Part shown: one piece after another, positions 1 to 64,000 of the stretch
How the letters are laid out: every line of letters starts with the position of its first letter
Position numbering within the stretch: the stretch's first letter is position 1
Assembly: GCA_019163375.1 (NCBI GenBank)
Contig: JAFLKK010000008.1
Span: 124,001 to 188,000 of the forward strand
Length of the DNA stretch: 64,000 nucleotides
Reading direction: 5' to 3'
Source: Paludibacter sp.
Lineage (GTDB): Bacteria > Bacteroidota > Bacteroidia > Bacteroidales > Paludibacteraceae
The notes under the pieces: model-generated
Database searches by the model: none
Told to the model about the DNA's origin: nothing
Seen by the model: only the letters and a program-made list of their open reading frames with translations
Made by a program: the position numbers and the translations under genes

Positions 1-924
1 ATTTGAATCAATATCAATATGAAAAATTGTTCGATTACTAAAAAAATCAACGTTTGCACCAGTTTGTCGAATATCTAGCCGACTTCCAAGTACAATTATC
101 AAATCACTTTCACCAATTAAGATATTTGACCATCTATTCCCATATGTTCCAATAAAACCAACACGCAACGGGTGATTATAGGGTATTACATCAAGTGCAT
201 GTAACGAAGTGACAATTGGTATTCCATTTTTTTCTGCAAAATTTATCAACAAATTTTTTGAAGCCGAAACTTGTATTCCTCTTCCTGCTAGGATTAATGG
301 TCTTTTTGAACTATTCAACTTTTCATTTAACAAACCCCAATTTATATCACTTAAATATTTCTTTTCTATAAGTTCTACTTTGGGTTCAGAAAAATCTATT
401 TCAGTTATTTCTACTTTTTGAAAATTCATAGGCACATCAATCAGAACAGGACCAGGTCTACCACTCAGTGCAACTTTAAAAGCTTCTTCAATAATAGCGG
501 GAAACTCCAGAGCAGATTTAACTTCAAATACAGCCTTACAGATAGGTTTTGCCATTGATAGAATATCAGTTTCCTGAAATCCAAATTGACGTACATTTCG
601 GTCACCTTTTTGCTCATAAGAATTAACTTGTCCAGTAATGAATATTGCTGGAACAGAATCAAAATAACAATTCCCGATCCCAGTTAACAAATTAATTGCA
701 CCAGGTCCACTGGTCGCAAAAGCTACACCTGGTAGATTCGAAATTCGTGCAAATCCATCAGTAGCAAATGATACAGCTTGTTCATGGTGCATAGTCACAA
801 CTTTTATCTTCTCGAATTGATAAAAAGCGTTTAAAAAATTAGCAACCATCCCACCAGTCAACTCAAAGATATGTGTTATACCTTTTTTATATAAATATTG
901 AACTAAATATTCACTTAATGTCAT
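1..924 (-). CDS. Acetolactate-synthase-like ThDP enzyme (partial, runs off window)
   Basis: The reading frame is open from ATG at 924 to base 1, 308 codons with no stop, so the C-terminal part lies outside the window; the ORF track misses it for that reason. The start reads MTLSEYLVQYLYKKG. The N-terminal pyrimidine-binding domain (about 1-165) carries the HHEQ motif, whose Glu48 is the expected ThDP-activating glutamate, followed by ATDGFAR and ATSGPGAINLLTG as in acetolactate synthases. A central domain begins near residue 180 (LILAGRGIQ; IVLGSRLDIRQTG). It starts 4 bases after the SDR gene and so is in the CDP-sugar operon. Acetolactate synthase for valine is possible, but the neighbours favour a YerE-like enzyme adding a two-carbon branch to a CDP-keto-sugar. 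Family certain, substrate inferred. Confidence 0.85.
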   Translation of the reverse strand, partial: MTLSEYLVQYLYKKGITHIFELTGGMVANFLNAFYQFEKIKVVTMHHEQAVSFATDGFARISNLPGVAFATSGPGAINLLTGIGNCYFDSVPAIFITGQVNSYEQKGDRNVRQFGFQETDILSMAKPICKAVFEVKSALEFPAIIEEAFKVALSGRPGPVLIDVPMNFQKVEITEIDFSEPKVELIEKKYLSDINWGLLNEKLNSSKRPLILAGRGIQVSASKNLLINFAEKNGIPIVTSLHALDVIPYNHPLRVGFIGTYGNRWSNILIGESDLIIVLGSRLDIRQTGANVDFFSNRTIFHIDIDSN

Positions 925-928
925 AATA

Positions 929-1849
929 TTATTTATTATTTAAAAACCATGTAACCGTGCTTTCTAATCCTTCACTTAATTGTACACTTGGATTCCAGCC
1001 TGTATCAAGTCGTAATTTTGTATTATCAGCTTGAAGTACCATTATCTGATTCTGAGCATAGCTTTTTGTTCCAAAAACAAGCGACATTGCAGGATTAATT
1101 ATATCTCTTATATTTTGTATAACAGATTTCAGTTGATAACCAGTCCCAGAACCTAAATTATAAATCCCAATGGTCTTATCATTCTCGCCACAACTAACTA
1201 TGGCACTTACAACATCATCTATATAAATATAGTCCCAAATTTGCTCTCCCTTAGTTAATTCTGGAGTAACCCCTTCAGATAATGATTTAATCAAATATGG
1301 TATTAACCAATTTTCGTTATCGGCAGGTCCATAAGACGAAAATAACCTCAACCAGACAAACCTGATATTGTTTTGCCTGAAGTTATAATTCATTATATTA
1401 TATGCAGTCAGTTTGGCAATTCCATACAAAGTTGTTGGATTTGTTTGTTGTTTTTCGCTAATTACACAATTACATGGTCCATATTCAGCCTGAGAACCCA
1501 GTCCTATAAATGTTTTCACATTTCCTTTAAGAATAATATTTACCAATGATAACGTTGATTGAATATTCACATTAAGTATATTCTCATTATTATGCATTGT
1601 GTTGTCAACGCCTGCCCAACCTAAATGATAAACAATTTCTGGGTCAAATTTTAATATTTCAGATTCACTTTCATCAAAATTAGTATAGTCTGAATAAATA
1701 ATTTGTACACGCTCAAGACTTTCTATAATTCTTTTGAAAGAACTCTCTTTTCTAACTATGATTGCAATCTGATAACTAGAATCTAAAAGATTCTTTAATA
1801 AGAATGATCCAATAAAACCAGTTGCACCAGTAATTAAGACTCTTTTCAT
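929..1849 (-). CDS. NAD-dependent epimerase/dehydratase (SDR), nucleotide-sugar modifying
   Basis: A 306-residue extended short-chain dehydrogenase/reductase. The Rossmann motif TGATGFIG is at residues 7-14 and the catalytic YGIAK pair is near residue 142, with a serine/glutamine region (GLGSQAEYG) just before. Length fits nucleotide-sugar epimerases and reductases. The ATG overlaps the end of the CDP-glucose dehydratase gene by 4 bases (ATGA), so translation is probably coupled, and the ThDP enzyme follows 4 bases later. In yersiniose clusters the ThDP enzyme is partnered with an SDR reductase (YerF); this gene sits in the matching place. The exact reaction (C-4 reduction, epimerisation or reduction of the added branch) cannot be read from sequence. 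Confidence 0.85.
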   Translation of the reverse strand: MKRVLITGATGFIGSFLLKNLLDSSYQIAIIVRKESSFKRIIESLERVQIIYSDYTNFDESESEILKFDPEIVYHLGWAGVDNTMHNNENILNVNIQSTLSLVNIILKGNVKTFIGLGSQAEYGPCNCVISEKQQTNPTTLYGIAKLTAYNIMNYNFRQNNIRFVWLRLFSSYGPADNENWLIPYLIKSLSEGVTPELTKGEQIWDYIYIDDVVSAIVSCGENDKTIGIYNLGSGTGYQLKSVIQNIRDIINPAMSLVFGTKSYAQNQIMVLQADNTKLRLDTGWNPSVQLSEGLESTVTWFLNNK

Positions 1850-2994
1850 ATTTTATAACTTAAGTACTTTACTATATTTTCAACACATAAATTATGGATA
1901 TTCTTAGATTTATATCGCTTATACCAATCAACTGTCAATTCAACTGTTTGGTCTATATTTAACCGTGGTTCCCAACCCAGTTGAAATTTCGCTTTGGAAA
2001 TATCTAACATTAATAGCTTGGCTTCATGTAAGTCGTTGGGGTTCGATAAATCACGTAAATGAGTTGATAGTTGATAGTTGATAGTTGATAGTTCATCATC
2101 TCCATCTTCCTTAGTTCCCTTTAACGTAGGGGCAAAATAATTCTCCACTACCTTGGTTGCAACATTCCATACAGTAGCTATAGATTCGGCATGCGGTCCG
2201 AAATTCCATCCTTCACAATACTCGGTAGGTTCGTTCCACATTTTGCTAGCCAACAACATATAACCGCTTAATGGCTCCAACACATGTTGCCATGGCCGTA
2301 TGGCTTTGGGGCTACGAATATCAATGGTTGTATCAGCTTCCAATGCTTTGATACAGTCAGGGATAATACGATCTAATGCCCAATCGCCACCACCAATAAC
2401 ATTACCGGCACGTACACTGGCAATAGACTTACCGTGAATAGCATGTTTATCCGGGTGAAAGAACGAACGCCTCCAGGAAGCAATAGCAATTTCAGCTGCA
2501 CCCTTGGAAGAAGAGTAAGGATCATATCCACCCATGGCTTCATTTTCACGATAGCCCCATATTTGTTCACGGTTCTCATAACATTTATCAGTGGTAATCA
2601 TAACTGCTACTTTCACACTATCCGTTATACGAATAGCTTCCATTACATAAATACTACCCATTACGTTTACTTCGTAGGTTTTCACCGGAATATCATACGA
2701 AAGTCGCACCAAAGGTTGCGCTGCTAAATGAAAAACAATCTCCGGTTGGTATTTATGAAAAACATCTTTCACTAATTGACCATCCCGTATATCTCCTCTA
2801 AGGTCAATAATTTTATCGTGAATACCTGAAAGCACATAATTATCCCGTTCTGAAAATGGGTCTAATGCAAGACCTATAACTTCCGCTCCCAATTCATACA
2901 ACCAGATAGCTAACCACGAACCTTTAAAGCCGGTATGTCCGGTTATCAAGACTCGTTTACCACGGTAAAAGTTGTCAAATATATCGATATTCAT
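1846..2994 (-). CDS. rfbG: CDP-glucose 4,6-dehydratase
   Basis: Converts CDP-glucose to CDP-4-keto-6-deoxyglucose, the entry to CDP-linked 3,6-dideoxy and branched sugars. The 382-residue protein has the Rossmann motif GHTGFKGSW near residue 18, TTDKCYEN and YDPYSSSKG with the catalytic Tyr and Lys, and the family block RAGNVIGGGDWA. It is some 20 residues longer than usual; the extra segment (about residues 293-313, including DELSTINYQLSTH) is encoded by a tandem 7-bp repeat of a kind otherwise found between genes. It lies between the cytidylyltransferase gene (100 bases upstream) and the SDR gene (4-base overlap). Identity is strong; symbol ddhB is equally used. Confidence 0.93.
   Translation of the reverse strand: MNIDIFDNFYRGKRVLITGHTGFKGSWLAIWLYELGAEVIGLALDPFSERDNYVLSGIHDKIIDLRGDIRDGQLVKDVFHKYQPEIVFHLAAQPLVRLSYDIPVKTYEVNVMGSIYVMEAIRITDSVKVAVMITTDKCYENREQIWGYRENEAMGGYDPYSSSKGAAEIAIASWRRSFFHPDKHAIHGKSIASVRAGNVIGGGDWALDRIIPDCIKALEADTTIDIRSPKAIRPWQHVLEPLSGYMLLASKMWNEPTEYCEGWNFGPHAESIATVWNVATKVVENYFAPTLKGTKEDGDDELSTINYQLSTHLRDLSNPNDLHEAKLLMLDISKAKFQLGWEPRLNIDQTVELTVDWYKRYKSKNIHNLCVENIVKYLSYKI
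2062..2093. repeat. Heptanucleotide tandem repeat inside the CDP-glucose dehydratase gene
   Basis: Four perfect copies of AGTTGAT (2062-2089) followed by a partial fifth. The unit is 7 bases, not a multiple of three, so gain or loss of one unit would shift the frame at about residue 301-311 and remove the C-terminal quarter of the dehydratase. As present here the frame is intact. The same motif type occurs in intergenic repeats of this window. Confidence 0.9.
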
Positions 2995-3040
2995 TTTTAA
3001 ATGTTTAACTGTGAATCTTTGAATTAAAAACTACTCACTG

Positions 3041-3092
3041 ATAACTGTTTATGGAGCTTGCGACATCCCGATCCTTCGGGACTGATAACTGA
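3041..3092. repeat. Dispersed intergenic repeat with CCCGA hairpin (copy 1)
   Basis: Contains ATGGAGCTTGCGACATCCCG followed by a small hairpin (CCCGATCCTTCGGG) and ACTGATAACTGA. An inverted copy lies at 12051-12110, with GATAAATC in place of the hairpin loop. It fills the gap between the CDP-glucose dehydratase and cytidylyltransferase genes. Confidence 0.75.
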
Positions 3093-3094
3093 AT

Positions 3095-3868
3095 TTACCA
3101 CACTTTCCATGGAGCTTCCCCTTTATCCCACATTTCGTTTAATTCTACATTATCTCTAAGTGTATCCATTGGCTTCCAAAATCCATTGTGCTTAATAGCT
3201 GACATCTTACCTTCTCCTGCTATTTTTTCTAACGGTTGACGTTCAAATATTGTTTTATCTCCTTCGTTTATATAATCAAACACTTCGGGTTGGCACACAA
3301 AGTAGCCGGCATTAATCCAGTTGCCATCTCCAGCTGGTTTCTCCATAAATGAGTTAACCTTACCGTCATGGTCAATGTCCAAAGCCCCAAATTTACCACT
3401 CGGTTTGTAGGCAGTTACGGAAAGTAATTTTCCAGAGGCTTGATGCAAATCTATAGTTTCCCTAATATTTAAATCAGCCACTCCATCGCCATAAGTAAGT
3501 AAAAAAGGTTCGTTACCTACATATTTCTGAATGCGTTTTATACGCCCCCCTGTCATTGTATTGAGTCCTGTATCTATCAAGGTCACTTTCCACGGCTCAG
3601 CATGATTGTCCAAAACTTCTATATTATTATTTGCCAAATCGATAGTCAAATCACTGTTATGCCGGAAATAATTAGCAAAATACTCTTTGATAATATAGCC
3701 TTTGTACCCACAGCAGATAATAAATTCATTGATACCATAATGACTATAGGTCTTCATGATATGCCAAAGAATAGGTTTACCACCAATTTCAACCATTGGC
3801 TTTGGTATCAAATTGGTGGCTTCACTCAGTCGTGTACCTAAGCCACCGGCTAAAATAACTGCTTTCAT
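3095..3868 (-). CDS. rfbF: Glucose-1-phosphate cytidylyltransferase
   Basis: Makes CDP-glucose from CTP and glucose-1-phosphate, feeding the CDP-glucose dehydratase encoded just downstream. The 257-residue length is that of the family. The nucleotidyltransferase signature AGGLGTRLSEATNLIPKPM is at residues 7-25, followed by VEIGGKPILWHIM; TYGDGVADL holds the metal-binding Asp, and the C-terminal FWKPMDTLRDN is typical of RfbF/DdhA. A 131-base gap with no clear promoter separates it from rfbC, so it is probably part of the same operon. Identity is secure; ddhA is a synonym. Confidence 0.94.
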   Translation of the reverse strand: MKAVILAGGLGTRLSEATNLIPKPMVEIGGKPILWHIMKTYSHYGINEFIICCGYKGYIIKEYFANYFRHNSDLTIDLANNNIEVLDNHAEPWKVTLIDTGLNTMTGGRIKRIQKYVGNEPFLLTYGDGVADLNIRETIDLHQASGKLLSVTAYKPSGKFGALDIDHDGKVNSFMEKPAGDGNWINAGYFVCQPEVFDYINEGDKTIFERQPLEKIAGEGKMSAIKHNGFWKPMDTLRDNVELNEMWDKGEAPWKVW

Positions 3869-4000
3869 AATTAATTATTATTTATAGAAGTGTACTTATA
3901 TATTAAATAGAATTTACTTATTGACCACAACATGAGAACCTATGAATCCGGTTCCATCGGTGATTAGGATATTACATTTGAACTCCATTCAAAATTTCTT

Positions 4001-4573
4001 TTATTCGTAAAGCTTATCACTATGATTAAAACAAGACTCGAAATTGCTCAACTTATTATGTAATTTATCTTTCTCTGAAAGAATGATTTTATCCACAGGA
4101 ATCTTCCAATTAATTGCCAGGTCAGTATCATCCCATGCTAATGCTCCTTCGTGTTGTGGAGCGTAATAATTGTCGCATTTATATTGAAAGATCACTTCAT
4201 CGCTTAATACTACAAATCCATGTGCAAAACCTCTGGGAACAAAAAACTGACGTTTATTTTCGGCTGATAGTTCTACTGCTACATGCTTCCCATAGGTTGG
4301 TGAGCCTTTTCGTATATCCACTGCAACATCCAAAACAGCACCTTGTACTACTCTTACCAGTTTGGATTGTGCATAAGGTGGCTTTTGAAAATGTAAGCCT
4401 CTTAAAACACCATAACTGGATTTTGATTCATTGTCTTGTACAAAACCGGTTTTACAAACTTGTTCCTGAAAGTTTTTTTCGGAGAATGATTCAAAAAAAT
4501 AACCCCGATCATCCTTAAAGATACGAGGTTCTATAATGACTACTCCTTCTATCTCTGTTTTAATTATTTCCAT
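4001..4573 (-). CDS. rfbC: dTDP-4-dehydrorhamnose 3,5-epimerase family protein
   Basis: A 190-residue RmlC-type cupin. It starts IKTEIEGVVIIEPRIFKDDRGYFFE, with the family motifs LRGLHFQKPPYAQSKLVRV (catalytic His in GLHF) and VAVDIRKGSPTYGKHV, then FFVPRGFAHGFVVLS. Its ATG shares one base with the rfbA stop codon (TAATG), so the two are translationally coupled. The family normally epimerises dTDP-4-keto-6-deoxyglucose on the way to rhamnose. Neither rfbB nor rfbD is in the window, and the next genes are CDP-sugar genes, so a CDP-linked substrate is possible but less likely than rfbB/rfbD lying elsewhere. Confidence 0.92.
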   Translation of the reverse strand: MEIIKTEIEGVVIIEPRIFKDDRGYFFESFSEKNFQEQVCKTGFVQDNESKSSYGVLRGLHFQKPPYAQSKLVRVVQGAVLDVAVDIRKGSPTYGKHVAVELSAENKRQFFVPRGFAHGFVVLSDEVIFQYKCDNYYAPQHEGALAWDDTDLAINWKIPVDKIILSEKDKLHNKLSNFESCFNHSDKLYE

Positions 4574-5442
4574 TATTTTCCGATATTCAATAAATACTGA
4601 CCATATTGGTTTTTTTCCATTGGTCGGGCTAATTCTATCAGTTGTTCTTTGCTAATCCAGCCCTTTCCGAAGGCAATCTCTTCGAGACAAGCAATTTTTA
4701 GACCCTGGCGTTTCTCTATTACTTCTACAAAAGTGGAAGCATCAGAAAGTGAGTCGTGTGTACCGGTATCCAACCAGGCAAAACCACGGCCTAAGAGCTG
4801 CACTTTAAGGTTACTTTCTTTCAAAAATTCCTGATTAACGGTAGTAATTTCTAACTCTCCACGTTCGGAAGGTTTTATTTGCTTGGCTACTTCCACTACT
4901 TTGTTCGGGTAAAAATACAACCCAACTACCGCATAATTTGACTTCGGATGCAAGGGTTTCTCTTCAAGGTTTAAAACATTGCCATTTTCATCAAATTCGG
5001 CTACACCATATCGTTCCGGGTCGTTTACAAAATAACCAAAAACAGTTGCTTTATCTTGTTCTGCATTGGCTACTGCCTCTTTCAGCATCTTGCCAAAACT
5101 CTGTCCGTAAAAAATATTATCACCTAATACCAAACAAACCGAGTCATTTCCGATAAATTCTTCCCCAATAATAAAAGCTTGCGCCAATCCATCGGGTGAA
5201 GGTTGCTCGGCATATTCCAATTTAACACCATAATCAGACCCATCACCTAACAACCGGCGGAAACAGGGAAGATCTTGAGGAGTTGAAATAATTAATATTT
5301 CACGAATCCCGGATAACATTAATACAGATAAGGGATAATAAATCATCGGCTTATCATACACCGGTAAAATTTGCTTGCTCACCCCTTTTGTAATCGGGTA
5401 TAAACGGATTCCGGATCCTCCGGCTAATACGATTCCTTTCAT
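4573..5442 (-). CDS. rfbA: Glucose-1-phosphate thymidylyltransferase
   Basis: Makes dTDP-glucose from dTTP and glucose-1-phosphate. The 289-residue protein has the signature [18 protein letters not shown] at residues 7-24, [15 protein letters not shown], and [10 protein letters not shown] with the metal-binding Asp, all characteristic of RmlA. The ATG directly follows the TAA stop of the repeat-encoded frame upstream (TAAATG at 5440-5445), with no recognisable ribosome-binding site, and it overlaps rfbC by one base. It is the first ordinary gene of the operon running to base 1. I see no TAnnTTTG promoter immediately before it; transcription may come through the 21-bp array or from within it. 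Confidence 0.95.
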
Positions 5443-5739
5443 TTAAGTATTTTCGGTTACAATTAATGTCATATTCATCCTCTTCGAACGTTCTGCTATG
5501 CCTTTCGAAGTCTCTGCTAGGTCTTTCGAAGTCTCTGCTAGGTCTTTCGAACGTTCTGCTAGGCCTTTCGAATGCTCTGCTATATCTTTCGAATCTTCTG
5601 CTAGGGCTTTCGAATGCTCTGCTAGGGCTTTCGAATGCTCTGCTAGGGCTTTCGAACGCTCTGCTAGGGCTTTCGAACTCTCTGCTATGCCTTTCGAATG
5701 CTCTGCTATGCCTTTCGAACGTTCTGCTAGGGCTTTCAA
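5443..5739 (-). other. Possible repeat-encoded 98-residue ORF (uncertain coding)
   Basis: The frame reads through all of array 1 as about a dozen heptads of the form SKALAER or SKGIAEH, then ends SKRMNMTLIVTENT. Such a sequence would be a very polar, highly helical rod. In favour of translation: the stop abuts the rfbA start, and the variable positions give only small residues (A, G, D) or polar residues (R, H, S, T, D). Against: there is no ATG, the neighbouring frames are open too, and silent positions do not vary. I list it as a possible ORF only. Confidence 0.3.
5482..5733. repeat. 21-bp tandem repeat array, 12 units (array 1)
   Basis: Twelve consecutive units of exactly 21 bases with the plan TTTCGAA-nnn-TCTGCTA-nnn-C; two conserved 7-mers alternate with variable triplets. 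A thirteenth, broken unit starts at 5734. No insertion or deletion breaks the phase, so several frames on both strands stay open. On the minus strand one frame reads heptapeptides S-K-x-[LI]-A-E-x, with x in the last place always polar (R, H, S, D, T). That frame has only a TTG start (5739) and ends with TAA touching the rfbA ATG. Whether it is translated cannot be decided; codons for S, K and A do not vary even at silent positions. Confidence 0.95.
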
Positions 5740-5747
5740 AGCCTGGT

Positions 5748-5862
5748 TTCACCGTGTAACACAGTGGTTACTCAGTGTAACACGGTGTAATTTTAGTTTC
5801 ACAGAGTAATTTTCACAGTGTAACACGGTGATTACTCAGTGTGACACAGCGTTATTATAGTG
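5748..5862. repeat. GTGTAACAC-type dispersed repeat (copy 1)
   Basis: Short blocks such as CAGTGTAACACGGTG and its variants recur four or five times (TTTCACCGTGTAACACAGTG, CTCAGTGTAACACGGTG, CACAGTGTAACACGGTG, CTCAGTGTGACACAGCG). A closely similar stretch is at 7751-7822, in the same order of blocks (ACTCAGTGTGACAC after GTGATT). The blocks are partly self-complementary (CACxGTG). It lies between array 1 and the 245-residue gene. Confidence 0.8.
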
Positions 5863-5903
5863 ATTGAAAAAAAGTCTTTCTATTTCCCCTCTTCATATCC
5901 TAT

Positions 5904-6641
5904 TTACTTCTCTGTAGGTAGAGTTGTATTGTCGTCCGCTGATGACTTTCTACCCGTCTGTTTTACATTTTTGAGAATTCGTGTAAAAGTATAATCTGCT
6001 AATTTTGCAGGATTAGAACTTTTATACAAAATTTTGCCTATCGAAGATATCTCGGCCGCTTGCCGGTATGCTTCGTTCAGCAACAACACATTATCCTGAA
6101 CAATAGCTCTGCGATGGCTGGTTATTTCGATTTGCTGTTGCTTATCGGCTGCCATCGTACTAAAAGCGGCAGTCAAAAAAGCAATTTGCTCGTCGGTTAA
6201 ACCTTTCTCGGCCAATGGAGTCTTATAGGTACGAATATTTTCTATGACTACATGCAGATTGTCAATAACTCCTTCTACATTGTGGAAACGGATGCTTTGA
6301 CGCAAAGCCGTCAATCCAAAGGCAGTAGGTGTAATGTTCAAATTTTTCTTCGCCAGGTTAAGATAACCCGTTACACGATTTATCGGTTGAATAAGTCCGG
6401 TCATCGTATTCGTGTACCTTTCGGTAATGATCGATTTTGCCAGGGTCTCGGATTGAGGTTCCAGCAAATCACAAACAGTTGTAACTCTTGTTTCAAAGTC
6501 GGTAGCATACGCTTCGATAAACGTGGGCGAAAAAGCAGAAAAATCTGCCAGGTCGCGTCTGAAAGCAAATGCAACAGCTTTTAAAACAACAGGTAACTCT
6601 TCATCCTTACAGTTGAAGAGTCGTTGATTCACACTTTTCAT
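5904..6641 (-). CDS. Conserved-looking protein of unknown function (245 aa)
   Basis: I do not recognise this protein. I start it at the ATG at 6641 (MKSVNQRLFNCKDEELPVV); the longer frame in the track uses 40 extra, low-quality residues. It has no signal peptide and no membrane segment, and looks largely alpha-helical with regularly spaced leucines and valines. There is a polar, probably disordered C-terminus (KQTGRKSSADDNTTLPTEK). The codon pattern looks coding and both flanks are repeat-rich. It lies on the same strand as the sugar operon but is separated from rfbA by the repeats and array 1. A CAAAAGTA (minus-strand TACTTTTG) box at 6894-6901 could be its promoter, leaving a leader of about 250 bases. 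Confidence 0.7.
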   Translation of the reverse strand: MKSVNQRLFNCKDEELPVVLKAVAFAFRRDLADFSAFSPTFIEAYATDFETRVTTVCDLLEPQSETLAKSIITERYTNTMTGLIQPINRVTGYLNLAKKNLNITPTAFGLTALRQSIRFHNVEGVIDNLHVVIENIRTYKTPLAEKGLTDEQIAFLTAAFSTMAADKQQQIEITSHRRAIVQDNVLLLNEAYRQAAEISSIGKILYKSSNPAKLADYTFTRILKNVKQTGRKSSADDNTTLPTEK

Positions 6642-7319
6642 TTTAGTTGATTTTAAATAATTAGGTATGAATATAAAGAGTTGAGATAGAAAGACCGCAT
6701 TCCTTTGGCTGTATTTACACAGCTTAACCCCATTTGTGTTCAACTGAACATCAATTATCATTTTCAGTTAGCGGCCTTCTCAACACTACTGATTGTATTA
6801 TATCTATTTGTAATTCTTACTTTAAATTTGCAACTAAACGGGTGTGATTCGTTCTTGCAGAACAACCCACGCGAGGGCTATCCTATCGGGCTACAAAAGT
6901 AACACATTATTTTCACAATAGTGATAGAAATTAAAATAAAAATACCCCGAAATTCCCAATTCATTAACACTCAATAATTTGAAAATCAAAAAAAGACTAC
7001 ATAAATAGTTGATAACGATAGATGATTCCGTTTAGTATGCCAGGAATTAAAACGAGGAAATAAACAAGTGAATACGACAACAAAAGCTTAAAATACTGTT
7101 AACCACATCCATTACCCTCGTCGCTTTAGCCCATAAAATCAGAAGAATTGGCGAACAAGCTGTAATAATTGCCACGCAAAAAAACAGTTGCACTACATGC
7201 AATACTGCCTCCAATTGTATTAAAAAACGAATTCATAAAGTGCCGGCGTTAACAAAAAAGTACTACATAAAAGTTTTTTTCAAAGACAATTGGTAGAAGG
7301 GTGAAAAGGTGGAATTATG

Positions 7320-7362
7320 TAACGGAGTAAGAGTGTAGAGGTGTAAGAGTGTAAAGGTGTAA
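7320..7362. repeat. 8-bp periodic GTGTAA run
   Basis: Units GTGTAAGA, GTGTAGAG, GTGTAAGA, GTGTAAAG follow each other at exact 8-base steps. Related wording (GTGTCAGAGTGTAATGGTGTAATGGTG) reappears at about 7690-7720. Confidence 0.7.
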
Positions 7363-7441
7363 TTCCGAAGGTAAAGTATTAATCTGTGGAAATCAGTTTA
7401 ATCAGTGAACAATAAATAGTTGGAAAGGTGTAAGAGGGTGT

Positions 7442-7530
7442 ATTTAGCCTCGTAGAGGCGACAATATGGTAGAAAAGAAATCACAGAACATCCCGAGCAC
7501 CGTAGGTGCGACATTACATACAAAAAAAGA
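7442..7530. repeat. Hairpin repeats with variable stem (CCTCGTAGAGG, CACCGTAGGTG)
   Basis: Two related elements: TTAGCCTCGTAGAGGCGACA followed by ATATGGTAGAAA, and CCCGAGCACCGTAGGTGCGA followed by CATTA. Stem bases differ but pair with each other, with GTA/TAG between them, so the hairpin is conserved rather than the sequence. Further copies: 7920-7960 (CCTCATAGAGG) and a degenerate one near 12896 (GCCGTAGGGATGACATTATGGTAGAA). Confidence 0.75.
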
Positions 7531-7750
7531 TGTTAGATATAAACCACAAATGACGCGAATGATACGAATTATAAAAACACACTATCTTAAATTCGTACAA
7601 TTAGGGAAATTCGTTGTTTAAATTTAGATCAGGGGAACCATCTGTGGAAATCCGAATAATCTGTGGACAATGAAAGAAGGTGAAATTGGTGTCAGAGTGT
7701 AATGGTGTAATGGTGTAAATTGGGGGCAAAAACCATCAGCGGGAGATAAT

Positions 7751-7822
7751 AGCTCAGTGTAACACGGTGTTATTTTAGTTTCACAGTGTTACACAGTGAT
7801 TACTCAGTGTGACACGGTGTTC
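7751..7822. repeat. GTGTAACAC-type dispersed repeat (copy 2)
   Basis: Second copy of the repeat at 5748-5862: CTCAGTGTAACACGGTG, then TATTTTAGTTTCACAGTG, then TTACACAGTGATTACTCAG and TGTGACACGGTG. Order and spacing of blocks match the first copy closely. Confidence 0.8.
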
Positions 7823-7919
7823 CCCATCTGTGCATATCACCCGACAGGCCGACTATAGCGGCCGTTCGGTTGAAATAATAGCTTAGTGAATCTCTGTTAT
7901 CTTAGTGACTTAGTGGTGA

Positions 7920-7960
7920 AATTTAGCCTCATAGAGGCGGCAGCATGGTAGAAAAAAAAA
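7920..7960. repeat. CCTCATAGAGG hairpin repeat
   Basis: Third copy of the hairpin repeat family, ATTTAGCCTCATAGAGGCGG followed by CAGCATGGTAGAAAA; compare 7442-7480. Confidence 0.75.
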
Positions 7961-8022
7961 GAGACCCTGCACACAAGCAAGATCCCTTTAATTATGAATT
8001 GTGAATTATAAATTATGAATTA

Positions 8023-8065
8023 CTTGTACTGAGCGTAGTCGAACTTGTACTGAGCGTAGTCGAAG
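8023..8065. repeat. Tandem pair of 21-bp CTTGTACTGAGCGTAGTCGAA elements
   Basis: Two copies of CTTGTACTGAGCGTAGTCGA(A) exactly 21 bases apart, ending 6 bases from the stop codon of the chain-length gene. Similar pairs are at 9195-9247 (opposite orientation) and 12152-12195. Confidence 0.85.
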
Positions 8066-8071
8066 TATTAA

Positions 8072-9160
8072 TCAGTCTTTCATTGCATTTTTCAAAAACA
8101 ACGCCCCCAATAAATAGAACACAATCAGGAATCCACCCAATATACCGCCGGTAGCCACCGCCTTTACTTTACCGAGCTTTTCTTTCTCCAACGGGAAACG
8201 GGGAGTATCCACAATTTGTACAATCGGTGTTTCGCGCGCCATGTCAAGTTTCAGTGATTCCAGGTTCTTTAGCACCTCGGTATATATTGTAGCGTAAAGT
8301 TGCGCATTATTCTGTTGTTTTAGCCCCGGTACTGCAGCTACCTGAAGCGCAGGATTGATATTTACCTGAGAAAAACTAGCACCTTTGTATAGCGACGATT
8401 CGTAGAGACGCTTTACCGAATCGGCTTTTGCCTCCATCATCTTTATATTCGCACGACTTTGGGCAGTACGGGTATCGCTGTAAAACTGATAGGTTTCTTT
8501 CATCAATGTTTCTACAAACAATTTCGCAAAAAGTTCATCCTTGCTTACAAAGTCAAGGTTCACCAAACTAAGCTTTTTATCTTTACGAGCCACAGTCAAC
8601 GCATTCGATTTGACGATAGCACTATAAATAGAATACAACACACTGTCCTGCGTACGGGTGAGCGTCTCACGTTTTTGACCGATAGGAAAAGTCAGGGTTT
8701 GTAGTTCCTTGTTCTTTGTTTGCTCTTTCCAATCTTCTCTCAACTCATTTACCTGCGCATATACATCTACCAGGTTTTGTTTTTTACCGTAATAGTCTAC
8801 CGGCGAGAGCAAGGTCTGTTCTACAGAGTGGCGCGACTGAATAATTTCCAGTAGGTTATCACCACTAAAAGTGCCACTACTCCCACCACCCATAAGACCA
8901 CTAATACCAAAGGAAGAAGCCAAATCGGCCAATCCACCTCCTCCGGCAGATTTTTCCACCAGGGCAAACGAAAGATGAGCGGTATATTTAGGTTTGGTAA
9001 GCAAAGAAACTACTAAACCAATGGCTGCACCCCCCAATCCAAAAATAAGGATAATAAGCCATTTGCTCAACAGGTATTGCCACCACTCGCGGGCTTTTTG
9101 CATTAATTCTTTTAGCGATATCTCGTCGTCTTGTTGCGCTACTTTAATTTGTTCGGACAT
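8072..9160 (-). CDS. Chain-length determinant (Wzz-type) protein
   Basis: An inner-membrane polysaccharide co-polymerase that would set the length of surface polysaccharide chains. The 362-residue protein has one membrane segment near residues 34-54 (WLIILIFGLGGAAIGLVVSLL), a large periplasmic part with helical, coiled-coil-prone stretches, and a second membrane segment near the C-terminus (TGGILGGFLIVFYLLGALFL), preceded by the proline-bearing TPRFPLEKEKLG typical of Wzz/GNVR proteins. No kinase domain follows, unlike the Wzc homologue at 26000. It lies downstream of the SLBB export gene on the same strand, separated by 232 bases of repeats; the two probably work together. Confidence 0.88.
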   Translation of the reverse strand: MSEQIKVAQQDDEISLKELMQKAREWWQYLLSKWLIILIFGLGGAAIGLVVSLLTKPKYTAHLSFALVEKSAGGGGLADLASSFGISGLMGGGSSGTFSGDNLLEIIQSRHSVEQTLLSPVDYYGKKQNLVDVYAQVNELREDWKEQTKNKELQTLTFPIGQKRETLTRTQDSVLYSIYSAIVKSNALTVARKDKKLSLVNLDFVSKDELFAKLFVETLMKETYQFYSDTRTAQSRANIKMMEAKADSVKRLYESSLYKGASFSQVNINPALQVAAVPGLKQQNNAQLYATIYTEVLKNLESLKLDMARETPIVQIVDTPRFPLEKEKLGKVKAVATGGILGGFLIVFYLLGALFLKNAMKD

Positions 9161-9194
9161 ACTTACAATAATGATAAATTATTAATGGTTAATG

Positions 9195-9247
9195 CTTCGA
9201 CTTCGCTCAGCACAAGTAGTTTGTACTTCGACTTCGCTCAGCACAGG
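9195..9247. repeat. Pair of CTTCGACTTCGCTCAGCACA elements
   Basis: Two copies (9195-9216 and 9226-9247), in inverse orientation to the pairs at 8023 and 12152. They sit between the SLBB gene and the chain-length gene. Confidence 0.8.
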
Positions 9248-9289
9248 TAGTTAGTCGTTTTTAGTATGTAGTTAGTACTTCAACTAGTT

Positions 9290-9391
9290 CTGTACAAATA
9301 GTCACTAAATTCTTTACTATTAGTACTACTTCTCACTACCTACTACTTACTTATTTACTGATTACTGTTCACTGATAACTGATAACTGATC
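9290..9391. repeat. Heptanucleotide-periodic repeat tract
   Basis: The right-hand part reads as successive degenerate heptamers, for example TACTTAC, TTATTTA, CTGATTA, CTGTTCA, CTGATAA, CTGATAA, CTGAT. The 7-base step is held through changes in base composition. It ends 2 bases before the SLBB-gene stop. Confidence 0.7.
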
Positions 9392-9392
9392 C

Positions 9393-11810
9393 TTATTTTA
9401 GCATCGAATAAATCAGTGCTACTACCGATGTAACAGATGTCAACACAGCGATATTCTCACCTGGAGATAGTTTGGCTTTCAGCTCAGCCGGTTTTTCCGG
9501 AACGATAATACGAGCACCCGGTTGAATCTTAGGATAGAAACGAATCCACATAAACCGATTGGTACTTTTAGCTGTTCCGTTGGCGTAGAGAACAAATACT
9601 TTCTTTTTCTCGGCCTGTATGCTAAAACCACCTGCATTATTAATGTATTTACCCAGGCTCATACCTTTTTGATAGCCCACATAGGTTGGGAACAACACCT
9701 CACCTACGACTCGTACCGTTTGCAATTCGCGGGGAACATAGATATTGTCACCTTCTTCAAGGAAGAAATCTTTCTTTCCACCCGGGTTTTTCATAATCTC
9801 ATCCAGATTAATACCTACCACACCTTCGTTTTTAAATATTTTTTCCACCTGATTGGCTTTCTGAATGGAATCCATTGCTGTTACTCCGGTAGAAGCCATA
9901 CCCGCTGTTTTAAGCAGTGTAGCGTCCAACTTGTTATCGTTTTTGGATTGAAGTTGCTTTTTGGTATTATCTTTTGTCAACTCGTTCATGCGTTGCTCTA
10001 TGCCCGTAGTCTTTTCGGTACGAATAAGGAATGCACCTAAGGGGTAAGCATAACGTGTAAAACCACCCGCACGTCTGATAACATCCGATATACGCTCGGC
10101 TTTATTTGTAATATTATAAGCACCCGGACGTAATACTTCGCCTTCAACCTTCACCATACGTACATCTTCGTAACCGGCAATAGTGCGGACAATAATACGG
10201 TCCCCATTTTGAAGTACCATATCACTCACTCCTTTTTTGAAGTTCAACTCTTTATCCAATGCAAATTTGAATACAATCGTTTTTTCGTTGGTATTCAACA
10301 GCTGTTCAGGATCACGGATAACACGCACCAACTCTACTGAATCGGTCATGGCCATCGCTTTAAATCCATTTGCTTTGAAAATGACATCCTTCAGGGTTAT
10401 ATTTTCAACAAATTTGAATTTTCCGGGATTATTTACAGCACCCATTACTTCCACTGCCTGCTCCTCACGATAGTCGAACAAACTTTTAATTACGAGCGAG
10501 TCATCTTTTTGAAGCAAAATGTCGTTCGCAGTTCCTTTCAACACTTCACCCAAATTGAATCCGATGATTTCGGGAATTTGGTTCAATTGTTTACGGTTAA
10601 TATAAGCCATGTTCAGGAACGCATCATCTTTCAAACCACCTGCTTTTTCAACCAGTTGTTTCACGGTAAGACCCGATTCCAATGCATACGTACCCGGGTG
10701 AAGAACAGCTCCGGTCAAATCTACGCGGTTATCATATTTATTAATGGCAGTAGTCGAAACAAAACAAGAATCACCCGACATCAATTTAAAGGAAGACAAT
10801 TGTTTATCGGTCACATCAACCACTGTTTTGCCGACAGCATTCAATCGCAAAACAGTCAACTTTAATTTGTAAGCATTATCGGCAAACCCACCGGCATAGC
10901 GAACCAGTTGTTGCAATGTTTCATTTCGGGTTGTTTCAAAAACAGCAGGGTGCTTTACAGCTCCACTTATGGTTACTTTGTTTACATACGGTTCAACTTT
11001 GATAATATCACCATCGTGGAGTCCTACATTTTCAGACAAAACGCCATCGAAAAGATAACTATACACATCTAAATTGGCAACTACTTTATTTCCACGAATC
11101 ACCTTAATGTCACGCATAGAACCAATAGCGTTAGGTCCACCACAAGCATACAAGGCATTAAATGCAGTAGCAAGCGAAGGAAGAGTATATGATCCGGGGC
11201 GGGTAGCTTCACCCACCACGCTCACACGAATACTACGAATATTGCCAAGGCTTACATTTACATGCGTTTCGCCGGAAGAAACACCCATATAAATTTTGCC
11301 TACCTGATTGCGAATGGCGCGGGTAGCATTTTCTATCGTAGACCCTGCTACTTTTACCGGACCCACATTAGGAATACGGATAGTACCTTCGGGTGAAACT
11401 TTGAGTTTATAACTTGCTTCGTACAAACCGGAAATATCAACCATCACCTCGTCATACGTTCCCAATACATAATTGGTAGGGGTAGCAATGTTCAACTTTG
11501 GTTCAAATGTAAGATTTTCCTTGCTAAATAACTGCGAACCAAAAACGGTGCTAATCTCAGTTGGGGTAGCCGGTGCAATCGTCTTTTTTACTTTTTGATC
11601 GGCTTCTGCTATTTTAGGCTTTTCGCCATCCTCGTTTATCAATGTACGCTCTTCAAATTCTGCAGGAGCATTGGTAGTAGTTGTAGAAGCTTTACCTGAA
11701 GTATATTTCTTATAGGCTTCGAGTTGTTGAGGAGTAAGTTTACTTAAATCCTGAGCGGCTAAGCTACTCACCATAAGCAAAGTTAGGAAGGCAAGTTTAA
11801 TTCTGTTCAT
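9393..11810 (-). CDS. SLBB-domain polysaccharide export outer-membrane protein
   Basis: A large Wza-type export protein expected to form the outer-membrane conduit for polysaccharide. I start it at the ATG at 11810 (MNRIKLAFLTLLMVSSLAAQ), which gives a clean signal peptide cut after AAQ; the track start adds 14 unlikely residues. The 805-residue protein has an N-terminal polysaccharide-export domain (YDEVMVDISGLYEASYKLKV region) followed by about six SLBB-type repeats, each marked by VxGAVxxPGxY-like motifs (SVVGEATRPGSYTL, VDLTGAVLHPGTYAL, VKVEGEVLRPGAYNI, VRVVGEVLFPTYVGY), and a hydrophobic C-terminal end. It is about twice the length of E. coli Wza. The promoter at 11884-11915 fits. Confidence 0.9.
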   Translation of the reverse strand: MNRIKLAFLTLLMVSSLAAQDLSKLTPQQLEAYKKYTSGKASTTTTNAPAEFEERTLINEDGEKPKIAEADQKVKKTIAPATPTEISTVFGSQLFSKENLTFEPKLNIATPTNYVLGTYDEVMVDISGLYEASYKLKVSPEGTIRIPNVGPVKVAGSTIENATRAIRNQVGKIYMGVSSGETHVNVSLGNIRSIRVSVVGEATRPGSYTLPSLATAFNALYACGGPNAIGSMRDIKVIRGNKVVANLDVYSYLFDGVLSENVGLHDGDIIKVEPYVNKVTISGAVKHPAVFETTRNETLQQLVRYAGGFADNAYKLKLTVLRLNAVGKTVVDVTDKQLSSFKLMSGDSCFVSTTAINKYDNRVDLTGAVLHPGTYALESGLTVKQLVEKAGGLKDDAFLNMAYINRKQLNQIPEIIGFNLGEVLKGTANDILLQKDDSLVIKSLFDYREEQAVEVMGAVNNPGKFKFVENITLKDVIFKANGFKAMAMTDSVELVRVIRDPEQLLNTNEKTIVFKFALDKELNFKKGVSDMVLQNGDRIIVRTIAGYEDVRMVKVEGEVLRPGAYNITNKAERISDVIRRAGGFTRYAYPLGAFLIRTEKTTGIEQRMNELTKDNTKKQLQSKNDNKLDATLLKTAGMASTGVTAMDSIQKANQVEKIFKNEGVVGINLDEIMKNPGGKKDFFLEEGDNIYVPRELQTVRVVGEVLFPTYVGYQKGMSLGKYINNAGGFSIQAEKKKVFVLYANGTAKSTNRFMWIRFYPKIQPGARIIVPEKPAELKAKLSPGENIAVLTSVTSVVALIYSMLK

Positions 11811-11883
11811 AGGTTTGTTCGTAGTTTTATTTTGATCAATAAACGTATTCAATATACAAGTATACTTTTCTGTTAATTAGAGC

Positions 11884-11915
11884 ACAAAAGTACTCAAAAA
11901 TGCTATTCTACACAA
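11884..11915 (-). promoter_or_regulatory. Bacteroidota-type promoter of the SLBB export gene
   Basis: On the minus strand TTG (11915-11913), 21 bases, then TACTTTTG (11891-11884), matching the Bacteroidota TTTG/TAnnTTTG pattern. The leader to the chosen ATG at 11810 would be about 70 bases. Confidence 0.65.
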
Positions 11916-12002
11916 GCTAAATGTAAAAAAATAGACTTTTGGCTTTAATTTTGGATTTTATTAATATTTATCTTACAAAAAACAGACCAAAATGAAGTGA
12001 AT

Positions 12003-12058
12003 AGTTAGTAGTTAGTAGTAAGTAGATAGTAGCTAGTTGGTAGTTGGTAGTTATCAGT
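12003..12058. repeat. Heptanucleotide tandem repeat tract (STRR-like)
   Basis: Consecutive heptamers: TTAGTAG, TTAGTAG, TAAGTAG, ATAGTAG, CTAGTTG, GTAGTTG, GTAGTTA. The step of 7 is exact while bases drift, as in the short tandemly repeated repetitive sequences known from cyanobacteria. Confidence 0.8.
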
Positions 12059-12110
12059 AAGCAGTCCCGATAAATCGGGATGTCGCAAGCTCCATAAACA
12101 GTAAGCAGTT
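12051..12110. repeat. Dispersed intergenic repeat with TCCCGATAAATCGGGA hairpin (copy 2, inverted)
   Basis: Reverse complement of the element at 3041-3092: hairpin TCCCGATAAATCGGGA, then TGTCGCAAGCTCCATAAACAG. Only the hairpin loop differs. Confidence 0.75.
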
Positions 12111-12151
12111 GTAAGATTGATTATGAATTATGAATTATCAACTATGAATTA

Positions 12152-12195
12152 CCTGTACTGAGCGAAGTCGAACTTGTACTGAGCGTAGTCGAAGT
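12152..12195. repeat. Tandem pair of 21-bp TGTACTGAGCGnAGTCGAA elements
   Basis: First copy CCTGTACTGAGCGAAGTCGA(A), second CTTGTACTGAGCGTAGTCGA(AG), exactly 21 bases apart, as in the pair at 8023-8065. Confidence 0.85.
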
Positions 12196-12345
12196 ATGAA
12201 CTGAACACATGGCTTTCAAAACAATACTATCTGCTCTTAATTTAAATAAAACTGTCAAAAATACAAGATTAAAAATAACTAATTGCCAATCACTTACATT
12301 CTCGCATTATGAAATTTTGTTTTTTTAAGAAAAATAGTCGTGAAA

Positions 12346-12353
12346 TAATTTTG
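12346..12353 (+). promoter_or_regulatory. TAnnTTTG promoter box before the HTH gene
   Basis: TAATTTTG, 76 bases before the ATG at 12430. A TTTG lies further up at 12316-12319 but the 26-base spacing is long. The box itself fits the consensus. Confidence 0.5.
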
Positions 12354-12429
12354 TAATTACAAAATTATGCACTACGTTTATTGCAGTTTTAAAGATCACT
12401 ATTTTATAAACATTCTAATACTTAATGTC

Positions 12430-12684
12430 ATGACGAAAACGATAACATTCAACGAGCTACGTAAAGTAAAAGATGCGCTTCCAAGCGGTAGTATGACCAA
12501 GATTGCAGAGCAGCTTGGTCTGGAAAAAGAAACTGTGCGCAACTATTTTGGTGGACATGATTACAAAGATGGTAAAAGTTGTGGAGTACATATTGAACCG
12601 GGACCTGATGGCGGTTTGGTAATGTTAGATGATACACAAATATTGGATTTAGCATTTCGAATACTTGATGATAGTAAGTCATAG
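12430..12684 (+). CDS. Small HTH-type DNA-binding protein
   Basis: An 84-residue protein when started at the ATG at 12430 (MTKTITFNELRKVKDALPSG); the track start adds 21 residues of non-coding character that lie between the promoter box and this ATG. The segment SMTKIAEQLGLEKETVRNYFGG (about residues 21-42) has the form of a helix-turn-helix, with turn Gly and recognition helix KETVRNYF. The C-terminal half (GPDGGLVMLDDTQILDLAFRIL) may be a small dimerisation element. It is a Bacteroidota-type regulator of unknown targets, placed divergently from the export genes, which makes local regulation possible but unproven. A strong terminator follows at once. Confidence 0.75.
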   Translation: MTKTITFNELRKVKDALPSGSMTKIAEQLGLEKETVRNYFGGHDYKDGKSCGVHIEPGPDGGLVMLDDTQILDLAFRILDDSKS

Positions 12685-13000
12685 ACAAATAATATTTAAA
12701 AATATAGTAAGAAAGCAGTGATCCCCATTCACTGCTTTCTTTTTGATAACAATTTGAATGATGGGATAATGTATTGATGTGATGATGTGGTAATATAATA
12801 ATGTGGTAATATGATAATGGGAGAATTAAGAAATTAAAAGATTAGAAATGAATGACATTATGGTAACAACACAATCATAACACATACAAATAAAATGCCG
12901 TAGGGATGACATTATGGTAGAATGACATTATGGTAAACCGATATTATAAACAATTGAAAAATAAAACAAAATAATTAGAATCAACAATCAAAAAAGACAA
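12685..13000. other. Intergenic region: terminator and low-complexity repeats
   Basis: After the terminator at 12709-12745 the sequence is AT-rich, with a 16-base periodic run (GTGGTAATATAATAAT / GTGGTAATATGATAAT, about 12787-12820) and a degenerate hairpin repeat with ATGACATTATGGTAGA (about 12893-12940). No gene and no clear TAnnTTTG box for the HIT gene. Confidence 0.7.
12709..12745 (+). terminator. Rho-independent terminator after the HTH gene
   Basis: GAAAGCAGTG (12711-12720), loop of 9, CACTGCTTTC (12730-12739), then TTTTT. Confidence 0.85.
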
Positions 13001-13423
13001 ATGGAAAAAAATCCCGACTGCTTGTATTGCCAACGCAACGAATTACAAAAAAGTTTAATGATAGAAATATGCGACCTGCAGGTTTCTACACTCTTCTTAT
13101 TCAAAGAACAAAGTCACCCCGGACGCTGTGTTGTAGCTTACAAAAACCATGTGAATGAGCTATTTGAACTTTCGGAAAGTGATAGAAATGCTTTTATGGC
13201 AGATGTTTGTCAGGCTGCCGGCGCCATGCAAAAAGCATTCGCCCCTACGAAAATTAACTACGGAGCTTATTCCGACAAATTAGCACATCTACATTTCCAT
13301 TTGGTACCCAAACACGAAGGACAATTTGGATTTGGAGGTACTTTCGAGATGAATCCTCAAAAAGTATATCTTACTGATGCTGAATATGCTGAAACCATTG
13401 ACAGAATTATAAAAGCGTTGTAA
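13001..13423 (+). CDS. HIT family protein
   Basis: A 140-residue histidine-triad nucleotide-binding hydrolase. The catalytic triad motif is visible as HLHFHLVPKH near residues 98-107. The N-terminal DCLYCQRNELQKS holds a CxxC pair often seen in HIT proteins of this type. The middle VAYKNHVNELFELSESDR matches the beta-strand and helix before the active site. Family members hydrolyse nucleoside phosphoramidates or adenylated compounds; the physiological substrate is not predictable. It stands alone, with no close upstream promoter box and repeats on both sides. Confidence 0.9.
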   Translation: MEKNPDCLYCQRNELQKSLMIEICDLQVSTLFLFKEQSHPGRCVVAYKNHVNELFELSESDRNAFMADVCQAAGAMQKAFAPTKINYGAYSDKLAHLHFHLVPKHEGQFGFGGTFEMNPQKVYLTDAEYAETIDRIIKAL

Positions 13424-13522
13424 AATGTAGATTTAGAGTTTAAGGGTGAATTGTTGGAATCGTGTAACTCATTTACTCATCCGCAAATTCACCATTTATC
13501 ATTCACAATTAACTACATCCTA

Positions 13523-13553
13523 TTGTCAATTGAACTTTAATTGTTTAACTTTG
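13523..13553 (+). promoter_or_regulatory. Bacteroidota-type promoter for the rRNA methyltransferase gene
   Basis: TTG (13523-13525), 20 bases, TAACTTTG (13546-13553): full match in elements and spacing. The leader to the ATG at 13639 is about 80 bases and contains heptamer-like TTACACC runs. Confidence 0.7.
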
Positions 13554-13638
13554 AGCCTCAATTACTTTAAGAAGTTGTTTACACCTTACACTTTTACACC
13601 TTAAACAATTAAATCGTTTACCTTTAAACCAAACAAGA

Positions 13639-14970
13639 ATGATTCTCCCGGCTCCCTTCAAAGAACGCACACAAAGACTATTAGGCAATGAATTTCAAGC
13701 ATTTGAAAAGGCGCTGGAGGACGTACCACCCACCAGTATTCGGGTGAATGATAAAATGGAATATGCACCATCCAATGAACATGTGGCGTGGTGCGAGAAA
13801 GGACTTTACTTAAGTGAGCGACCACTTTTCACTGCTGATCCGTTTTTGCATGCAGGTGTTTACTATGTGCAGGAGGCCAGCTCGATGTTTTTATATCAGG
13901 CTGTGAAGCAGCACTTTCCTACTGCCCAAACGGTATTGGATTTATGTGCAGCACCGGGTGGAAAATCGACCTTACTCTCGCAGGCATTACCCGAGAGCAG
14001 CTTGCTGGTAAGCAATGAAATCATTCGTTCGCGCGCCTATATCCTGGCCGAGAACCTTATCAAATGGGGAAATCCCAATGTGGTAGTGAGCAATAACGAA
14101 GCAAAAGATTTTGATGCTCTACCCGGTTATTTCGATGCTATCGTCATCGATGCACCTTGTTCGGGCGAGGGAATGTTTAGAAAAGATGCAGGAGCCATAC
14201 AGGAATGGTCGGAATATAACGTGATACTTTGTGCCCAACGACAACGCGAGATACTTTCGTCGGTATGGGAGGCGCTGAAACACGATGGTGTTTTGGTGTA
14301 TAGCACTTGCACTTTTAATCGTGAGGAAAACGAAGAAAATGTGCAGTGGATATGCGATGAGCTGGGAGCTGATATTTTGCAAATTGACTTAGAGGGAAAT
14401 ACAGACATTACCAAATCTGATATTGGGTATCGGTTTTATCCACACAAAACAAAAGGAGAAGGATTTTTTATGGCCGTTCTACGAAAGAACTCCCACCCTA
14501 CCCGCAGTTTGAAAAATAAAAGTGAAGGAAAGAAATCCGGAAAAACAACAACTAAAAACTTCAATCCACCCTTATCATTACTGCATCCCGAGCGTTGGGA
14601 AATAGTGATGGATAACACTCAAATAAATGCCTACGACAAAAACCGATTAGACGATTTTTTGTTACTCAATAAACACCTGAAATGTATGCATACCGGCATC
14701 TTATTGGGAGAAATGAAAGGAAAAGACTTTATACCTGCTACTTGCGTGGCCTTATCAAAAATGCTCGATAAAGAATCGGTGGAGAACGTGGAGGTGGATT
14801 ACGAAACAGCTATCGCATTTTTGCGAAAAGAAGCCATTCAACTGCCCGAAACCGGTCGCGGCTATATTATAGTTTGCTACAAACAGCAAGCTCTTGGTTG
14901 GGTAAAAAATGTGGGAAACAGATGCAATAATCTCTATCCGCAGGAATGGAGAATAAGAATGAAAATTTAA
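13639..14970 (+). CDS. rRNA (cytosine-C5) methyltransferase, RsmF/NOP2-Sun family
   Basis: A 443-residue SAM-dependent methyltransferase likely to modify cytosine in 16S or 23S rRNA. Visible motifs: the SAM-binding VLDLCAAPGGKSTLL (about 98-112), IDAPCSGEGMFRKD with the first catalytic Cys (about 170), and VYSTCTFNREENE with the second Cys (about 222). The C-terminal part after about residue 290 is the RNA-binding extension found in RsmF-like proteins (ending GWVKNVGNRCNNLYPQEWRIR). No PUA domain is obvious by eye. Assignment to RsmF rather than RsmB is based on the extension and lack of an N-terminal NusB-like domain. Confidence 0.9.
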   Translation: MILPAPFKERTQRLLGNEFQAFEKALEDVPPTSIRVNDKMEYAPSNEHVAWCEKGLYLSERPLFTADPFLHAGVYYVQEASSMFLYQAVKQHFPTAQTVLDLCAAPGGKSTLLSQALPESSLLVSNEIIRSRAYILAENLIKWGNPNVVVSNNEAKDFDALPGYFDAIVIDAPCSGEGMFRKDAGAIQEWSEYNVILCAQRQREILSSVWEALKHDGVLVYSTCTFNREENEENVQWICDELGADILQIDLEGNTDITKSDIGYRFYPHKTKGEGFFMAVLRKNSHPTRSLKNKSEGKKSGKTTTKNFNPPLSLLHPERWEIVMDNTQINAYDKNRLDDFLLLNKHLKCMHTGILLGEMKGKDFIPATCVALSKMLDKESVENVEVDYETAIAFLRKEAIQLPETGRGYIIVCYKQQALGWVKNVGNRCNNLYPQEWRIRMKI

Positions 14971-15078
14971 TGATTAATGATTAGTGGTTAATGATAAATG
15001 GCTAGTGGCAAACTCTTATTTCTTGCCTCTTACTTCTTGCTCCTTGCCTCTATTATTTACTGATAACTGATAACTGAA
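14971..15078. repeat. Mosaic of heptanucleotide repeats
   Basis: Three successive heptamer runs with different wording: TTAATGA/TTAGTGG types (14971-15008), CTTGCCT/CTTACTT/CTTGCTC (about 15021-15050), and ACTGATAACTGATAACTGA (15059-15077). The last run ends directly on the ATG of the next gene. Confidence 0.75.
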
Positions 15079-15840
15079 ATGAGAATTGTATTTTTGGGCT
15101 CAGGTACTTCTACAGGCATACCACAGATTGGGTGTAAATGTAAAGTATGCAGTTCGACGAATAAAAAAGATAAACGGTTGCGTGCTTCGGTTTTAATAAG
15201 CGTGGAATCAACAAAGATCCTTATCGACTGTGGACCTGATTTACGTCAGCAACTCCTTGAAAATAATATCGACAGTCTATCGGGAATTCTACTCACGCAC
15301 GAACATTATGATCACGTGGGAGGATTGGACGATGTAAGACCACTCGGCAAAGCGCAGGTGTATGCCGAGAAAAAAGTATTGAACGTCATTCAGCGAAATA
15401 TGCCCTATTGTTTTGGAGAAAACAGATATCCGGGAGTACCCAGAATTCAGTTAAACGAAATTAACGAAAGCCCTTTCTATATTGAGAACATATTTGTTGA
15501 ACCGATACGGGTTATGCACGCAAGATTGCCTATTTTGGGATTTCGAATTAAAAACATGGCGTATCTGACCGATGTAAAAACCATTGAGCAGACATCTATC
15601 GACAAATTACAAGGACTCGACATACTAATTATCAATGCCTTAAGAATTGAAGAGCATATATCGCACATCTCATTGAGTGAAGCACTGGATATTTCTAAGA
15701 AAATAGGTGCTAAAATGACTTACTTCACGCACATGAGTCATGATATGGGATTACACGATGATATAAACGAAATTTTACCCAAAAATGTGCAATTGGCTTA
15801 TGATCAGCTAATAATAGAATGTGATAATATGGTGATGTGA
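15079..15840 (+). CDS. MBL-fold metallo-hydrolase (PhnP-like)
   Basis: A 253-residue metallo-beta-lactamase-fold hydrolase. The start FLGSGTSTGIPQIGCKCKVC has the N-terminal strand and CxC-type cysteines of the PhnP/YycJ group. The metal site is THEHYDHVGGLDD (HxHxDH, about residues 74-86), with further ligands in MHARLPILG, the YLTDVK strand and the C-terminal THMSHDM. PhnP homologues cleave cyclic phosphodiesters, but many Bacteroidota members have no known substrate. The final residues CDNMVM and stop are encoded by a GATGTGATGATGTGG-type low-complexity repeat, also present at 12775, so the C-terminus may have been reshaped by a repeat. Confidence 0.88.
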   Translation: MRIVFLGSGTSTGIPQIGCKCKVCSSTNKKDKRLRASVLISVESTKILIDCGPDLRQQLLENNIDSLSGILLTHEHYDHVGGLDDVRPLGKAQVYAEKKVLNVIQRNMPYCFGENRYPGVPRIQLNEINESPFYIENIFVEPIRVMHARLPILGFRIKNMAYLTDVKTIEQTSIDKLQGLDILIINALRIEEHISHISLSEALDISKKIGAKMTYFTHMSHDMGLHDDINEILPKNVQLAYDQLIIECDNMVM

Positions 15841-15950
15841 TGATGTGGTGATAAAAAGACAAAATAATAAATAAACAAATAGAGAAATTCCGTATCATTG
15901 TCTTACGGTTGCTTCATAAGTTATAAAAAATAAACCTTTACACTTAAAAT

Positions 15951-15958
15951 TACTTTTG
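15951..15958 (+). promoter_or_regulatory. TAnnTTTG box directly before the DUF6340 gene
   Basis: TACTTTTG ends one base before the ATG at 15960, so a normal start site would lie at or after the ATG. Either the message is leaderless or the box is fortuitous. Confidence 0.35.
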
Positions 15959-15959
15959 C

Positions 15960-17009
15960 ATGAAAACTTTCAAACTGAAAATCATAACACTGGCTTTTGG
16001 AACAGTTTTCCTATCATCTTGTACAAAGCTACTATACACGAGTCTGGATGTACTACGTCCGGCAAAAGTGGCCTTTAACAGCGATGTCAACAACATTCTG
16101 ATTATCAACAATACAGTCCCACAACCCGCAGACATTGGGCACAGCACTCAGTTTGCATTCGAAGGACTTAAAAAGGAAACTTTCAATACCGATAGTCTGT
16201 CGATATTTTGTTTGGGTGCTTTGAAGGAAGACATCGAAAGTAAAGACTTTTTTGCGTCGGTACAGTTATCGCCCAACAGTATCAACACCAATACCGATTT
16301 TGGGTCAGCCAATTATATATCTGATGAAACTGTGCAGGCGATGTGCAACTCCACTCAGGCCGATGCTATCATTTCTCTCGACAAAATAAAGGTAAAAGAT
16401 GAAGTTACCGAGATGTTCGATGAAATCACCAGCTCATATATTTCTACTTTGGAACTAAATTTTGAGTCGTACTGGAGTATTCACTACCCAAACAAAGAAG
16501 AGTTCTACGCCTTACAATTTAAAGATACTGTTTACTGGGAAGCACAATCGGTTTCGAAAAAAAGAGGAATTTTGGTGCTGCCAAAAAGAGAGGATGCGTT
16601 GGTAGACGGAGCCTTGTATGTGGGACAAAACACAGTTAACCGACTTGTGCCGTACTGGGACAAAGTGGACCGATATTTCTTTAACCCGAACAAGAAATAC
16701 TTTAAACAGGCAATGGACTCGGTATACGTAAAAAACTGGAATTCGGCCATTGCCATTTGGCAAATAGTAATGGATCAAAGTAAAAGTAACTGGACGATAG
16801 CACAAGCAGCTAATAATATAGCCATTGCTTATGAAATTACCGGTAATATTGACAAAGCATTAGAATTTGCATCGGTAGCGTTCTACAACATCCAGGAACT
16901 TGCTTTTGCCGATTATAATTCATTTGTTCGTATTACAGATTATGTCACCGAATTAATACAACGAAGAAAAGACATGATAGCATTGAAAAAACAGCTTGGC
17001 GAGAAATAG
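15960..17009 (+). CDS. DUF6340-type lipoprotein
   Basis: A 349-residue outer-envelope lipoprotein of unknown function. The signal MKTFKLKIITLAFGTVFLSSC has a lipobox ending at Cys21. The next segment, LDVLRPAKVAFNSDVNNILIINNT, is the hallmark of a Bacteroidota family that I match to DUF6340 from memory. The C-terminal third (about 250-345) looks like a TPR-type helical repeat (NWNSAIAIWQIVMDQSKSNW and following). It is followed 86 bases later by a DUF4301 gene on the same strand. No partner suggests a role; peptidoglycan or outer-membrane upkeep would be guesswork. Confidence 0.85.
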   Translation: MKTFKLKIITLAFGTVFLSSCTKLLYTSLDVLRPAKVAFNSDVNNILIINNTVPQPADIGHSTQFAFEGLKKETFNTDSLSIFCLGALKEDIESKDFFASVQLSPNSINTNTDFGSANYISDETVQAMCNSTQADAIISLDKIKVKDEVTEMFDEITSSYISTLELNFESYWSIHYPNKEEFYALQFKDTVYWEAQSVSKKRGILVLPKREDALVDGALYVGQNTVNRLVPYWDKVDRYFFNPNKKYFKQAMDSVYVKNWNSAIAIWQIVMDQSKSNWTIAQAANNIAIAYEITGNIDKALEFASVAFYNIQELAFADYNSFVRITDYVTELIQRRKDMIALKKQLGEK

Positions 17010-17095
17010 AATTCAACTGGCATGAAGGCTGATGATTGAAAATTTCCAAAATAACTTATTTATTCCAACATAAACTCACTAAAAAATTACGCATT

Positions 17096-18610
17096 ATGTT
17101 TTCACCAAACGACGAAGTCATCTTAGAAAAAAGAGGAATAACCACCAAACAAATTGAAGAACAACTCCAATCATTTGTAACCGGATTTCCTTATTTAGAA
17201 ATTAAAAGTGCAGCCGAGATAGGCAGTGGCATAGTTCAGGTATCAGAAGGTGAAATAAACAATTTCCTTACCGAATGGGAAAATTATTTGCGATCCGAAG
17301 CTGCTATTCAGAAATTTGTACCTGCCTCGGGAGCTGCAAGTCGCATGTTCAAAGACCTTTTTGAATTTTTGGAAAAGGATGCTACAGTACCGGAAAATGC
17401 TTTTGAAAAGAAATTTTTCGCTGAACTTGAAAAATTTGCTTTTTACAACGATTTAAACGAGGTATGCAAAAAAAATAACGGCAAATCTATTTCGGAACTT
17501 ATTGCTGAAAAATCATTTAAACCGGTGTTTGAAAATTTGCTTTCGGACAAAGGACTGAACTATGGTGCATTGCCAAAAGGCTTGCTTAAATTCCACTCCT
17601 ACCCTGCCGAAAAGCGGACTCCAACTCAAGAACACCTGGTAGAAGGTGCCTTGTATGCGAATGCTTCCGGCAAGGTGAATATTCATTTCACCGTTTCGAA
17701 AGAACATCGCGTTCTATTCGAAAAGCACATAAACGACTGTATCGGTTTTTATGAAAAAAACTTCAATGTGAGCTACAATGTTAGTTTCTCCGAGCAAAAA
17801 CCATCCACCGACACGATTGCTGCCGACGCTGACAACGCACCGTTCCGCGACAAAGGCGAGTTACTTTTCCGTCCGGGTGGACATGGTGCGCTTATCGAGA
17901 ATCTAAACGACCTGAATGCTGATGTTATCTTCATCAAAAATATCGATAATGTAGTACCGGACTCGTTGAAAAGCAGCACTGTAAAATACAAGAAACTTAT
18001 TGCGGGTTTACTGGTTCATCTTCAGCAACAAAGTTTTGCTTACTTGCATGAACTTGAAAACGAAGCAATATCCAATGCCAAACTATCCATTATTGCACAG
18101 TTCTGCGAAGTGCGCCTGAATAATCATCATTCGGATATTCATTCGCTGTCGCAAACTGAATTGAGAGACTATCTTTACACCAAATTGAATCGCCCTATTC
18201 GTGTATGCGGAATGGTAAAAAATGTTGGTGAACCCGGTGGTGGTCCTTTTCTAACGGTTAATGCCGATGGCACCGTGTCACCTCAGATTTTGGAAAGTTC
18301 GCAAATAGATATGAACAATGCGGTGGATAAACAAAAAATGTTAGGTTCTACCCACTTCAATCCCGTTGATTTGGTGTGTGGCGTAAAAAACTACAAGGGA
18401 GGTAAATTTGATTTGCTGAAACATGTTGATAAAAAGACAGGGTTTATTTCTATCAAATCAAAAAGCGGAAAAGAACTGAAAGCATTAGAATTGCCTGGTC
18501 TTTGGAATGGAGCTATGAGCGACTGGAACAGCATTTTCGTGGAAGTACCTATCGACACCTTCAACCCCGTAAAAACAGTGAATGACCTGTTGAGACCTGA
18601 ACATCAATAA
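17096..18610 (+). CDS. DUF4301 family protein
   Basis: A 504-residue protein of a Bacteroidota-centred family of unknown function. I start it at the ATG at 17096 (MFSPNDEVILEKRG); the track start is a TTG 60 bases earlier. The segment FVPASGAASRMFKDL (about 77-91) resembles the nucleotidyltransferase loop of sugar-phosphate nucleotidyltransferases, and RPGGHGALIENLNDL (about 257-271) and VKNVGEPGGGPFL are strongly conserved-looking Gly-rich blocks. I infer that it binds a nucleotide-sugar or sugar phosphate, but this is not shown. No signal peptide, no membrane segment. A clear terminator follows the gene. Confidence 0.85.
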   Translation: MFSPNDEVILEKRGITTKQIEEQLQSFVTGFPYLEIKSAAEIGSGIVQVSEGEINNFLTEWENYLRSEAAIQKFVPASGAASRMFKDLFEFLEKDATVPENAFEKKFFAELEKFAFYNDLNEVCKKNNGKSISELIAEKSFKPVFENLLSDKGLNYGALPKGLLKFHSYPAEKRTPTQEHLVEGALYANASGKVNIHFTVSKEHRVLFEKHINDCIGFYEKNFNVSYNVSFSEQKPSTDTIAADADNAPFRDKGELLFRPGGHGALIENLNDLNADVIFIKNIDNVVPDSLKSSTVKYKKLIAGLLVHLQQQSFAYLHELENEAISNAKLSIIAQFCEVRLNNHHSDIHSLSQTELRDYLYTKLNRPIRVCGMVKNVGEPGGGPFLTVNADGTVSPQILESSQIDMNNAVDKQKMLGSTHFNPVDLVCGVKNYKGGKFDLLKHVDKKTGFISIKSKSGKELKALELPGLWNGAMSDWNSIFVEVPIDTFNPVKTVNDLLRPEHQ

Positions 18611-18627
18611 TCAATTGTCAAAACAAA

Positions 18628-18675
18628 AGAAACGCAAAGTCTGAATTTATATTCAACACTTTGCGTTTCTTCTAT
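18628..18675 (+). terminator. Terminator after the DUF4301 gene (bidirectional)
   Basis: AGAAACGCAAAGT (18628-18640) pairs with ACTTTGCGTTTCT (18658-18670) over a 17-base loop, followed by TCT-rich sequence. It serves the plus gene and, with its A-rich left side, probably also the convergent cyclophilin gene. Confidence 0.8.
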
Positions 18676-18720
18676 ATGTATTCTTAGAGAATAAAAAAAC
18701 TATATCTCTTCCACTAATCA

Positions 18721-19572
18721 CTACTTATTGCTTTGCTTATTGCTTACAACCTCTTTAATCACTTCAGCTTTGATCACAACAATGTTTTCAACAGGTCTGT
18801 TGTTTTCGGCTGTTTGAGCTTTCGATATTTTCTCTACAACATCCAATCCTTCAATCACTTCACCAAACACTGTATAATTACCATCTAAATGCGGAGTTCC
18901 TCCAATAGTGGTATAGTCCTTGCGTTGCTGTTCTGTAAATTTATACGTTGGATTTTTTATAATCATGTTACGAACTTCATTTAAAAGGCTATCACGCATT
19001 GCATCCAATTTTGCAGGGTTATTTTCAATTTTAAGTTTATTGAATTGCACTTGGTTTGTTTTTACGGTTTCCTGATATAATTTCTCAGTCAGGTTCAGAT
19101 AATTGGTTTTCTCCATTTCTTGCAACTCTTCTGCAGCAAACACCCGTCCCTGTACAATATAAAACTGGCTCCCTGAGGAAGCCTTTAGCGGGTTGCGTTT
19201 ATCGGACTCGCGAGCAGCAGCAAGTGCACCGCGTTTATGATAGTATTGCGGATAAACAAACTCGGCAGGAATAGTATAACCTACATTTCCGGCGCCCAGT
19301 GTTGCATTGCCAACAGCAGTCTTAGATTTCGGATCGCCGGTCTGAACCATGAAATTAGCGATTACCCGGTGAAACAAAACACCATTGTAAAAACCCTGGT
19401 TCAGCAGTTTCAAAAAATTATCGCGATGCTTAGTCGTTTCGGGATATAATTTCAGGGTTATCCTTCCATAAGTTGTTTCCAAAGCAACAATGGGAGTTGC
19501 GTCATTACTTATGGCATGTGTTTTGCTCAGACTTGCTAGCAACACCAAAATAAAAAAAAATGTTTTCTTCAT
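18721..19572 (-). CDS. Cyclophilin-type peptidyl-prolyl isomerase, secreted
   Basis: A 283-residue envelope foldase. MKKTFFFILVLLASLSKTHA is a signal peptide. The cyclophilin core begins PIVALETTYGRITLKLYPETTKHRDNF and shows VLFHRVIANFMVQTGD with the catalytic Arg. SGSQFYIVQG and the C-terminal LDGNYTVFGEVIEGLDVVEKIS complete it. Between about residues 145 and 215 a helical insert (KLYQETVKTNQVQF to KFTEQQRKDY) interrupts the core, making it longer than the usual 165-200 residues; such inserts are common in Bacteroidota periplasmic cyclophilins. A TATATTTG box on the minus strand (19632-19625) is about 50 bases upstream. Confidence 0.92.
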   Translation of the reverse strand: MKKTFFFILVLLASLSKTHAISNDATPIVALETTYGRITLKLYPETTKHRDNFLKLLNQGFYNGVLFHRVIANFMVQTGDPKSKTAVGNATLGAGNVGYTIPAEFVYPQYYHKRGALAAARESDKRNPLKASSGSQFYIVQGRVFAAEELQEMEKTNYLNLTEKLYQETVKTNQVQFNKLKIENNPAKLDAMRDSLLNEVRNMIIKNPTYKFTEQQRKDYTTIGGTPHLDGNYTVFGEVIEGLDVVEKISKAQTAENNRPVENIVVIKAEVIKEVVSNKQSNK

Positions 19573-19624
19573 ATGCGTATAATTACAGTTTATTAAACAG
19601 ATAAATCATCTTTGAATGTAGATG

Positions 19625-19632
19625 CAAATATA
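19625..19632 (-). promoter_or_regulatory. TAnnTTTG box before the cyclophilin gene
   Basis: Minus strand TATATTTG; the leader to the ATG at 19572 would be about 50 bases. I see no good TTG at the upstream spacing. Confidence 0.5.
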
Positions 19633-19702
19633 CAAAATATAGCTTTAATAAAAAATAACTGAATGAAATCAGAAAAAGCGAGGGGTGTTAATAAATAATT
19701 AT

Positions 19703-19710
19703 TACATTTG
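19703..19710 (+). promoter_or_regulatory. TAnnTTTG box before the acyltransferase gene
   Basis: TACATTTG, about 115 bases before the ATG at 19825. Confidence 0.5.
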
Positions 19711-19824
19711 TGGAAATTATACAAAATCTTCCAAATATTATCCATACTTCATTTGGATATGAAAAAATAACTACAGCTTTGAAAGCATAACTACAAAAAA
19801 AATAAATATTACTGATATTTGATT

Positions 19825-21171
19825 ATGTCCGATAAATATGAAATTCCATTTTCGCTAAATGCATTAAAAAGATATGTTATTTTCTTTTTTAAAAAATTTT
19901 ATGGTGAATATATCGTGGTTGGGCGCGAAAACATCCCTACCGATTGTCCACTACTATTTGCTCCGAATCATGTTAATGCTTTAATGGATGCTCTTGCGGT
20001 TCATTCCGTAGTTCCCTCAAATCTACCTGTCACCTTTCTGGCACGTTCCGACATGTTCAATAATAAGTACATAGCCAAAATGCTTTATTTTGTAAAAATG
20101 CTACCTGCATTCCGAATGCGTGATGGTGTTGAGAACCTGGGCAGAAACGCAGAGATTTTTGATAAATGTGTAGATATTCTTCACCATAACAAAGCCCTTG
20201 GTATAATGCCCGAAGGAAATCAGGGCGAGGATCATAAGCTTCGTCCACTCGTAAAAGGTATTTTTCGCATTGCATTTGCAGCCCAGGAAAAGTATGGAAC
20301 CACTCCGGCCGTGAAAATCATTCCGATTGGTATTGATTTTGGACATTTGGTGAAGTTTGGCAAACATATTATTATCAATATCGGAAAACCGATTGAAGTT
20401 TCAGACTACATGAAGGCTTACGCCGAGAATCCTGTTAGTGCTACGAATGATATTCGCGAAAAGCTACGCATTGATTTGAATGCCTCAACACTTGACCTGG
20501 CAACCGACACCTATAACAAGTGTTTTGAAACGGCAGTAGAAGTTGCGTATACCACTGTTCAGAAACATCAGAAACTGCCGAACAGTACGGTTTTCAAATT
20601 TGTAGCAAAACAAAAGGTCGCATCTAAATTGGTAGAAATTGAAAATACGGATTCAAAAAAGATAGTCGAATTAGCCATCCTTTGTTCGGAGTATAAAGCC
20701 AACTTAAAAAAGCTGAAGCTACGTTCATGGTTATTTGAACACACTAATTTCAACAAAGCTCTACTCCTTCTCGATGGTTTATTACTGCTTTGCACATTGC
20801 CAATATTCTTACAGGGTTTTATGCTCAACGCTCTTCCGTTTTTCACTCCGGTTTGGATTCGAAAAGCAATGAAAGTAGAATACGGAGGCTTCAATAGTTC
20901 GCTGCATTTTACGTTCAGTCTTTTTTCATTCCCAATTTTTTATATGCTTCAAACGCTCCTTTTTGCTTATTTTGTAGTATCAACATGGTGGATCGTTATT
21001 TCATTTTATATTAGTCAATATATTCTTGGGAAATGGTCGCTAGCTTGGTACAACGAGTTTAGAAAACATATTGCAAAACTTCGCTTTAATGTATTTAAAA
21101 GAAGAAAAAATCCTGTTTTTGAAAAAACACAGGATCTCCACAAAATAATAATCCAATTGATTAATGTTTAA
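19825..21171 (+). CDS. Lysophospholipid (1-acyl-glycerol-3-phosphate) acyltransferase-like protein
   Basis: A 448-residue member of the PlsC family, acting at the inner membrane in phospholipid or lipid-A-type acylation. I start at the ATG at 19825 (MSDKYEIPFSLNALKRY); the track begins at a TTG two codons earlier. The catalytic HX4D motif is NHVNALMD (about 49-56), with the second block MPEGNQGEDHKLRPLVKGIFRIA (about 132-154). The C-terminal region carries several hydrophobic segments (ALLLLDGLLLLCTLPIFLQGFML; FSFPIFYMLQTLLFAYFVVSTWWIVISFYI), so the protein is membrane-bound and about twice the length of a minimal PlsC. It stands alone and convergent to the capsule locus. Confidence 0.88.
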   Translation: MSDKYEIPFSLNALKRYVIFFFKKFYGEYIVVGRENIPTDCPLLFAPNHVNALMDALAVHSVVPSNLPVTFLARSDMFNNKYIAKMLYFVKMLPAFRMRDGVENLGRNAEIFDKCVDILHHNKALGIMPEGNQGEDHKLRPLVKGIFRIAFAAQEKYGTTPAVKIIPIGIDFGHLVKFGKHIIINIGKPIEVSDYMKAYAENPVSATNDIREKLRIDLNASTLDLATDTYNKCFETAVEVAYTTVQKHQKLPNSTVFKFVAKQKVASKLVEIENTDSKKIVELAILCSEYKANLKKLKLRSWLFEHTNFNKALLLLDGLLLLCTLPIFLQGFMLNALPFFTPVWIRKAMKVEYGGFNSSLHFTFSLFSFPIFYMLQTLLFAYFVVSTWWIVISFYISQYILGKWSLAWYNEFRKHIAKLRFNVFKRRKNPVFEKTQDLHKIIIQLINV

Positions 21172-21183
21172 TCAATTGGATTA
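21149..21183. terminator. Hairpin between convergent genes
   Basis: TAATCCAATTGATTA (21149-21163) and TAATCAATTGGATTA (21169-21183) form a perfect 15-bp stem with a 5-base loop that contains the acyltransferase stop codon in its right arm. No long T tract follows, so termination is plausible but weaker than elsewhere. Confidence 0.5.
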
Positions 21184-21208
21184 CAAATAAATAATTGTCA
21201 ATTTAAAA

Positions 21209-22045
21209 TTAAACTGTATCCATAAAACTGCGTTGCACTTTATTGAAAATCACAATCCCAATCACCATCAGCACCACCATAAACCCAAAACTATAACCCA
21301 GTTGCGCCCAACTGAAGGTACCAACACCCATAGTTCCGTATTTAAAGGTTTCTACAATTGAGGTTACCGGATTAAGTGCCATTATCCATTGTCTTTTGGG
21401 CGACATACTACTTAGCGGATAAATAATAGGCGTAACATACATCCACAGCTGAACAATAAAGGTAAATAATATCGTCAAATCGCGGTATTTTGTTGTCATC
21501 GACGAAATGATAATTCCAAATCCCAACGATAAACCGGCCAACATAAGGATAAGCAGTGGTATCAAAAGAATATAGATATTCGGCGCTACCTCTACTCCTA
21601 CTATAACATAATAAATATAGAAGGCCAGGAACATCAAAAACTGAATACCCATACGCACCAAACCGGAGGCAACAGTAGATAGCGGCACAATTAAACGTGG
21701 AAAATAAACCTTTCCAAATATAGCCTGATGAGTGGTAAACGTTGACGATGTTTTATTTAAACAATCGGCAAAATACTGCCAGCAGACGATTCCTGCCAGG
21801 TAAAACATCGGTTGGGGTAAACCATCGGTTGGAATACCTGCAATTCCTCCAAAAACAATCATGTACATGATAGTGGTAATGGCAGGCTGAATAAAAAACC
21901 AGGCAGGTCCAAGAATTGTTTGTTTATATTGCGTGATAATATCACGTTTTACAAACATCGAAAACAAATCGCGGTATTGCCAAAGCTCTTTAAAATCTAT
22001 ATCAAAAAGTTTATTCTTGGGCTTAATGATGGTGGTATATTCCAT
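21209..22045 (-). CDS. ABC-2 type polysaccharide export permease
   Basis: The membrane subunit of an ABC exporter for capsule or O-antigen (Wzm/KpsM type). The 278-residue protein starts with a cytoplasmic amphipathic segment (ELWQYRDLFSMFVKRDIITQYKQT), the family motif LGPAWFFIQPAITTIMYMIVFG, and six hydrophobic segments in all, ending in VVLMVIGIVIFNKVQRSFMD. It is the last gene of the minus-strand capsule locus, 30 bases after ugd. The ATP-binding partner normally encoded next to it is not in this window, so it must be supplied from elsewhere or the locus has been split. Confidence 0.92.
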   Translation of the reverse strand: MEYTTIIKPKNKLFDIDFKELWQYRDLFSMFVKRDIITQYKQTILGPAWFFIQPAITTIMYMIVFGGIAGIPTDGLPQPMFYLAGIVCWQYFADCLNKTSSTFTTHQAIFGKVYFPRLIVPLSTVASGLVRMGIQFLMFLAFYIYYVIVGVEVAPNIYILLIPLLILMLAGLSLGFGIIISSMTTKYRDLTILFTFIVQLWMYVTPIIYPLSSMSPKRQWIMALNPVTSIVETFKYGTMGVGTFSWAQLGYSFGFMVVLMVIGIVIFNKVQRSFMDTV

Positions 22046-22075
22046 TTTTCTGAATTATTGAAGCTTTGAATTAAA

Positions 22076-23413
22076 TTAGCCTATTGCCTCGTACTCAAAA
22101 CCCGAATCAAGCAGTTCGTTTTTATCATAGATATTTCTTCCATCGAGAATCAATGAACCTTTCATTGTTTTCTTCACTACTCCCCAACTTGGCATACGAA
22201 ACTCTTTCCATTCGGTAACCAACAACAAAGCATCGGCTTCCAAAGCTGCATCGTAAATATCGGTGGCGAAATAAAGTGCTGAATTATCAATCAAATCGGC
22301 CATTTTCGACTGAATTATTTTTTTAGCTTCGGGCATAGCTACCGGATCAAAAACCCGAACATGACAGCCCGCTTCCAGCAATTTTTCAATCAAAACCAAT
22401 GATGGAGCTTCACGCATATCGTCAGTGTTGGGTTTAAAGGATAAACCCCAAATAGTAACTGTCTTTCCTTTTAAATCCTTGTTCCAACGTTTTTGTAATT
22501 TATGAAAAAGCACTTGTTTCTGGAATGCATTTACTTCCTCAACGGCTTTAAGCACTTTCAATTCGTACCCATTTTGCTCGGATGTTTGAATCAAGGCTTT
22601 TACATCCTTTGGAAAACACGAACCACCGTAACCACAACCGGCATAAAGAAACTTACCGCCAATGCGCTGATCGGATCCAATGCCTTTACGCACCATGTTG
22701 ACATCCGCACCTACCAATTCACACAGATTTGCCATATCATTCATAAAACTTATACGGGTAGCCAGCATCGCATTGGCTGCATATTTGGTCATTTCAGCCG
22801 ATAGAATATCCATAAAAATAACCCTGAAATTATTCAACAAAAACGGACGATACAGTCTGGTGATCAACTCTTTTGCTTTATCACTTTCCACACCTACCAC
22901 TACTCTGTCGGGACTCATAAAATCTTTTATAGCATCACCTTCTTTCAAAAATTCAGGATTAGAAGCCACATCAAATTCGATTACTACTCCACGTTTATCC
23001 AACTCACTTTGAATAGTTTGACGCACCAGAGTGGCAGTTCCAACGGGAACAGTACTTTTGGTGACCAGCAATACGTATTGTTGCATGTGCTGTCCAATGG
23101 TTCTGGCTACCTCTAACACATATTTCAAATCGGCACTTCCATCTTCGTCAGACGGAGTACCCACCGCACTAAAAACCACCTGTACATCAGGCAAAACTGC
23201 AGTTAAGTCTGTACTGAAATGTAAACGTTCCGCCTTTACATTGCGCAACACCATATCTTCAAGTCCCGGTTCGTAAATTGGAATGATTCCCTTCACAAGA
23301 TTCTCAATTTTCTGAACATTAACATCCACACAAGTAACATCAACACCCATTTCGGCGAAACACGTACCCGAAACCAACCCAACGTAACCTGTTCCTACAA
23401 TTGCAATTTTCAT
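22076..23413 (-). CDS. ugd: UDP-glucose 6-dehydrogenase
   Basis: Oxidises UDP-glucose to UDP-glucuronate with two NAD+, providing an acidic sugar for the polysaccharide. The 445-residue length is typical. The N-terminal Rossmann motif is IVGTGYVGLVSGTCFAEMG (about 4-22); the catalytic cysteine is in GCGYGGSCFPKDVKAL (about residue 262); the C-terminal NAD/UDP-binding part starts VTIWGLSFKPNTDDMREAPS. It lies between fcl (93 bases upstream) and the ABC permease (30 bases downstream), all on one strand, consistent with one capsule operon. Confidence 0.95.
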   Translation of the reverse strand: MKIAIVGTGYVGLVSGTCFAEMGVDVTCVDVNVQKIENLVKGIIPIYEPGLEDMVLRNVKAERLHFSTDLTAVLPDVQVVFSAVGTPSDEDGSADLKYVLEVARTIGQHMQQYVLLVTKSTVPVGTATLVRQTIQSELDKRGVVIEFDVASNPEFLKEGDAIKDFMSPDRVVVGVESDKAKELITRLYRPFLLNNFRVIFMDILSAEMTKYAANAMLATRISFMNDMANLCELVGADVNMVRKGIGSDQRIGGKFLYAGCGYGGSCFPKDVKALIQTSEQNGYELKVLKAVEEVNAFQKQVLFHKLQKRWNKDLKGKTVTIWGLSFKPNTDDMREAPSLVLIEKLLEAGCHVRVFDPVAMPEAKKIIQSKMADLIDNSALYFATDIYDAALEADALLLVTEWKEFRMPSWGVVKKTMKGSLILDGRNIYDKNELLDSGFEYEAIG

Positions 23414-23506
23414 TATTTTTCTTTTTGTTGAATTAGCAAAAAGTTGGTCATCAATGGATAATAATCATGAACCACTGACAACCAACTATCTATTTTTGTA
23501 CTATTT

Positions 23507-24559
23507 TTAGTATGCAGCTACTACTTTTTTAATTCCCTCTTCCAGTGAGATAGAAGGTTTCCAACCTAAATTATTTAATTTGGAAACATCCATAAGTTTA
23601 CGAGGAGTACCATCAGGCTTCGTTGCATCCCAATTAATTTTACCAGTATAACCTACCGTTTTTTGAACCATTTCCGATAATTCTTTAATAGAAACATCGC
23701 TCCCACAACCGGCATTTACATGCGATGGCAAGGTATCCGGAGCATCATAGTTCAAAAGCAGATAAACGCTTGAGTCGGCCATATCATCTACATGCAGAAA
23801 CTCGCGCAAGGGTGAACCCGAACCCCAAAGGGTAATAGCCACTTCTCCCTTATCATTGGAAATACCATATTTGTTCAATATCTTCAATATCGCTTCATCA
23901 GATGCTGAACCAACCACTCCTTCGATCGGACGTTTGTTTAAATCATTGCGCAAAGCTGCCCAATCATTTTCCAAAAGGCTTTTCCCTAATACCATCTTAC
24001 GAATCAAAGCAGGTAACACATGCGATTTTTCTAAATCGTAATTATCGTTTTGTCCATATAAATTGGTAGGCATAATGGAGATAAAATTGCAACCGTACTG
24101 CGCATGGTAGGCTTCACACATTTTGATACCCGCAATTTTAGCAATAGCATAAGGTTCATTGGTGCTTTCCAAAATACCTGTCAACAATGCACTTTCGCTC
24201 ATTGGTTGAGCAGCATCACGCGGATAAATACACGATGAGCCCAGAAACAGAAGTTTCTTCACCCCATTCAAATAGCTTTGATGAATGATATGATTCTGTA
24301 TCATCAAATTCTCGTAAATAAACTGCCCACGATAGGTATTATTTGCAACAATACCACCTACTTTAGCAGCAGCTAGTATTACAAATTCAGGTTGCTCAGC
24401 TGCAAAAAAAGCGGATACAGCTTGCTCACTGAGCAAATTGAGTTCATCTTTTGAACGGGTAACTATATGTGTGAATCCTTTTGCTTCGAGATTACGCTTA
24501 ATGGCCGACCCAACCATTCCATTGTGACCGGCAATATATATTTTTGAATCTTTGTTCAT
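23507..24559 (-). CDS. fcl: GDP-L-fucose synthase
   Basis: Converts GDP-4-keto-6-deoxymannose to GDP-L-fucose by epimerisation and NADPH reduction. The 350-residue SDR has the Rossmann motif AGHNGMVGSAI (about 9-19), GSSCIYP with the catalytic Ser and Cys region, and YAIAKIAGIKMCEAY with the catalytic Tyr/Lys. It carries an insert (about 196-234, SLLENDWAALRNDLNKRPIEGVVG region) absent from the 320-residue E. coli enzyme and common in Bacteroidota homologues. It follows gmd by 162 bases of partly heptameric, gene-free sequence. Identity secure. Confidence 0.94.
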   Translation of the reverse strand: MNKDSKIYIAGHNGMVGSAIKRNLEAKGFTHIVTRSKDELNLLSEQAVSAFFAAEQPEFVILAAAKVGGIVANNTYRGQFIYENLMIQNHIIHQSYLNGVKKLLFLGSSCIYPRDAAQPMSESALLTGILESTNEPYAIAKIAGIKMCEAYHAQYGCNFISIMPTNLYGQNDNYDLEKSHVLPALIRKMVLGKSLLENDWAALRNDLNKRPIEGVVGSASDEAILKILNKYGISNDKGEVAITLWGSGSPLREFLHVDDMADSSVYLLLNYDAPDTLPSHVNAGCGSDVSIKELSEMVQKTVGYTGKINWDATKPDGTPRKLMDVSKLNNLGWKPSISLEEGIKKVVAAY

Positions 24560-24721
24560 TCGTTTGTTATGTGAGATTGATGTAATGGTGTGTAAGGATG
24601 CAAATTTTGTCTATTCATTTTTTATACGCTAAATCAAAATAACATTTTATTTTAGTTGTTTCAAAAAACTAACTATTAAACCTTTACACCTTACACTATT
24701 AAACTATTACACCATTTTGGG

Positions 24722-25870
24722 TTATTCGAAATAATTCAACACATTGTATCCACCTTCTTTCAGATAGGTTTCTTTTTTCATTAGATGAACATCAGACCGC
24801 ATCATATCTTCAACCAACGCTTTTAAATCATATTCAGGGATCCAGTTAAGTTTCGTGCGCGATTTTGTAGCATCTCCAATCAATAAATCCACTTCTGTAG
24901 GACGGAAGTAGTTTGCATCAACTTCAACAATCGGACCTTCGATAGCGCGAATTGCAGCTAAGAACTCGGCTCCGATTTGAGCTGTAAATACTTCCTCATT
25001 TATTTCGGAGATATATCCTTTTTCATCAATTCCTTCGCCTTTGAAACCAATAACAATACCAATTTCGGCAAAAGCCATGCGCACGAACTCACGAACTTCG
25101 GTAGTAATACCGGTAGCAATTACATAATCACTCGGTTCGTCTTGTTGAAGAATGAGATACATGGCACGTACATAATCTTTTGCATGTCCCCAGTCGCGTT
25201 TTGACGATAAATTACCAAGAAATAACTTACCCTGCATACCCATAGCAATACGAGCTGCTGCACGGGTAATTTTACGAGTTACAAAGGTCTCACCACGCAA
25301 AGGCGATTCGTGATTAAATAAAATACCGTTGCTTGCATGCATTTTATACGCTTCGCGATAATTGACTGTAATCCAGTAGGCATACATTTTAGCTACAGCA
25401 TAAGGCGAACGTGGGTAAAAAGGAGTTGTTTCCTTTTGTGGAACTTCTTGTACCAAACCGTAAAGTTCAGAGGTAGAAGCCTGATAAACGCGGGTTTTCT
25501 CGGTTAATCCAAGTAAACGAATTGCTTCTAACAAACGTAATGTACCAATACCATCAGCATTCGCCGTATATTCGGGGGTATCGAAACTTACTTTTACGTG
25601 ACTCATTGCTGCCAGGTTGTAAATCTCATCCGGCTGAGTTTCCTGAATAATACGAGTCAGGTTCATCGAGTCGGTCATATCACCATAATGCAATACGAAA
25701 TTACGATTATCAACGTGTGGATCCTGATATAAATGGTCGATACGTTCGGTATTGAACATCGACGAACGACGTTTCAATCCGTGTACAATATATCCTTTTT
25801 TTAATAATAATTCGGCTAAATACGCGCCGTCTTGCCCGGTTACTCCGGTAATCAATGCTACTTTTTTCAT
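24722..25870 (-). CDS. gmd: GDP-mannose 4,6-dehydratase
   Basis: First enzyme of GDP-fucose synthesis. The 382-residue protein opens [20 protein letters not shown], shows the [20 protein letters not shown] block and [15 protein letters not shown] with the catalytic Tyr/Lys, and [19 protein letters not shown], all diagnostic of Gmd. The C-terminal part ([23 protein letters not shown]) is the sugar-binding end. It lies 129 bases downstream of the Wzc kinase gene and upstream of fcl, so the two fucose enzymes are paired within the capsule locus. Confidence 0.96.
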
Positions 25871-25999
25871 CTTGTTTCTTTTAAATCAATACAAATTTTT
25901 CTTCGTTACTTTACTTTTTTCTCTAAGTATATAATGATAATTATACACAAAAAGTTTTATATTTGTCATTTAAAAGTTTTTACATCTGTCATTTATACA

Positions 26000-28399
26000 T
26001 TAAAGTTCACTATCATCCTCGTAATATTTAGCATATTGCTCATTGGCTTGCTGCTTCTTTTTCTTTGAGGTATATTCAAAACCGTATGAATAGCGGTAAC
26101 CGTATGAATTATATTTAGAATAATGCGATCCATCATTACTTCCAACATCATTCATCACCGTATACATATTTTTAATATTATCAAACTTAAGCTGAGTGCT
26201 TAGTCGTTTATAAAGGCCTTTATTTGTTTTTCCGCTACGTACCACAAAAATGGTAGCATCCACCAATGCAGCCAGAGAGTAAGCATCTGTCACAATACCA
26301 ATCGGACTTGAATCGACAATGATAAAGTCATATCGCTTGCGAAGCTCGGTAAACATTTCAATCAATTTCTCGGAACGAATCAATTCACCCGGATTGGGGG
26401 GAATGGTGCCTGCCGGTAAAATATCAAATTCGGCTCCAGGAAATCCCTGTATAATAATTTCGTCGAGTGTACATTGGTTGATCAAATAATTACTCACACC
26501 ATTTGTCTGAACAATCTCAAACCGCTGATTTATACTCGGTTTACGAATATCCATATCTACCAAAATTGTTTTGGGACTTACCATAGCATAAACTGCTGCC
26601 AGGTTTATACAGAAATAACTCTTACCATCCCCCGACTCGGTAGAAGTGGCCATCACCATGATATTCGTTTTACGCTTAACAATAAATTCGATGCGTGTGC
26701 GAATAACCCGGAACATTTCGGTAAATGTTGAGCGTGGATTTTTGGGAACCAGCGCCGGGTCGGTACTGGTAGTGTGACGTACCGAACCAATTAATGGGAA
26801 GGACGAATTCTTCTCAACATCTCTTGTTGATCTGACAGTATTATTCAACAATTCAATCACAATAACGATAACGGACGGAATCAACAATCCCAGTATCAAA
26901 AACATCATAGTAGTTTTTGATTTTTTATCGGAGTTCGTAATTTGCACAATTCTGGCTTTATCCAAAATAATATTATCAGGCGAGTTTGAAGCCTTTAGAA
27001 TATCAGATTCAGCTCTTTTTTGAAGGAAAAACGTAAAATAATTATCATCCATTTTATATTTTCGTTCAATGGCAATCATCTCTAATTCTTTTTTGGGCAG
27101 CTCTTTAATTTCTTCATTGACCTTGCCATAACGCCTTTTAAAATCAGTCTTCTCAATATCCATGGATATTCTCATACTCTTCATCATCTCCAACACAGCA
27201 GCTTTCGCTGTATTTATCTCCTTAGTATATTTAGCGTAAAAAATATTTTTTTCACTCACATCACTGCGCTTGGTATATAATTCATTGATCTTTTCGACCA
27301 TTGTAATTAAGGCCTGATCATTTACTCCCATACTCGTTGGGGCAATAACCGTTCCTGATTCCATATTGGTTTTCAGGTATTTGGTCAAATAATTAAGGTA
27401 AGTTTCTCGCAATTTAAGCTCAGATTCCTGTACATCATACTTGGAAGCTTTCCCTAGCAGGTCGGCAGTATGACTAGCCACATCCACAATCTGGTTCTCT
27501 TGTCTGAAACGCGTCATTTCATCTTCAGACACCGAAAGGTTCTTAGAAACTTCCTTCAACTGACTGTCAATAAATTTTATAGTTTTATTAGCAGCTTCGT
27601 TTTTACGTTCTAGATTTTCAGACAAAAAGCAATCGCAAAGTTTATTTATAAAGTCAATATCTCTGTCGGGTGTTTCGCTTTCCAGTGATACCTGTAAAAC
27701 AGATGACCCTTCAACTTCGTACCCAAACTTCAGTCGTGAAGAGAAATCAGATACCAATGACTCCTTTGATCTAAACTGGAAGAAAAATTCGGAGTTAATA
27801 TAGTTCTTATTCAGGTAATGAACCGTCAGAAAAAATAAGTTATCCTGCAAAGGCTGCTCAAAACGTCCATTAACACTAAACTTTTCATAATACTTATTAT
27901 CGTCGACAGTTATAGTGTACGTACCATTTGAATGAAGGTTTATTTTAAACAACAAATTGTACGCCTCGGGGGCAATATAGTCCGTTTCTACATAGATTGG
28001 CGAATTATTATACAAATTTCGGGTTTTAAAATTCCCCTTTGAAATATAGTCTACTTTTATAAACGGCAAACTATCTACAACCTTGCTAATCAAGTCATAA
28101 GAACCAAACATAATAACCTGATTACGTGCATTACGGTATCCCGATTCCACACCAAAACCTTGCATTAAGCCCATGGCGTTGGCCGAAGGAGTTCGCGATT
28201 CTTCAATCATAACCTTTCCGGCAGTTTGATAGCTTGCCAGCCAGGTTCTGTTTTCGAGCGATGCCAATCCTAACGACAACACAACTCCGATAACAAACAG
28301 ATACCAGAAATGAAGGAAATAATTCACCCATTCGATTATATCAAAACCTGATTCCTCTTCCTCTGTAAATGCCTGTTTTTCGTAATTATTTGGTTCCAT
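26000..28399 (-). CDS. Polysaccharide co-polymerase/BY-kinase (Wzc-type tyrosine autokinase)
   Basis: Controls capsule or exopolysaccharide polymerisation and export through autophosphorylation. The 799-residue protein has an N-terminal Wzz domain with a first membrane segment near residues 30-52 (FLHFWYLFVIGVVLSLGLASL), a long periplasmic coiled-coil region, a second membrane segment near residues 488-512, then the cytoplasmic kinase: Walker A TESGDGKS (about 585-592), Walker A' ILVDMDIRKPS (about 610) and Walker B FIIVDSSPIG (about 697). The C-terminus is rich in tyrosine (YSKYNSYGYRYSYGFEY and YAKYYEDDSEL), the usual autophosphorylation cluster. It follows two Wza-like genes. Confidence 0.95.
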   Translation of the reverse strand: MEPNNYEKQAFTEEEESGFDIIEWVNYFLHFWYLFVIGVVLSLGLASLENRTWLASYQTAGKVMIEESRTPSANAMGLMQGFGVESGYRNARNQVIMFGSYDLISKVVDSLPFIKVDYISKGNFKTRNLYNNSPIYVETDYIAPEAYNLLFKINLHSNGTYTITVDDNKYYEKFSVNGRFEQPLQDNLFFLTVHYLNKNYINSEFFFQFRSKESLVSDFSSRLKFGYEVEGSSVLQVSLESETPDRDIDFINKLCDCFLSENLERKNEAANKTIKFIDSQLKEVSKNLSVSEDEMTRFRQENQIVDVASHTADLLGKASKYDVQESELKLRETYLNYLTKYLKTNMESGTVIAPTSMGVNDQALITMVEKINELYTKRSDVSEKNIFYAKYTKEINTAKAAVLEMMKSMRISMDIEKTDFKRRYGKVNEEIKELPKKELEMIAIERKYKMDDNYFTFFLQKRAESDILKASNSPDNIILDKARIVQITNSDKKSKTTMMFLILGLLIPSVIVIVIELLNNTVRSTRDVEKNSSFPLIGSVRHTTSTDPALVPKNPRSTFTEMFRVIRTRIEFIVKRKTNIMVMATSTESGDGKSYFCINLAAVYAMVSPKTILVDMDIRKPSINQRFEIVQTNGVSNYLINQCTLDEIIIQGFPGAEFDILPAGTIPPNPGELIRSEKLIEMFTELRKRYDFIIVDSSPIGIVTDAYSLAALVDATIFVVRSGKTNKGLYKRLSTQLKFDNIKNMYTVMNDVGSNDGSHYSKYNSYGYRYSYGFEYTSKKKKQQANEQYAKYYEDDSEL

Positions 28400-28448
28400 A
28401 ATGCTTTCTCAATTTTTTAGTATAAAATAAGGAATTGGCCTGCTATAA

Positions 28449-29198
28449 TTATTTACTATAATTCAAAACATTGAATAATAACGACATAGAGAATGTAATT
28501 ACTCCCAAAAGCGTTGAATAATTAGTCACTTTATAGAAACTTGAGAACTCGCGTTTCACATAAATAATATCGTTTGGATAAATGTAGTAGTATTTCGAGT
28601 CGATAATGCTTTTCGGACGTATATCGAACTCCAAAATCTGAGTTCCGCTATTTACCTCGCGAATAATTCGAATATGTCTTCTATCGCTGGATTCATTAAA
28701 GTCGCCGGCTAGCGACAAGGCCTGAAAGATGGTCAGTTTTTCTTTATAAATAGGGAAAACACCATAACCGGCATCACCGAATACGGAGAATGTTTTGTTA
28801 GCAAGACTAAGCTTAATAGTAGCTTTAGGGATAAGTTCTCTGAATCTTTTTTCAACTGCCAGAGAAGCCTCATTGAGAGTAAGTCCTTTTACTTGTATAT
28901 TCGACACAAAAGGCAAGTCAATAGTGCCATCGGTATATACACGATAAGAAATTTGATTTTGGCCGCCCGAACCGGTTTCGGGAGATATTAATTTTGAAAG
29001 TCCGGTTTCGTCGTCTGAAATGAGTCGATAGATAATTTCATCATTTACACGAATCTTGTAGTCGGAATAATCCGTTTTTTGGTAGTTAGGTAGCGAAGTA
29101 TTGCCGTCCTGAAGCAGTCGCATACTTTTATAATTGTAACACGATGAGAGAAAGAGCAGAGCCAAAAACAACGAGAGTAGTTGAGTTTTATTTATCAT
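28449..29198 (-). CDS. Polysaccharide export lipoprotein (Wza-like, second copy)
   Basis: A 249-residue outer-membrane export lipoprotein. The signal ends in the lipobox LSSC (Cys20). The polysaccharide-export domain begins YKIRVNDEIIYRLISDDETG (about 47-66), followed by an SLBB-type segment (TFSVFGDAGYGVFPIYKEKLTIFQALSLAGD) and YYIYPNDIIYVKRE. A hydrophobic C-terminal segment (YSTLLGVITFSMSLLFNVLNY) could anchor it like the Wza C-terminal helix. It lies 47 bases after a second, similar gene and 49 before wzc. The two may form one mixed channel or serve alternative polymers. Confidence 0.9.
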   Translation of the reverse strand: MINKTQLLSLFLALLFLSSCYNYKSMRLLQDGNTSLPNYQKTDYSDYKIRVNDEIIYRLISDDETGLSKLISPETGSGGQNQISYRVYTDGTIDLPFVSNIQVKGLTLNEASLAVEKRFRELIPKATIKLSLANKTFSVFGDAGYGVFPIYKEKLTIFQALSLAGDFNESSDRRHIRIIREVNSGTQILEFDIRPKSIIDSKYYYIYPNDIIYVKREFSSFYKVTNYSTLLGVITFSMSLLFNVLNYSK

Positions 29199-29245
29199 AT
29201 GAGCTATACATCGAGTTAATATTAAGGACTAAAAAAAAATCACAA

Positions 29246-30061
29246 CTAGTTCTCAACAGGTGTGGTTGTTGCACTTTTTTCGAGAAAAGTTTTATAAATA
29301 ATAACGCCAAACGAATAGGTAGTAACAACTGTCGAAAGAGCTGTCCAAAAGGTTGATACTCCGAAGAACTGCGATTTCATTGGCTGCAGGAATATCACAT
29401 CATTTGGTTCCAGATAATAAAACTCCGAGTGCATAATGTCAACACTTCGTGCATCAAAAACTTTGATCTGATTTCCTTTATTGGTTTCGCGCAGAATTTT
29501 AATCGTGCTTCTATCGGTATAATAACTAAAATCGCCTATCATGGCCAGTGCCTGAAATATATTTACTTTCTCGCGGGGGAAGGCAAACCGGCCTGATTTT
29601 CCGGAGCCTACGATGCTGAAATATCGGCCAACCATCCGAACATCAACCGAATTGATCTTCAATATCGGCTCGATTGATTTTTCCAAATGCCCCTTTGCTT
29701 CTCTGATAGTTTTACCGCGTAAAATAACTGCGCCAATAAGCGGTAGCTTTATTTCACCATTTTTATCAATTGTATAGGTATATAAATCATTGCTTTCACC
29801 ACCTGATCCGCCCATCGTTTGCGAACTCATGTTCGAAGATCCATTGAACAATACATTTGTTTTTTCATCAATAGAATACACCTGAATAAACAATTTATCG
29901 CCGTCTCTTAAACGATAATCCTGATATTCAACCGTGTCTCTGTACGAAGGAATAAAATTTTTTGTAGTCTGCATATAATTCGTCTCATGAGTAGTAATAC
30001 AGGATGTAAACTTCATAGTTAACATAGTGATACACAAAAGTTGAATAAATCGTCTACGCAT
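29246..30061 (-). CDS. Polysaccharide export lipoprotein (Wza-like, first copy)
   Basis: I start at the ATG at 30061 (MRRRFIQLLCITMLTMKFTSC), giving a lipobox with Cys21; the track start adds 14 residues. The 271-residue protein has the export domain (YRLRDGDKLFIQVYSIDEKTN), an SLBB-like part (YFSIVGSGKSGRFAFPREKVNIFQALAMIGD) and a hydrophobic tail (TFWTALSTVVTTYSFGVIIY). Its layout matches the following gene almost block for block (IFQALxxxGDF, YYxxPNDxIxxxxx), so the two are tandem paralogues that have diverged. It is the first gene of the minus-strand capsule operon, with a TATCTTTG box at 30098-30091. Confidence 0.9.
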   Translation of the reverse strand: MRRRFIQLLCITMLTMKFTSCITTHETNYMQTTKNFIPSYRDTVEYQDYRLRDGDKLFIQVYSIDEKTNVLFNGSSNMSSQTMGGSGGESNDLYTYTIDKNGEIKLPLIGAVILRGKTIREAKGHLEKSIEPILKINSVDVRMVGRYFSIVGSGKSGRFAFPREKVNIFQALAMIGDFSYYTDRSTIKILRETNKGNQIKVFDARSVDIMHSEFYYLEPNDVIFLQPMKSQFFGVSTFWTALSTVVTTYSFGVIIYKTFLEKSATTTPVEN

Positions 30062-30090
30062 ACTTGTTGTATTTATTAATGAATTCGAAG

Positions 30091-30098
30091 CAAAGATA
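30091..30098 (-). promoter_or_regulatory. TAnnTTTG promoter box of the capsule operon
   Basis: Minus strand TATCTTTG, about 30 bases upstream of the ATG at 30061. It is the only good box upstream of the run of genes from 30061 to 21209. Confidence 0.6.
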
Positions 30099-30103
30099 AA
30101 CAA

Positions 30104-30473
30104 AAAATGTAAAATAGTTGCAGAAATGGCTAAAAATGGAGACTATTACTCTTAATTTTTCGTTTGAAAAATGGACGTTAATATTAAGATTGGATTTATA
30201 CAAATCTAAAATAGCATACCGAACACTATTTTCTCAGATTTTCAGTTATAGCTTCAGCAGTTCTACCCACATGCTATCTTGTTACAGAACATATTTCATC
30301 GTCAAACGACAAGTTGATTTTTTCATTATTTTAAATCATAATCAAAGAATGACGAAATTATAAATTAAATCCATTATTTTTGCACTGATTTTTGCTTTTT
30401 AGGTTTGAACGCTGATTTTAGTTTTTAAAATAAAACACACTAAACCGGATATCATATAACAAATAACACCATT
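30104..30473. other. Divergent intergenic region
   Basis: AT-rich; contains the plus-strand promoter box at 30375-30382. The only frame in it (30118-30363) has poor coding character. No repeat of the families described elsewhere. Confidence 0.6.
30375..30382 (+). promoter_or_regulatory. TAnnTTTG promoter box before the unknown lipoprotein gene
   Basis: TATTTTTG, followed by CA; leader of about 85 bases to the ATG at 30474. Confidence 0.55.
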
Positions 30474-31301
30474 ATGACTAAAATAAATTCATGTATTTTT
30501 ACGCTACTTGTATTTTCACTTTTTACTTCGTGTGACTCACGTAAAGAGCAGGAAAAACAAGCAGATATACGCTTAAAGCACATTGAACAGCTTATTAGCC
30601 AAAATACCTTGAATGCAGCCAAAATTGAAATCGATAGTATACATTTATTATTTCCGAAACTGGTTGAAAAACGTAAAATTGCTGCCGCTTTCGAAGATAC
30701 CATTGTACGCAGAGAAAGCTCCCGCACATTGGCGTATTGCGACAGTATTTTACCAAAAAAACAACTCGAACTGGATTCTATTCAACGCAATTTCAGATTT
30801 GAGAAAGATTTATCATTTCAGGAATTTGGGAACTTCGTGTACAAAACTCAACTGACCGAGAGTAATTCCAACAGAATTTACATAAAATCATATGTGGACG
30901 AAAACAGTGATTTATATCTGATTAGCAATTATTGTGGCCCAAAAATCGATCACACGTCCATCGAAGTTTCGGTGGGTGATTTGATAGCCAGAACGGACAC
31001 TCTGGCTACGACGAATGCTGCTAATCACAGTTTTAACGACGGAGGAATGCACTGGGAAAAACTGACGTACAAAAACGATGCAGCGAACGGAGTGGCAGGT
31101 TTTATTACGCAAGAAGCTTCAAAACGGATTAAGGTATCGCTGCATGGAAAAAAATCCTACGTTTACTATCTTGCCGATTCCGACAAAAAAGCCATCGCCG
31201 AAACCTATCGTTTATGGGTGGTAAAAAAAGACCTTACCCAATTGGAAAAGGAAATAAGAAAAGCCAGGATAAGAATTGCCCGAATAAATAAATTCCGCTA
31301 A
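30474..31301 (+). CDS. Lipoprotein of unknown function (275 aa)
   Basis: I do not recognise the family. MTKINSCIFTLLVFSLFTSC is a lipoprotein signal with the lipobox FTSC (Cys20). Residues about 24-100 are strongly helical and charged (KEQEKQADIRLKHIEQLISQ and following), suggestive of a coiled coil. The middle part (about 115-225) looks beta-rich, with FVYKTQLTESNSNRIYIKSYVD and DGGMHWEKLTYKND. The end (LTQLEKEIRKARIRIARINKF) is again a basic helix. It is monocistronic, with its own promoter box, between the capsule operon and a secreted thioredoxin gene. Confidence 0.8.
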   Translation: MTKINSCIFTLLVFSLFTSCDSRKEQEKQADIRLKHIEQLISQNTLNAAKIEIDSIHLLFPKLVEKRKIAAAFEDTIVRRESSRTLAYCDSILPKKQLELDSIQRNFRFEKDLSFQEFGNFVYKTQLTESNSNRIYIKSYVDENSDLYLISNYCGPKIDHTSIEVSVGDLIARTDTLATTNAANHSFNDGGMHWEKLTYKNDAANGVAGFITQEASKRIKVSLHGKKSYVYYLADSDKKAIAETYRLWVVKKDLTQLEKEIRKARIRIARINKFR

Positions 31302-31396
31302 TAAGTTTAAGCTTTGTTTTACAACAAAAACCACTGTTGCTTGTTTAATAAAGAAATTCAGCTATAAAATATAATCCAAAAGTTATTTAGAACAAC

Positions 31397-31828
31397 ATGA
31401 AAAAAACCTTTCAATTGCTAGTCATCTGCCTTGTAGTAAGTGCTACAGCAATGGCACAACAGACGTCAAAATTTCAAATCATAGAATTAACTGCAAAAGA
31501 GTTCAAACAAAAAGTATGGAACTTCGAAAAGGACAAGTCTATTAACCGTTTGAGTAAACTTCCGGTAATTTTGGATTTTCATGCCACCTGGTGTCGTCCA
31601 TGCAAAATGCTGGCACCACATTTACAAGCTATTCAAAATAAATACAACACCAAACTGATTATTTACAAAATCGATGTAGACAAAGACCCTGAAATAGCCC
31701 GACTTTTTAAAGTAGAAGCAATGCCGACAATTGTATTTATCGGTGCTAAAAACAAATACACCTCAGAACTTGGATACAGAGACTATCCCGAATTCGAAGC
31801 ATTGGTAAAATCTAAATTCGGACTGTAA
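31397..31828 (+). CDS. Secreted thioredoxin-fold protein
   Basis: A 143-residue periplasmic or lipid-free exported thioredoxin. MKKTFQLLVICLVVSATAMAQQ is a signal peptide. The active site is FHATWCRPCKMLAPHL (CRPC rather than CGPC, about residues 58-61), and the cis-proline block MPTIVFIG follows at about 113-120. It would handle disulfide exchange in the envelope. The gene ends 3 bases from the stop codon of the convergent mutY gene, leaving no space for a terminator between them. Confidence 0.92.
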   Translation: MKKTFQLLVICLVVSATAMAQQTSKFQIIELTAKEFKQKVWNFEKDKSINRLSKLPVILDFHATWCRPCKMLAPHLQAIQNKYNTKLIIYKIDVDKDPEIARLFKVEAMPTIVFIGAKNKYTSELGYRDYPEFEALVKSKFGL

Positions 31829-31831
31829 AAA

Positions 31832-32905
31832 TCAGTAAACCGAATCTTCTAGAAATAACTCCATCAATCGCGAAACAGCGAATTGGTCTATTTCGGAGAT
31901 TGGGGTTTTAATCCTTTCTGACAATATTGCATTTTCGTCCGAAATTTTTACTGTGACAAACTGCGCATATATAACCCGATGACTCAAAACATGTTTCATC
32001 GGGTTTGATATTTTCACAATTCCCACTTCGCCAATTCTACTAAAAAGTTTTTTGAAATCATCAGTTTCCATCAATTCTTCAACTGTGAGTAATTGATCGG
32101 CTTCAACTAATGGAAATTCGAACAGGTTTTGCCAAACATCTTTCCCCACTCTTTTTTGCAAATACGTCTGCCCACCCAATTCAATAAAAAAGTAATTGAA
32201 AAATCGGTTGGACACTTTCGTTTTTTTCGATTTAATCGGCAATTTATCCACACTATTCAATTCATAGGCACGACAATTAGGTTGTAACGGACAACTTAAG
32301 CAATCCGGTGATACAGGCACACATTGCAACGCCCCAAATTCCATAATTGACTGATTATGAATCCCGGGATGCGACCTCGATATCAATTCCTGCGCTAGAC
32401 TTGCGAATTCTTTCTTACCAATACCTGAATCAATGGGCGTTTCAATGCCAAACAGTCGCGACAACACACGATACACATTTCCATCCACCACGGCAAAGGG
32501 CTGATCGTAGGCAAAAGAGCAAATAGCCGCGGCTGTATAATCGCCTATCCCGGCCAGTTTCAGCACATCGGCATGTTCTATAGGGAACACGCCTTCAAAA
32601 TCGGTCATCACCTGTCGGGCAGCCTTGTGTAAATTGCGAGCCCGCGAATAATATCCCAACCCCTGCCAGTATTTAAGCACCTCATCTTCTTCCGAACAAG
32701 CTAAGTCGGCTACAGTTGGAAAGCGTTCGATAAAACGAAGGTAGTAACTCATGCCTTGATTTACACGTGTTTGTTGCAGAATAATTTCCGAAATCCAAAT
32801 TAAATACGGATCGGAAATATCCCGCCAGGGTAATTCACGTTTATTAGCCAAATACCAAGCAGAAAGTGTATCGGAAATATCTATTAAATTGCGATTATAA
32901 CTCAT
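31832..32905 (-). CDS. mutY: A/G-specific adenine DNA glycosylase
   Basis: Removes adenine opposite 8-oxoguanine. I start it at the ATG at 32905 (MSYNRNLIDISDTLSAWY), giving 357 residues; the track start at 32968 would leave almost no leader behind the promoter box at 32979. The helix-hairpin-helix LAGIGDYTAAAICSFAY and VVDGNVYRVLSR with the catalytic Asp are clear, as is the Glu-bearing EIILQQTRV. The iron-sulfur cysteines are in CVPVSPDCLSCPLQPNC (C-x6-C-x2-C-x5-C). The C-terminal Nudix-like domain that senses oxoG starts near residue 225. Confidence 0.95.
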   Translation of the reverse strand: MSYNRNLIDISDTLSAWYLANKRELPWRDISDPYLIWISEIILQQTRVNQGMSYYLRFIERFPTVADLACSEEDEVLKYWQGLGYYSRARNLHKAARQVMTDFEGVFPIEHADVLKLAGIGDYTAAAICSFAYDQPFAVVDGNVYRVLSRLFGIETPIDSGIGKKEFASLAQELISRSHPGIHNQSIMEFGALQCVPVSPDCLSCPLQPNCRAYELNSVDKLPIKSKKTKVSNRFFNYFFIELGGQTYLQKRVGKDVWQNLFEFPLVEADQLLTVEELMETDDFKKLFSRIGEVGIVKISNPMKHVLSHRVIYAQFVTVKISDENAILSERIKTPISEIDQFAVSRLMELFLEDSVY

Positions 32906-32978
32906 ATTATAGAAAATGTATAAAAATACCTTATTTACACTATTGCAAAGTATGTGAATAAATCGCATCTTTGCCCCG

Positions 32979-32986
32979 CAAAAGTA
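32979..32986 (-). promoter_or_regulatory. TAnnTTTG promoter box of mutY
   Basis: Minus strand TACTTTTG, followed by CGGGGC; about 75 bases upstream of the chosen ATG, and only some ten bases from the longer alternative start. Confidence 0.6.
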
Positions 32987-33115
32987 AGACCGATAAATTG
33001 AGCTACAAAATCTGAATTATTAAAACTCAACATCAACATAAAAGTGCTTCTGTGTTAATTGCTAAATTCCATTCTTTTTTTTGTTTTTTTTGATGAGAGT
33101 GCTATACTAATTTAT

Positions 33116-33123
33116 TACCTTTG
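33116..33123 (+). promoter_or_regulatory. TAnnTTTG box without an associated ORF
   Basis: TACCTTTG followed by C, identical to boxes that precede genes elsewhere in the window (35753, 57469, 58760). The next ORF starts 400 bases later and has its own promoter. Confidence 0.45.
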
Positions 33124-33436
33124 CTTGAAAATATTCACAATATACCTTCAGCTTTAATAGTAGAATATCAGAAGGCTCATTCTGCGGAAATAAAACTGTA
33201 AACAACTCAACACGAACCATACAGCTAATTAGCCCGAAACTTGCACTAAGCATAATATATTGAAAATCAGAGATAATACACCTAAATAATTAAAATTAGA
33301 TTTTAGAAATCAATTCGGTTAACATATTTTATCAAATAGGCGATAAAATTATAAGTAATACTGAAATTGAAAAGCTACTGAGGACTAAGCTTATAAAAAA
33401 ATAAAGTTTTGAAATTTCAGAAAAAAAAGACCGCAA

Positions 33437-33470
33437 TTGTTTTTTAATCAGAATAAAAGCTATATATTTG
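33437..33470 (+). promoter_or_regulatory. Promoter of the HU gene
   Basis: TTG (33437-33439), 23 bases, TATATTTG (33463-33470), then CAGTCC; leader of about 55 bases. Confidence 0.65.
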
Positions 33471-33530
33471 CAGTCCGTTTTGAAAAGCATAAAATATTAA
33501 TAATTTATTAACATATAAAAATTTACTCAA

Positions 33531-33803
33531 ATGACTAAGGCAGACATTGTAAACGAGATTGCAAAAAATACAGGCATTGACAAAGTAACTGTATTAACAA
33601 CTGTTGAAGCTTTTATGGAAACTGTAAAAGACTCACTTTCAAAAAATGAAAACGTATATTTGAGAGGCTTTGGTAGCTTCATCATCAAACAAAGAGCAGA
33701 AAAAACGGCTCGTAATATTTCAAAAAATACTACGATTATTATCCCAGCTCACAATATACCTTCGTTTAAACCTGCAAAGACATTTGTAAGCGTAGTAAAA
33801 TAA
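33531..33803 (+). CDS. hup: HU family nucleoid DNA-binding protein
   Basis: A 90-residue histone-like protein that bends and compacts DNA as a dimer. The whole length matches the family: TKADIVNEIAKNTGI helix start, the VYLRGFGSFIIKQRAEKTARN saddle with the GFGSF turn, the NTTIIIPAHNIPSFKPAKT arm with the intercalating proline, and the C-terminal helix. It has its own promoter and is followed 25 bases later by the 29-residue ribosomal protein gene; the two are probably cotranscribed. Confidence 0.95.
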   Translation: MTKADIVNEIAKNTGIDKVTVLTTVEAFMETVKDSLSKNENVYLRGFGSFIIKQRAEKTARNISKNTTIIIPAHNIPSFKPAKTFVSVVK

Positions 33804-33828
33804 TTTTTCACACAATAAATCAATCGAG

Positions 33829-33918
33829 ATGCCAAGCGGTAAAAAAAGAAAAGGACATAAAATGTCGACTCACAAGAGAAAAAAGAGACTTAGAAAGAAT
33901 AGACACAAGAAGAAATAG
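33829..33918 (+). CDS. COX24/AURKAIP1-type 29-residue small ribosomal protein
   Basis: Too short for the ORF track. The frame from ATG 33829 to TAG 33918 encodes MPSGKKRKGHKMSTHKRKKR followed by LRKNRHKKK, 17 of 29 residues basic. This matches the tiny Bacteroidota proteins annotated as AURKAIP1/COX24-domain, related to mitochondrial mS38 and actinobacterial bS22, which bind the small ribosomal subunit. The position between HU and RNase E/G is the usual one as far as I recall. Very likely real; the exact ribosomal protein name is from memory. Confidence 0.88.
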   Translation: MPSGKKRKGHKMSTHKRKKRLRKNRHKKK

Positions 33919-33950
33919 TCTTACTGGTCTTTAGTTATAAAGTCCAAGAA

Positions 33951-33995
33951 AACAAACTTATAAGCTAAATTCTTGGCTTTAAGTTTGTTTTTTCT
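33951..33995 (+). terminator. Terminator after the small ribosomal protein gene
   Basis: AACAAACTTA (33951-33960) and TAAGTTTGTT (33980-33989) pair, followed by TTTTC. The competing pair CCAAGAA / TTCTTGG overlaps it, so an alternative fold exists. Confidence 0.55.
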
Positions 33996-34033
33996 TTATA
34001 AAAAACAATCAAAAAACCAAAAATCAAAAAAAA

Positions 34034-35608
34034 GTGAATAGCGAACTAGTAGTTGATGTGAAAGCATCCGAAATTTCTATTGCGCTGCTCGAAGACAAAC
34101 GCCTTGTAGAGATAAACCAGGAAGGACGAGAAGAACAATTCGCCGTTGGAAATATCTATATGGGCAGGGTAAAAAAAATAATGCCCGGTTTAAATGCAGC
34201 TTTTGTAGACGTAGGTTACGAAAAAGATGCTTTTCTACACTATCTTGATTTAGGTTCCAATTTCAACACCCTTACACAATTTACAACGCAGGCACTTAGC
34301 GACCGTAAAAAGACGCCTGCTATTCAAAAAACAAAACTGCAACCGGAAATTGAGAAAAACGGTTCAATTAACGACATCCTTAAGACTGGTCAGGAGATTT
34401 TGGTTCAGGTTACCAAAGAACCCATCTCAACCAAAGGACCGCGATTGACTGCTGAAATATCCATAGCCGGGCGGTTTTTAGTTCTTATCCCGTTTGCCGA
34501 GAAAGTGTCGGTATCGCAAAAAATAAAAACGGAGGAAGAGCGTTTACGACTGAAACAACTGATTCAAAGCATTAAACCAAAAGGATTTGGAGTAATTGTA
34601 AGAACTGTTGCCGAGGAGAAAAAAGGAGCTGAACTCGATAACGAGTTGAAGATTTTGGTAAAACGCTGGGAAGAAGCTGTCGCCAAAACACAACAAGCCA
34701 AAGGAGTTTCGCTTATTTTAGAAGAATTAGGTCGCACGGTGGGAATAATTAGAGATTTATTCAACCCAAATTTCAAGCATATTCATATCAATGATGCTAC
34801 AGTGTACACAGAAGTGCGTGACTACGTAGAACTGATTGCACCCGAACGAAAAGATATTGTAAAACTATATCAGGAAGAAATGCCTATTTATGATAGTTTT
34901 GGTATTACCAAACAAATTAAATCGGCTTTCGGCAAAACCGTTTCATTTAAAAACGGAGCTTATCTGATTATAGAACATACCGAAGCACTTCACGTTGTAG
35001 ACGTGAATAGCGGAAATCGTTCGAAAGCAGGCAATGGGCAAGAAGACAACGCCCTTGATGTGAATTTAGCTGCTGCCGACGAGATAGCCCGTCAACTTCG
35101 CTTACGCGATATGGGTGGTATTATCGTGGTAGATTTTATAGATATGCACGAGACAGAAAACCGTCAGAAGCTATTTGACAGAATGCGTGAAAACATGGCC
35201 AACGATAGAGCCAAACACAATATTCTTCCGCTTAGCAAGTTCGGTTTATTACAAATGACGCGTCAGCGTGTTCGTCCGGTAATACATATCGATATCGAAG
35301 AAACCTGTCCTACCTGCTACGGCAAGGGACGCACCAAACCATCTATCCTCTTTACCGACCAGCTGGAAAGTAAAATAGATTACCTGGTAAATCAATTAAA
35401 TATTAAAGAGTTTGTATTACATGTTCATCCTTATGTAGACGCCTATATCTCTAAAGGTTTTCTATCGATGAAATGGCAATGGAAACGAAAATTTGGAAAA
35501 GGTTGTAAAGTAATTCCCGAACAAAAATTGGGCTTCTTACAATACAAATTTTATGACAAAAAGGGAATTGAAATTGACCTACAAGAAGAAATAGAAAAGA
35601 TCTCGTAA
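34034..35608 (+). CDS. rng: Ribonuclease E/G family protein
   Basis: Endoribonuclease in rRNA processing and mRNA decay. The start is a GTG (VNSELVVDVKASEISIALLED), which fits homologue length (524 residues); no ATG is near. The S1 domain covers about 35-130 (NIYMGRVKKIMPGLNAAFVDVGYEKDAFLHY). The catalytic metal site is VVDVNSGNRS (about 316-325) and GGIIVVDFIDM (about 361-371). The zinc-link CPTCYGKGR (about 427-435) supports dimerisation. There is no RNase E C-terminal scaffold, so it is RNase G-like. A promoter is not obvious; a terminator follows. Confidence 0.94.
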   Translation: MNSELVVDVKASEISIALLEDKRLVEINQEGREEQFAVGNIYMGRVKKIMPGLNAAFVDVGYEKDAFLHYLDLGSNFNTLTQFTTQALSDRKKTPAIQKTKLQPEIEKNGSINDILKTGQEILVQVTKEPISTKGPRLTAEISIAGRFLVLIPFAEKVSVSQKIKTEEERLRLKQLIQSIKPKGFGVIVRTVAEEKKGAELDNELKILVKRWEEAVAKTQQAKGVSLILEELGRTVGIIRDLFNPNFKHIHINDATVYTEVRDYVELIAPERKDIVKLYQEEMPIYDSFGITKQIKSAFGKTVSFKNGAYLIIEHTEALHVVDVNSGNRSKAGNGQEDNALDVNLAAADEIARQLRLRDMGGIIVVDFIDMHETENRQKLFDRMRENMANDRAKHNILPLSKFGLLQMTRQRVRPVIHIDIEETCPTCYGKGRTKPSILFTDQLESKIDYLVNQLNIKEFVLHVHPYVDAYISKGFLSMKWQWKRKFGKGCKVIPEQKLGFLQYKFYDKKGIEIDLQEEIEKIS

Positions 35609-35620
35609 ACCGAGAACCAT

Positions 35621-35658
35621 AAAAAGAGGCTAACCGAAATGGTGTAGCCTCTTTTTTT
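35621..35658 (+). terminator. Terminator after rng
   Basis: AAAAAGAGGCTA (35621-35632) pairs with TAGCCTCTTTTTTT (35645-35658). The GGCTA/TAGCC stem is shared with terminators at 45468 and 47378. Confidence 0.85.
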
Positions 35659-35752
35659 GTATTTAAACCCTATGGCTAAACCATCCGTTATGCATCATAT
35701 AAATAGTATACTATAGCTATGAATATTTATAAAATCTTTATAACTAAAAATA

Positions 35753-35760
35753 TACCTTTG
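35753..35760 (+). promoter_or_regulatory. TAnnTTTG promoter box of kdpE
   Basis: TACCTTTG followed by CATGAA; about 40 bases before the kdpE ATG at 35805. Thus kdpE is transcribed apart from the rest of the kdp genes. Confidence 0.6.
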
Positions 35761-35804
35761 CATGAATAAAACGAACAGAAAAACATACGCTAACACCCAA
35801 AGAC

Positions 35805-36488
35805 ATGGATACAAAGCAAACCATTCTGATAATTGATGACGAAGTCCAGATACGCAGGCTTCTTGAAATAAATCTGACCGCGAATGGGTATAAAGTTGCC
35901 GAAGCCGATACAGCCAAAGATGGTTGTCTGTTGGCAGCCTCAGTGAATCCTGTACTTATCATTCTTGATTTAGGATTGCCCGATATGGATGGATTGGAAG
36001 TATTGAAAAAAATACGCGAGTGGTATACCGCCCCAATTATCATTCTATCCGTCCGAAATTCGGAGGAAGACATTGTCCGTGCACTTGATAATGGAGCTAA
36101 TGATTACCTGACCAAACCTTTTCGAACCCGTGAGTTACTGGCAAGGATACGCGTTGCCTGTCAACGGAGTATTCAGCAGCAAGAAGTATCTATGGTATTT
36201 GATAACCTAGTGATTGATCTGGCAAAGCATATTGCCACCAAGAACAATGAAATAATCAAACTTACCTCAACTGAATTTTCGTTGTTAGCGCTTTTGGCCA
36301 AAAACGAAGGACGTGTGCTTACCCATGTTTACATCCTTCAGGAAGTTTGGGGATATGGGTATACCAAACAGACACAATACCTACGGGTTTTCATTGCACA
36401 GCTTCGAAAAAAAATAGAAGACGATCCTTCCAAGCCTAAATTGTTGATTACAGAATCGGGCATCGGGTATAGGTTTAGTGGAGTATAA
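35805..36488 (+). CDS. kdpE: KdpE-type response regulator
   Basis: A 227-residue OmpR-family transcription factor that, when phosphorylated by KdpD, turns on potassium-uptake genes. Receiver domain: IDDEVQIRRLLE acid pair (about 10-11), phospho-acceptor Asp in LIILDLGLPDMDG (about 53), Thr/Ser in IILSVRNSE, and LTKPF with the conserved Lys. The winged-helix output domain covers about 130-225 (LTSTEFSLLALLAKNEGRVLTH; YLRVFIAQLRKKIE). It is on the plus strand, convergent with kdpD across a shared terminator, not in the usual kdpDE order. Confidence 0.94.
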   Translation: MDTKQTILIIDDEVQIRRLLEINLTANGYKVAEADTAKDGCLLAASVNPVLIILDLGLPDMDGLEVLKKIREWYTAPIIILSVRNSEEDIVRALDNGANDYLTKPFRTRELLARIRVACQRSIQQQEVSMVFDNLVIDLAKHIATKNNEIIKLTSTEFSLLALLAKNEGRVLTHVYILQEVWGYGYTKQTQYLRVFIAQLRKKIEDDPSKPKLLITESGIGYRFSGV

Positions 36489-36530
36489 AAAAAGTTCCAT
36501 AACTACGATTGTAGTTATGGAACTTTTTTT
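36487..36530. terminator. Bidirectional terminator between kdpE and kdpD
   Basis: AAAAAAAGTTCCATAACTAC (36487-36506), 4-base loop GATT, GTAGTTATGGAACTTTTTTT (36511-36530): a perfect 20-bp palindrome with A and T tracts at both ends. Confidence 0.95.
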
Positions 36531-36537
36531 ATACTAT

Positions 36538-39210
36538 TCATTGCTGTTGCAAATTCATTTGTTTAGACGGGATTTTGATAGTGAAAACAGCCCCTCCTTT
36601 TTCTCCGTTTGAAGCGGAGACAGTACCTTGGTGAGCCTCAACAAACCCTTTTACGATGGATAAACCAAGTCCGGTACCACCTGCCTTTGCATCTTTACCC
36701 CGATAGAATTTATCAAAAACAGAAGACAATTCCGCTTCGGGAAACCCATGTCCATGATCAACAACTTTAATGATTAGATTCTGATCAGAACTTTGAATTT
36801 TCAAATCAATAGTGCTTCCTTTGGGTGAGTGCTGGGTGGCATTCAGAATAAGGTTATGTAACACCTGCTCTATCAGTCCGAAATCTACATAAATTAAAGG
36901 AAAATCATTCGGAATGTGTGTTTTAAATGTAAAGGATTCCAATTCGTATCTAAGCGATTCCGAAACTGAATTTACTAAGTCCTGAGCATCGCACCAATCG
37001 GGATGCGGAGTAATCCTACCCGATTCGAGCCGCGACATGTTCAATAAATTCTCGACCAATCTGTTCAATCGGATAGATGCAATATTGATTTCGGAATACA
37101 GTTCCTTTTGAATTGTTTCGGGAAGTTGTTGCTCCAGCAATGTTTCGGATGATCCCATGATAGTAGCCAGCGGGATGCGTAATTCGTGCGAAATAGAATT
37201 GAACAGTGTCTTATACAGTTTTTCCGATTCACTTATCATATAGGTTTTCTTCGTTGCATTGCGCAACAACTCGCGCTCATATTTACCTATAATCTGCGAA
37301 AGCGACGATTCCCAAAACTGTTCTTCACCATAGGTAAAAACAGTAGTTTGTTTTATTACGATCACACCCAGTGTACTGCTACTGCCTATCAAAGGATAAA
37401 ATGTATACTCGTTAGAAGGCAAAGTATTGGTGAACTTTCCGGCTTTCAGTGAGTTTTTCTCAACCCAGTTGATGATACTCATTTCGCTTTCGGTTAACTG
37501 AATCGTGGAATTCTCAATCGTCATAATTTCCAGTTGATTCAAGTCGTTTTTAATAACAATACAACATTCCAACTTAAAATAGCGATTGATATAATCGTAA
37601 GCAATCTTAATCACATCGTCGAAACCTGATACAGAGTTCAAATCCTTGGTTAATTGATACAAGGCATGGGTGCGTTCTTCGCGTATGCGTATTTTCTTTT
37701 CTTGACGGCGAACGCGTGACGTTAATGTACCGTTGACAAGCGCCACAATAAAAAACATGACCAATAGCAGTATATCAAGCGGCTTCTGAATAAGCAGCGT
37801 AAATTGCGGTGGAATAAAAAAATAGTCCCAGATCAATGCACTCACTGTTGCTGCAAACAAAACCGGACCGGTGCCATAAAACAATGCCAGCAACGATATC
37901 ATAAACAAAAGAATAACAGAAATAACCTGATAACCGACAATATCCCTGACCTGATAACTCAATAGCGACGTTAGGGCTACAATCAACGAAACGGTGAGGT
38001 ACTGACGGCTGTGCGATGTAAAAGGGGGAATCGAAGATTTGGGATTAAACTTATCGTCAACAGGCGTGTCGGAGCCCAGGATATAAACATCAATATTACC
38101 ACTGTATTTAATCAAGCGATTTACAAAATTCCCTAGCTTCAATAGAGATTTAACACTACTAAACCTTGATTTTCCTACGATAATATGCGTAATATTTTCT
38201 TTCTGTGCATAATTTACAATCGCTTTTACCAGGTCATCGTTGGTTACAATGCGCACTTTAAATCCTAATTGTTTGGCAAGATCAATATTCAAATCAAGTT
38301 GCTCGTGATCTTTCGCTGTCAGTCGTTGAGTAGTTTCCACGTAAAGGGCTTCGACATTAGCTCCCATGGTGTAGGCCAGGTTTTTAGCCCACTTGAGCAA
38401 ACCGGCCGAAGAGGGACTCACACCAATTGCCACCAGAAAATGCGATCCCGATTTCCATGGGCCACGGATGCGTTTGTCCTGCATATAATCATGCAACTGA
38501 TTATCAACACGGTCGGCAACAATACGCAGCGACATCTCACGCAATGCGGTGATATTTCCTTTACGGAAAAAATTATTCACCGCTTCTTTGGAGCGTTCGG
38601 GTGTATACACTTTTCCATCCAAAAGTCGTTGAAGTAGCTCGTCGGGGGTTATGTCGACCAATTCCACATCGTCGGAATTTTCGAATATAAAATCCGGTAA
38701 CGTTTCGCGGATAATTACGCCTGTAATTTGTGCCACCGTGTCGGTGCGACTTTCAAGATGCTGTACATTGAGCGTGGTGAAAACATTTATTCCATTTTCC
38801 AGCAATTCCTGAACATCCTGATATCGCTTGTTATGACGACTTCCGGGGGCATTGGTGTGTGCCAACTCATCCACCAGTACTATTTGTGGCTGTCGTGCTA
38901 TAATAGCGTCTAAGTCCATCTCCTGCACGGAGGTGGACTTATATTCTATACTTTTACGGGGAATTATTTCAAAACCATGCACCAAAGCGACAGTTTCTTT
39001 GCGGTTGTGCGTTTCCACATAACCAACAACAATGTCATTTCCCTTCTTCTTTTCATCATGTGCTGCCTGAAGCATGGTGTAAGTTTTACCCACACCGGCA
39101 CACATCCCGAAGAAAATCTTCAGCTTACCTCGTTTGCTTTTTTCTTCTTCTTTGGCTAATGCTGCCAAAAGTTCGTCGGGATTGGGTCTTTCAATTTCGA
39201 AGTCGCTCAT
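36538..39210 (-). CDS. kdpD: KdpD osmosensitive K+ channel sensor histidine kinase
   Basis: Membrane sensor that phosphorylates KdpE when K+ is scarce. I start at the ATG at 39210 (MSDFEIERPNPDELLAAL; 890 residues); the track uses a TTG three codons earlier. Domains: KdpD N-terminal ATPase-like part with Walker A GMCAGVGKTYT (about 34-44) and VLVDELAHTNAPGSRH (about 113-128); a USP-like part (about 250-375); four membrane segments (about 400-500); a GAF-like region; HisKA with SHELRIPL (phospho-His near 676); and the ATPase domain NLILNATQHSP and GTGLGLSIVKGFVEAH. It follows kdpC after an inverted-repeat stretch. Confidence 0.96.
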   Translation of the reverse strand: MSDFEIERPNPDELLAALAKEEEKSKRGKLKIFFGMCAGVGKTYTMLQAAHDEKKKGNDIVVGYVETHNRKETVALVHGFEIIPRKSIEYKSTSVQEMDLDAIIARQPQIVLVDELAHTNAPGSRHNKRYQDVQELLENGINVFTTLNVQHLESRTDTVAQITGVIIRETLPDFIFENSDDVELVDITPDELLQRLLDGKVYTPERSKEAVNNFFRKGNITALREMSLRIVADRVDNQLHDYMQDKRIRGPWKSGSHFLVAIGVSPSSAGLLKWAKNLAYTMGANVEALYVETTQRLTAKDHEQLDLNIDLAKQLGFKVRIVTNDDLVKAIVNYAQKENITHIIVGKSRFSSVKSLLKLGNFVNRLIKYSGNIDVYILGSDTPVDDKFNPKSSIPPFTSHSRQYLTVSLIVALTSLLSYQVRDIVGYQVISVILLFMISLLALFYGTGPVLFAATVSALIWDYFFIPPQFTLLIQKPLDILLLVMFFIVALVNGTLTSRVRRQEKKIRIREERTHALYQLTKDLNSVSGFDDVIKIAYDYINRYFKLECCIVIKNDLNQLEIMTIENSTIQLTESEMSIINWVEKNSLKAGKFTNTLPSNEYTFYPLIGSSSTLGVIVIKQTTVFTYGEEQFWESSLSQIIGKYERELLRNATKKTYMISESEKLYKTLFNSISHELRIPLATIMGSSETLLEQQLPETIQKELYSEINIASIRLNRLVENLLNMSRLESGRITPHPDWCDAQDLVNSVSESLRYELESFTFKTHIPNDFPLIYVDFGLIEQVLHNLILNATQHSPKGSTIDLKIQSSDQNLIIKVVDHGHGFPEAELSSVFDKFYRGKDAKAGGTGLGLSIVKGFVEAHQGTVSASNGEKGGAVFTIKIPSKQMNLQQQ

Positions 39211-39230
39211 TTTAATCAAGATTAAGAATA

Positions 39231-39320
39231 ACCACTAAGGCACTAAGAACACTGAGAAACACTAACGAGAAGATAATACATTTCTTAGTGACTCTTAGTG
39301 GCCTAAGTGTCTTAGTGGTA
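39231..39320. repeat. Large inverted repeat between kdpC and kdpD (CACTAAG family)
   Basis: The left arm ACCACTAAGGCACTAAGAAC and onwards is matched by the reverse complement of the right arm (ACCACTAAGACACTTAGGCC...), giving imperfect arms of about 35 bases with a short AT-rich spacer. The CACTAAG wording is that of a dispersed repeat; a fragment (CTTAGTGACTTAGTGG) is also at about 7898-7916. In RNA it would fold into a long hairpin inside the kdp operon. Confidence 0.75.
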
Positions 39321-39328
39321 AAAACATT

Positions 39329-39901
39329 TTATTTTAGGTTGTCTAAAGCAATATTCAGTAATAATACGTTCACCCTGCTTTCACCTAAACAAGTTAGTTG
39401 AGGTGCTTCACTTATCTTTTCAACAAGTGATTTCATCTTTTGTTTCTGCACATTGCTAAAACTCCGTGCTTTTGCTATTCGATCAATTTGTAGCTCAGCA
39501 GCTTCAGGTGATATATGCGGATCGAGACCACTTGCCGAAGCGAAAAGCATTTCGGACGGCACTTCCACATTTTTATCCAGCTGATTGAAAGTTATAAATT
39601 TATTTTTTCGTTCAGCAACCTGAGCTTTCAGCTTTGCACTGGTCAGTCCTAAATTACTACCGCCCGAAGGTAACGGATTATTTCCAATTGCCGAAGGACG
39701 CGACGAAAAATAAATAGTACTATCGAATTGTTGTCCAATCAATTCGCTCCCGATTATTTTATTGTCTTTTAAAATAAGACTACCATTAGCTTGGTGTGGA
39801 AAAACCACCTGTGCAATTCCGGTAACTAAAAGCGGATATATTATCCCGGTAAGAATGGTAAAAACCAGGAATATTTTTAATGCGATACCAAATGTTTTCA
39901 T
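39329..39901 (-). CDS. kdpC: KdpC subunit of the K+-transporting ATPase
   Basis: Single-span accessory subunit that stabilises the KdpFABC complex and helps ATP binding. The 190-residue protein has an N-terminal membrane segment (ALKIFLVFTILTGIIYPLLVTGIAQVVFP), then the periplasmic part with the family motifs LIGQQFDS, YFSSRPSA, SGGSNLGLTS and ASGLDPHISPEAAELQIDRIA. The ATG overlaps the stop of the preceding 67-residue gene by 4 bases (ATGA), indicating coupled translation. Confidence 0.96.
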   Translation of the reverse strand: MKTFGIALKIFLVFTILTGIIYPLLVTGIAQVVFPHQANGSLILKDNKIIGSELIGQQFDSTIYFSSRPSAIGNNPLPSGGSNLGLTSAKLKAQVAERKNKFITFNQLDKNVEVPSEMLFASASGLDPHISPEAAELQIDRIAKARSFSNVQKQKMKSLVEKISEAPQLTCLGESRVNVLLLNIALDNLK

Positions 39902-40101
39902 TTTTCAATTATTTTTGAATGTTCATAATATGTAATCATTTCGTTGATAGAATGTAGCAGAAAATCAATTTCAATAATTCTTCCTGAAGAAATCAGCGTG
40001 AGTTCATTGATATCATCTTTATTATACTGCTGCATCCTTTCATACTCTTTTTTTCTTCTATTCAAAAGCTTTTCTTTTAAATCTCTAACGAGCAGTTCCA
40101 T
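39898..40101 (-). CDS. Unknown 67-residue protein inside the kdp operon
   Basis: Lies between kdpB (stop at 40113, 11 bases upstream) and kdpC (4-base ATGA overlap), so it is in a position that only a translated gene normally takes. The protein (MELLVRDLKEKLLNRRKKEY and on) is soluble, charged and mostly helical, with no membrane segment or known motif. It is not one of the standard Kdp subunits, and I do not recognise it. It might bind the complex from the cytoplasm or may be a small regulatory protein; both are guesses. Confidence 0.7.
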   Translation of the reverse strand: MELLVRDLKEKLLNRRKKEYERMQQYNKDDINELTLISSGRIIEIDFLLHSINEMITYYEHSKIIEK

Positions 40102-40112
40102 GAGTGCTGAAT

Positions 40113-42191
40113 TTATAAATTTATCAACAAATCAATAATCTTGATTCCGATAAATGGGGCAATCAAACCGCCTAATCCATAAATCAGCAAATTTTTCGTC
40201 AGTGCCCTATTGGCTGAAATTGGTTTATAAGCCACACCTTTCAACGCGAGTGGAATCAGTGCAATGATAATTAATGCATTGAAAATAATGGCACTCATTA
40301 TGGCACTTTCCGGTGAACCAAGCCTCATGATATTGAGTGCCGACAAAGGTCCTTGTCCGTTGCTTCCGGCATACAGTGCAATGGAAATGGCCGGAATAAT
40401 GGCGAAATACTTGGCCACATCGTTGGCAATACTGAAGGTAGTCAGCGCGCCTCGGGTCATCAATAACTGCTTACCTACTTCCACCACTTCAATCAATTTC
40501 GTAGGGTTACTATCCAAATCCACCATGTTACCGGCTTCACGAGCTGCCTGAGTTCCTGAATTCATAGCGATACCAACATCAGCCTGCGCCAAAGCAGGTG
40601 CATCATTTGTTCCATCTCCAATCATTCCCACCAAGTGTCCTTTTTCCTGTTCTTCACGGATACGACGTAACTTATCTTCGGGAGTGGCTTCTGCCATAAA
40701 ATCATCCACACCTGCTTCGGCAGCAATCGCTGCAGCAGTCAACGAGTTATCTCCGGTAATCATCACCGTGCGAATTCCCATTTGTCGAAGTTCGGCAAAA
40801 CGTTGTTTGATACCACCTTTTACAATATCTTTTAAGTGGATTACACCCAATACTTTATTATCTTCGGCTACTACCAGAGGCGTTGCTCCCAGTCGTGCCA
40901 ATTCCGATACTGCATCAATAACTTTTTGAGAGAAAACACCATTGTTTTCTTCGATAAAAGCACGAATAGCTTGCGACGAGCCTTTACGAATCTGATGCAC
41001 CTTACCTTCCGGGGTTTTCAAATCCACACCACTCATGCGCGATTGTGCGGTGAAAGGAATAAAGGTTGCATGCAAATGGGTAATATCACGTCCACGAATA
41101 TTGAATTTTTCCTTTGCCAGTATAACAATCGAACGTCCTTCGGGCGTTTCGTCAGAAAGTGACGAGAGTTGCGCAGCGTCGGCAAGTTCTTCTACCGTTA
41201 CATTTTCAGCCGGAATAAAGTCAGTTGCCATACGGTTTCCAAGGGTAATAGTCCCTGTTTTATCGAGTAACAATACGTCCACATCACCTGCAGCTTCAAT
41301 GGCACGTCCGCTGGTTGCTATTACGTTTCGTTGGATAAGTCTGTCCATTCCACTGATACCGATAGCACTCAACAAACCGCCAATGGTAGTTGGGATAAGA
41401 CATACAAGTAATGCAATTAACACCGGTATAGATAAGTTATGCGACTGTGATATTCCCGACGCATTTAAGCTGTATCCGAAGAAAGCCGGAAGTGTAACTA
41501 CTGCCAAAAGGAAGATAATAGATAAGCCCGAAAGCAAGATCGTCAGGGCAATTTCGTTAGGTGTTTTCTGACGTTTAGCTCCTTCCACCAAGGCAATCAT
41601 ACGGTCGATAAAGGTATCACCGGCATCTGCTGAAATACGGATCAGAACACGATCGCTCAATACTTTTGTACCTCCTGTAACTGCTGAACGGTCGCCACCA
41701 CTTTCGCGAATTACCGGAGCCGACTCGCCCGTTATGGCTGACTCATCGACACTGGCAATTCCTTCAATCACTTCTCCATCCGATGGGATTACATCATTCA
41801 CTTCGCAAACCACAATATCGCCTTTGCGTAAATCGGGAGCCAATACTTCTGTTTCTTTATCCCCAACCATTTTACGGGCAACGGTTTGGGTACGGTTTTT
41901 ACGCAAGCTTTCGGCTTGGGCTTTTCCACGCCCTTCGGCTATTGCTTCAGAGAAATTGGCAAATAGCACCGTAAACCACAACCATATAGATATTTGTAAA
42001 TTGAAAGACGAATATCCTCCCTGAAAAATTTCAAGAAAAACAATGATAGTCGTCAATAGTGCTCCGATACCAACTATAAATATAACCGGATTTTTTATCA
42101 GTAATGCGGGACTTAATTTTTTTACGCTGTCTTTTAGAGCCCGTGCAAGTAGCTTTTTATTAAAGATACTTTTATTTGATTTTGTTGTCAT
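40113..42191 (-). CDS. kdpB: KdpB, catalytic P-type ATPase subunit
   Basis: ATP-hydrolysing subunit of the high-affinity K+ pump. The 692-residue protein has the phosphorylation motif [14 protein letters not shown] (Asp near residue 309), the TGES actuator loop ([17 protein letters not shown]), and [42 protein letters not shown]-type hinge sequence. Membrane segments are at about 35-80, 220-290 and 580-690. All P-type signatures are intact. It follows kdpA by 39 bases. Confidence 0.97.
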
Positions 42192-42230
42192 AATGCAAAG
42201 TATTTAGTCCCCTTTAGGGGATTTATGGGT

Positions 42231-43925
42231 TTAAAATGTAATTCCATTATTCATTAATAAATGTTCCACAATCGGTCCAAATGATAAGGCAGGGAAATAG
42301 GTCAAGCCGCCGACGATAAGAATAACACCAATTAATAAGGCGACAAATAGCCAATTGTCCGTTTGGAAAGTTCCCGTAGATACCGGTGTAATTTTCTTCT
42401 TAGCCATATTTCCGGCAATGGCCAGAATAGGTATAATCACTCCGAAACGTCCTATCAACATTCCAAATCCAAGAAGCAAATTATAAAAAACCGTGTTGGC
42501 ATTTAATCCTGCAAAAGCGCTACCGTTGTTACCGGCTGCAGAACTGAAAGCGTATAACATTTCAGAGAATCCATGCGGTCCTGCATTATTTAAACTGGAC
42601 AGTCCGAGGCTACTTACCGACGCCCATGCGGTAAATAATAGAATGACAAATGATGTTGCCAGATTGGCTATTATCGCCATTGTAACTTCAAATGCTTCCA
42701 CTTTTTTGCCCAGATATTCTGGTGAACGACCTACCATCAATCCGGCAATAAATACCGTGAGAATAATGAATACAACCATACCGTATATACCTGCACCTAC
42801 CCCACCGAAAATTATCTCGCCAAGCATTATATTAATCATGGCAACCATTCCTGCTAATGGAGATAAACTATCGTGCATGGCATTTACTGATCCGTTGGAA
42901 GCTGCCGATGTGGAGGTAGACCAGAGCACGCTGTTGGTGATTCCTAAGCGGGTTTCTTTCCCTTCCATCAATGCTGAATGACCGAGAATAGGATTGGCAG
43001 AATACTCGCCATACAAGGATATGGCTAAACCACTGAGCAGTAATATTAGCATAACAATAAAAATTGTCCAACCCTGACGTTTAGACCCTACCATTTTACC
43101 ATACGTAAAAGTGAGTCCTGCCGGGATTAATAACAAAGCCAACATTTCAAGCAGATTACTCAACGGAGTTGGATTTTCGAACGGATGGGCACTATTGGCA
43201 TTAAAAAAACCACCACCATTTGTACCGAGTTGTTTGATGGCTTCCTGCGATGCCACCGGTCCCATCGGAATTACTTGAGTAGTACCCTGAAGTGTCTGCG
43301 CTGTTTGATAGGTATCGAAGTTTTGAATAACTCCTTGTCCAACAAGAAAAACAGCAAATAATAGGGAAAGTGGCAAAAGAACATACAAGGTAGAACGGGT
43401 TAAATCCACCCAAAAATTACCCAACTTGTCAGTTGTCTTACGTGAAAGTCCTTTGGTTAGCGCCAATAAAACCGCTATTCCGGTGGCTGCACTTACAAAG
43501 TTCTGAACGGTAAGCGCCAGCATTTGTACCAAATAACTCAATGTAGTTTCACCCCCATAGCCTTGCCAGTTGGTGTTGGTCATAAAACTCACAGCGGTAT
43601 TAAATGCCGAATGCCACGACACATTGGGTAAGTTTGTCGGATTTAGTGGAAGATACGCCTGCGTAAGTTGAAGCAGGAATACAAACATAAATCCGATGAT
43701 GTTGAACAGCAACATCCCGAAAGCATAGCTTTTCCAGTTTGTTTCTTCTTTAGCGTCAACCCCTACAAACCTGTAAGTCAATCGTTCGAGCCAACCAAGC
43801 GGTGCAGCCATCAAGTGTTTCTTGCCTGTAAACACCTTGTACATGTAATTTCCCAGAACAGGCGTTAAGCCTATCAGTAATCCGAGAAAGATGATAATCT
43901 GTAAAAAATCATAAGTTGTGAACAT
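42231..43925 (-). CDS. kdpA: KdpA, K+-channel-like subunit
   Basis: Binds and conducts K+ in the KdpFABC complex. The 564-residue protein is hydrophobic throughout with about ten membrane segments. The selectivity-filter-like blocks are visible: FMTNTNWQGYGGE, LGTNGGGFFNANSAHPFENPTP, STSAASNGSVNAMHDSL and SSAAGNNGSAFAGL. The start MFTTYDFLQIIIFLGLLIGL fits. It lies 31 bases after kdpF. Confidence 0.97.
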   Translation of the reverse strand: MFTTYDFLQIIIFLGLLIGLTPVLGNYMYKVFTGKKHLMAAPLGWLERLTYRFVGVDAKEETNWKSYAFGMLLFNIIGFMFVFLLQLTQAYLPLNPTNLPNVSWHSAFNTAVSFMTNTNWQGYGGETTLSYLVQMLALTVQNFVSAATGIAVLLALTKGLSRKTTDKLGNFWVDLTRSTLYVLLPLSLLFAVFLVGQGVIQNFDTYQTAQTLQGTTQVIPMGPVASQEAIKQLGTNGGGFFNANSAHPFENPTPLSNLLEMLALLLIPAGLTFTYGKMVGSKRQGWTIFIVMLILLLSGLAISLYGEYSANPILGHSALMEGKETRLGITNSVLWSTSTSAASNGSVNAMHDSLSPLAGMVAMINIMLGEIIFGGVGAGIYGMVVFIILTVFIAGLMVGRSPEYLGKKVEAFEVTMAIIANLATSFVILLFTAWASVSSLGLSSLNNAGPHGFSEMLYAFSSAAGNNGSAFAGLNANTVFYNLLLGFGMLIGRFGVIIPILAIAGNMAKKKITPVSTGTFQTDNWLFVALLIGVILIVGGLTYFPALSFGPIVEHLLMNNGITF

Positions 43926-43956
43926 ATCGTTATGTTATTATGAGAATGATTCGTTG

Positions 43957-44088
43957 TTAGAATTTCTCCGGTTTAATCAGTGAATAGATTAAATATCCCA
44001 GTATAGCCAATGCTATAATTGCTCCAATAATATACCCGGTAGGAGTACTCGTTTCGGTAGCTGCTACCATTAATAATTTTGTTTCCAT
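43957..44088 (-). CDS. kdpF: KdpF, small lipid-like subunit of the K+ ATPase
   Basis: Too short for the ORF track. ATG at 44088, TAA ending at 43957, 43 residues: METKLLMVAATETSTPTGYI, then one hydrophobic span (IGAIIALAILGYLIYSLI) and the KdpF hallmark end KPEKF. KdpF stabilises KdpFABC in the membrane. It is 31 bases upstream of kdpA and 58 bases downstream of a porin gene. The N-terminus before the membrane span is longer than in E. coli KdpF (29 residues). Confidence 0.9.
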   Translation of the reverse strand: METKLLMVAATETSTPTGYIIGAIIALAILGYLIYSLIKPEKF

Positions 44089-44146
44089 TTTTGAGTTCGT
44101 TTTTAATATCTAATTATCTAGATTTTCAGCTTAAACTGTGAATGTA

Positions 44147-44836
44147 TTATAGTGTAACACCTGCTACGAAGAATGTGGTTTTTGCGTAAGGATTAGCTCC
44201 AACAACTGCATAAATAGGTAGACTGAATTTGTCGGTAATAGCTATTGATTTGCTTACTTTAATACCCAGGTTGGTAATACCGAAGCCCGTTGTTGCATAT
44301 GTTTGACTTTCGCCAAGTGAACCTCCAATGAAGATTTTAGCTACCGGTGCAATTTGGTAACCCAACTCAACATATGTTGATAAAGCATTGTCGCCGCTTA
44401 CTTTTTTGTCGGCTCCGGCAAACATCGTGTTTACCGATGCACTAAAGGCAGAACCTGTATAAGCTAATGTACCCTCAAATACGTGACCCGTACCATTATT
44501 GTATTTGAAATAATTAGGTTGACCTGCAAAGTTGTAGTAATAATCGGTAAGAGTAATAGCGAACTTGCTTGAAACTGCTAAAGAAGCATATAAGTCAACT
44601 TCTTTAACTGCTCCGGTAAAGCTACCTGAAGCCCACGAACCCAAAGTTAACTTGCCAGTTGTAAATGCTGCGTAAGGTTGAATGTTTGGAGTTCCCCCTA
44701 GAGAAGTGCCATCTTGTGGTATACCACGCCATACATATGAGCTTACGATGTCGGCTCCGGTTGCGAACTGTGCTTTTACACTTGAAACTGTCAAAACCAT
44801 AATTGATAAAACTGTTGCTATTCTAATAATTCTCAT
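44147..44836 (-). CDS. Outer-membrane beta-barrel porin (TorF-like)
   Basis: A 229-residue outer-membrane protein. MRIIRIATVLSIMVLTVSSVKAQ is a signal peptide; the mature start FATGADIVSSYVWRGIPQDG has the SSYVWRG motif of TorF-type putative porins. The remainder alternates aromatic and polar residues in strands (about 12), ending in a hydrophobic strand TTFFVAGVTL. Its position inside the kdp operon, between the decayed kdpF copy and the intact kdpF, suggests it lets K+ or osmolytes through the outer membrane when Kdp is induced. That role is inferred from position only. Confidence 0.85.
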   Translation of the reverse strand: MRIIRIATVLSIMVLTVSSVKAQFATGADIVSSYVWRGIPQDGTSLGGTPNIQPYAAFTTGKLTLGSWASGSFTGAVKEVDLYASLAVSSKFAITLTDYYYNFAGQPNYFKYNNGTGHVFEGTLAYTGSAFSASVNTMFAGADKKVSGDNALSTYVELGYQIAPVAKIFIGGSLGESQTYATTGFGITNLGIKVSKSIAITDKFSLPIYAVVGANPYAKTTFFVAGVTL

Positions 44837-44894
44837 AATTGTAAATATTTTTAAAATTGTTTTGTAATAAATACCTATTTTTGTTTTATATTTT

Positions 44895-44998
44895 CTAAAG
44901 GAACAGTCGGGTTAAATAGCGAAGCTATAATTGCTCCAATGATTTACCCCGTCGGGATTCCTTTCGGGAGTTAATACCATTAATAGCTTTGTTTACAT
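44895..44998 (-). pseudogene. Decayed duplicate of kdpF
   Basis: On the minus strand the sequence CTCAAAATGTAAACAAAGCT ... ATTAATGGTATTAACTCCC ... GGGGTAAATCATTGGAGCAATTATAGC ... aligns with kdpF and its leader (CTCAAAAATGGAAACAAAAT, ATTAATGGTAGCAG, GGGTATATTATTGGAGCAATTATAGC). The second codon is now TAA and several small deletions follow, including about 20 bases of the membrane span, so no protein can be made. It lies upstream of the porin, while the intact kdpF lies downstream of it. Confidence 0.8.
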
Positions 44999-45243
44999 TT
45001 TGAGTTTGTTTTTTTTATTGATTTATGATGAATCATAATGTTATCTTTATTATTCTCAATACCCTTTTTATTGTTATTGTTATCGCTTTCGTTATCATAA
45101 ATTGTCGTTTTCGAAACATCCCCCTCTAGCATCTTGTCATAATATTTACCGTAGCCCGTAAAATGAACAAATGCCCATACTACAGCAAAAAGAAGAATCA
45201 GGTATCCTGCCATTTCCAGTATGAGTTCGATTATTGTTTTCAT
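44980..45243 (-). CDS. Small membrane protein of unknown function (87 aa), first gene of the kdp operon
   Basis: I do not recognise it. Residues 10-29 (LEMAGYLILLFAVVWAFVHF) form a membrane span, followed by a charged cytoplasmic or periplasmic part (TGYGKYYDKMLEGDVSK) and a low-complexity, Asn/Lys-rich tail (DNESDNNNNKKGIENNKDN). The tail runs into the decayed kdpF copy and may have been extended when that copy was damaged. A TATTTTTG box (45314-45307) lies about 60 bases upstream and would drive the whole operon. Confidence 0.6.
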   Translation of the reverse strand: MKTIIELILEMAGYLILLFAVVWAFVHFTGYGKYYDKMLEGDVSKTTIYDNESDNNNNKKGIENNKDNIMIHHKSIKKTNSKCKQSY

Positions 45244-45306
45244 AATAATTGTCTATTAAAAAATTCTTATCCATTTTATTTATTTCGTTGTCCTATTTGT
45301 TCGATG

Positions 45307-45314
45307 CAAAAATA
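45307..45314 (-). promoter_or_regulatory. TAnnTTTG promoter box of the kdp operon
   Basis: Minus strand TATTTTTG, followed by CATCGA; 64 bases before the 87-residue gene. A TTTG (45342-45339) stands 24 bases upstream. Confidence 0.6.
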
Positions 45315-45325
45315 CAATGGAAGTT

Positions 45326-45375
45326 ATAAGGAGAAAATCAAAAAAACAGGGTAAGGTATAAGGATTTTATAAGGA
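45326..45375 (-). promoter_or_regulatory. Candidate operator: three ATAAGGA direct repeats upstream of the kdp promoter
   Basis: Plus-strand ATAAGGA at 45326-45332, 45358-45364 and 45369-45375 (TCCTTAT on the operon strand). The spacings are 32 and 11 bases, about three and one helical turns, and the block lies just upstream of the -7 box, where an activator such as KdpE would bind. Binding is inferred. Confidence 0.4.
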
Positions 45376-45467
45376 AGAAACAACAAAAACATAAACACTT
45401 ATAAAACAACAACATAATCCAATATAAAATTGTTATATTTATATCATTTCGATTGATTTGGATGCAA

Positions 45468-45498
45468 AAAAGGCTACTCCGCTTCGGAGTAGCCTTTT
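45468..45498. terminator. Bidirectional terminator downstream of the CNNM gene
   Basis: AAAAGGCTACTCCG (45468-45481), loop CTT, CGGAGTAGCCTTTT (45485-45498); perfect 14-bp stem. Confidence 0.9.
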
Positions 45499-45574
45499 AT
45501 TTAATTCTTGAAAAAACGATTATTCTCCCTAATTCGAATAGGAAAGTCAGCAGCTTATCTCAAACTCACTTTAA

Positions 45575-46852
45575 TCAGGGCCTTTTTGTCACCATAATTT
45601 TATCAATGCGTTGCCCATCTTTATCTATAATTTCCAGTCGGTACGCATCAATGTTGAGTTTATCGCCTATATTTGGTAAGTTATTGAATTTATGAATAAA
45701 GAAACCGGCAATTGTAACAAAATTTCCATCCATTTCTTCTTCCAGGTCTATGTCGAAGTAATGTAAAAACTCGGTGAATGAATATTGTCCATCAACAAAC
45801 CAACTGTTTTCATCGCGTACGGTAATCTGATATTCATGTTGATTGTGCTCGGTAACATCACCAATCAGCGCATCCACCACATCGTCCATGGTTACAATTC
45901 CTTTTGTAGAACCGTATTCATCCACCACAATGGCATAATGCATCCTTACTGTTTTAAATTTTTCCAAAAGGCTGTATGCAAAGGTACTTTCGGTTAGAAA
46001 CAGTGGTTCTTTTATAAAGTCACGTAGATTAAAATTATCCTCTATCGAAGGGGTAAATAAATCTTTGAGCAACACAATACCAACCACCTTATCAATATCA
46101 TTATCCGTACAAACAGGATAAGCCGAGTGCTTTTCGGCAGTAATCTTTTGGCGGACAGTTTGCAAATCGTCTGTTTCGTCAAAGAATACAATGTCATTTT
46201 TATGCGTAAACAAGGAGTTTACCTTTTTATCTCCAAACTCGAAAACCCGTTCAACAATATCCTGTTCTATATCCTGAATTTCACCACCTTCGGCACTTTC
46301 TTTAATTATTGATTTAATTTCTTCTTCCGACACTTTACTGTCCATCGTACTTGTTATACCCAGTATTTTTATAAGAATATCGTTAGAAATAGTCAAAAGC
46401 CACACAAACGGGGAAGTGATAACCGAAAGCATTTTCATGGGTTTAGCCAAGAAAATGGCTATAGGCTCGGGGAATGTAAGTCCCAAGCGTTTGGGCAGCA
46501 GCTCGCCAAGAACTATGGATAGATAGGTAACCCCAATGACAATTATAACCACGGCAAGGTTGTGCGCGTATGGACTCAGCTGCTCGAAATGAGCCAGGTA
46601 TTGCTCTACGTCCTTGGTCATGTTCTCACCACTATAAACCCCCAGCAATATACCTATGAGGGTAATGCCTATTTGAACCGTTGAAAGAAATCGGGTAGGA
46701 TTTTCCGAAAGATCCAGTGCTGTTTTAGCTCCTTTACTTCCTTTTTTCTTTGCACTTTCCAGTTTGAATTTTCGGGCAGAAACCAAGGACATTTCCGACA
46801 TCGAGAATATACCGTTGAGAAGGATAAGTGCAATGATAATAATAATTTCCAA
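45575..46852 (-). CDS. CNNM/CorC-type transporter (hemolysin family protein)
   Basis: A 425-residue inner-membrane protein of the CNNM/CorB family, linked to Mg2+ or other divalent cation efflux. An N-terminal DUF21 domain with four hydrophobic segments (about 1-185) begins IIIIALILLNGIFSMSEMSLVSARKFKLE. Two CBS domains follow (about 205-325; VNSLFTHKNDIVFFDETDDL; YAIVVDEYGSTKGIVTMDDVVDALIGDV), then a CorC/HlyC C-terminal domain (about 340-420; WFVDGQYSFTEFLHYF). The DEYG(S/G) motif is typical. A TATCTTTG box lies about 88 bases upstream on the minus strand. Confidence 0.92.
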   Translation of the reverse strand: MEIIIIIALILLNGIFSMSEMSLVSARKFKLESAKKKGSKGAKTALDLSENPTRFLSTVQIGITLIGILLGVYSGENMTKDVEQYLAHFEQLSPYAHNLAVVIIVIGVTYLSIVLGELLPKRLGLTFPEPIAIFLAKPMKMLSVITSPFVWLLTISNDILIKILGITSTMDSKVSEEEIKSIIKESAEGGEIQDIEQDIVERVFEFGDKKVNSLFTHKNDIVFFDETDDLQTVRQKITAEKHSAYPVCTDNDIDKVVGIVLLKDLFTPSIEDNFNLRDFIKEPLFLTESTFAYSLLEKFKTVRMHYAIVVDEYGSTKGIVTMDDVVDALIGDVTEHNQHEYQITVRDENSWFVDGQYSFTEFLHYFDIDLEEEMDGNFVTIAGFFIHKFNNLPNIGDKLNIDAYRLEIIDKDGQRIDKIMVTKRP

Positions 46853-46939
46853 AATTAAATAGTTTTAGTTACACGAATCATCTGCGTGGTTGCCAATAGA
46901 CGTCCCACGGCAGACTGTTTTGATAAAATAAATACAGGT

Positions 46940-46947
46940 CAAAGATA
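46940..46947 (-). promoter_or_regulatory. TAnnTTTG promoter box of the CNNM gene
   Basis: Minus strand TATCTTTG; about 88 bases before the ATG at 46852. Confidence 0.5.
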
Positions 46948-47377
46948 CGAACAAAAATGCAAACAATAATTACTGCTGTCATTCGTTTTGACGCATAAAC
47001 GAATGATTGGGGTGTATTTATCATTAAGTTACAGTTACAACATAAAAGTGTAGAATTTCGGGGAGTTGCCCCGCACGGAATTAGTAGCATTAAAACGCAC
47101 CCACATATTTTATAAAACAACAACAAAACAACTCTAAAAAGTCGCAAAACTACCGGTAAAGGGAATAATACCGATTGTACAAACAATATAGCCCAATTTC
47201 GACAAAGTCTCATTGTTCTATTTGTTTGTAGACATCGGCATTAACAACAGTAGACATAAAAATGACTTTGGGCCATTTTATATGTACAGTTGGTATAAAA
47301 GCGGTAGTACCGAAAATCCATCTTAAAACTTAGCTATCCGAAAGTAATACATAACAGGAAGCTGTGCAGGAAATGTA

Positions 47378-47412
47378 AAAGAGGCTACTCCAAACCCGGG
47401 TAGCCTCTTCTT
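47378..47412 (-). terminator. Terminator after the OPT transporter gene
   Basis: AAGAGGCTAC (47379-47388) pairs with GTAGCCTCTT (47400-47409). On the minus strand it is followed by TTTTACATTT. The stem wording equals that of the terminators at 35621 and 45468. Confidence 0.8.
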
Positions 47413-47439
47413 TATATATTTTTCTTTTATGTGTAATAA

Positions 47440-49431
47440 TTATTTCTCCAACTTAGCTCTTAGTGAATCCCAGATAAGATAGCCGATAACTGCACCATAC
47501 ATTACCAATGCCAACCATTCGGCTCCGGCACTTTCCATCCACGCTTCGTTCATCACATTAATTCCACCAAAGCGCAACGAGGCGCTTACCACACCCATCA
47601 ACGCACCACCGGCAATAAATCCGGAAGCAAGCAGCGTTCCTTTCTCGTGGCGAGCCGTGTTCAACGCTTTATCTTTACTGCGTGTAGACACATACCAACT
47701 GATAGCTCCACCTACTACTAAAGGCGTATTTAATTCCAGCGGAATAAACATTCCCAAGGCAAATGCCAGGGCAGGAACACCAAAATAGGTAAGCACTAAC
47801 GAAATGATGGCTCCGACGATATACAAATACCAGGGCGCACCGGCACCCGACATTAAGGGTTCAATAACCGCAGCCATGGCATTGGCCTGTGGAGCCACTA
47901 AAGCATTATCGCCTGTAAAACCGTATGTTTTATTCAAAATCATGATCACACCACCAACGGTAGCTGCCGAAACAAGTGTTCCCAAAAACTTCCATGTTTC
48001 CTGTTTGGCCGGCGTAGTTCCAACCCAGTATCCGATTTTTAAATCGGTGATAAACCCACCCGCCATTGATAACGCAGTACATACCACACCACCAATAACC
48101 AATGCAGCCACCATGCCTTCGGTACCTTTCAGTCCTACCGCCACCATCACTACTGAGGCAAGAATAAGCGTCATGAGTGTCATTCCCGATACCGGGTTTG
48201 TACCCACAATGGCAATAGCATTAGCCGCCACGGTGGTAAATAAAAATGCAATAACTGCCACTACAATGATTCCAACCACCGCGTGAAGCAAGTTGGTTAC
48301 CACCCCGAAATAGAAGAATATAAAAGTAGCCACCAATGCCAGAATAACACCAATAACGATTATCTTCATCGAGATGTCTCGTTGAGTACGTTTAACCTGC
48401 GCACTCACTTCGTGACCCTTGCCTTTAAACTCTTTCGAAGCCAGTCCGACAGCACTTTTTATAATGCTGCGCGAGCGAACAATACCAATAATACCGGCCA
48501 TGGCAATACCACCAATACCAATATGACGGGCAAAAGTTTTGAAGATAAGCTCAGGAGCCATATCGGTTAATGAACCTGTGAAACCGGGATTCAATACTGC
48601 CAGCAGGCTTTGATCGAGCAAAGGTAAAACCGGTACAATCAAAAACCATATAAGCACAGAACCGGCGCAAATAATGGCGGCATATTTGAGTCCGACAATG
48701 TACCCCAGCCCTAAAACCGCTGTGCCCACGTTTACTTTAAAAACCATTTTTGCTTTATCGGCCAACTCATGCCCGTAAGGCAATACGCGTGAAGTAAAGG
48801 TTTCGGCCCAGGTACCGAAAGTAGCAATGATAAAATCGTACAAACCTCCGATAATACCGGCAACGATAAGGGGCTTAGCCTGATCGCCGCCTTTTTCGCC
48901 CGACACCAGCACCTGCGTGGTGGCAGTTGCCTCGGGGAATGGATATTTACCGTGCATATCGGAAACAAAATACTTGCGGAAAGGAATCAGAAACAAGATA
49001 CCCAGCACACCACCCAACAGGGAACTTAGGAATACCTGCAAAAAGCTAACCGTTATCTCGGGATATTTAGCCTGCAAAATGTATAAAGCCGGCAAGGTAA
49101 AAATAGCACCCGCCACGATAACACCCGAACTGGCGCCAATGGATTGAATAATCACATTTTCGCCAAGGGCATTTTTGCGCTTACCTGCACTCGAAAGGCC
49201 TACCGCTATGATGGCAATAGGAATGGCAGCTTCAAAAACCTGACCTACTTTTAATCCTAAATAAGCTGCAGCTGCCGAGAATAACACAGCCATCAGCAAA
49301 CCTATTACTACCGAACGGAAATTTACTTCGGGATAATTTTTATCGGGTGAGAGTAGTGGTTTGTACTCCTCTCCTTCTCGCAATTCGCGCGATGCATTTT
49401 CGGGTAATCCCGTGATTTTGTCTTCTTCCAT
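47440..49431 (-). CDS. OPT family oligopeptide transporter
   Basis: A 663-residue inner-membrane secondary transporter with about 15 hydrophobic segments. The N-terminal SVVIGLLMAVLFSAAAAYLGLKVGQVFEAAIPIAI is the hallmark of bacterial OPT proteins; KYPFPEATATTQVLVSGEKG and NPVSGMTLMTLILASVV are further family blocks. Bacterial OPT members are proposed to take up oligopeptides or metal chelates; the substrate is not predictable. The 80 bases between it and the pullulanase gene hold an 8-bp repeat run (49451-49504), and a terminator lies downstream. Confidence 0.93.
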   Translation of the reverse strand: MEEDKITGLPENASRELREGEEYKPLLSPDKNYPEVNFRSVVIGLLMAVLFSAAAAYLGLKVGQVFEAAIPIAIIAVGLSSAGKRKNALGENVIIQSIGASSGVIVAGAIFTLPALYILQAKYPEITVSFLQVFLSSLLGGVLGILFLIPFRKYFVSDMHGKYPFPEATATTQVLVSGEKGGDQAKPLIVAGIIGGLYDFIIATFGTWAETFTSRVLPYGHELADKAKMVFKVNVGTAVLGLGYIVGLKYAAIICAGSVLIWFLIVPVLPLLDQSLLAVLNPGFTGSLTDMAPELIFKTFARHIGIGGIAMAGIIGIVRSRSIIKSAVGLASKEFKGKGHEVSAQVKRTQRDISMKIIVIGVILALVATFIFFYFGVVTNLLHAVVGIIVVAVIAFLFTTVAANAIAIVGTNPVSGMTLMTLILASVVMVAVGLKGTEGMVAALVIGGVVCTALSMAGGFITDLKIGYWVGTTPAKQETWKFLGTLVSAATVGGVIMILNKTYGFTGDNALVAPQANAMAAVIEPLMSGAGAPWYLYIVGAIISLVLTYFGVPALAFALGMFIPLELNTPLVVGGAISWYVSTRSKDKALNTARHEKGTLLASGFIAGGALMGVVSASLRFGGINVMNEAWMESAGAEWLALVMYGAVIGYLIWDSLRAKLEK

Positions 49432-49450
49432 TGTTGGGGATTGGGAAACT

Positions 49451-49504
49451 GGTTAATTGGCTAACTAGTTAATTGGTTGATTGGTTGATTGGTTGATTGG
49501 TTGG
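49451..49504. repeat. 8-bp tandem repeat run
   Basis: GGTTAATT, GGCTAACT, AGTTAATT, then GGTTGATT three times and GGTTGG, all at exact 8-base steps, filling most of the gap between the pullulanase and OPT genes. Confidence 0.9.
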
Positions 49505-49510
49505 TATCAC

Positions 49511-51508
49511 TTATTTTGTATACAGGATACTTGCTGATGATGGAGCAACTGTAAAGATGGTGTCGCTTACTTGCGCGATACCGCTCAAATTGATAACTCC
49601 ATCGTGGCAAACCACATTCCATTCGCCGGCAGGAATACCTACTCTCACCGGTTTTCTATTTCCATTATACAACACCAGTACATCTTTCCACACTTCGCCA
49701 TTTACATGATTGTTCAGGGTAAAGCCCACCACATTCGGAACCAGGAGGTTTAGAAACTTCAAATGCTCTTGCGTCAGTTCCTGAGTAGGAATGCGGAATG
49801 CCGAGTGCCCTTTTCGCAGTGCTATCAAACCTTTGTAATAATCAAATACATCCCTGTGAGTTGTTTTGAAATTCCAGTCTATCCTGTTGATTGAATCAGG
49901 CGATTGAAAGGTATTGTGAATGCCTTTTTTAGTACGATAAAGTTCTTCCCCGGCATAAATAAACGGAATGCCCTGCGAAGTAAACACGACAGTTTGTGCC
50001 AGTTTGTTGAAACGTACCAATTCGTCATCGGTAGCATCGGCAGGCTTCGACTCGCGCAATTTGTCCACCAGACACATATCGTCGTGACACGATACATAAT
50101 TGATAATTTGAGTAGGATTATTCACATAAGGTGCTTTTGAATACAGCGCTTTCGAATAATCCACCTGTGGATGTTGGGTTGCTCCCACCACACCGAATTT
50201 TACGGCTTCTTCCAAACTATCAATCCCCGACACAAAACCGGGAATTTGAGAATGCATCCAGCTTCCTTTTAAGGCATCGCGAATATCATCGCTGAATACC
50301 GCTATATTATCAAGCTCTTTTGCATTTTTCTTTACTGCCCGAAGTCCTTCGTCAAGTGGCGATGCGGCAGCTGTCCAGCCTTCACCATAAATAAAAATGC
50401 TTTGATCCACTTTATCAAGTGCCGCACGAACAGCGTTCATGGTTTCAATATCATGTATACCCATTAAATCGAAACGAAAACCATCCACGTGATATTCGGT
50501 TGCCCAATACACTACCGATTCAACGATGAATTTACGCATCATACCACGTTCCGAAGCCGTTTCGTTACCACATCCCGACGCATTCGACAAAGTACTGTCG
50601 GCATTATGACGATAGAAATAACCCGGAGCCAATAAATCGAGATGCGAATTTTTGCCGATAGCGGTATGGTTATACACCACGTCCATAATAACACGAATGC
50701 CGGCCTGATGCAAGGATTGTACCATTTGCTTGAATTCTTTGATACGCGTTACCGGATTATTGGGATCGGTAGAGTAACTTCCTTCCGGCACATTGTAGTT
50801 GAGCGGATCGTAGCCCCAGTTGTATTTATTGTCCTTTGGTTTTGTCTCATCCACCGAAGAAAAGTCAAAAGAAGGTAATAAATGAACATGCGTAATTCCG
50901 AGTTCTTTTAAATGGTCGATTCCTGTCGGTTCTCCGGCAGTATTCTTCGTCCCGCGTTCGGTAAATGCAAGAAACTTTCCTTTGTATTTCATTCCCGAGT
51001 TTGGCGAAACCGAAAAATCACGCGCGTGTACTTCGTACAGCATAATGTCGGTGAAGTTCTTCAGTGGCGGACGTACATCATTCTCCCACCCTGCCGGATT
51101 GGTTTCGGCAAAGTCGATTATAGCAGCGCGATTCCCGTTTACACCAGTGGCTTTTACCCACATGCCCGGCGTTTCATCCAACCATTTTTCGTCTATCTTT
51201 AGTTGAAATGTATAGAATTTCCCTTTTAGGTTTTCGTCTACCTTCAAGGTCCATGTCCCTTTTTCCGATCGATCCATATCAAGGGTCTGATAGGCACCAC
51301 CTTCGTTTCCGTTTTCGTAGATAAGCAATTTTACCTGCGAAGCAGTAGGTGCCCAGACTCTGAATTTACACGACTGTTTTGAATATGTTAGTTCTAAATC
51401 CGAACCATCGTAAACAGGATATTCATCATAGGATGCGTACTTTGGAACTTTGTTACAAGCACTGAATATGGATGAAATCAGCAACATAAAGAAAAAATAC
51501 CTTTTCAT
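49511..51508 (-). CDS. pulA: Type I pullulanase, lipoprotein (GH13)
   Basis: Hydrolyses alpha-1,6 branches of pullulan, glycogen and starch. The signal MKRYFFFMLLISSIFSAC has the lipobox FSAC (Cys18), so it is anchored to a membrane. A CBM48-like N-terminal domain (about 38-135) precedes the GH13 barrel: MDVVYNHTA (conserved region I), DGFRFDLMG with the nucleophile Asp (about 344), IYGEGW with the acid/base Glu (about 375), and SCHDDM with the third acid (about 476). YNWGYDPLNYNVPEGSYSTD is the type I pullulanase signature. The C-terminal beta domain ends ASILYTK. No SusC/D genes are nearby. Confidence 0.95.
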   Translation of the reverse strand: MKRYFFFMLLISSIFSACNKVPKYASYDEYPVYDGSDLELTYSKQSCKFRVWAPTASQVKLLIYENGNEGGAYQTLDMDRSEKGTWTLKVDENLKGKFYTFQLKIDEKWLDETPGMWVKATGVNGNRAAIIDFAETNPAGWENDVRPPLKNFTDIMLYEVHARDFSVSPNSGMKYKGKFLAFTERGTKNTAGEPTGIDHLKELGITHVHLLPSFDFSSVDETKPKDNKYNWGYDPLNYNVPEGSYSTDPNNPVTRIKEFKQMVQSLHQAGIRVIMDVVYNHTAIGKNSHLDLLAPGYFYRHNADSTLSNASGCGNETASERGMMRKFIVESVVYWATEYHVDGFRFDLMGIHDIETMNAVRAALDKVDQSIFIYGEGWTAAASPLDEGLRAVKKNAKELDNIAVFSDDIRDALKGSWMHSQIPGFVSGIDSLEEAVKFGVVGATQHPQVDYSKALYSKAPYVNNPTQIINYVSCHDDMCLVDKLRESKPADATDDELVRFNKLAQTVVFTSQGIPFIYAGEELYRTKKGIHNTFQSPDSINRIDWNFKTTHRDVFDYYKGLIALRKGHSAFRIPTQELTQEHLKFLNLLVPNVVGFTLNNHVNGEVWKDVLVLYNGNRKPVRVGIPAGEWNVVCHDGVINLSGIAQVSDTIFTVAPSSASILYTK

Positions 51509-51596
51509 AATTTATTTTATTGAATATTCCAAAACGAATTTTAATCAAAGCCGGAGAATTATAAATTCAGATAGTATGAGGAAACATACATTTTAT

Positions 51597-53687
51597 TTAT
51601 TTTATTCCGTTACGTTTCAACAATGCATCAATCGTAGGTTCCTGGCCACGGAAACGTTTGTAAAGCGTCATGGGATGTTCGGTACCACCACGCATCAATA
51701 TATTTTCGCGGAATGAAGCTGCTATTTTCTTGTTGAAAATACCATTTTTGACAAAAACCGAGAAAGCATCAGCATCCAATACTTCAGCCCATTTGTAGCT
51801 ATAATAACCGGCAGCATAACCTCCCGAGAAAATATGACTAAAGGTTGGACTCAATCCCACAGTTGAGATTACGGGAAGAATTTGAGTAGACTCCATGGCT
51901 TCTTTTTCGTATGCAATAACATCCCCTTCGAATGGTTTTTCGATTGAATGCCAAGCCATATCCAAATATCCAAAGCTTAATTGACGTAAGCAAAGGTTAG
52001 CATTATTGAAGTTTTCCGAAGCCTTTATTTTTTCGATTAATTCGGCAGGAATTTTTTCATTTGTAAGATAATTTACAGCAAAACCATCCAGGAATTCTTT
52101 TTCAGAACCCCAATTTTCCATTACCTGCGATGGAAGTTCTACGAAATCGCGGTAAACATTTGTTCCCGACAATGATTCGTAAGTACATTTTGTAAGCATA
52201 CCATGCAATGAATGTCCGAATTCGTGCAAGAAAGTAGTCAATTCATCGAATGTCAACAAGGCAGGTTTAGTGGATGTAGGACGGGTAAAGTTCATCACAA
52301 TGGTAACATGCGGACGACTATCCGTTTTTCCAATCATATGTTGTCCTTTGAATTCGCTCATCCATGCACCGGCACGTTTGCCATCGCGTGGGTGAAAATC
52401 GGTATACAGAACGGATAGAAATTTACCATTTTCGTCAGTAACATCGTAGGCATCCACTTCGGGATTATATACCGGAATGCTTGGGTTTTTCGTAAATTTG
52501 ATACCGTATAAACGGGTAGCAAGTCCAAAAACACCTTTCTTCACGTGCTCCAATTCAAAATACGGCTTGGTCATTTCATCGTTTACCGCATATTTTTCAT
52601 TCTTTAGCTTTTCAGAATAATAGGCCCAATCCCAGGCTTGTAGTTTAAAATAGGCACCATTGTTATCGGCATAGGCTTGCACTTCGGCCAATTCTTTCTC
52701 GGCTGTAGGTTTGTAAGCCACCAGTAATTTGTTTAATAAGTCATATACATTTTTCTTATTTTCGGCCATGCGATGCACCAATTCATAATCGGCAAATGAT
52801 TTATGTCCTAACAAGTTAGCAATCTGCAAACGGATATTTACGATTTTCTTTATGTTTTCGCGGTTATCAAACTCCCCACCCAACATACATTTTGTGCTGT
52901 TGGCAAGGTACAACTCACGGCGTAAATCGCGATTATCGGCATATTTCATAACCGGAACAGTGGTGGTAGCTTTCAGATTAAGTAACCAACCGGCTTTTCC
53001 GGCTTTCTTGGCATTGCCGGCCAACATATCCATTACATCATTCGGTAAACCCGACAATAATGATTTGTTGGTAATCAGCATGCTGTATTTATTGGTTTCT
53101 TTCAATACGTTTTGACCGTAAACAAGTGTCAGCAAGCTGATGTCTTTTGTCAACTGTCGGTAGGTTACTTTGTCGGCTTCCGATAAATTAGCACCATTAT
53201 CGGCAAAACCATCATAGCTTTCTTTCAAAAGCATTTTTTGCTCGGTATTGAGGTTGAGCTTATCTTTTTGTTCGTACACTGCTTTTACACGGGCAAACAA
53301 TTTTTCGTTCAGGCGAACGGAATTAGAGTGTTCACTCATTACCGGCGAGATTTGTTCAGCTATCTTTTGCAGTTCGTCCGAAGTTTCCGAACTTAACAGA
53401 TTGTAGAATGGAGCACTCACTTTATTGAGCATTTTACCCGAATTCTCTAACGCAACGATCGTATTATCGAATGTTGGTGCCTGAGGATTATTGATAATTG
53501 CATCCACTTCTTTGTTGTGTTGCTTTATTGCTTCCTCAAAAGCAGGGAGATAGTGTTCTGATTTAATTTCACTGAATGGGAAAGTCTGATGAGGTGTCTT
53601 AAAGGTCTCGAAAAACGGATTACCTGCAGACACTGTTGCAGCAAAAGTCAATGCAGTCATAAGTAAAGAAAGTTTTGATTTTCTCAT
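51597..53687 (-). CDS. M3 family metallopeptidase (peptidyl-dipeptidase Dcp-like), exported
   Basis: A zinc oligopeptidase of 696 residues. MRKSKLSLLMTALTFAATVSAG is a signal peptide, so it acts in the periplasm or outside. The zinc motif is FLHEFGHSLHGML (HEFGH, about residues 487-491), with the third ligand Glu in RDFVELPSQVMENW. The C-terminal FSHIFSGGYAAGYYSYKWAEVLDADAF is typical of M3 peptidases. Length and layout match Dcp, which removes dipeptides from C-termini; an oligopeptidase A role is also possible. The upstream 440 bases show no clear promoter box. Confidence 0.95.
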   Translation of the reverse strand: MRKSKLSLLMTALTFAATVSAGNPFFETFKTPHQTFPFSEIKSEHYLPAFEEAIKQHNKEVDAIINNPQAPTFDNTIVALENSGKMLNKVSAPFYNLLSSETSDELQKIAEQISPVMSEHSNSVRLNEKLFARVKAVYEQKDKLNLNTEQKMLLKESYDGFADNGANLSEADKVTYRQLTKDISLLTLVYGQNVLKETNKYSMLITNKSLLSGLPNDVMDMLAGNAKKAGKAGWLLNLKATTTVPVMKYADNRDLRRELYLANSTKCMLGGEFDNRENIKKIVNIRLQIANLLGHKSFADYELVHRMAENKKNVYDLLNKLLVAYKPTAEKELAEVQAYADNNGAYFKLQAWDWAYYSEKLKNEKYAVNDEMTKPYFELEHVKKGVFGLATRLYGIKFTKNPSIPVYNPEVDAYDVTDENGKFLSVLYTDFHPRDGKRAGAWMSEFKGQHMIGKTDSRPHVTIVMNFTRPTSTKPALLTFDELTTFLHEFGHSLHGMLTKCTYESLSGTNVYRDFVELPSQVMENWGSEKEFLDGFAVNYLTNEKIPAELIEKIKASENFNNANLCLRQLSFGYLDMAWHSIEKPFEGDVIAYEKEAMESTQILPVISTVGLSPTFSHIFSGGYAAGYYSYKWAEVLDADAFSVFVKNGIFNKKIAASFRENILMRGGTEHPMTLYKRFRGQEPTIDALLKRNGIK

Positions 53688-54131
53688 TTTTATAAATAAT
53701 AAATCTGATTAATTAATTGATTACTAACACTAAATATGGGTGGCAAGTTTTTAAATCTTGTCCTGAAAAATTGATGATTCTCTCTGTTTGAATGTTGTAA
53801 GTAGCTGAGTATAGTCCGGTTTATTCTACCTTGAATTTCCATCCAGTTAGGGCACTGCTCTCAGCAATAAGAAAGGATAGTAAAACCAAAAGTAAAGCAC
53901 TAAGGAGTGTTTCAAATTCGATTTCAAGTATCTTTCAAAAAAATCTGTCAAAAATACAAATAAATATTCATCCAGCAAATATATATTTAATATCGTAGTA
54001 GATTACAAATAAAAGTAAAACACAATATATTTTATGACACAAACGATTGCAATGCCTCATCTACCGTAAAAAAAAACATCGCCGGGATTTTACTCAGACG
54101 ATGTTTTTAAAATATAGTTAGTATTGTGATA
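53688..54131. other. 444-base intergenic region
   Basis: AT-rich, without coding frames or repeats of the other families. The only structure I see is the mgsA terminator at 54072-54110. Confidence 0.6.
54072..54110 (-). terminator. Terminator after mgsA
   Basis: AAAAACATCG (54072-54081) pairs with CGATGTTTTT (54099-54108) over a 17-base loop; on the minus strand the stem is followed by T-rich sequence (TTTTTTTTACGG). Confidence 0.85.
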
Positions 54132-54575
54132 TTATCTTTCGAACTTGATATAACGCGGCTCGCTGGGAACATATTCATTGTTATCCCATAGCGTACTGGT
54201 TATCATTAAGTCGGCACTATAACGGTTACAAGCAATTGGCACATTGTGTACACGGCATTGACGTAGAAGCATTTGAATGTCAGCTTCGTGTGGCTGCGCA
54301 TTTAAATCATCAATTAAAAAGATAGCCAGATTTACTTGTTTGCGAACTACTAATGCTGCAATTTCGGCATCACCACCAAGGGGACCGGAATTCATACAAG
54401 TAATATCAACTTCTACTCCTTTATCTTCTAAGGCTTTCTGAATTAAGCCACCTGTTGTTCCGGTGCAAATAAGTTTATGCTTGGACAACATATCGGCATT
54501 AAATACAGCCCACTCAACCATATCTGCTTTTCGCTTATCGTGAGCTACTAATGCAATTGTCAATTGTTTATTCAT
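54132..54575 (-). CDS. mgsA: Methylglyoxal synthase
   Basis: Converts dihydroxyacetone phosphate to methylglyoxal, a bypass when phosphate is short. I start at the internal ATG at 54575 (MNKQLTIALVAHDKRKADMVEW; 147 residues), because the longer start (54599) is only 5 bases from the promoter box and the shorter form matches homologues. Motifs: IALVAHDKRK phosphate-binding start, GTTGGL, the catalytic Asp in SGPLGGDAEIAALV, DDLNAQPHEADIQMLLR, and VPIACNRYSADLMI. The terminator at 54072 follows. Confidence 0.94.
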   Translation of the reverse strand: MNKQLTIALVAHDKRKADMVEWAVFNADMLSKHKLICTGTTGGLIQKALEDKGVEVDITCMNSGPLGGDAEIAALVVRKQVNLAIFLIDDLNAQPHEADIQMLLRQCRVHNVPIACNRYSADLMITSTLWDNNEYVPSEPRYIKFER

Positions 54576-54603
54576 ACTCTCGTTATTTTCATTATTCATT
54601 GTG

Positions 54604-54611
54604 CAAAGTTA
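54604..54611 (-). promoter_or_regulatory. TAnnTTTG promoter box of mgsA
   Basis: Minus strand TAACTTTG, followed by CACAATG. It lies 5 bases before the longer start and about 28 before the chosen one. Confidence 0.6.
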
Positions 54612-54671
54612 AGAATTATACACATTAAACAAAGCATTTAGTACAAAAGTTCTTCAAATAATACTATCGCG

Positions 54672-54702
54672 TTGGTAGGTAAGTAGATTTTGCTTACTTT
54701 TG
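54672..54702 (+). promoter_or_regulatory. Promoter of the GHL10 hydrolase gene
   Basis: TTG (54672-54674), 20 bases, TACTTTTG (54695-54702): full consensus with ideal spacing. The leader to the ATG at 54723 is short, about 15 bases. Confidence 0.75.
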
Positions 54703-54722
54703 CGTTAAATAATTAAAAAGTT

Positions 54723-56246
54723 ATGATCAGAAAAACCACCATCCTTCTTTGCTGTTTGTTTGTGCTATTAAACCTTAAAGCACAACAACATAAACGCGAA
54801 ATGCGTGCAGCGTGGATTGCCACAGTTGCCAATATCGATTGGCCAAGTCAGCGAAATTTAAGTAGCAAAGCCCAACGCGAAGAAATGCGCGCTATGCTCG
54901 ATGGACTTGCCAAAAATAACATCAATGCTATCGTGCTTCAAATTCGCCCAACGGCGGATACTTTTTATCCTTCGGCTCTTGAGCCCTGGTCGAACTGGCT
55001 CACCGGCCGTCAGGGTGTAAAACCCTCGCCTTTCTACGATCCCTTGCAGTTTATAATCGACGAGGCTCACAAACGCTGCATCGAAGTGCATGTGTGGTTG
55101 AACCCTTATCGCGTTACCAACTCCGACAATCTGGATATTCTGAGTCGTGATCACTTGTATTACAAAAACAAAGATTTGTTTGTAAAATATGGCGACAAAT
55201 ACTACTTCAACCCAGGACTGGACGAAACGCGTGAGTTTTTGAATTTGGTGGTGCAAGATGTAGTGGAACGGTATGATATTGACGGCGTTCATTTCGACGA
55301 TTATTTTTACCCTTATCGTGTTGCCGGACAAGAATTTCCCGACGAAGCGGCTTTCCGCAAATATCCTCGCGGCTTTGCTCCCAACCAGAAAGAAGACTGG
55401 CGTCGGAACAACGTAAATATGGTTATTGAAGAACTCCAAAAAACCATCAAAAGCGTTAAGCCATGGGTTGAATTCGGCATCTCGCCTTTTGGTGTGTGGC
55501 GCAATGATAATGTAGATCCACGCGGTTCGGCTACCCGTGCCGGTGTGCAAAATTACGACGACCTGTATGCCGACATTCTGAAATGGCTGAAAGAAGGTAG
55601 TATCGACTACGTGGTACCCCAACTGTATTGGGAAATAGGCAAAAAAGTGGCCGACTATGAAGTATTAGTAAAATGGTGGAGTGAAAACTCGTACGGAAAA
55701 AATCTGTATATCGGCCTTTATAATTCGCAATTGGGATCGCCCGATGCAAACATTGCATGGCGCAAAGGCAATGAACTGGCTCGACAACTGAACATGAACC
55801 TTCGCTATCCACAAATTGATGGAGCAGTATACTTCAGCGCCAAGCCTTTCCTTAAAAATAAACAAGGACTCAACGACACGCTACAAAGCAATTATTATAA
55901 GTACCCGGCTCTTTGCCCTATCAACCGCAACATTGTGGGCGAACCGTCGGCACAACCTCAGAACCTGCGCATCGTGAAGGATGGTGGCGAAGCCTATCTT
56001 CTTTGGGATAAAGTGGACGAAGAGGGTGGTTGTCAGGTGGCTTACTACGTGGTATATGCTTTCAAAGGCAAAAAAGTGGGCGACATGAACGATCCTGCCA
56101 ACATAGTAGTTCGCACTACCGAAAACTGTGTGGATTTGCGGGAAATTGACCGCAAGTTCAAAGGGCATTGTGCGTTTGTAGTGACGGCCGTAAACCGATA
56201 TAAACACGAAAGTGTGCCTACCGAAGGAGCCACACGACGACTGTAA
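54723..56246 (+). CDS. Glycosyl-hydrolase-like 10 (GHL10/DUF187) family protein, secreted
   Basis: A 507-residue exported hydrolase-like protein. MIRKTTILLCCLFVLLNLKAQQ is the signal peptide. The GHL10 barrel starts with the family signature KREMRAAWIATVANIDWPS and includes NAIVLQIRPTADTFYPSALEPWSNWLTG, HVWLNPYRVTN, the acidic strand YDIDGVHFDDYFYPY, and FGISPFGVWRN. The last 100 residues (about 400-507, QNLRIVKDGGEAYLLWDKV) resemble a fibronectin type III-like domain. Homologues are proposed to act on cell-wall or extracellular glycans, but activity is unproven. It has a textbook promoter and a strong terminator, so it is a single-gene unit. Confidence 0.92.
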   Translation: MIRKTTILLCCLFVLLNLKAQQHKREMRAAWIATVANIDWPSQRNLSSKAQREEMRAMLDGLAKNNINAIVLQIRPTADTFYPSALEPWSNWLTGRQGVKPSPFYDPLQFIIDEAHKRCIEVHVWLNPYRVTNSDNLDILSRDHLYYKNKDLFVKYGDKYYFNPGLDETREFLNLVVQDVVERYDIDGVHFDDYFYPYRVAGQEFPDEAAFRKYPRGFAPNQKEDWRRNNVNMVIEELQKTIKSVKPWVEFGISPFGVWRNDNVDPRGSATRAGVQNYDDLYADILKWLKEGSIDYVVPQLYWEIGKKVADYEVLVKWWSENSYGKNLYIGLYNSQLGSPDANIAWRKGNELARQLNMNLRYPQIDGAVYFSAKPFLKNKQGLNDTLQSNYYKYPALCPINRNIVGEPSAQPQNLRIVKDGGEAYLLWDKVDEEGGCQVAYYVVYAFKGKKVGDMNDPANIVVRTTENCVDLREIDRKFKGHCAFVVTAVNRYKHESVPTEGATRRL

Positions 56247-56333
56247 ATTTAATTCGTCGACAGACAGCTACTTTCCTTTTATTCAGAAGCTACTTTCGAT
56301 TTGTTACTAAAAGTTGGATAGAACTAGTAAACA

Positions 56334-56372
56334 GAAACCGTTATTCGATTTTTTCGAATAACGGTTTTTTTG
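56334..56372 (+). terminator. Terminator after the GHL10 gene
   Basis: AAACCGTTATTCGA (56335-56348) pairs with TCGAATAACGGTTT (56354-56367) and is followed by TTTTT. Confidence 0.95.
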
Positions 56373-56438
56373 GCAGTAAGATATTGAAATAAGAATAAAA
56401 AAAGAACAAATAGTTCGTATTCAATGCGATATATTCCG

Positions 56439-56446
56439 TACCTTTG
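56439..56446 (+). promoter_or_regulatory. TAnnTTTG promoter box of the J-domain/KTSC gene
   Basis: TACCTTTG followed by CGCCC; leader of about 78 bases to the ATG at 56529. Confidence 0.6.
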
Positions 56447-56528
56447 CGCCCGATTTGGAAAAACACAGTGCTACTGTGTTTGAAAAAACAGCAAAGCAAC
56501 CATCAATTAAAACTTTTTAGATCCATTT

Positions 56529-56978
56529 ATGAAGCGTATTAACGAATACAAGAAATTATTTAATGTTGAACCTGACACTGATCTTAGAAAATTAAAAACT
56601 ACTTATAGAAATTTGGTAAAAGAATGGCACCCTGACAAATTTCCAAATGGAGATGAGCAAAATGAAGCAGAACTAAAAAGTCGCCAGATTATTGATGCCT
56701 ACCATTTCTTAGTGAGCATTGCTCCCGAAACAAAAGAAGCCAACCTCGAAGAATACACCACCGTTACTGCCGAATCGGGTATTGCCGATTTCAAACACAA
56801 AGGGCTGACTCTCGAAATTACCTACATGGATGGTACCACTTACGAGTATTTTGGCGTAACAAAAAACATGGTTACCAAATTGGCAAATGCCGATAAACCA
56901 ATGCGTTTTGCCAAAAGAAACATTATGAGTTCATACCTGTATCGCAGAGCGAAAAAAGGTGCTGAAGTAATGGCTTAA
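56529..56978 (+). CDS. J-domain plus KTSC domain protein
   Basis: A 149-residue protein with two parts. Residues 1-65 form a J domain (INEYKKLFNVEPDTDLRKLKTTYRNLVKEWHPDKFP) with the HPD tripeptide that activates DnaK. Residues about 85-145 form a KTSC-type domain (ISDFKHKGLTLEITYMDGTTYEYFGVT region, then MRFAKRNIMSSYLYRR). KTSC domains of unknown function also occur alone and in phage proteins. No signal or membrane segment. It likely recruits Hsp70 to a specific RNA or protein partner; the partner is unknown. A hairpin terminator follows at 57034. Confidence 0.88.
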   Translation: MKRINEYKKLFNVEPDTDLRKLKTTYRNLVKEWHPDKFPNGDEQNEAELKSRQIIDAYHFLVSIAPETKEANLEEYTTVTAESGIADFKHKGLTLEITYMDGTTYEYFGVTKNMVTKLANADKPMRFAKRNIMSSYLYRRAKKGAEVMA

Positions 56979-57033
56979 TAGCCGATAGATATACACCGGT
57001 CAACTATCACGACTGTCTGTTTTTGAATAAAAT

Positions 57034-57076
57034 AAGATTCCCGCTACAAATTTCGTAGTGGGAATCTTTTGTTTTT
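57034..57076 (+). terminator. Terminator after the J-domain/KTSC gene
   Basis: AAGATTCCC (57034-57042) pairs with GGGAATCTT (57060-57068), extended inside by CTAC/GTAG, followed by TTGTTTTT. The array begins 5 bases later. Confidence 0.85.
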
Positions 57077-57080
57077 GGGA

Positions 57081-57395
57081 TCTGACCTTTTTACGAAACA
57101 TCAACTCTGTTTTACCAAGCGTTCTGACAATTTTACCAAGGTCTCCAACAACTTTACCACGGCTTCTGACAATTTTACCAAGCTCCATATAATAAAAATA
57201 TCAGGCTCTGACGATTTTACCTTCGGTTCTGACAGTTTTACCACGGCTTCTGACGATTTTACCGAGCATTCTGACAAGTTTACCGAGGTATCTGACAGTT
57301 TTACCACGGCTTCTGACAAGTTTACCAAGCTCTAAAACCATTTTACCGAGCATTCTGACAAGTTTACCGAGGTATCTGATAATGTTACGAAGCAT
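57081..57395. repeat. 21-bp tandem repeat array, 15 units (array 2)
   Basis: Fifteen steps of exactly 21 bases, consensus TCTGACAATTTTACCACGGCT; the TTTACC core recurs at 57090, 57111, 57132, 57153, 57174, 57216 and every 21 bases to 57363, then GTTACG at 57384. The unit expected at 57195 is overwritten by AT-rich sequence (CATATAATAAAAATATCA) yet the phase is kept. On the plus strand a frame reads heptads S-D-x-F-T-x-x (for example SDNFTKV), comparable in plan to S-K-x-[LI]-A-E-x in array 1; on the minus strand a frame with an ATG (57458) reads LGKLVRM-type heptads with one stop at the overwritten unit. Confidence 0.95.
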
Positions 57396-57444
57396 TATGA
57401 CAAAATAGAAATTGCTTTGATAAAAAAGAAAAACGAACTTAAAC

Positions 57445-57476
57445 TTTGTATATCGCATCTTAAAAAGCTACCTTTG
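57445..57476 (+). promoter_or_regulatory. Promoter of the unknown exported protein gene
   Basis: TTTG (57445-57448), 20 bases, TACCTTTG (57469-57476); full consensus. It starts 50 bases after the end of array 2. Confidence 0.75.
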
Positions 57477-57543
57477 CACTACGAAACAAACCACACCTAC
57501 CGTGCAGCTCTGCACTCTATTTATACAAAAAAAACATCAAAAT

Positions 57544-58680
57544 ATGAATCGATTATTGACCATAATCTCCGGGCTGCTGCTTCTGACAACCAATGCGTTT
57601 GGACTCCGAACGCTCAACGTAACCGAACAAACAATAAAGATAGACGCCCTTAAAGAAGAAAAACTTTACTATGGATTTGCGGCAGGCGATAAGATTACGT
57701 TCACGCTTGCGGTGGCCAACAATGATTACCTGAGCGAAGTAGAGGTTCTCGAATATCCCGGCACATCGAAGTTTTCGGATATGAACATCACAAAGGTGAA
57801 TGTAAGAACGATTGTTGTTCCCCAAAAAGGAGTTTATGTTTTTCGGTTTAAAAACCTGGCTCCCACAAGCAGGGTTATCAAATTTAAGGTTCAACGAACT
57901 CCGGCCGGCGAAGCAAGCACTAATTTCAATTCAACCGTCAACTGGCAACCGCAACAGGTGACCACGTACAAAACGTACACAAAGGATGTGATTGTGGGTT
58001 ATGACACCATTTACACGCAAAAAAACAAAAAAGAGATCATTAAAACAGAATTATCCGAAGATATGATAATGGATAAAACCGAAAGGGTGAATTCTACCGG
58101 CAGCATTGGAAACAAAAATAGAAAAACGCTGGTTATTCATCTTCCTAAAAATGAAATTACAGAAGAGAAATCCCGCAAAGTGGTATCGTGGGTGTACTGG
58201 ATAGGCGTAGGAAAAGAAGCGAGCGATGCCTGGAAAAAAAATGTGAGTATCTTTAGAAACATCACTTCGGGAGCGGTCACCATACTTGGAGGCGGTCCTC
58301 TTGCCGGATTCGCCATTGGCACCGTGGCCGGTTTTGCTATGCCTTCGATGGGAGAAGACGTAGCCTATTGGTTTATCCCCGATTATAAAAACTCGGAGTT
58401 ATTTATGAACAGTAAGACCTTTATGCAGTTCGACAAAGGAAAAGGTGTGGCTGCTTATGGAAAGAATATGAACAGAACGCAAGGCACTTTTTACGTTGGA
58501 TTGCTAAACGATAACACGCTTCAGGGAATTGATGCTAACGTAAAAATTTCCGTTCTGTGGGAAACAAAGTACTTCGCAGACAAAACTTACGTGGAAATGA
58601 GCATAGCACCCCGTTATGAAAAGAAAACGTTTACCGACCCGGAAGTAAACACGTATACCGTGCCTGTAACCGGAGAGTGA
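57544..58680 (+). CDS. Exported protein of unknown function (378 aa)
   Basis: I do not recognise the family. Start at the ATG at 57544 (MNRLLTIISGLLLLTTNAFG), which gives a signal peptide cut near residue 20; the track start uses 14 extra residues. The mature part begins LRTLNVTEQTIKIDALKEEK and is beta-rich (KITFTLAVANNDYLSEVEVLE; VIVGYDTIYTQKNKKEIIKTELSEDMI). Near residues 238-270 there is a glycine-rich hydrophobic stretch (SGAVTILGGGPLAGFAIGTVAGFAMP) that could enter a membrane or form a hairpin. It has a full promoter and stands alone between array 2 and a MATE gene. An envelope or secreted role is the most that can be said. Confidence 0.8.
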   Translation: MNRLLTIISGLLLLTTNAFGLRTLNVTEQTIKIDALKEEKLYYGFAAGDKITFTLAVANNDYLSEVEVLEYPGTSKFSDMNITKVNVRTIVVPQKGVYVFRFKNLAPTSRVIKFKVQRTPAGEASTNFNSTVNWQPQQVTTYKTYTKDVIVGYDTIYTQKNKKEIIKTELSEDMIMDKTERVNSTGSIGNKNRKTLVIHLPKNEITEEKSRKVVSWVYWIGVGKEASDAWKKNVSIFRNITSGAVTILGGGPLAGFAIGTVAGFAMPSMGEDVAYWFIPDYKNSELFMNSKTFMQFDKGKGVAAYGKNMNRTQGTFYVGLLNDNTLQGIDANVKISVLWETKYFADKTYVEMSIAPRYEKKTFTDPEVNTYTVPVTGE

Positions 58681-58759
58681 TGATAGGCATTAAGTGGTGG
58701 CACGTTATATTATCTTAAATTTACTCACCTGCATGGCTACAAAGCGCTGGCTTATTTAG

Positions 58760-58767
58760 TACCTTTG
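58760..58767 (+). promoter_or_regulatory. TAnnTTTG promoter box of the MATE transporter gene
   Basis: TACCTTTG followed by CACC; about 24 bases before the ATG at 58791. Confidence 0.6.
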
Positions 58768-58790
58768 CACCTGAATAGTTATCAAAAAGA

Positions 58791-60152
58791 ATGCGAATGG
58801 AACAAAAAGGATCGCCTATCGCGCTGGGCACAGAGAATGTAGGGAAATTACTGATGCAATACGCCATTCCGGCCATTATTGCCATGACGGCTTCGTCGTT
58901 GTACAACATTACAGATAGTATTTTTATCGGGCACGGTGTAGGTCCGCTAGCCATTTCGGGTTTGGCACTTACATTTCCATTAATGAATCTGGCAGCCGCT
59001 TTCGGATCGTTGGTGGGTATTGGAGCTTCCACGCTTATGTCGGTACGCCTGGGTCAAAAAGACTACGAAACTGCCAATAAAATTCTCGGCAACGTATTTA
59101 TTCTGAACATTATTCTGGGATTGGCTTACACCGTAGTGATGCTACTGTTTCTGGATCCTATCCTTTATTTCTTTGGTGCAAGTGCTGCCACCCTACCCTA
59201 CGCCCATCAATACATGGTGGTGCTTCTGCTGGGCAATGTGGTTACCCACATGTATCTTGGGCTGAATGCTTTGTTGCGCTCCACAGGGCGCCCACAAAAA
59301 GCCATGTATGCCACACTCCTATCGGTACTCATCAACATTATTCTGAATCCTCTGTTTATTTTTGTCTTCAAATGGGGCATTCAGGGCAGTGCCTTTGCCA
59401 CCGTCATTTCGCAAACCCTTATGCTGATATGGCAAATCAATATCTTCAGCAACAAGAAACATTTTATTCATCTGAAAAAAGGCGTATTCAAGTTACAACG
59501 CAAGATAGTAGTCGATTCGTTGGCCATTGGGCTCGCACCATTTATGATGAATGCAGCTTCGTGTGTTATCGTGGTTATTATCAATCAGGGCCTTATCCGC
59601 CATGGTGGCGATTTGGCAGTTGGAGCATACGGCATTGTCAACCGGGTGGTTTTTCTTTTTATGATGATCGTAATGGGATTCAACCAGGGCATGCAACCCA
59701 TTGCCGGATATAATTTTGGTGCAGGACATTACGAGCGGGTAACCGAAGTACTCAAAAGAACCATCTTTTGGGCTACGGGCGTCACCACTTTTGGATTCAT
59801 GATCGGACAATTATTTCCGCACGCTGTGGCTTCGATCTTCACTAACGACACAAAACTGATTGACTTAGCATCCGATGGATTACGCATTGTGCTGATCTTT
59901 TTCCCTATTATCGGCTTCCAAATGGTGACGTCCAACTTTTTTCAAAGCATTGGCATGGCCGGTAAAGCCATTTTTCTGTCGCTAACCCGTCAGCTTTTAT
60001 TCCTACTGCCTTGTTTACTGATTCTTCCACATATATTTGGAGTAAAAGGAGTTTGGTACAGCCTGCCTTCAGCCGATTTAGCATCCAGTATCGTGTCGGC
60101 TTTCATGCTAATATCGCAATTCCGAAAATTCAAAAAATCAGCGATAGCTTGA
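58791..60152 (+). CDS. MATE family efflux transporter
   Basis: A 453-residue inner-membrane antiporter of the MOP superfamily that exports cationic drugs or metabolites using Na+ or H+. About twelve hydrophobic segments are visible in two halves of six. The first begins LLMQYAIPAIIAMTASSLYNITDSIFIGHGVG, the typical MATE start; the second half begins VDSLAIGLAPFMMNAASCVIVVIINQGL. MQPIAGYNFGAGHYERV is the loop motif of the DinF/NorM-like branch. It is followed 50 bases later by a kinase-like gene on the same strand, possibly cotranscribed. Confidence 0.94.
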   Translation: MRMEQKGSPIALGTENVGKLLMQYAIPAIIAMTASSLYNITDSIFIGHGVGPLAISGLALTFPLMNLAAAFGSLVGIGASTLMSVRLGQKDYETANKILGNVFILNIILGLAYTVVMLLFLDPILYFFGASAATLPYAHQYMVVLLLGNVVTHMYLGLNALLRSTGRPQKAMYATLLSVLINIILNPLFIFVFKWGIQGSAFATVISQTLMLIWQINIFSNKKHFIHLKKGVFKLQRKIVVDSLAIGLAPFMMNAASCVIVVIINQGLIRHGGDLAVGAYGIVNRVVFLFMMIVMGFNQGMQPIAGYNFGAGHYERVTEVLKRTIFWATGVTTFGFMIGQLFPHAVASIFTNDTKLIDLASDGLRIVLIFFPIIGFQMVTSNFFQSIGMAGKAIFLSLTRQLLFLLPCLLILPHIFGVKGVWYSLPSADLASSIVSAFMLISQFRKFKKSAIA

Positions 60153-60202
60153 TAACTCTTTAATCTTTTGTCTTTGCTCTTTTGTCTAAAAAACATATCA
60201 TC

Positions 60203-60823
60203 ATGAATGAAAAATTTGTAATAAATATCGGTCGACAACTCGGAAGCGGTGGTCGGGCAATTGGCGAAAAGCTGGCTGCAGAATTTGGAATCAGCTTTTA
60301 CGATAAAGAACTGATACAGATTGCTTCGAAACAAAGTGGATTGGGAAAAGAATTCTTCGAGAAAGCCGACGAAAAAGAAAGTCATAGCTTTTTTGGAGGA
60401 TTGCTGGGTCTGCGCGCCAACGTCAACAGCGAAATTTACGGGAATAATTATTTGTGCAACGAAACTTTCTTTAAAATACAAAGCGACGTTATTCGTGAAT
60501 TGGCAGAAAAAGAATCCTGCGTATTTGTGGGACGCTGTGCCGATTATATTTTACGCGACAATCCACGCATTATCAACGTTTTTATTACTGCCAATACCGG
60601 CGATCGTGTTAAGCGCATTGCTCAAAGCCATGAGCTATCGCTCGAAAAAGCACAATTGCTTATTTTAAAAACAGATAAGAAACGTGCCGAGTATTACAAT
60701 TTTTACAGCAATAAAGTTTGGGGAGCTGCAGAGTCCTATCATTTATGTATCAACACGTCGATACTTGGCATTGACGAAACGGTGGCTTTTATTCGTCGTT
60801 TTATTGAGCAAAAATTGGGATAA
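60203..60823 (+). CDS. Cytidylate-kinase-like family protein
   Basis: A 206-residue P-loop-related kinase-like protein (Pfam Cytidylate_kin2 type, from memory). I start at the ATG at 60203 (MNEKFVINIGRQLGSGGRAIG); the track starts at a TTG 21 bases earlier. The N-terminal GRQLGSGGRAIGEKLAAEFGISFYD has the GRxxGSGG substitute for a Walker A loop; ESCVFVGRCADYILRDNP is the next block and TDKKRAEYYNFYSNKVWG the lid-like segment. True cytidylate kinase (cmk) is not implied; family members are of unknown substrate and often lie beside MATE or transporter genes, as here. Confidence 0.88.
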   Translation: MNEKFVINIGRQLGSGGRAIGEKLAAEFGISFYDKELIQIASKQSGLGKEFFEKADEKESHSFFGGLLGLRANVNSEIYGNNYLCNETFFKIQSDVIRELAEKESCVFVGRCADYILRDNPRIINVFITANTGDRVKRIAQSHELSLEKAQLLILKTDKKRAEYYNFYSNKVWGAAESYHLCINTSILGIDETVAFIRRFIEQKLG

Positions 60824-60867
60824 GTAAGTGAATTCAAGCAATGTTGTATACAATTATTTTTTAGTAA

Positions 60868-60903
60868 TCGAGCCACTCAAGCAATTGAACGGCTCTTTTT
60901 TTT
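60868..60903 (+). terminator. Terminator after the cytidylate-kinase-like gene
   Basis: GAGCC (60870-60874) and GGCTC (60891-60895) with an inner CAA/TTG pairing, followed by eight T. Confidence 0.8.
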
Positions 60904-61039
60904 GCCGATAAATTTCATTTTAAAGTTTTACTATCAATCAGTTGAACCAAAAACAAAGATTGATTGTTACAGTAATTCCTATTAAATTGTAATTATTCCA
61001 AATAAACATTACTACGTTTCATTTAAAATCAAAAAGCGT

Positions 61040-61882
61040 ATGTCAACACAAGTTATACTCCACGAACGAATATTTAATGCTCCAATAGTAAAAGTATGGA
61101 ACGCAATTTCCGATGTTTCTGAAATGAGAAACTGGTACTTTGATATTGAAGAGATGAAGCTGACAACAGGTGCAAAATTCAAATTTATTGCAGGCGAAAG
61201 CAATGACAAATTATATCAGCATAATTGTGAGATAACAGATATTGACATTCTCCACAAACTCAGTTACAACTGGTGTTACGACGGTCATCCGGGTGTATCG
61301 AATGTTACGTTCGAACTATCGGAAATAGAAAACAAGACTTTGTTGAAGTTCAAGCACATTGGGATAGATAATTTTCCGAAAGACAATTCCGATTTTGCCT
61401 TCGATAATTTTGTAGAGGGATGGTATTACATTATCCACGTTGCCCTCAAAGACTACCTGGAGAAACCTAATAAATCGACAATCACTGTTGAGACAACTGT
61501 AAATGCCCCACTCCAAAAGGTATGGCAATGCTGGAGCGAACCTGAACATATCACCCAATGGTATTTTGCTTCGGATACCTGGCATGCTCCTTTTGCAGCC
61601 AACAACCTACGAGTAGCCGGAAGATTTAAAACAACCATGGCAGCAAAAGACGTGAGTCATAGTTTCGATTTTGAAGGAATCTATTCGCACATAATAAACT
61701 ACCAGTTAATTGAATACATTATCAACGACGGAAGATATGTGAAGATAATTTTCACTGGCAAGGCTGGTAAAACACATGTATCGGAAACTTTCGAAGCAGA
61801 AGAGATTAATCCGCTTGAGAAACAAAAAGAAGGTTGGCAAGCCATCCTCGACAACTTCAGAACTCATGTAGAATCCAATTAA
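61040..61882 (+). CDS. Tandem SRPBCC (AHSA1-type) domain protein
   Basis: A 280-residue cytosolic protein made of two ligand-binding SRPBCC/START-like domains. The first (about 1-143) starts ILHERIFNAPIVKVWNAISDVSEMRNWYF; the second (about 148-278) starts ITVETTVNAPLQKVWQCWSEPEHITQWYF. The parallel motifs VxNAPxxKVWxxxSxxxxxxxWYF show an internal duplication. The domains differ enough that this is not recent. AHSA1-type domains bind Hsp90 or small hydrophobic ligands; the ligand is unknown. The gene ends 25 bases from a convergent PHP gene with no obvious terminator. Confidence 0.9.
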   Translation: MSTQVILHERIFNAPIVKVWNAISDVSEMRNWYFDIEEMKLTTGAKFKFIAGESNDKLYQHNCEITDIDILHKLSYNWCYDGHPGVSNVTFELSEIENKTLLKFKHIGIDNFPKDNSDFAFDNFVEGWYYIIHVALKDYLEKPNKSTITVETTVNAPLQKVWQCWSEPEHITQWYFASDTWHAPFAANNLRVAGRFKTTMAAKDVSHSFDFEGIYSHIINYQLIEYIINDGRYVKIIFTGKAGKTHVSETFEAEEINPLEKQKEGWQAILDNFRTHVESN

Positions 61883-61907
61883 AAAATTCACTAACCATTA
61901 AAACCTT

Positions 61908-62765
61908 TTAATCAATGAGTCCTAACTCATTAAACTCCACTGCTTTCCATTTCCCATAGCATAGTTGATGCATGGTTTTAAATCCTATATCCTGAAGCGT
62001 TTTAAAGGCCTGGTCAAAACCAATAATCACATTGGGAAGGTGGTGACAGTCGGAATTGACCACAACAGGTATTTCCAGTTCCTTTATCAAAGAATAGAAC
62101 TGTTGGTGAGGGTAGGTAATGCCTTTATCCAACAATGATTTGGTGTTGAGCTCTATTATCAATCCATTGTCTTTGACCAATTGAAGTGTGTCGCCCACTA
62201 ATTGATTGTACCACCGGCTGGTCATATCAAACTCCGGGCAATGACAGGCATTGAATGAGATTTTGTCAAAATGACCCACTATATCAAAACCACCGATTTT
62301 AATCATTTCGGATGTCAATTCAAAGAAACGTCGGGTTGCGAATTGAATGTCACCACCGTAAAGCAGGTGAAGACCTTTATTAAATTCTTCGAAATTACCA
62401 TCAATACACCAAAAGCCACCATCGGGTAATTTATCCAGATAGTGGAGAGAACCAATGAGATAATCGAATGATTTATCACGAAAAAAGTCATTCTTGACAT
62501 TAGAACAATTGTGGATATAGTCTACTTCCAATCCGAAGTATAACTCTATTTGATCATTGTATTTTTCTTTTAACCGATAAAATTCCGACTCATAATGGGG
62601 GAAATTGCGCTCCTCCATATTCCATTTTGTAGAAAACGGAAGCGGGGCGTGTGAAGAGAAACCATATTTTTTAATTCCTTTGGAAATGGCGCAGACAACA
62701 AATTCTTCCATGGTACTACGTCCGTCACAAAATGTACAGTGACTGTGATAATTTGACCAATACAT
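61908..62765 (-). CDS. PHP-domain histidinol-phosphatase family protein
   Basis: A 285-residue metal-dependent phosphoesterase. I start at the ATG at 62765 (MYWSNYHSHCTFCDGRSTME); the track start adds 9 residues. Metal-binding motifs of the PHP fold are NYHSHCTFCDG (HxH, about 6-16), FSSHAPLPF, LYFGLEVDYI with the conserved Glu, IGSLHYLD, and the C-terminal VNSDCHHLPNV. Length and motifs match the HisK type of histidinol phosphatase, but no his genes are near, so another phosphate ester could be the substrate. A TATTTTTG box (62820-62813) drives it divergently from the radical SAM gene. Confidence 0.9.
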   Translation of the reverse strand: MYWSNYHSHCTFCDGRSTMEEFVVCAISKGIKKYGFSSHAPLPFSTKWNMEERNFPHYESEFYRLKEKYNDQIELYFGLEVDYIHNCSNVKNDFFRDKSFDYLIGSLHYLDKLPDGGFWCIDGNFEEFNKGLHLLYGGDIQFATRRFFELTSEMIKIGGFDIVGHFDKISFNACHCPEFDMTSRWYNQLVGDTLQLVKDNGLIIELNTKSLLDKGITYPHQQFYSLIKELEIPVVVNSDCHHLPNVIIGFDQAFKTLQDIGFKTMHQLCYGKWKAVEFNELGLID

Positions 62766-62812
62766 ATTCTTCGTAGTTAAAGTTTTTCTCAATTCTTAAA
62801 TTCAAGGTTACA

Positions 62813-62842
62813 CAAAAATATAAAATTCTTTAGAAATAACAA
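62813..62842 (-). promoter_or_regulatory. Promoter of the PHP phosphatase gene
   Basis: Minus strand TTG (62842-62840), 19 bases, TATTTTTG (62820-62813); leader of about 45 bases. Confidence 0.6.
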
Positions 62843-62875
62843 TGCACAAATTCGTAATAATTATTAATTGTCTTC

Positions 62876-62905
62876 TTGTTGCAAACTCCGGATTGCGTAT
62901 CTTTG
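62876..62905 (+). promoter_or_regulatory. Promoter of the radical SAM gene
   Basis: TTG (62876-62878), 19 bases, TATCTTTG (62898-62905), then CCTGC; leader of about 20 bases to the ATG at 62929. Confidence 0.7.
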
Positions 62906-62928
62906 CCTGCAAAAACAAACTAAAATAA

Positions 62929-63846
62929 ATGAAAGCCCGTTACCTAAATTATAATCAAGTACTTAAAACAGAGTTCGCTGAGCGGGTACAAAAAATATCC
63001 ATCAATGCCGGCTTTACCTGCCCCAACAGAGATGGCAGCAAAGGCACCGGTGGATGTACGTATTGTAACAATCAGACTTTTAGTCCCGAATATTGCAAGC
63101 CAAGCAGAACCGTAAGTCAGCAGGTAGAAGAAGGTATCGCCTTTTTTCATCATAAATACGCCGCACAATATTACCTGGCTTATTTTCAATCGTATACCAA
63201 CACCTACGACAAAATAGAAAACCTGAAAGCTATTTACGAGGAAGCACTCTCCTACCCCAATGTTCGTGGTTTAGTGATTGGCACACGCCCCGATTGCGTG
63301 AGCGACGAATTGCTCGATTATTTTGCCGAACTGGCAAAAAGCTATTACGTGATGATTGAGTATGGCATTGAATCAACCTGCGACAAAACCCTGGAATTTA
63401 TCAATCGTGGACATGATTTTGCGTGTGCCGAACATGCCATTCGCGAAACCGCCCGACGAGGCATAAATACCGGAGCACACATTATCCTGGGTTTACCTAC
63501 CGAGGACAAAGCTACGATTATCTCGCACGCTCAAAAGCTATCGAAATTACCACTTACCACTCTGAAAATACATCAGTTACAGCTGGTGCGTGGAACAAAA
63601 ATGGCGCATCAATTTGCAGAACATCCCGAATGGTTTAAGCTCTACACAGCCGAAGAATACTGCGATTTGGCGATTGATTTTATTGAACACCTGCGTCCTG
63701 AAATTGGCATAGAACGTTTCGTGTCGCAATCGCCTAAAAAGCTGCTTATTGCACCCGAATGGGGCTTAAAAAACTTTGAGTTTCTGGCTAAAATAGAAAA
63801 ACGACTGGAAGAAAGAGATACATGGCAAGGGAGACTTTTCAGTTGA
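62929..63846 (+). CDS. TIGR01212 family radical SAM protein (YhcC-like)
   Basis: A 305-residue radical SAM enzyme of unknown reaction. The iron-sulfur cluster motif is CPNRDGSKGTGGCTYCNNQTF (C-x11-C-x2-C, about residues 24-39), a spacing typical of the YhcC/TIGR01212 group rather than the common CxxxCxxC. Further motifs: AYFQSYTNTYD, VIGTRPDCVSD, YGIESTCDKTLEFINRGHDF, HIILGLPTED and TLKIHQLQLVRGTKM. The C-terminal RFVSQSPKKLLIAPEWG completes the family pattern. It has a full promoter and is divergent from the PHP gene. The last 154 bases of the window after it hold only ACAGTTATCAG-type repeat sequence and AT-rich DNA. Confidence 0.92.
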   Translation: MKARYLNYNQVLKTEFAERVQKISINAGFTCPNRDGSKGTGGCTYCNNQTFSPEYCKPSRTVSQQVEEGIAFFHHKYAAQYYLAYFQSYTNTYDKIENLKAIYEEALSYPNVRGLVIGTRPDCVSDELLDYFAELAKSYYVMIEYGIESTCDKTLEFINRGHDFACAEHAIRETARRGINTGAHIILGLPTEDKATIISHAQKLSKLPLTTLKIHQLQLVRGTKMAHQFAEHPEWFKLYTAEEYCDLAIDFIEHLRPEIGIERFVSQSPKKLLIAPEWGLKNFEFLAKIEKRLEERDTWQGRLFS

Positions 63847-64000
63847 CAGCTGGCAGTAAACAGTTATCAGTTTCATCGCCAATGAATATGGTTACTAAAT
63901 TTTAATTTCAATCTAAACTCTTTTTACTTATTGAGCGTTTAATTATTCAACAATGAAAATATAAATATCTAAAAAAAACGTTCAATGCATTTATTTCAAA

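Follow-up and report, generated by a model that had tools for sequence, protein, structure and literature searches.

A 21-bp tandem array beside rfbA in Paludibacter, probably non-coding, and its relation to other arrays with a two-turn step

Introduction

Plasmid iterons and the repeats of partition sites are direct repeats of about 20-22 bp which are phased by two helical turns, and a protein reads one face of them. The closest known published cases for the array described here are two repeat families of Porphyromonas gingivalis. BrickBuilt elements consist of 23-bp units with a leader, a tail and IS5-type ends, occur in 19 intergenic copies and have promoter activity, and MITE464/PgRS consists of 41-bp tandem repeats with IS5-type outward ends (PMC4596501). 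Moreover, a further paper describes insertion sequences (IS) that target REP sequences, which are dispersed intergenic repeats (PMC1525189).

The array studied here lies in a stretch of 64,000 nucleotides from Paludibacter sp. (the window); the species is represented by one genome, and gene calling was simple. As in BrickBuilt, direct repeats of about two helical turns lie between genes in several copies scattered over one Bacteroidales genome (four loci with 21-bp units, against a BrickBuilt-type range of 20-23 bp), the unit has conserved and variable columns, and there is a link to IS ends. However, BrickBuilt has a shared leader and tail and IS5-type ends that enclose the repeats, whereas the step here is 21 bp and neither a shared leader or tail nor enclosing terminal inverted repeats were found at the four loci. 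Their sole common part is a 24-bp IS256-type tip, which was present at two loci, and in degenerate form at one more, with its outer tip directed at the array; it is absent at the window copy. A 41-bp period like that of MITE464/PgRS was also found in some arrays here, but the sequences are unrelated and IS5-type outward ends are a feature of MITE464/PgRS. For the landing behaviour of the IS, the nearest case is that of the REP-targeting elements, in which an insertion sequence likewise prefers a dispersed intergenic repeat; REPs are palindromes of related sequence, whereas the targets here share only the 21-bp step and the element is of the IS256 family. Similarly, iterons and partition-site repeats resemble these arrays in unit length (about 20-22 bp) and two-turn phasing, but they belong to replication or partition loci next to Rep or Par genes, while the arrays here are chromosomal, numerous and diverse in sequence. 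A literature search of partial coverage returned no paper that deals with 21-bp arrays of Paludibacter or with such arrays as targets of IS256 elements.

Results and Discussion

Structure and surroundings of the array

The array occupies positions 5483-5737 (plus strand), as determined by TRF and unit alignment, and has sister arrays elsewhere in the genome. TRF reported a period of 21, 12.1 copies, 86% matches and 0% indels, and the alignment placed 12 full units in a single phase at 5483-5734, followed by a degenerate 13th, TTCAAAGCCTG. The 12 exact, indel-free units noted in the initial annotation were thus upheld. The unit reads TTCGAA-NNN-TCTGCTA-NNN-CT, in which TTCGAA, TCTGCTA and the closing CT were invariant in 12/12 units, and only columns 7-9 and 17-19 varied. 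Of the two 7-mers that had been described as fixed, TCTGCTA is indeed invariant, but TTTCGAA has to be shortened to TTCGAA, the first unit reading CTTCGAA.

The neighbouring rfbA gene (4573-5442, minus strand), encoding glucose-1-phosphate thymidylyltransferase (Pfam NTP_transferase, 7.1e-76), lies outside the element, and other sugar-nucleotide genes occupy the remainder of its strand. On the opposite side the array is flanked by a gene to which no family was assigned (5904-6761, minus strand). Degenerate repeats of the GTGTAACAC(A/G)GTG type, with a period of about 21, adjoin the array at 5754-5849; repeats of the GTGTAACACAGTG type, seen at these positions, appear again at 7778-7821. In addition, two-copy 21-bp repeats of TACTGAGCG(A/T)AGTCGAA were observed at 8022-8064 and 12154-12193, and six of the seven matches to this repeat in the genome fall inside the window.

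Coding potential of the array

A minus-strand frame of SKxLAEx heptads whose TAA touches the rfbA ATG (TAAATG) is present, as the initial annotation had claimed. It spans 5443-5739 on the minus strand (98 aa, stop codon at 5443-5445) and starts with TTG at 5739, without an ATG. Under one proposal it encodes a coiled-coil rod, a small protein whose translation is coupled to that of rfbA by the TAAATG overlap. Besides the open frame and this overlap in the window copy, the variable positions coincide with the x residues of the heptad, which would be exposed, and L/I occupies the core. The codon score of the frame, 0.28 per codon, also resembles that of genes (mean 0.18). The codon score is the best argument for translation, yet it is weaker than the evidence from broken frames: in the three sister arrays the same frame is interrupted by 5, 4 and 1 stops, respectively. 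All Pfam and NCBIfam matches were under the cut-off, and the variation has no 3-bp periodicity. Since the two variable triplets are bound to fall on every codon position, no frame shows a synonymous bias. Across the array of the window, stops are likewise absent from one further frame on the minus strand and from two on the plus strand. Orthologues of rfbA also occur without the array (see below). The heptad protein was rejected on account of the stops in the sister copies and the lack of codon periodicity, the ORF was judged to be no gene, and a translated helical rod coupled to rfbA is considered very improbable. The array by rfbA is probably non-coding, and on this view a small protein called beside rfbA would drop out as a likely false prediction.

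Distribution of the unit family

The pattern TTTCGAA-N3-TCTGCTA-N3-CTTTCGAA was found at four loci of the window genome (G000), namely the window and C1, C7 and C10, where the sister arrays have 22, about 8-9 and about 9-10 units, respectively. All four are intergenic, and each is flanked by different, unrelated genes. The unit had no exact match among 199 other genomes of the family, nor when a single genome of each species was scanned, nor among viral contigs; the latter two collections may lack records very near the window genome. Within the genus, the rfbA orthologues of highest identity (84% and 78%) have no array upstream, and a coupling of the array to rfbA was rejected for this reason.

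A second 21-bp array (TTTACC..TCTGACA; 57110-57403, plus strand) is unrelated in sequence to the one by rfbA and belongs to the same class. It is interrupted once and has a sister copy in the same genome at C5 (324 kb). The strand of both families is consistent relative to the neighbouring genes (4/4 TTTCGA loci and 2/2 TTTACC loci), which would be in line with an array that forms part of the rfb leader transcript and functions there as a structured or protein-binding RNA, and a promoter-like match was seen upstream on the minus strand. However, this match is at chance level, and the minus strand, which would be the one in the rfb transcript, shows only a weak folding advantage over shuffled sequences (z -1.85), while it is the opposite strand that folds better (z -3.80). 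A hairpin RNA was rejected on the weakness of folding in the strand that would be transcribed, and an Rfam search of the window gave no match above the gathering score. With the array absent in relatives as well, an RNA-level leader is regarded as unlikely.

Helical phasing and the common step

The per-column diversity of the array was most strongly periodic at 10.5 bp (power 0.258, p=0.0004), with no signal at the codon period of 3 bp (p=0.72), in a column-permutation test that ignores the clustering of variable columns. When 53 units were pooled, the 10.5-bp period was weaker (p=0.03) and the 3-bp period again gave no signal (p=0.85). Similarly, 10.5 bp was the commonest dominant period of variability across 53 arrays (15/53). 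The array thus combines, in the manner of iterons, a two-turn repeat step (21 bp) with variation on one helix face (10.5 bp), and the recurrence of variable columns every 10.5 bp is consistent with their lying on the far side of a DNA repeat of two turns. Between the two readings that had been offered initially, a DNA or RNA element is supported over the rod, but there is no support for information in the variable triplets, since these columns recur every 10.5 bp.

Arrays of unrelated unit sequence were found to share a step of 21, 42, 63 or 84 bp, mostly free of indels. Among arrays with a period of at least 16 in 464 kb of the window genome and 400 kb of a Paludibacter relative, 18/29 had periods that are multiples of 21; the corresponding count in other genera of the family was 1/4, and a 50-kb stretch of E. 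coli contained no array. Over all gathered loci, a set enriched for arrays at IS tips, the period was a multiple of 21 in 72 of the 101 strong arrays, 54 of them with zero indels. Some arrays have a period of 41 bp, which is close to four helical turns and is tolerated by no reading frame. Array density was taken from the 464-kb and 400-kb stretches; strong arrays numbered about 8 per 400 kb, and by extrapolation the whole genome would hold several dozen. Some unit families also looked alike in more than one Paludibacter species when compared by eye (L014 of the window genome with L081 and L099 of G001; L015 with L031), e.g., TTGTTGCC..TCCAAAAA and GGATGTTTTAGAGGGTA, and such families may therefore predate the species.

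Based on these results, the array by rfbA is best explained, with somewhat better than even confidence, as a non-coding, helix-phased and dispersed minisatellite that is not specific to rfbA and belongs to a class serving as IS landing site. The conserved blocks on one helix face may be read by a DNA-binding protein or nucleoid factor, or may contribute to phased DNA bending, and such a reading of the helix face would keep the exact two-turn step, which selection or a copying mechanism would maintain. The unit number would change in whole 21-bp steps through slippage or unequal exchange, and the phased tract could be a preferred landing site of the IS transposase. Lying in the gap before the rfb operon, the array could also modulate rfbA transcription.

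The main rival is a neutral process, in which slippage or repair in these bacteria would duplicate DNA in tandem, by its nature in steps near 21 bp (and 10-11 bp), and the phase is not read by anything. Such a process could account for a step that is common to arrays of unrelated sequence. Two-copy intergenic duplications, which are young, already favour 21 bp, and at several array borders an IS tip is partly duplicated in steps of 10-22 bp. However, it would not readily explain why the fixed columns persist through units that differ elsewhere, why the variation is helix-phased, or why indels are absent from most arrays although their units have diverged. The neutral minisatellite is accordingly a possible but doubtful explanation.

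Insertion sequences at the arrays

The 24-mer TGACACAGTTTATTGAATAGACCC precedes the sister arrays at C1 and C7. Very different arrays of the same genome, at C6 (two loci) and C8, are preceded by it as well. In a relative, TGACACAGTTTATTGAATAGACCC serves as terminal repeat to a 1315-bp element, which encodes a transposase of 403 aa and is flanked by a target duplication of 8 bp. From its structure and transposase size, we take this element to be a member of the IS256 family. Many of the genomes that share this IS end are named Paludibacter, in line with the genus of the window, and tips were found over many Bacteroidota. In the window genome, a Transposase_mut search returned only one short broken piece, and the IS tips there look like relics. 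No recognisable IS tip was found at the array by rfbA.

A 21-multiple array lay directly outside the tip in 42/99 tips from many Bacteroidota, a non-random sample in that most IS-linked loci were selected for carrying a tip. On the inner side of the tip an array was present in 1/101, and tips lacking a transposase had arrays in 33/43. The background in random stretches of two Paludibacter genomes was far lower, at 36 and 58 array-like per 20,000 (0.2-0.3%); among the named loci, whose selection was itself based on the tip, it was 353/20,000.

Thirteen tip pairs shared a matched 8-bp target duplication. When the empty sites of these pairs were rebuilt, three had an in-phase array through the insertion point, eight an array on one side and two none. 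The continuation in the three sites was 18/21, 20/21 and 15/21, the last with 36/42 at lag 42. The units thus continue in phase across these three empty sites, and therefore the array came first there and the IS landed in it. A making of the arrays by the IS was rejected for at least three cases, as the empty site already held an in-phase array, and the direction of the IS tips, which face the array, led to the rejection of a MITE that encloses the array within its ends.

A wider reading is that Bacteroidota chromosomes carry arrays defined by geometry, i.e., unrelated two-turn units of which a nucleoid or regulatory protein reads one face and on which an IS256-family transposase lands; at this breadth the proposal is tentative and is held with low confidence. 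If true, minisatellites that look anonymous would obey one physical rule, namely a step of 21 bp irrespective of sequence, and a family of transposons would use this rule to find a harmless place of insertion. This would be a sequence-independent mode of targeting that is directly testable in Pedobacter or Paludibacter.

Two further features of the insertions were observed. The last 10-22 bases of the IS256-type tip were tandemly duplicated at the array border in six loci (L038, L009, L043, L059, L127 and L143). In Pedobacter nototheniae, the same IS end faced the long side of the array in five insertions (L119/L194, L126/L172, L187/L122, L141/L132 and L129/L179), as if the insertion had a preferred orientation, with a sixth pair, L101/L193, as the exception.
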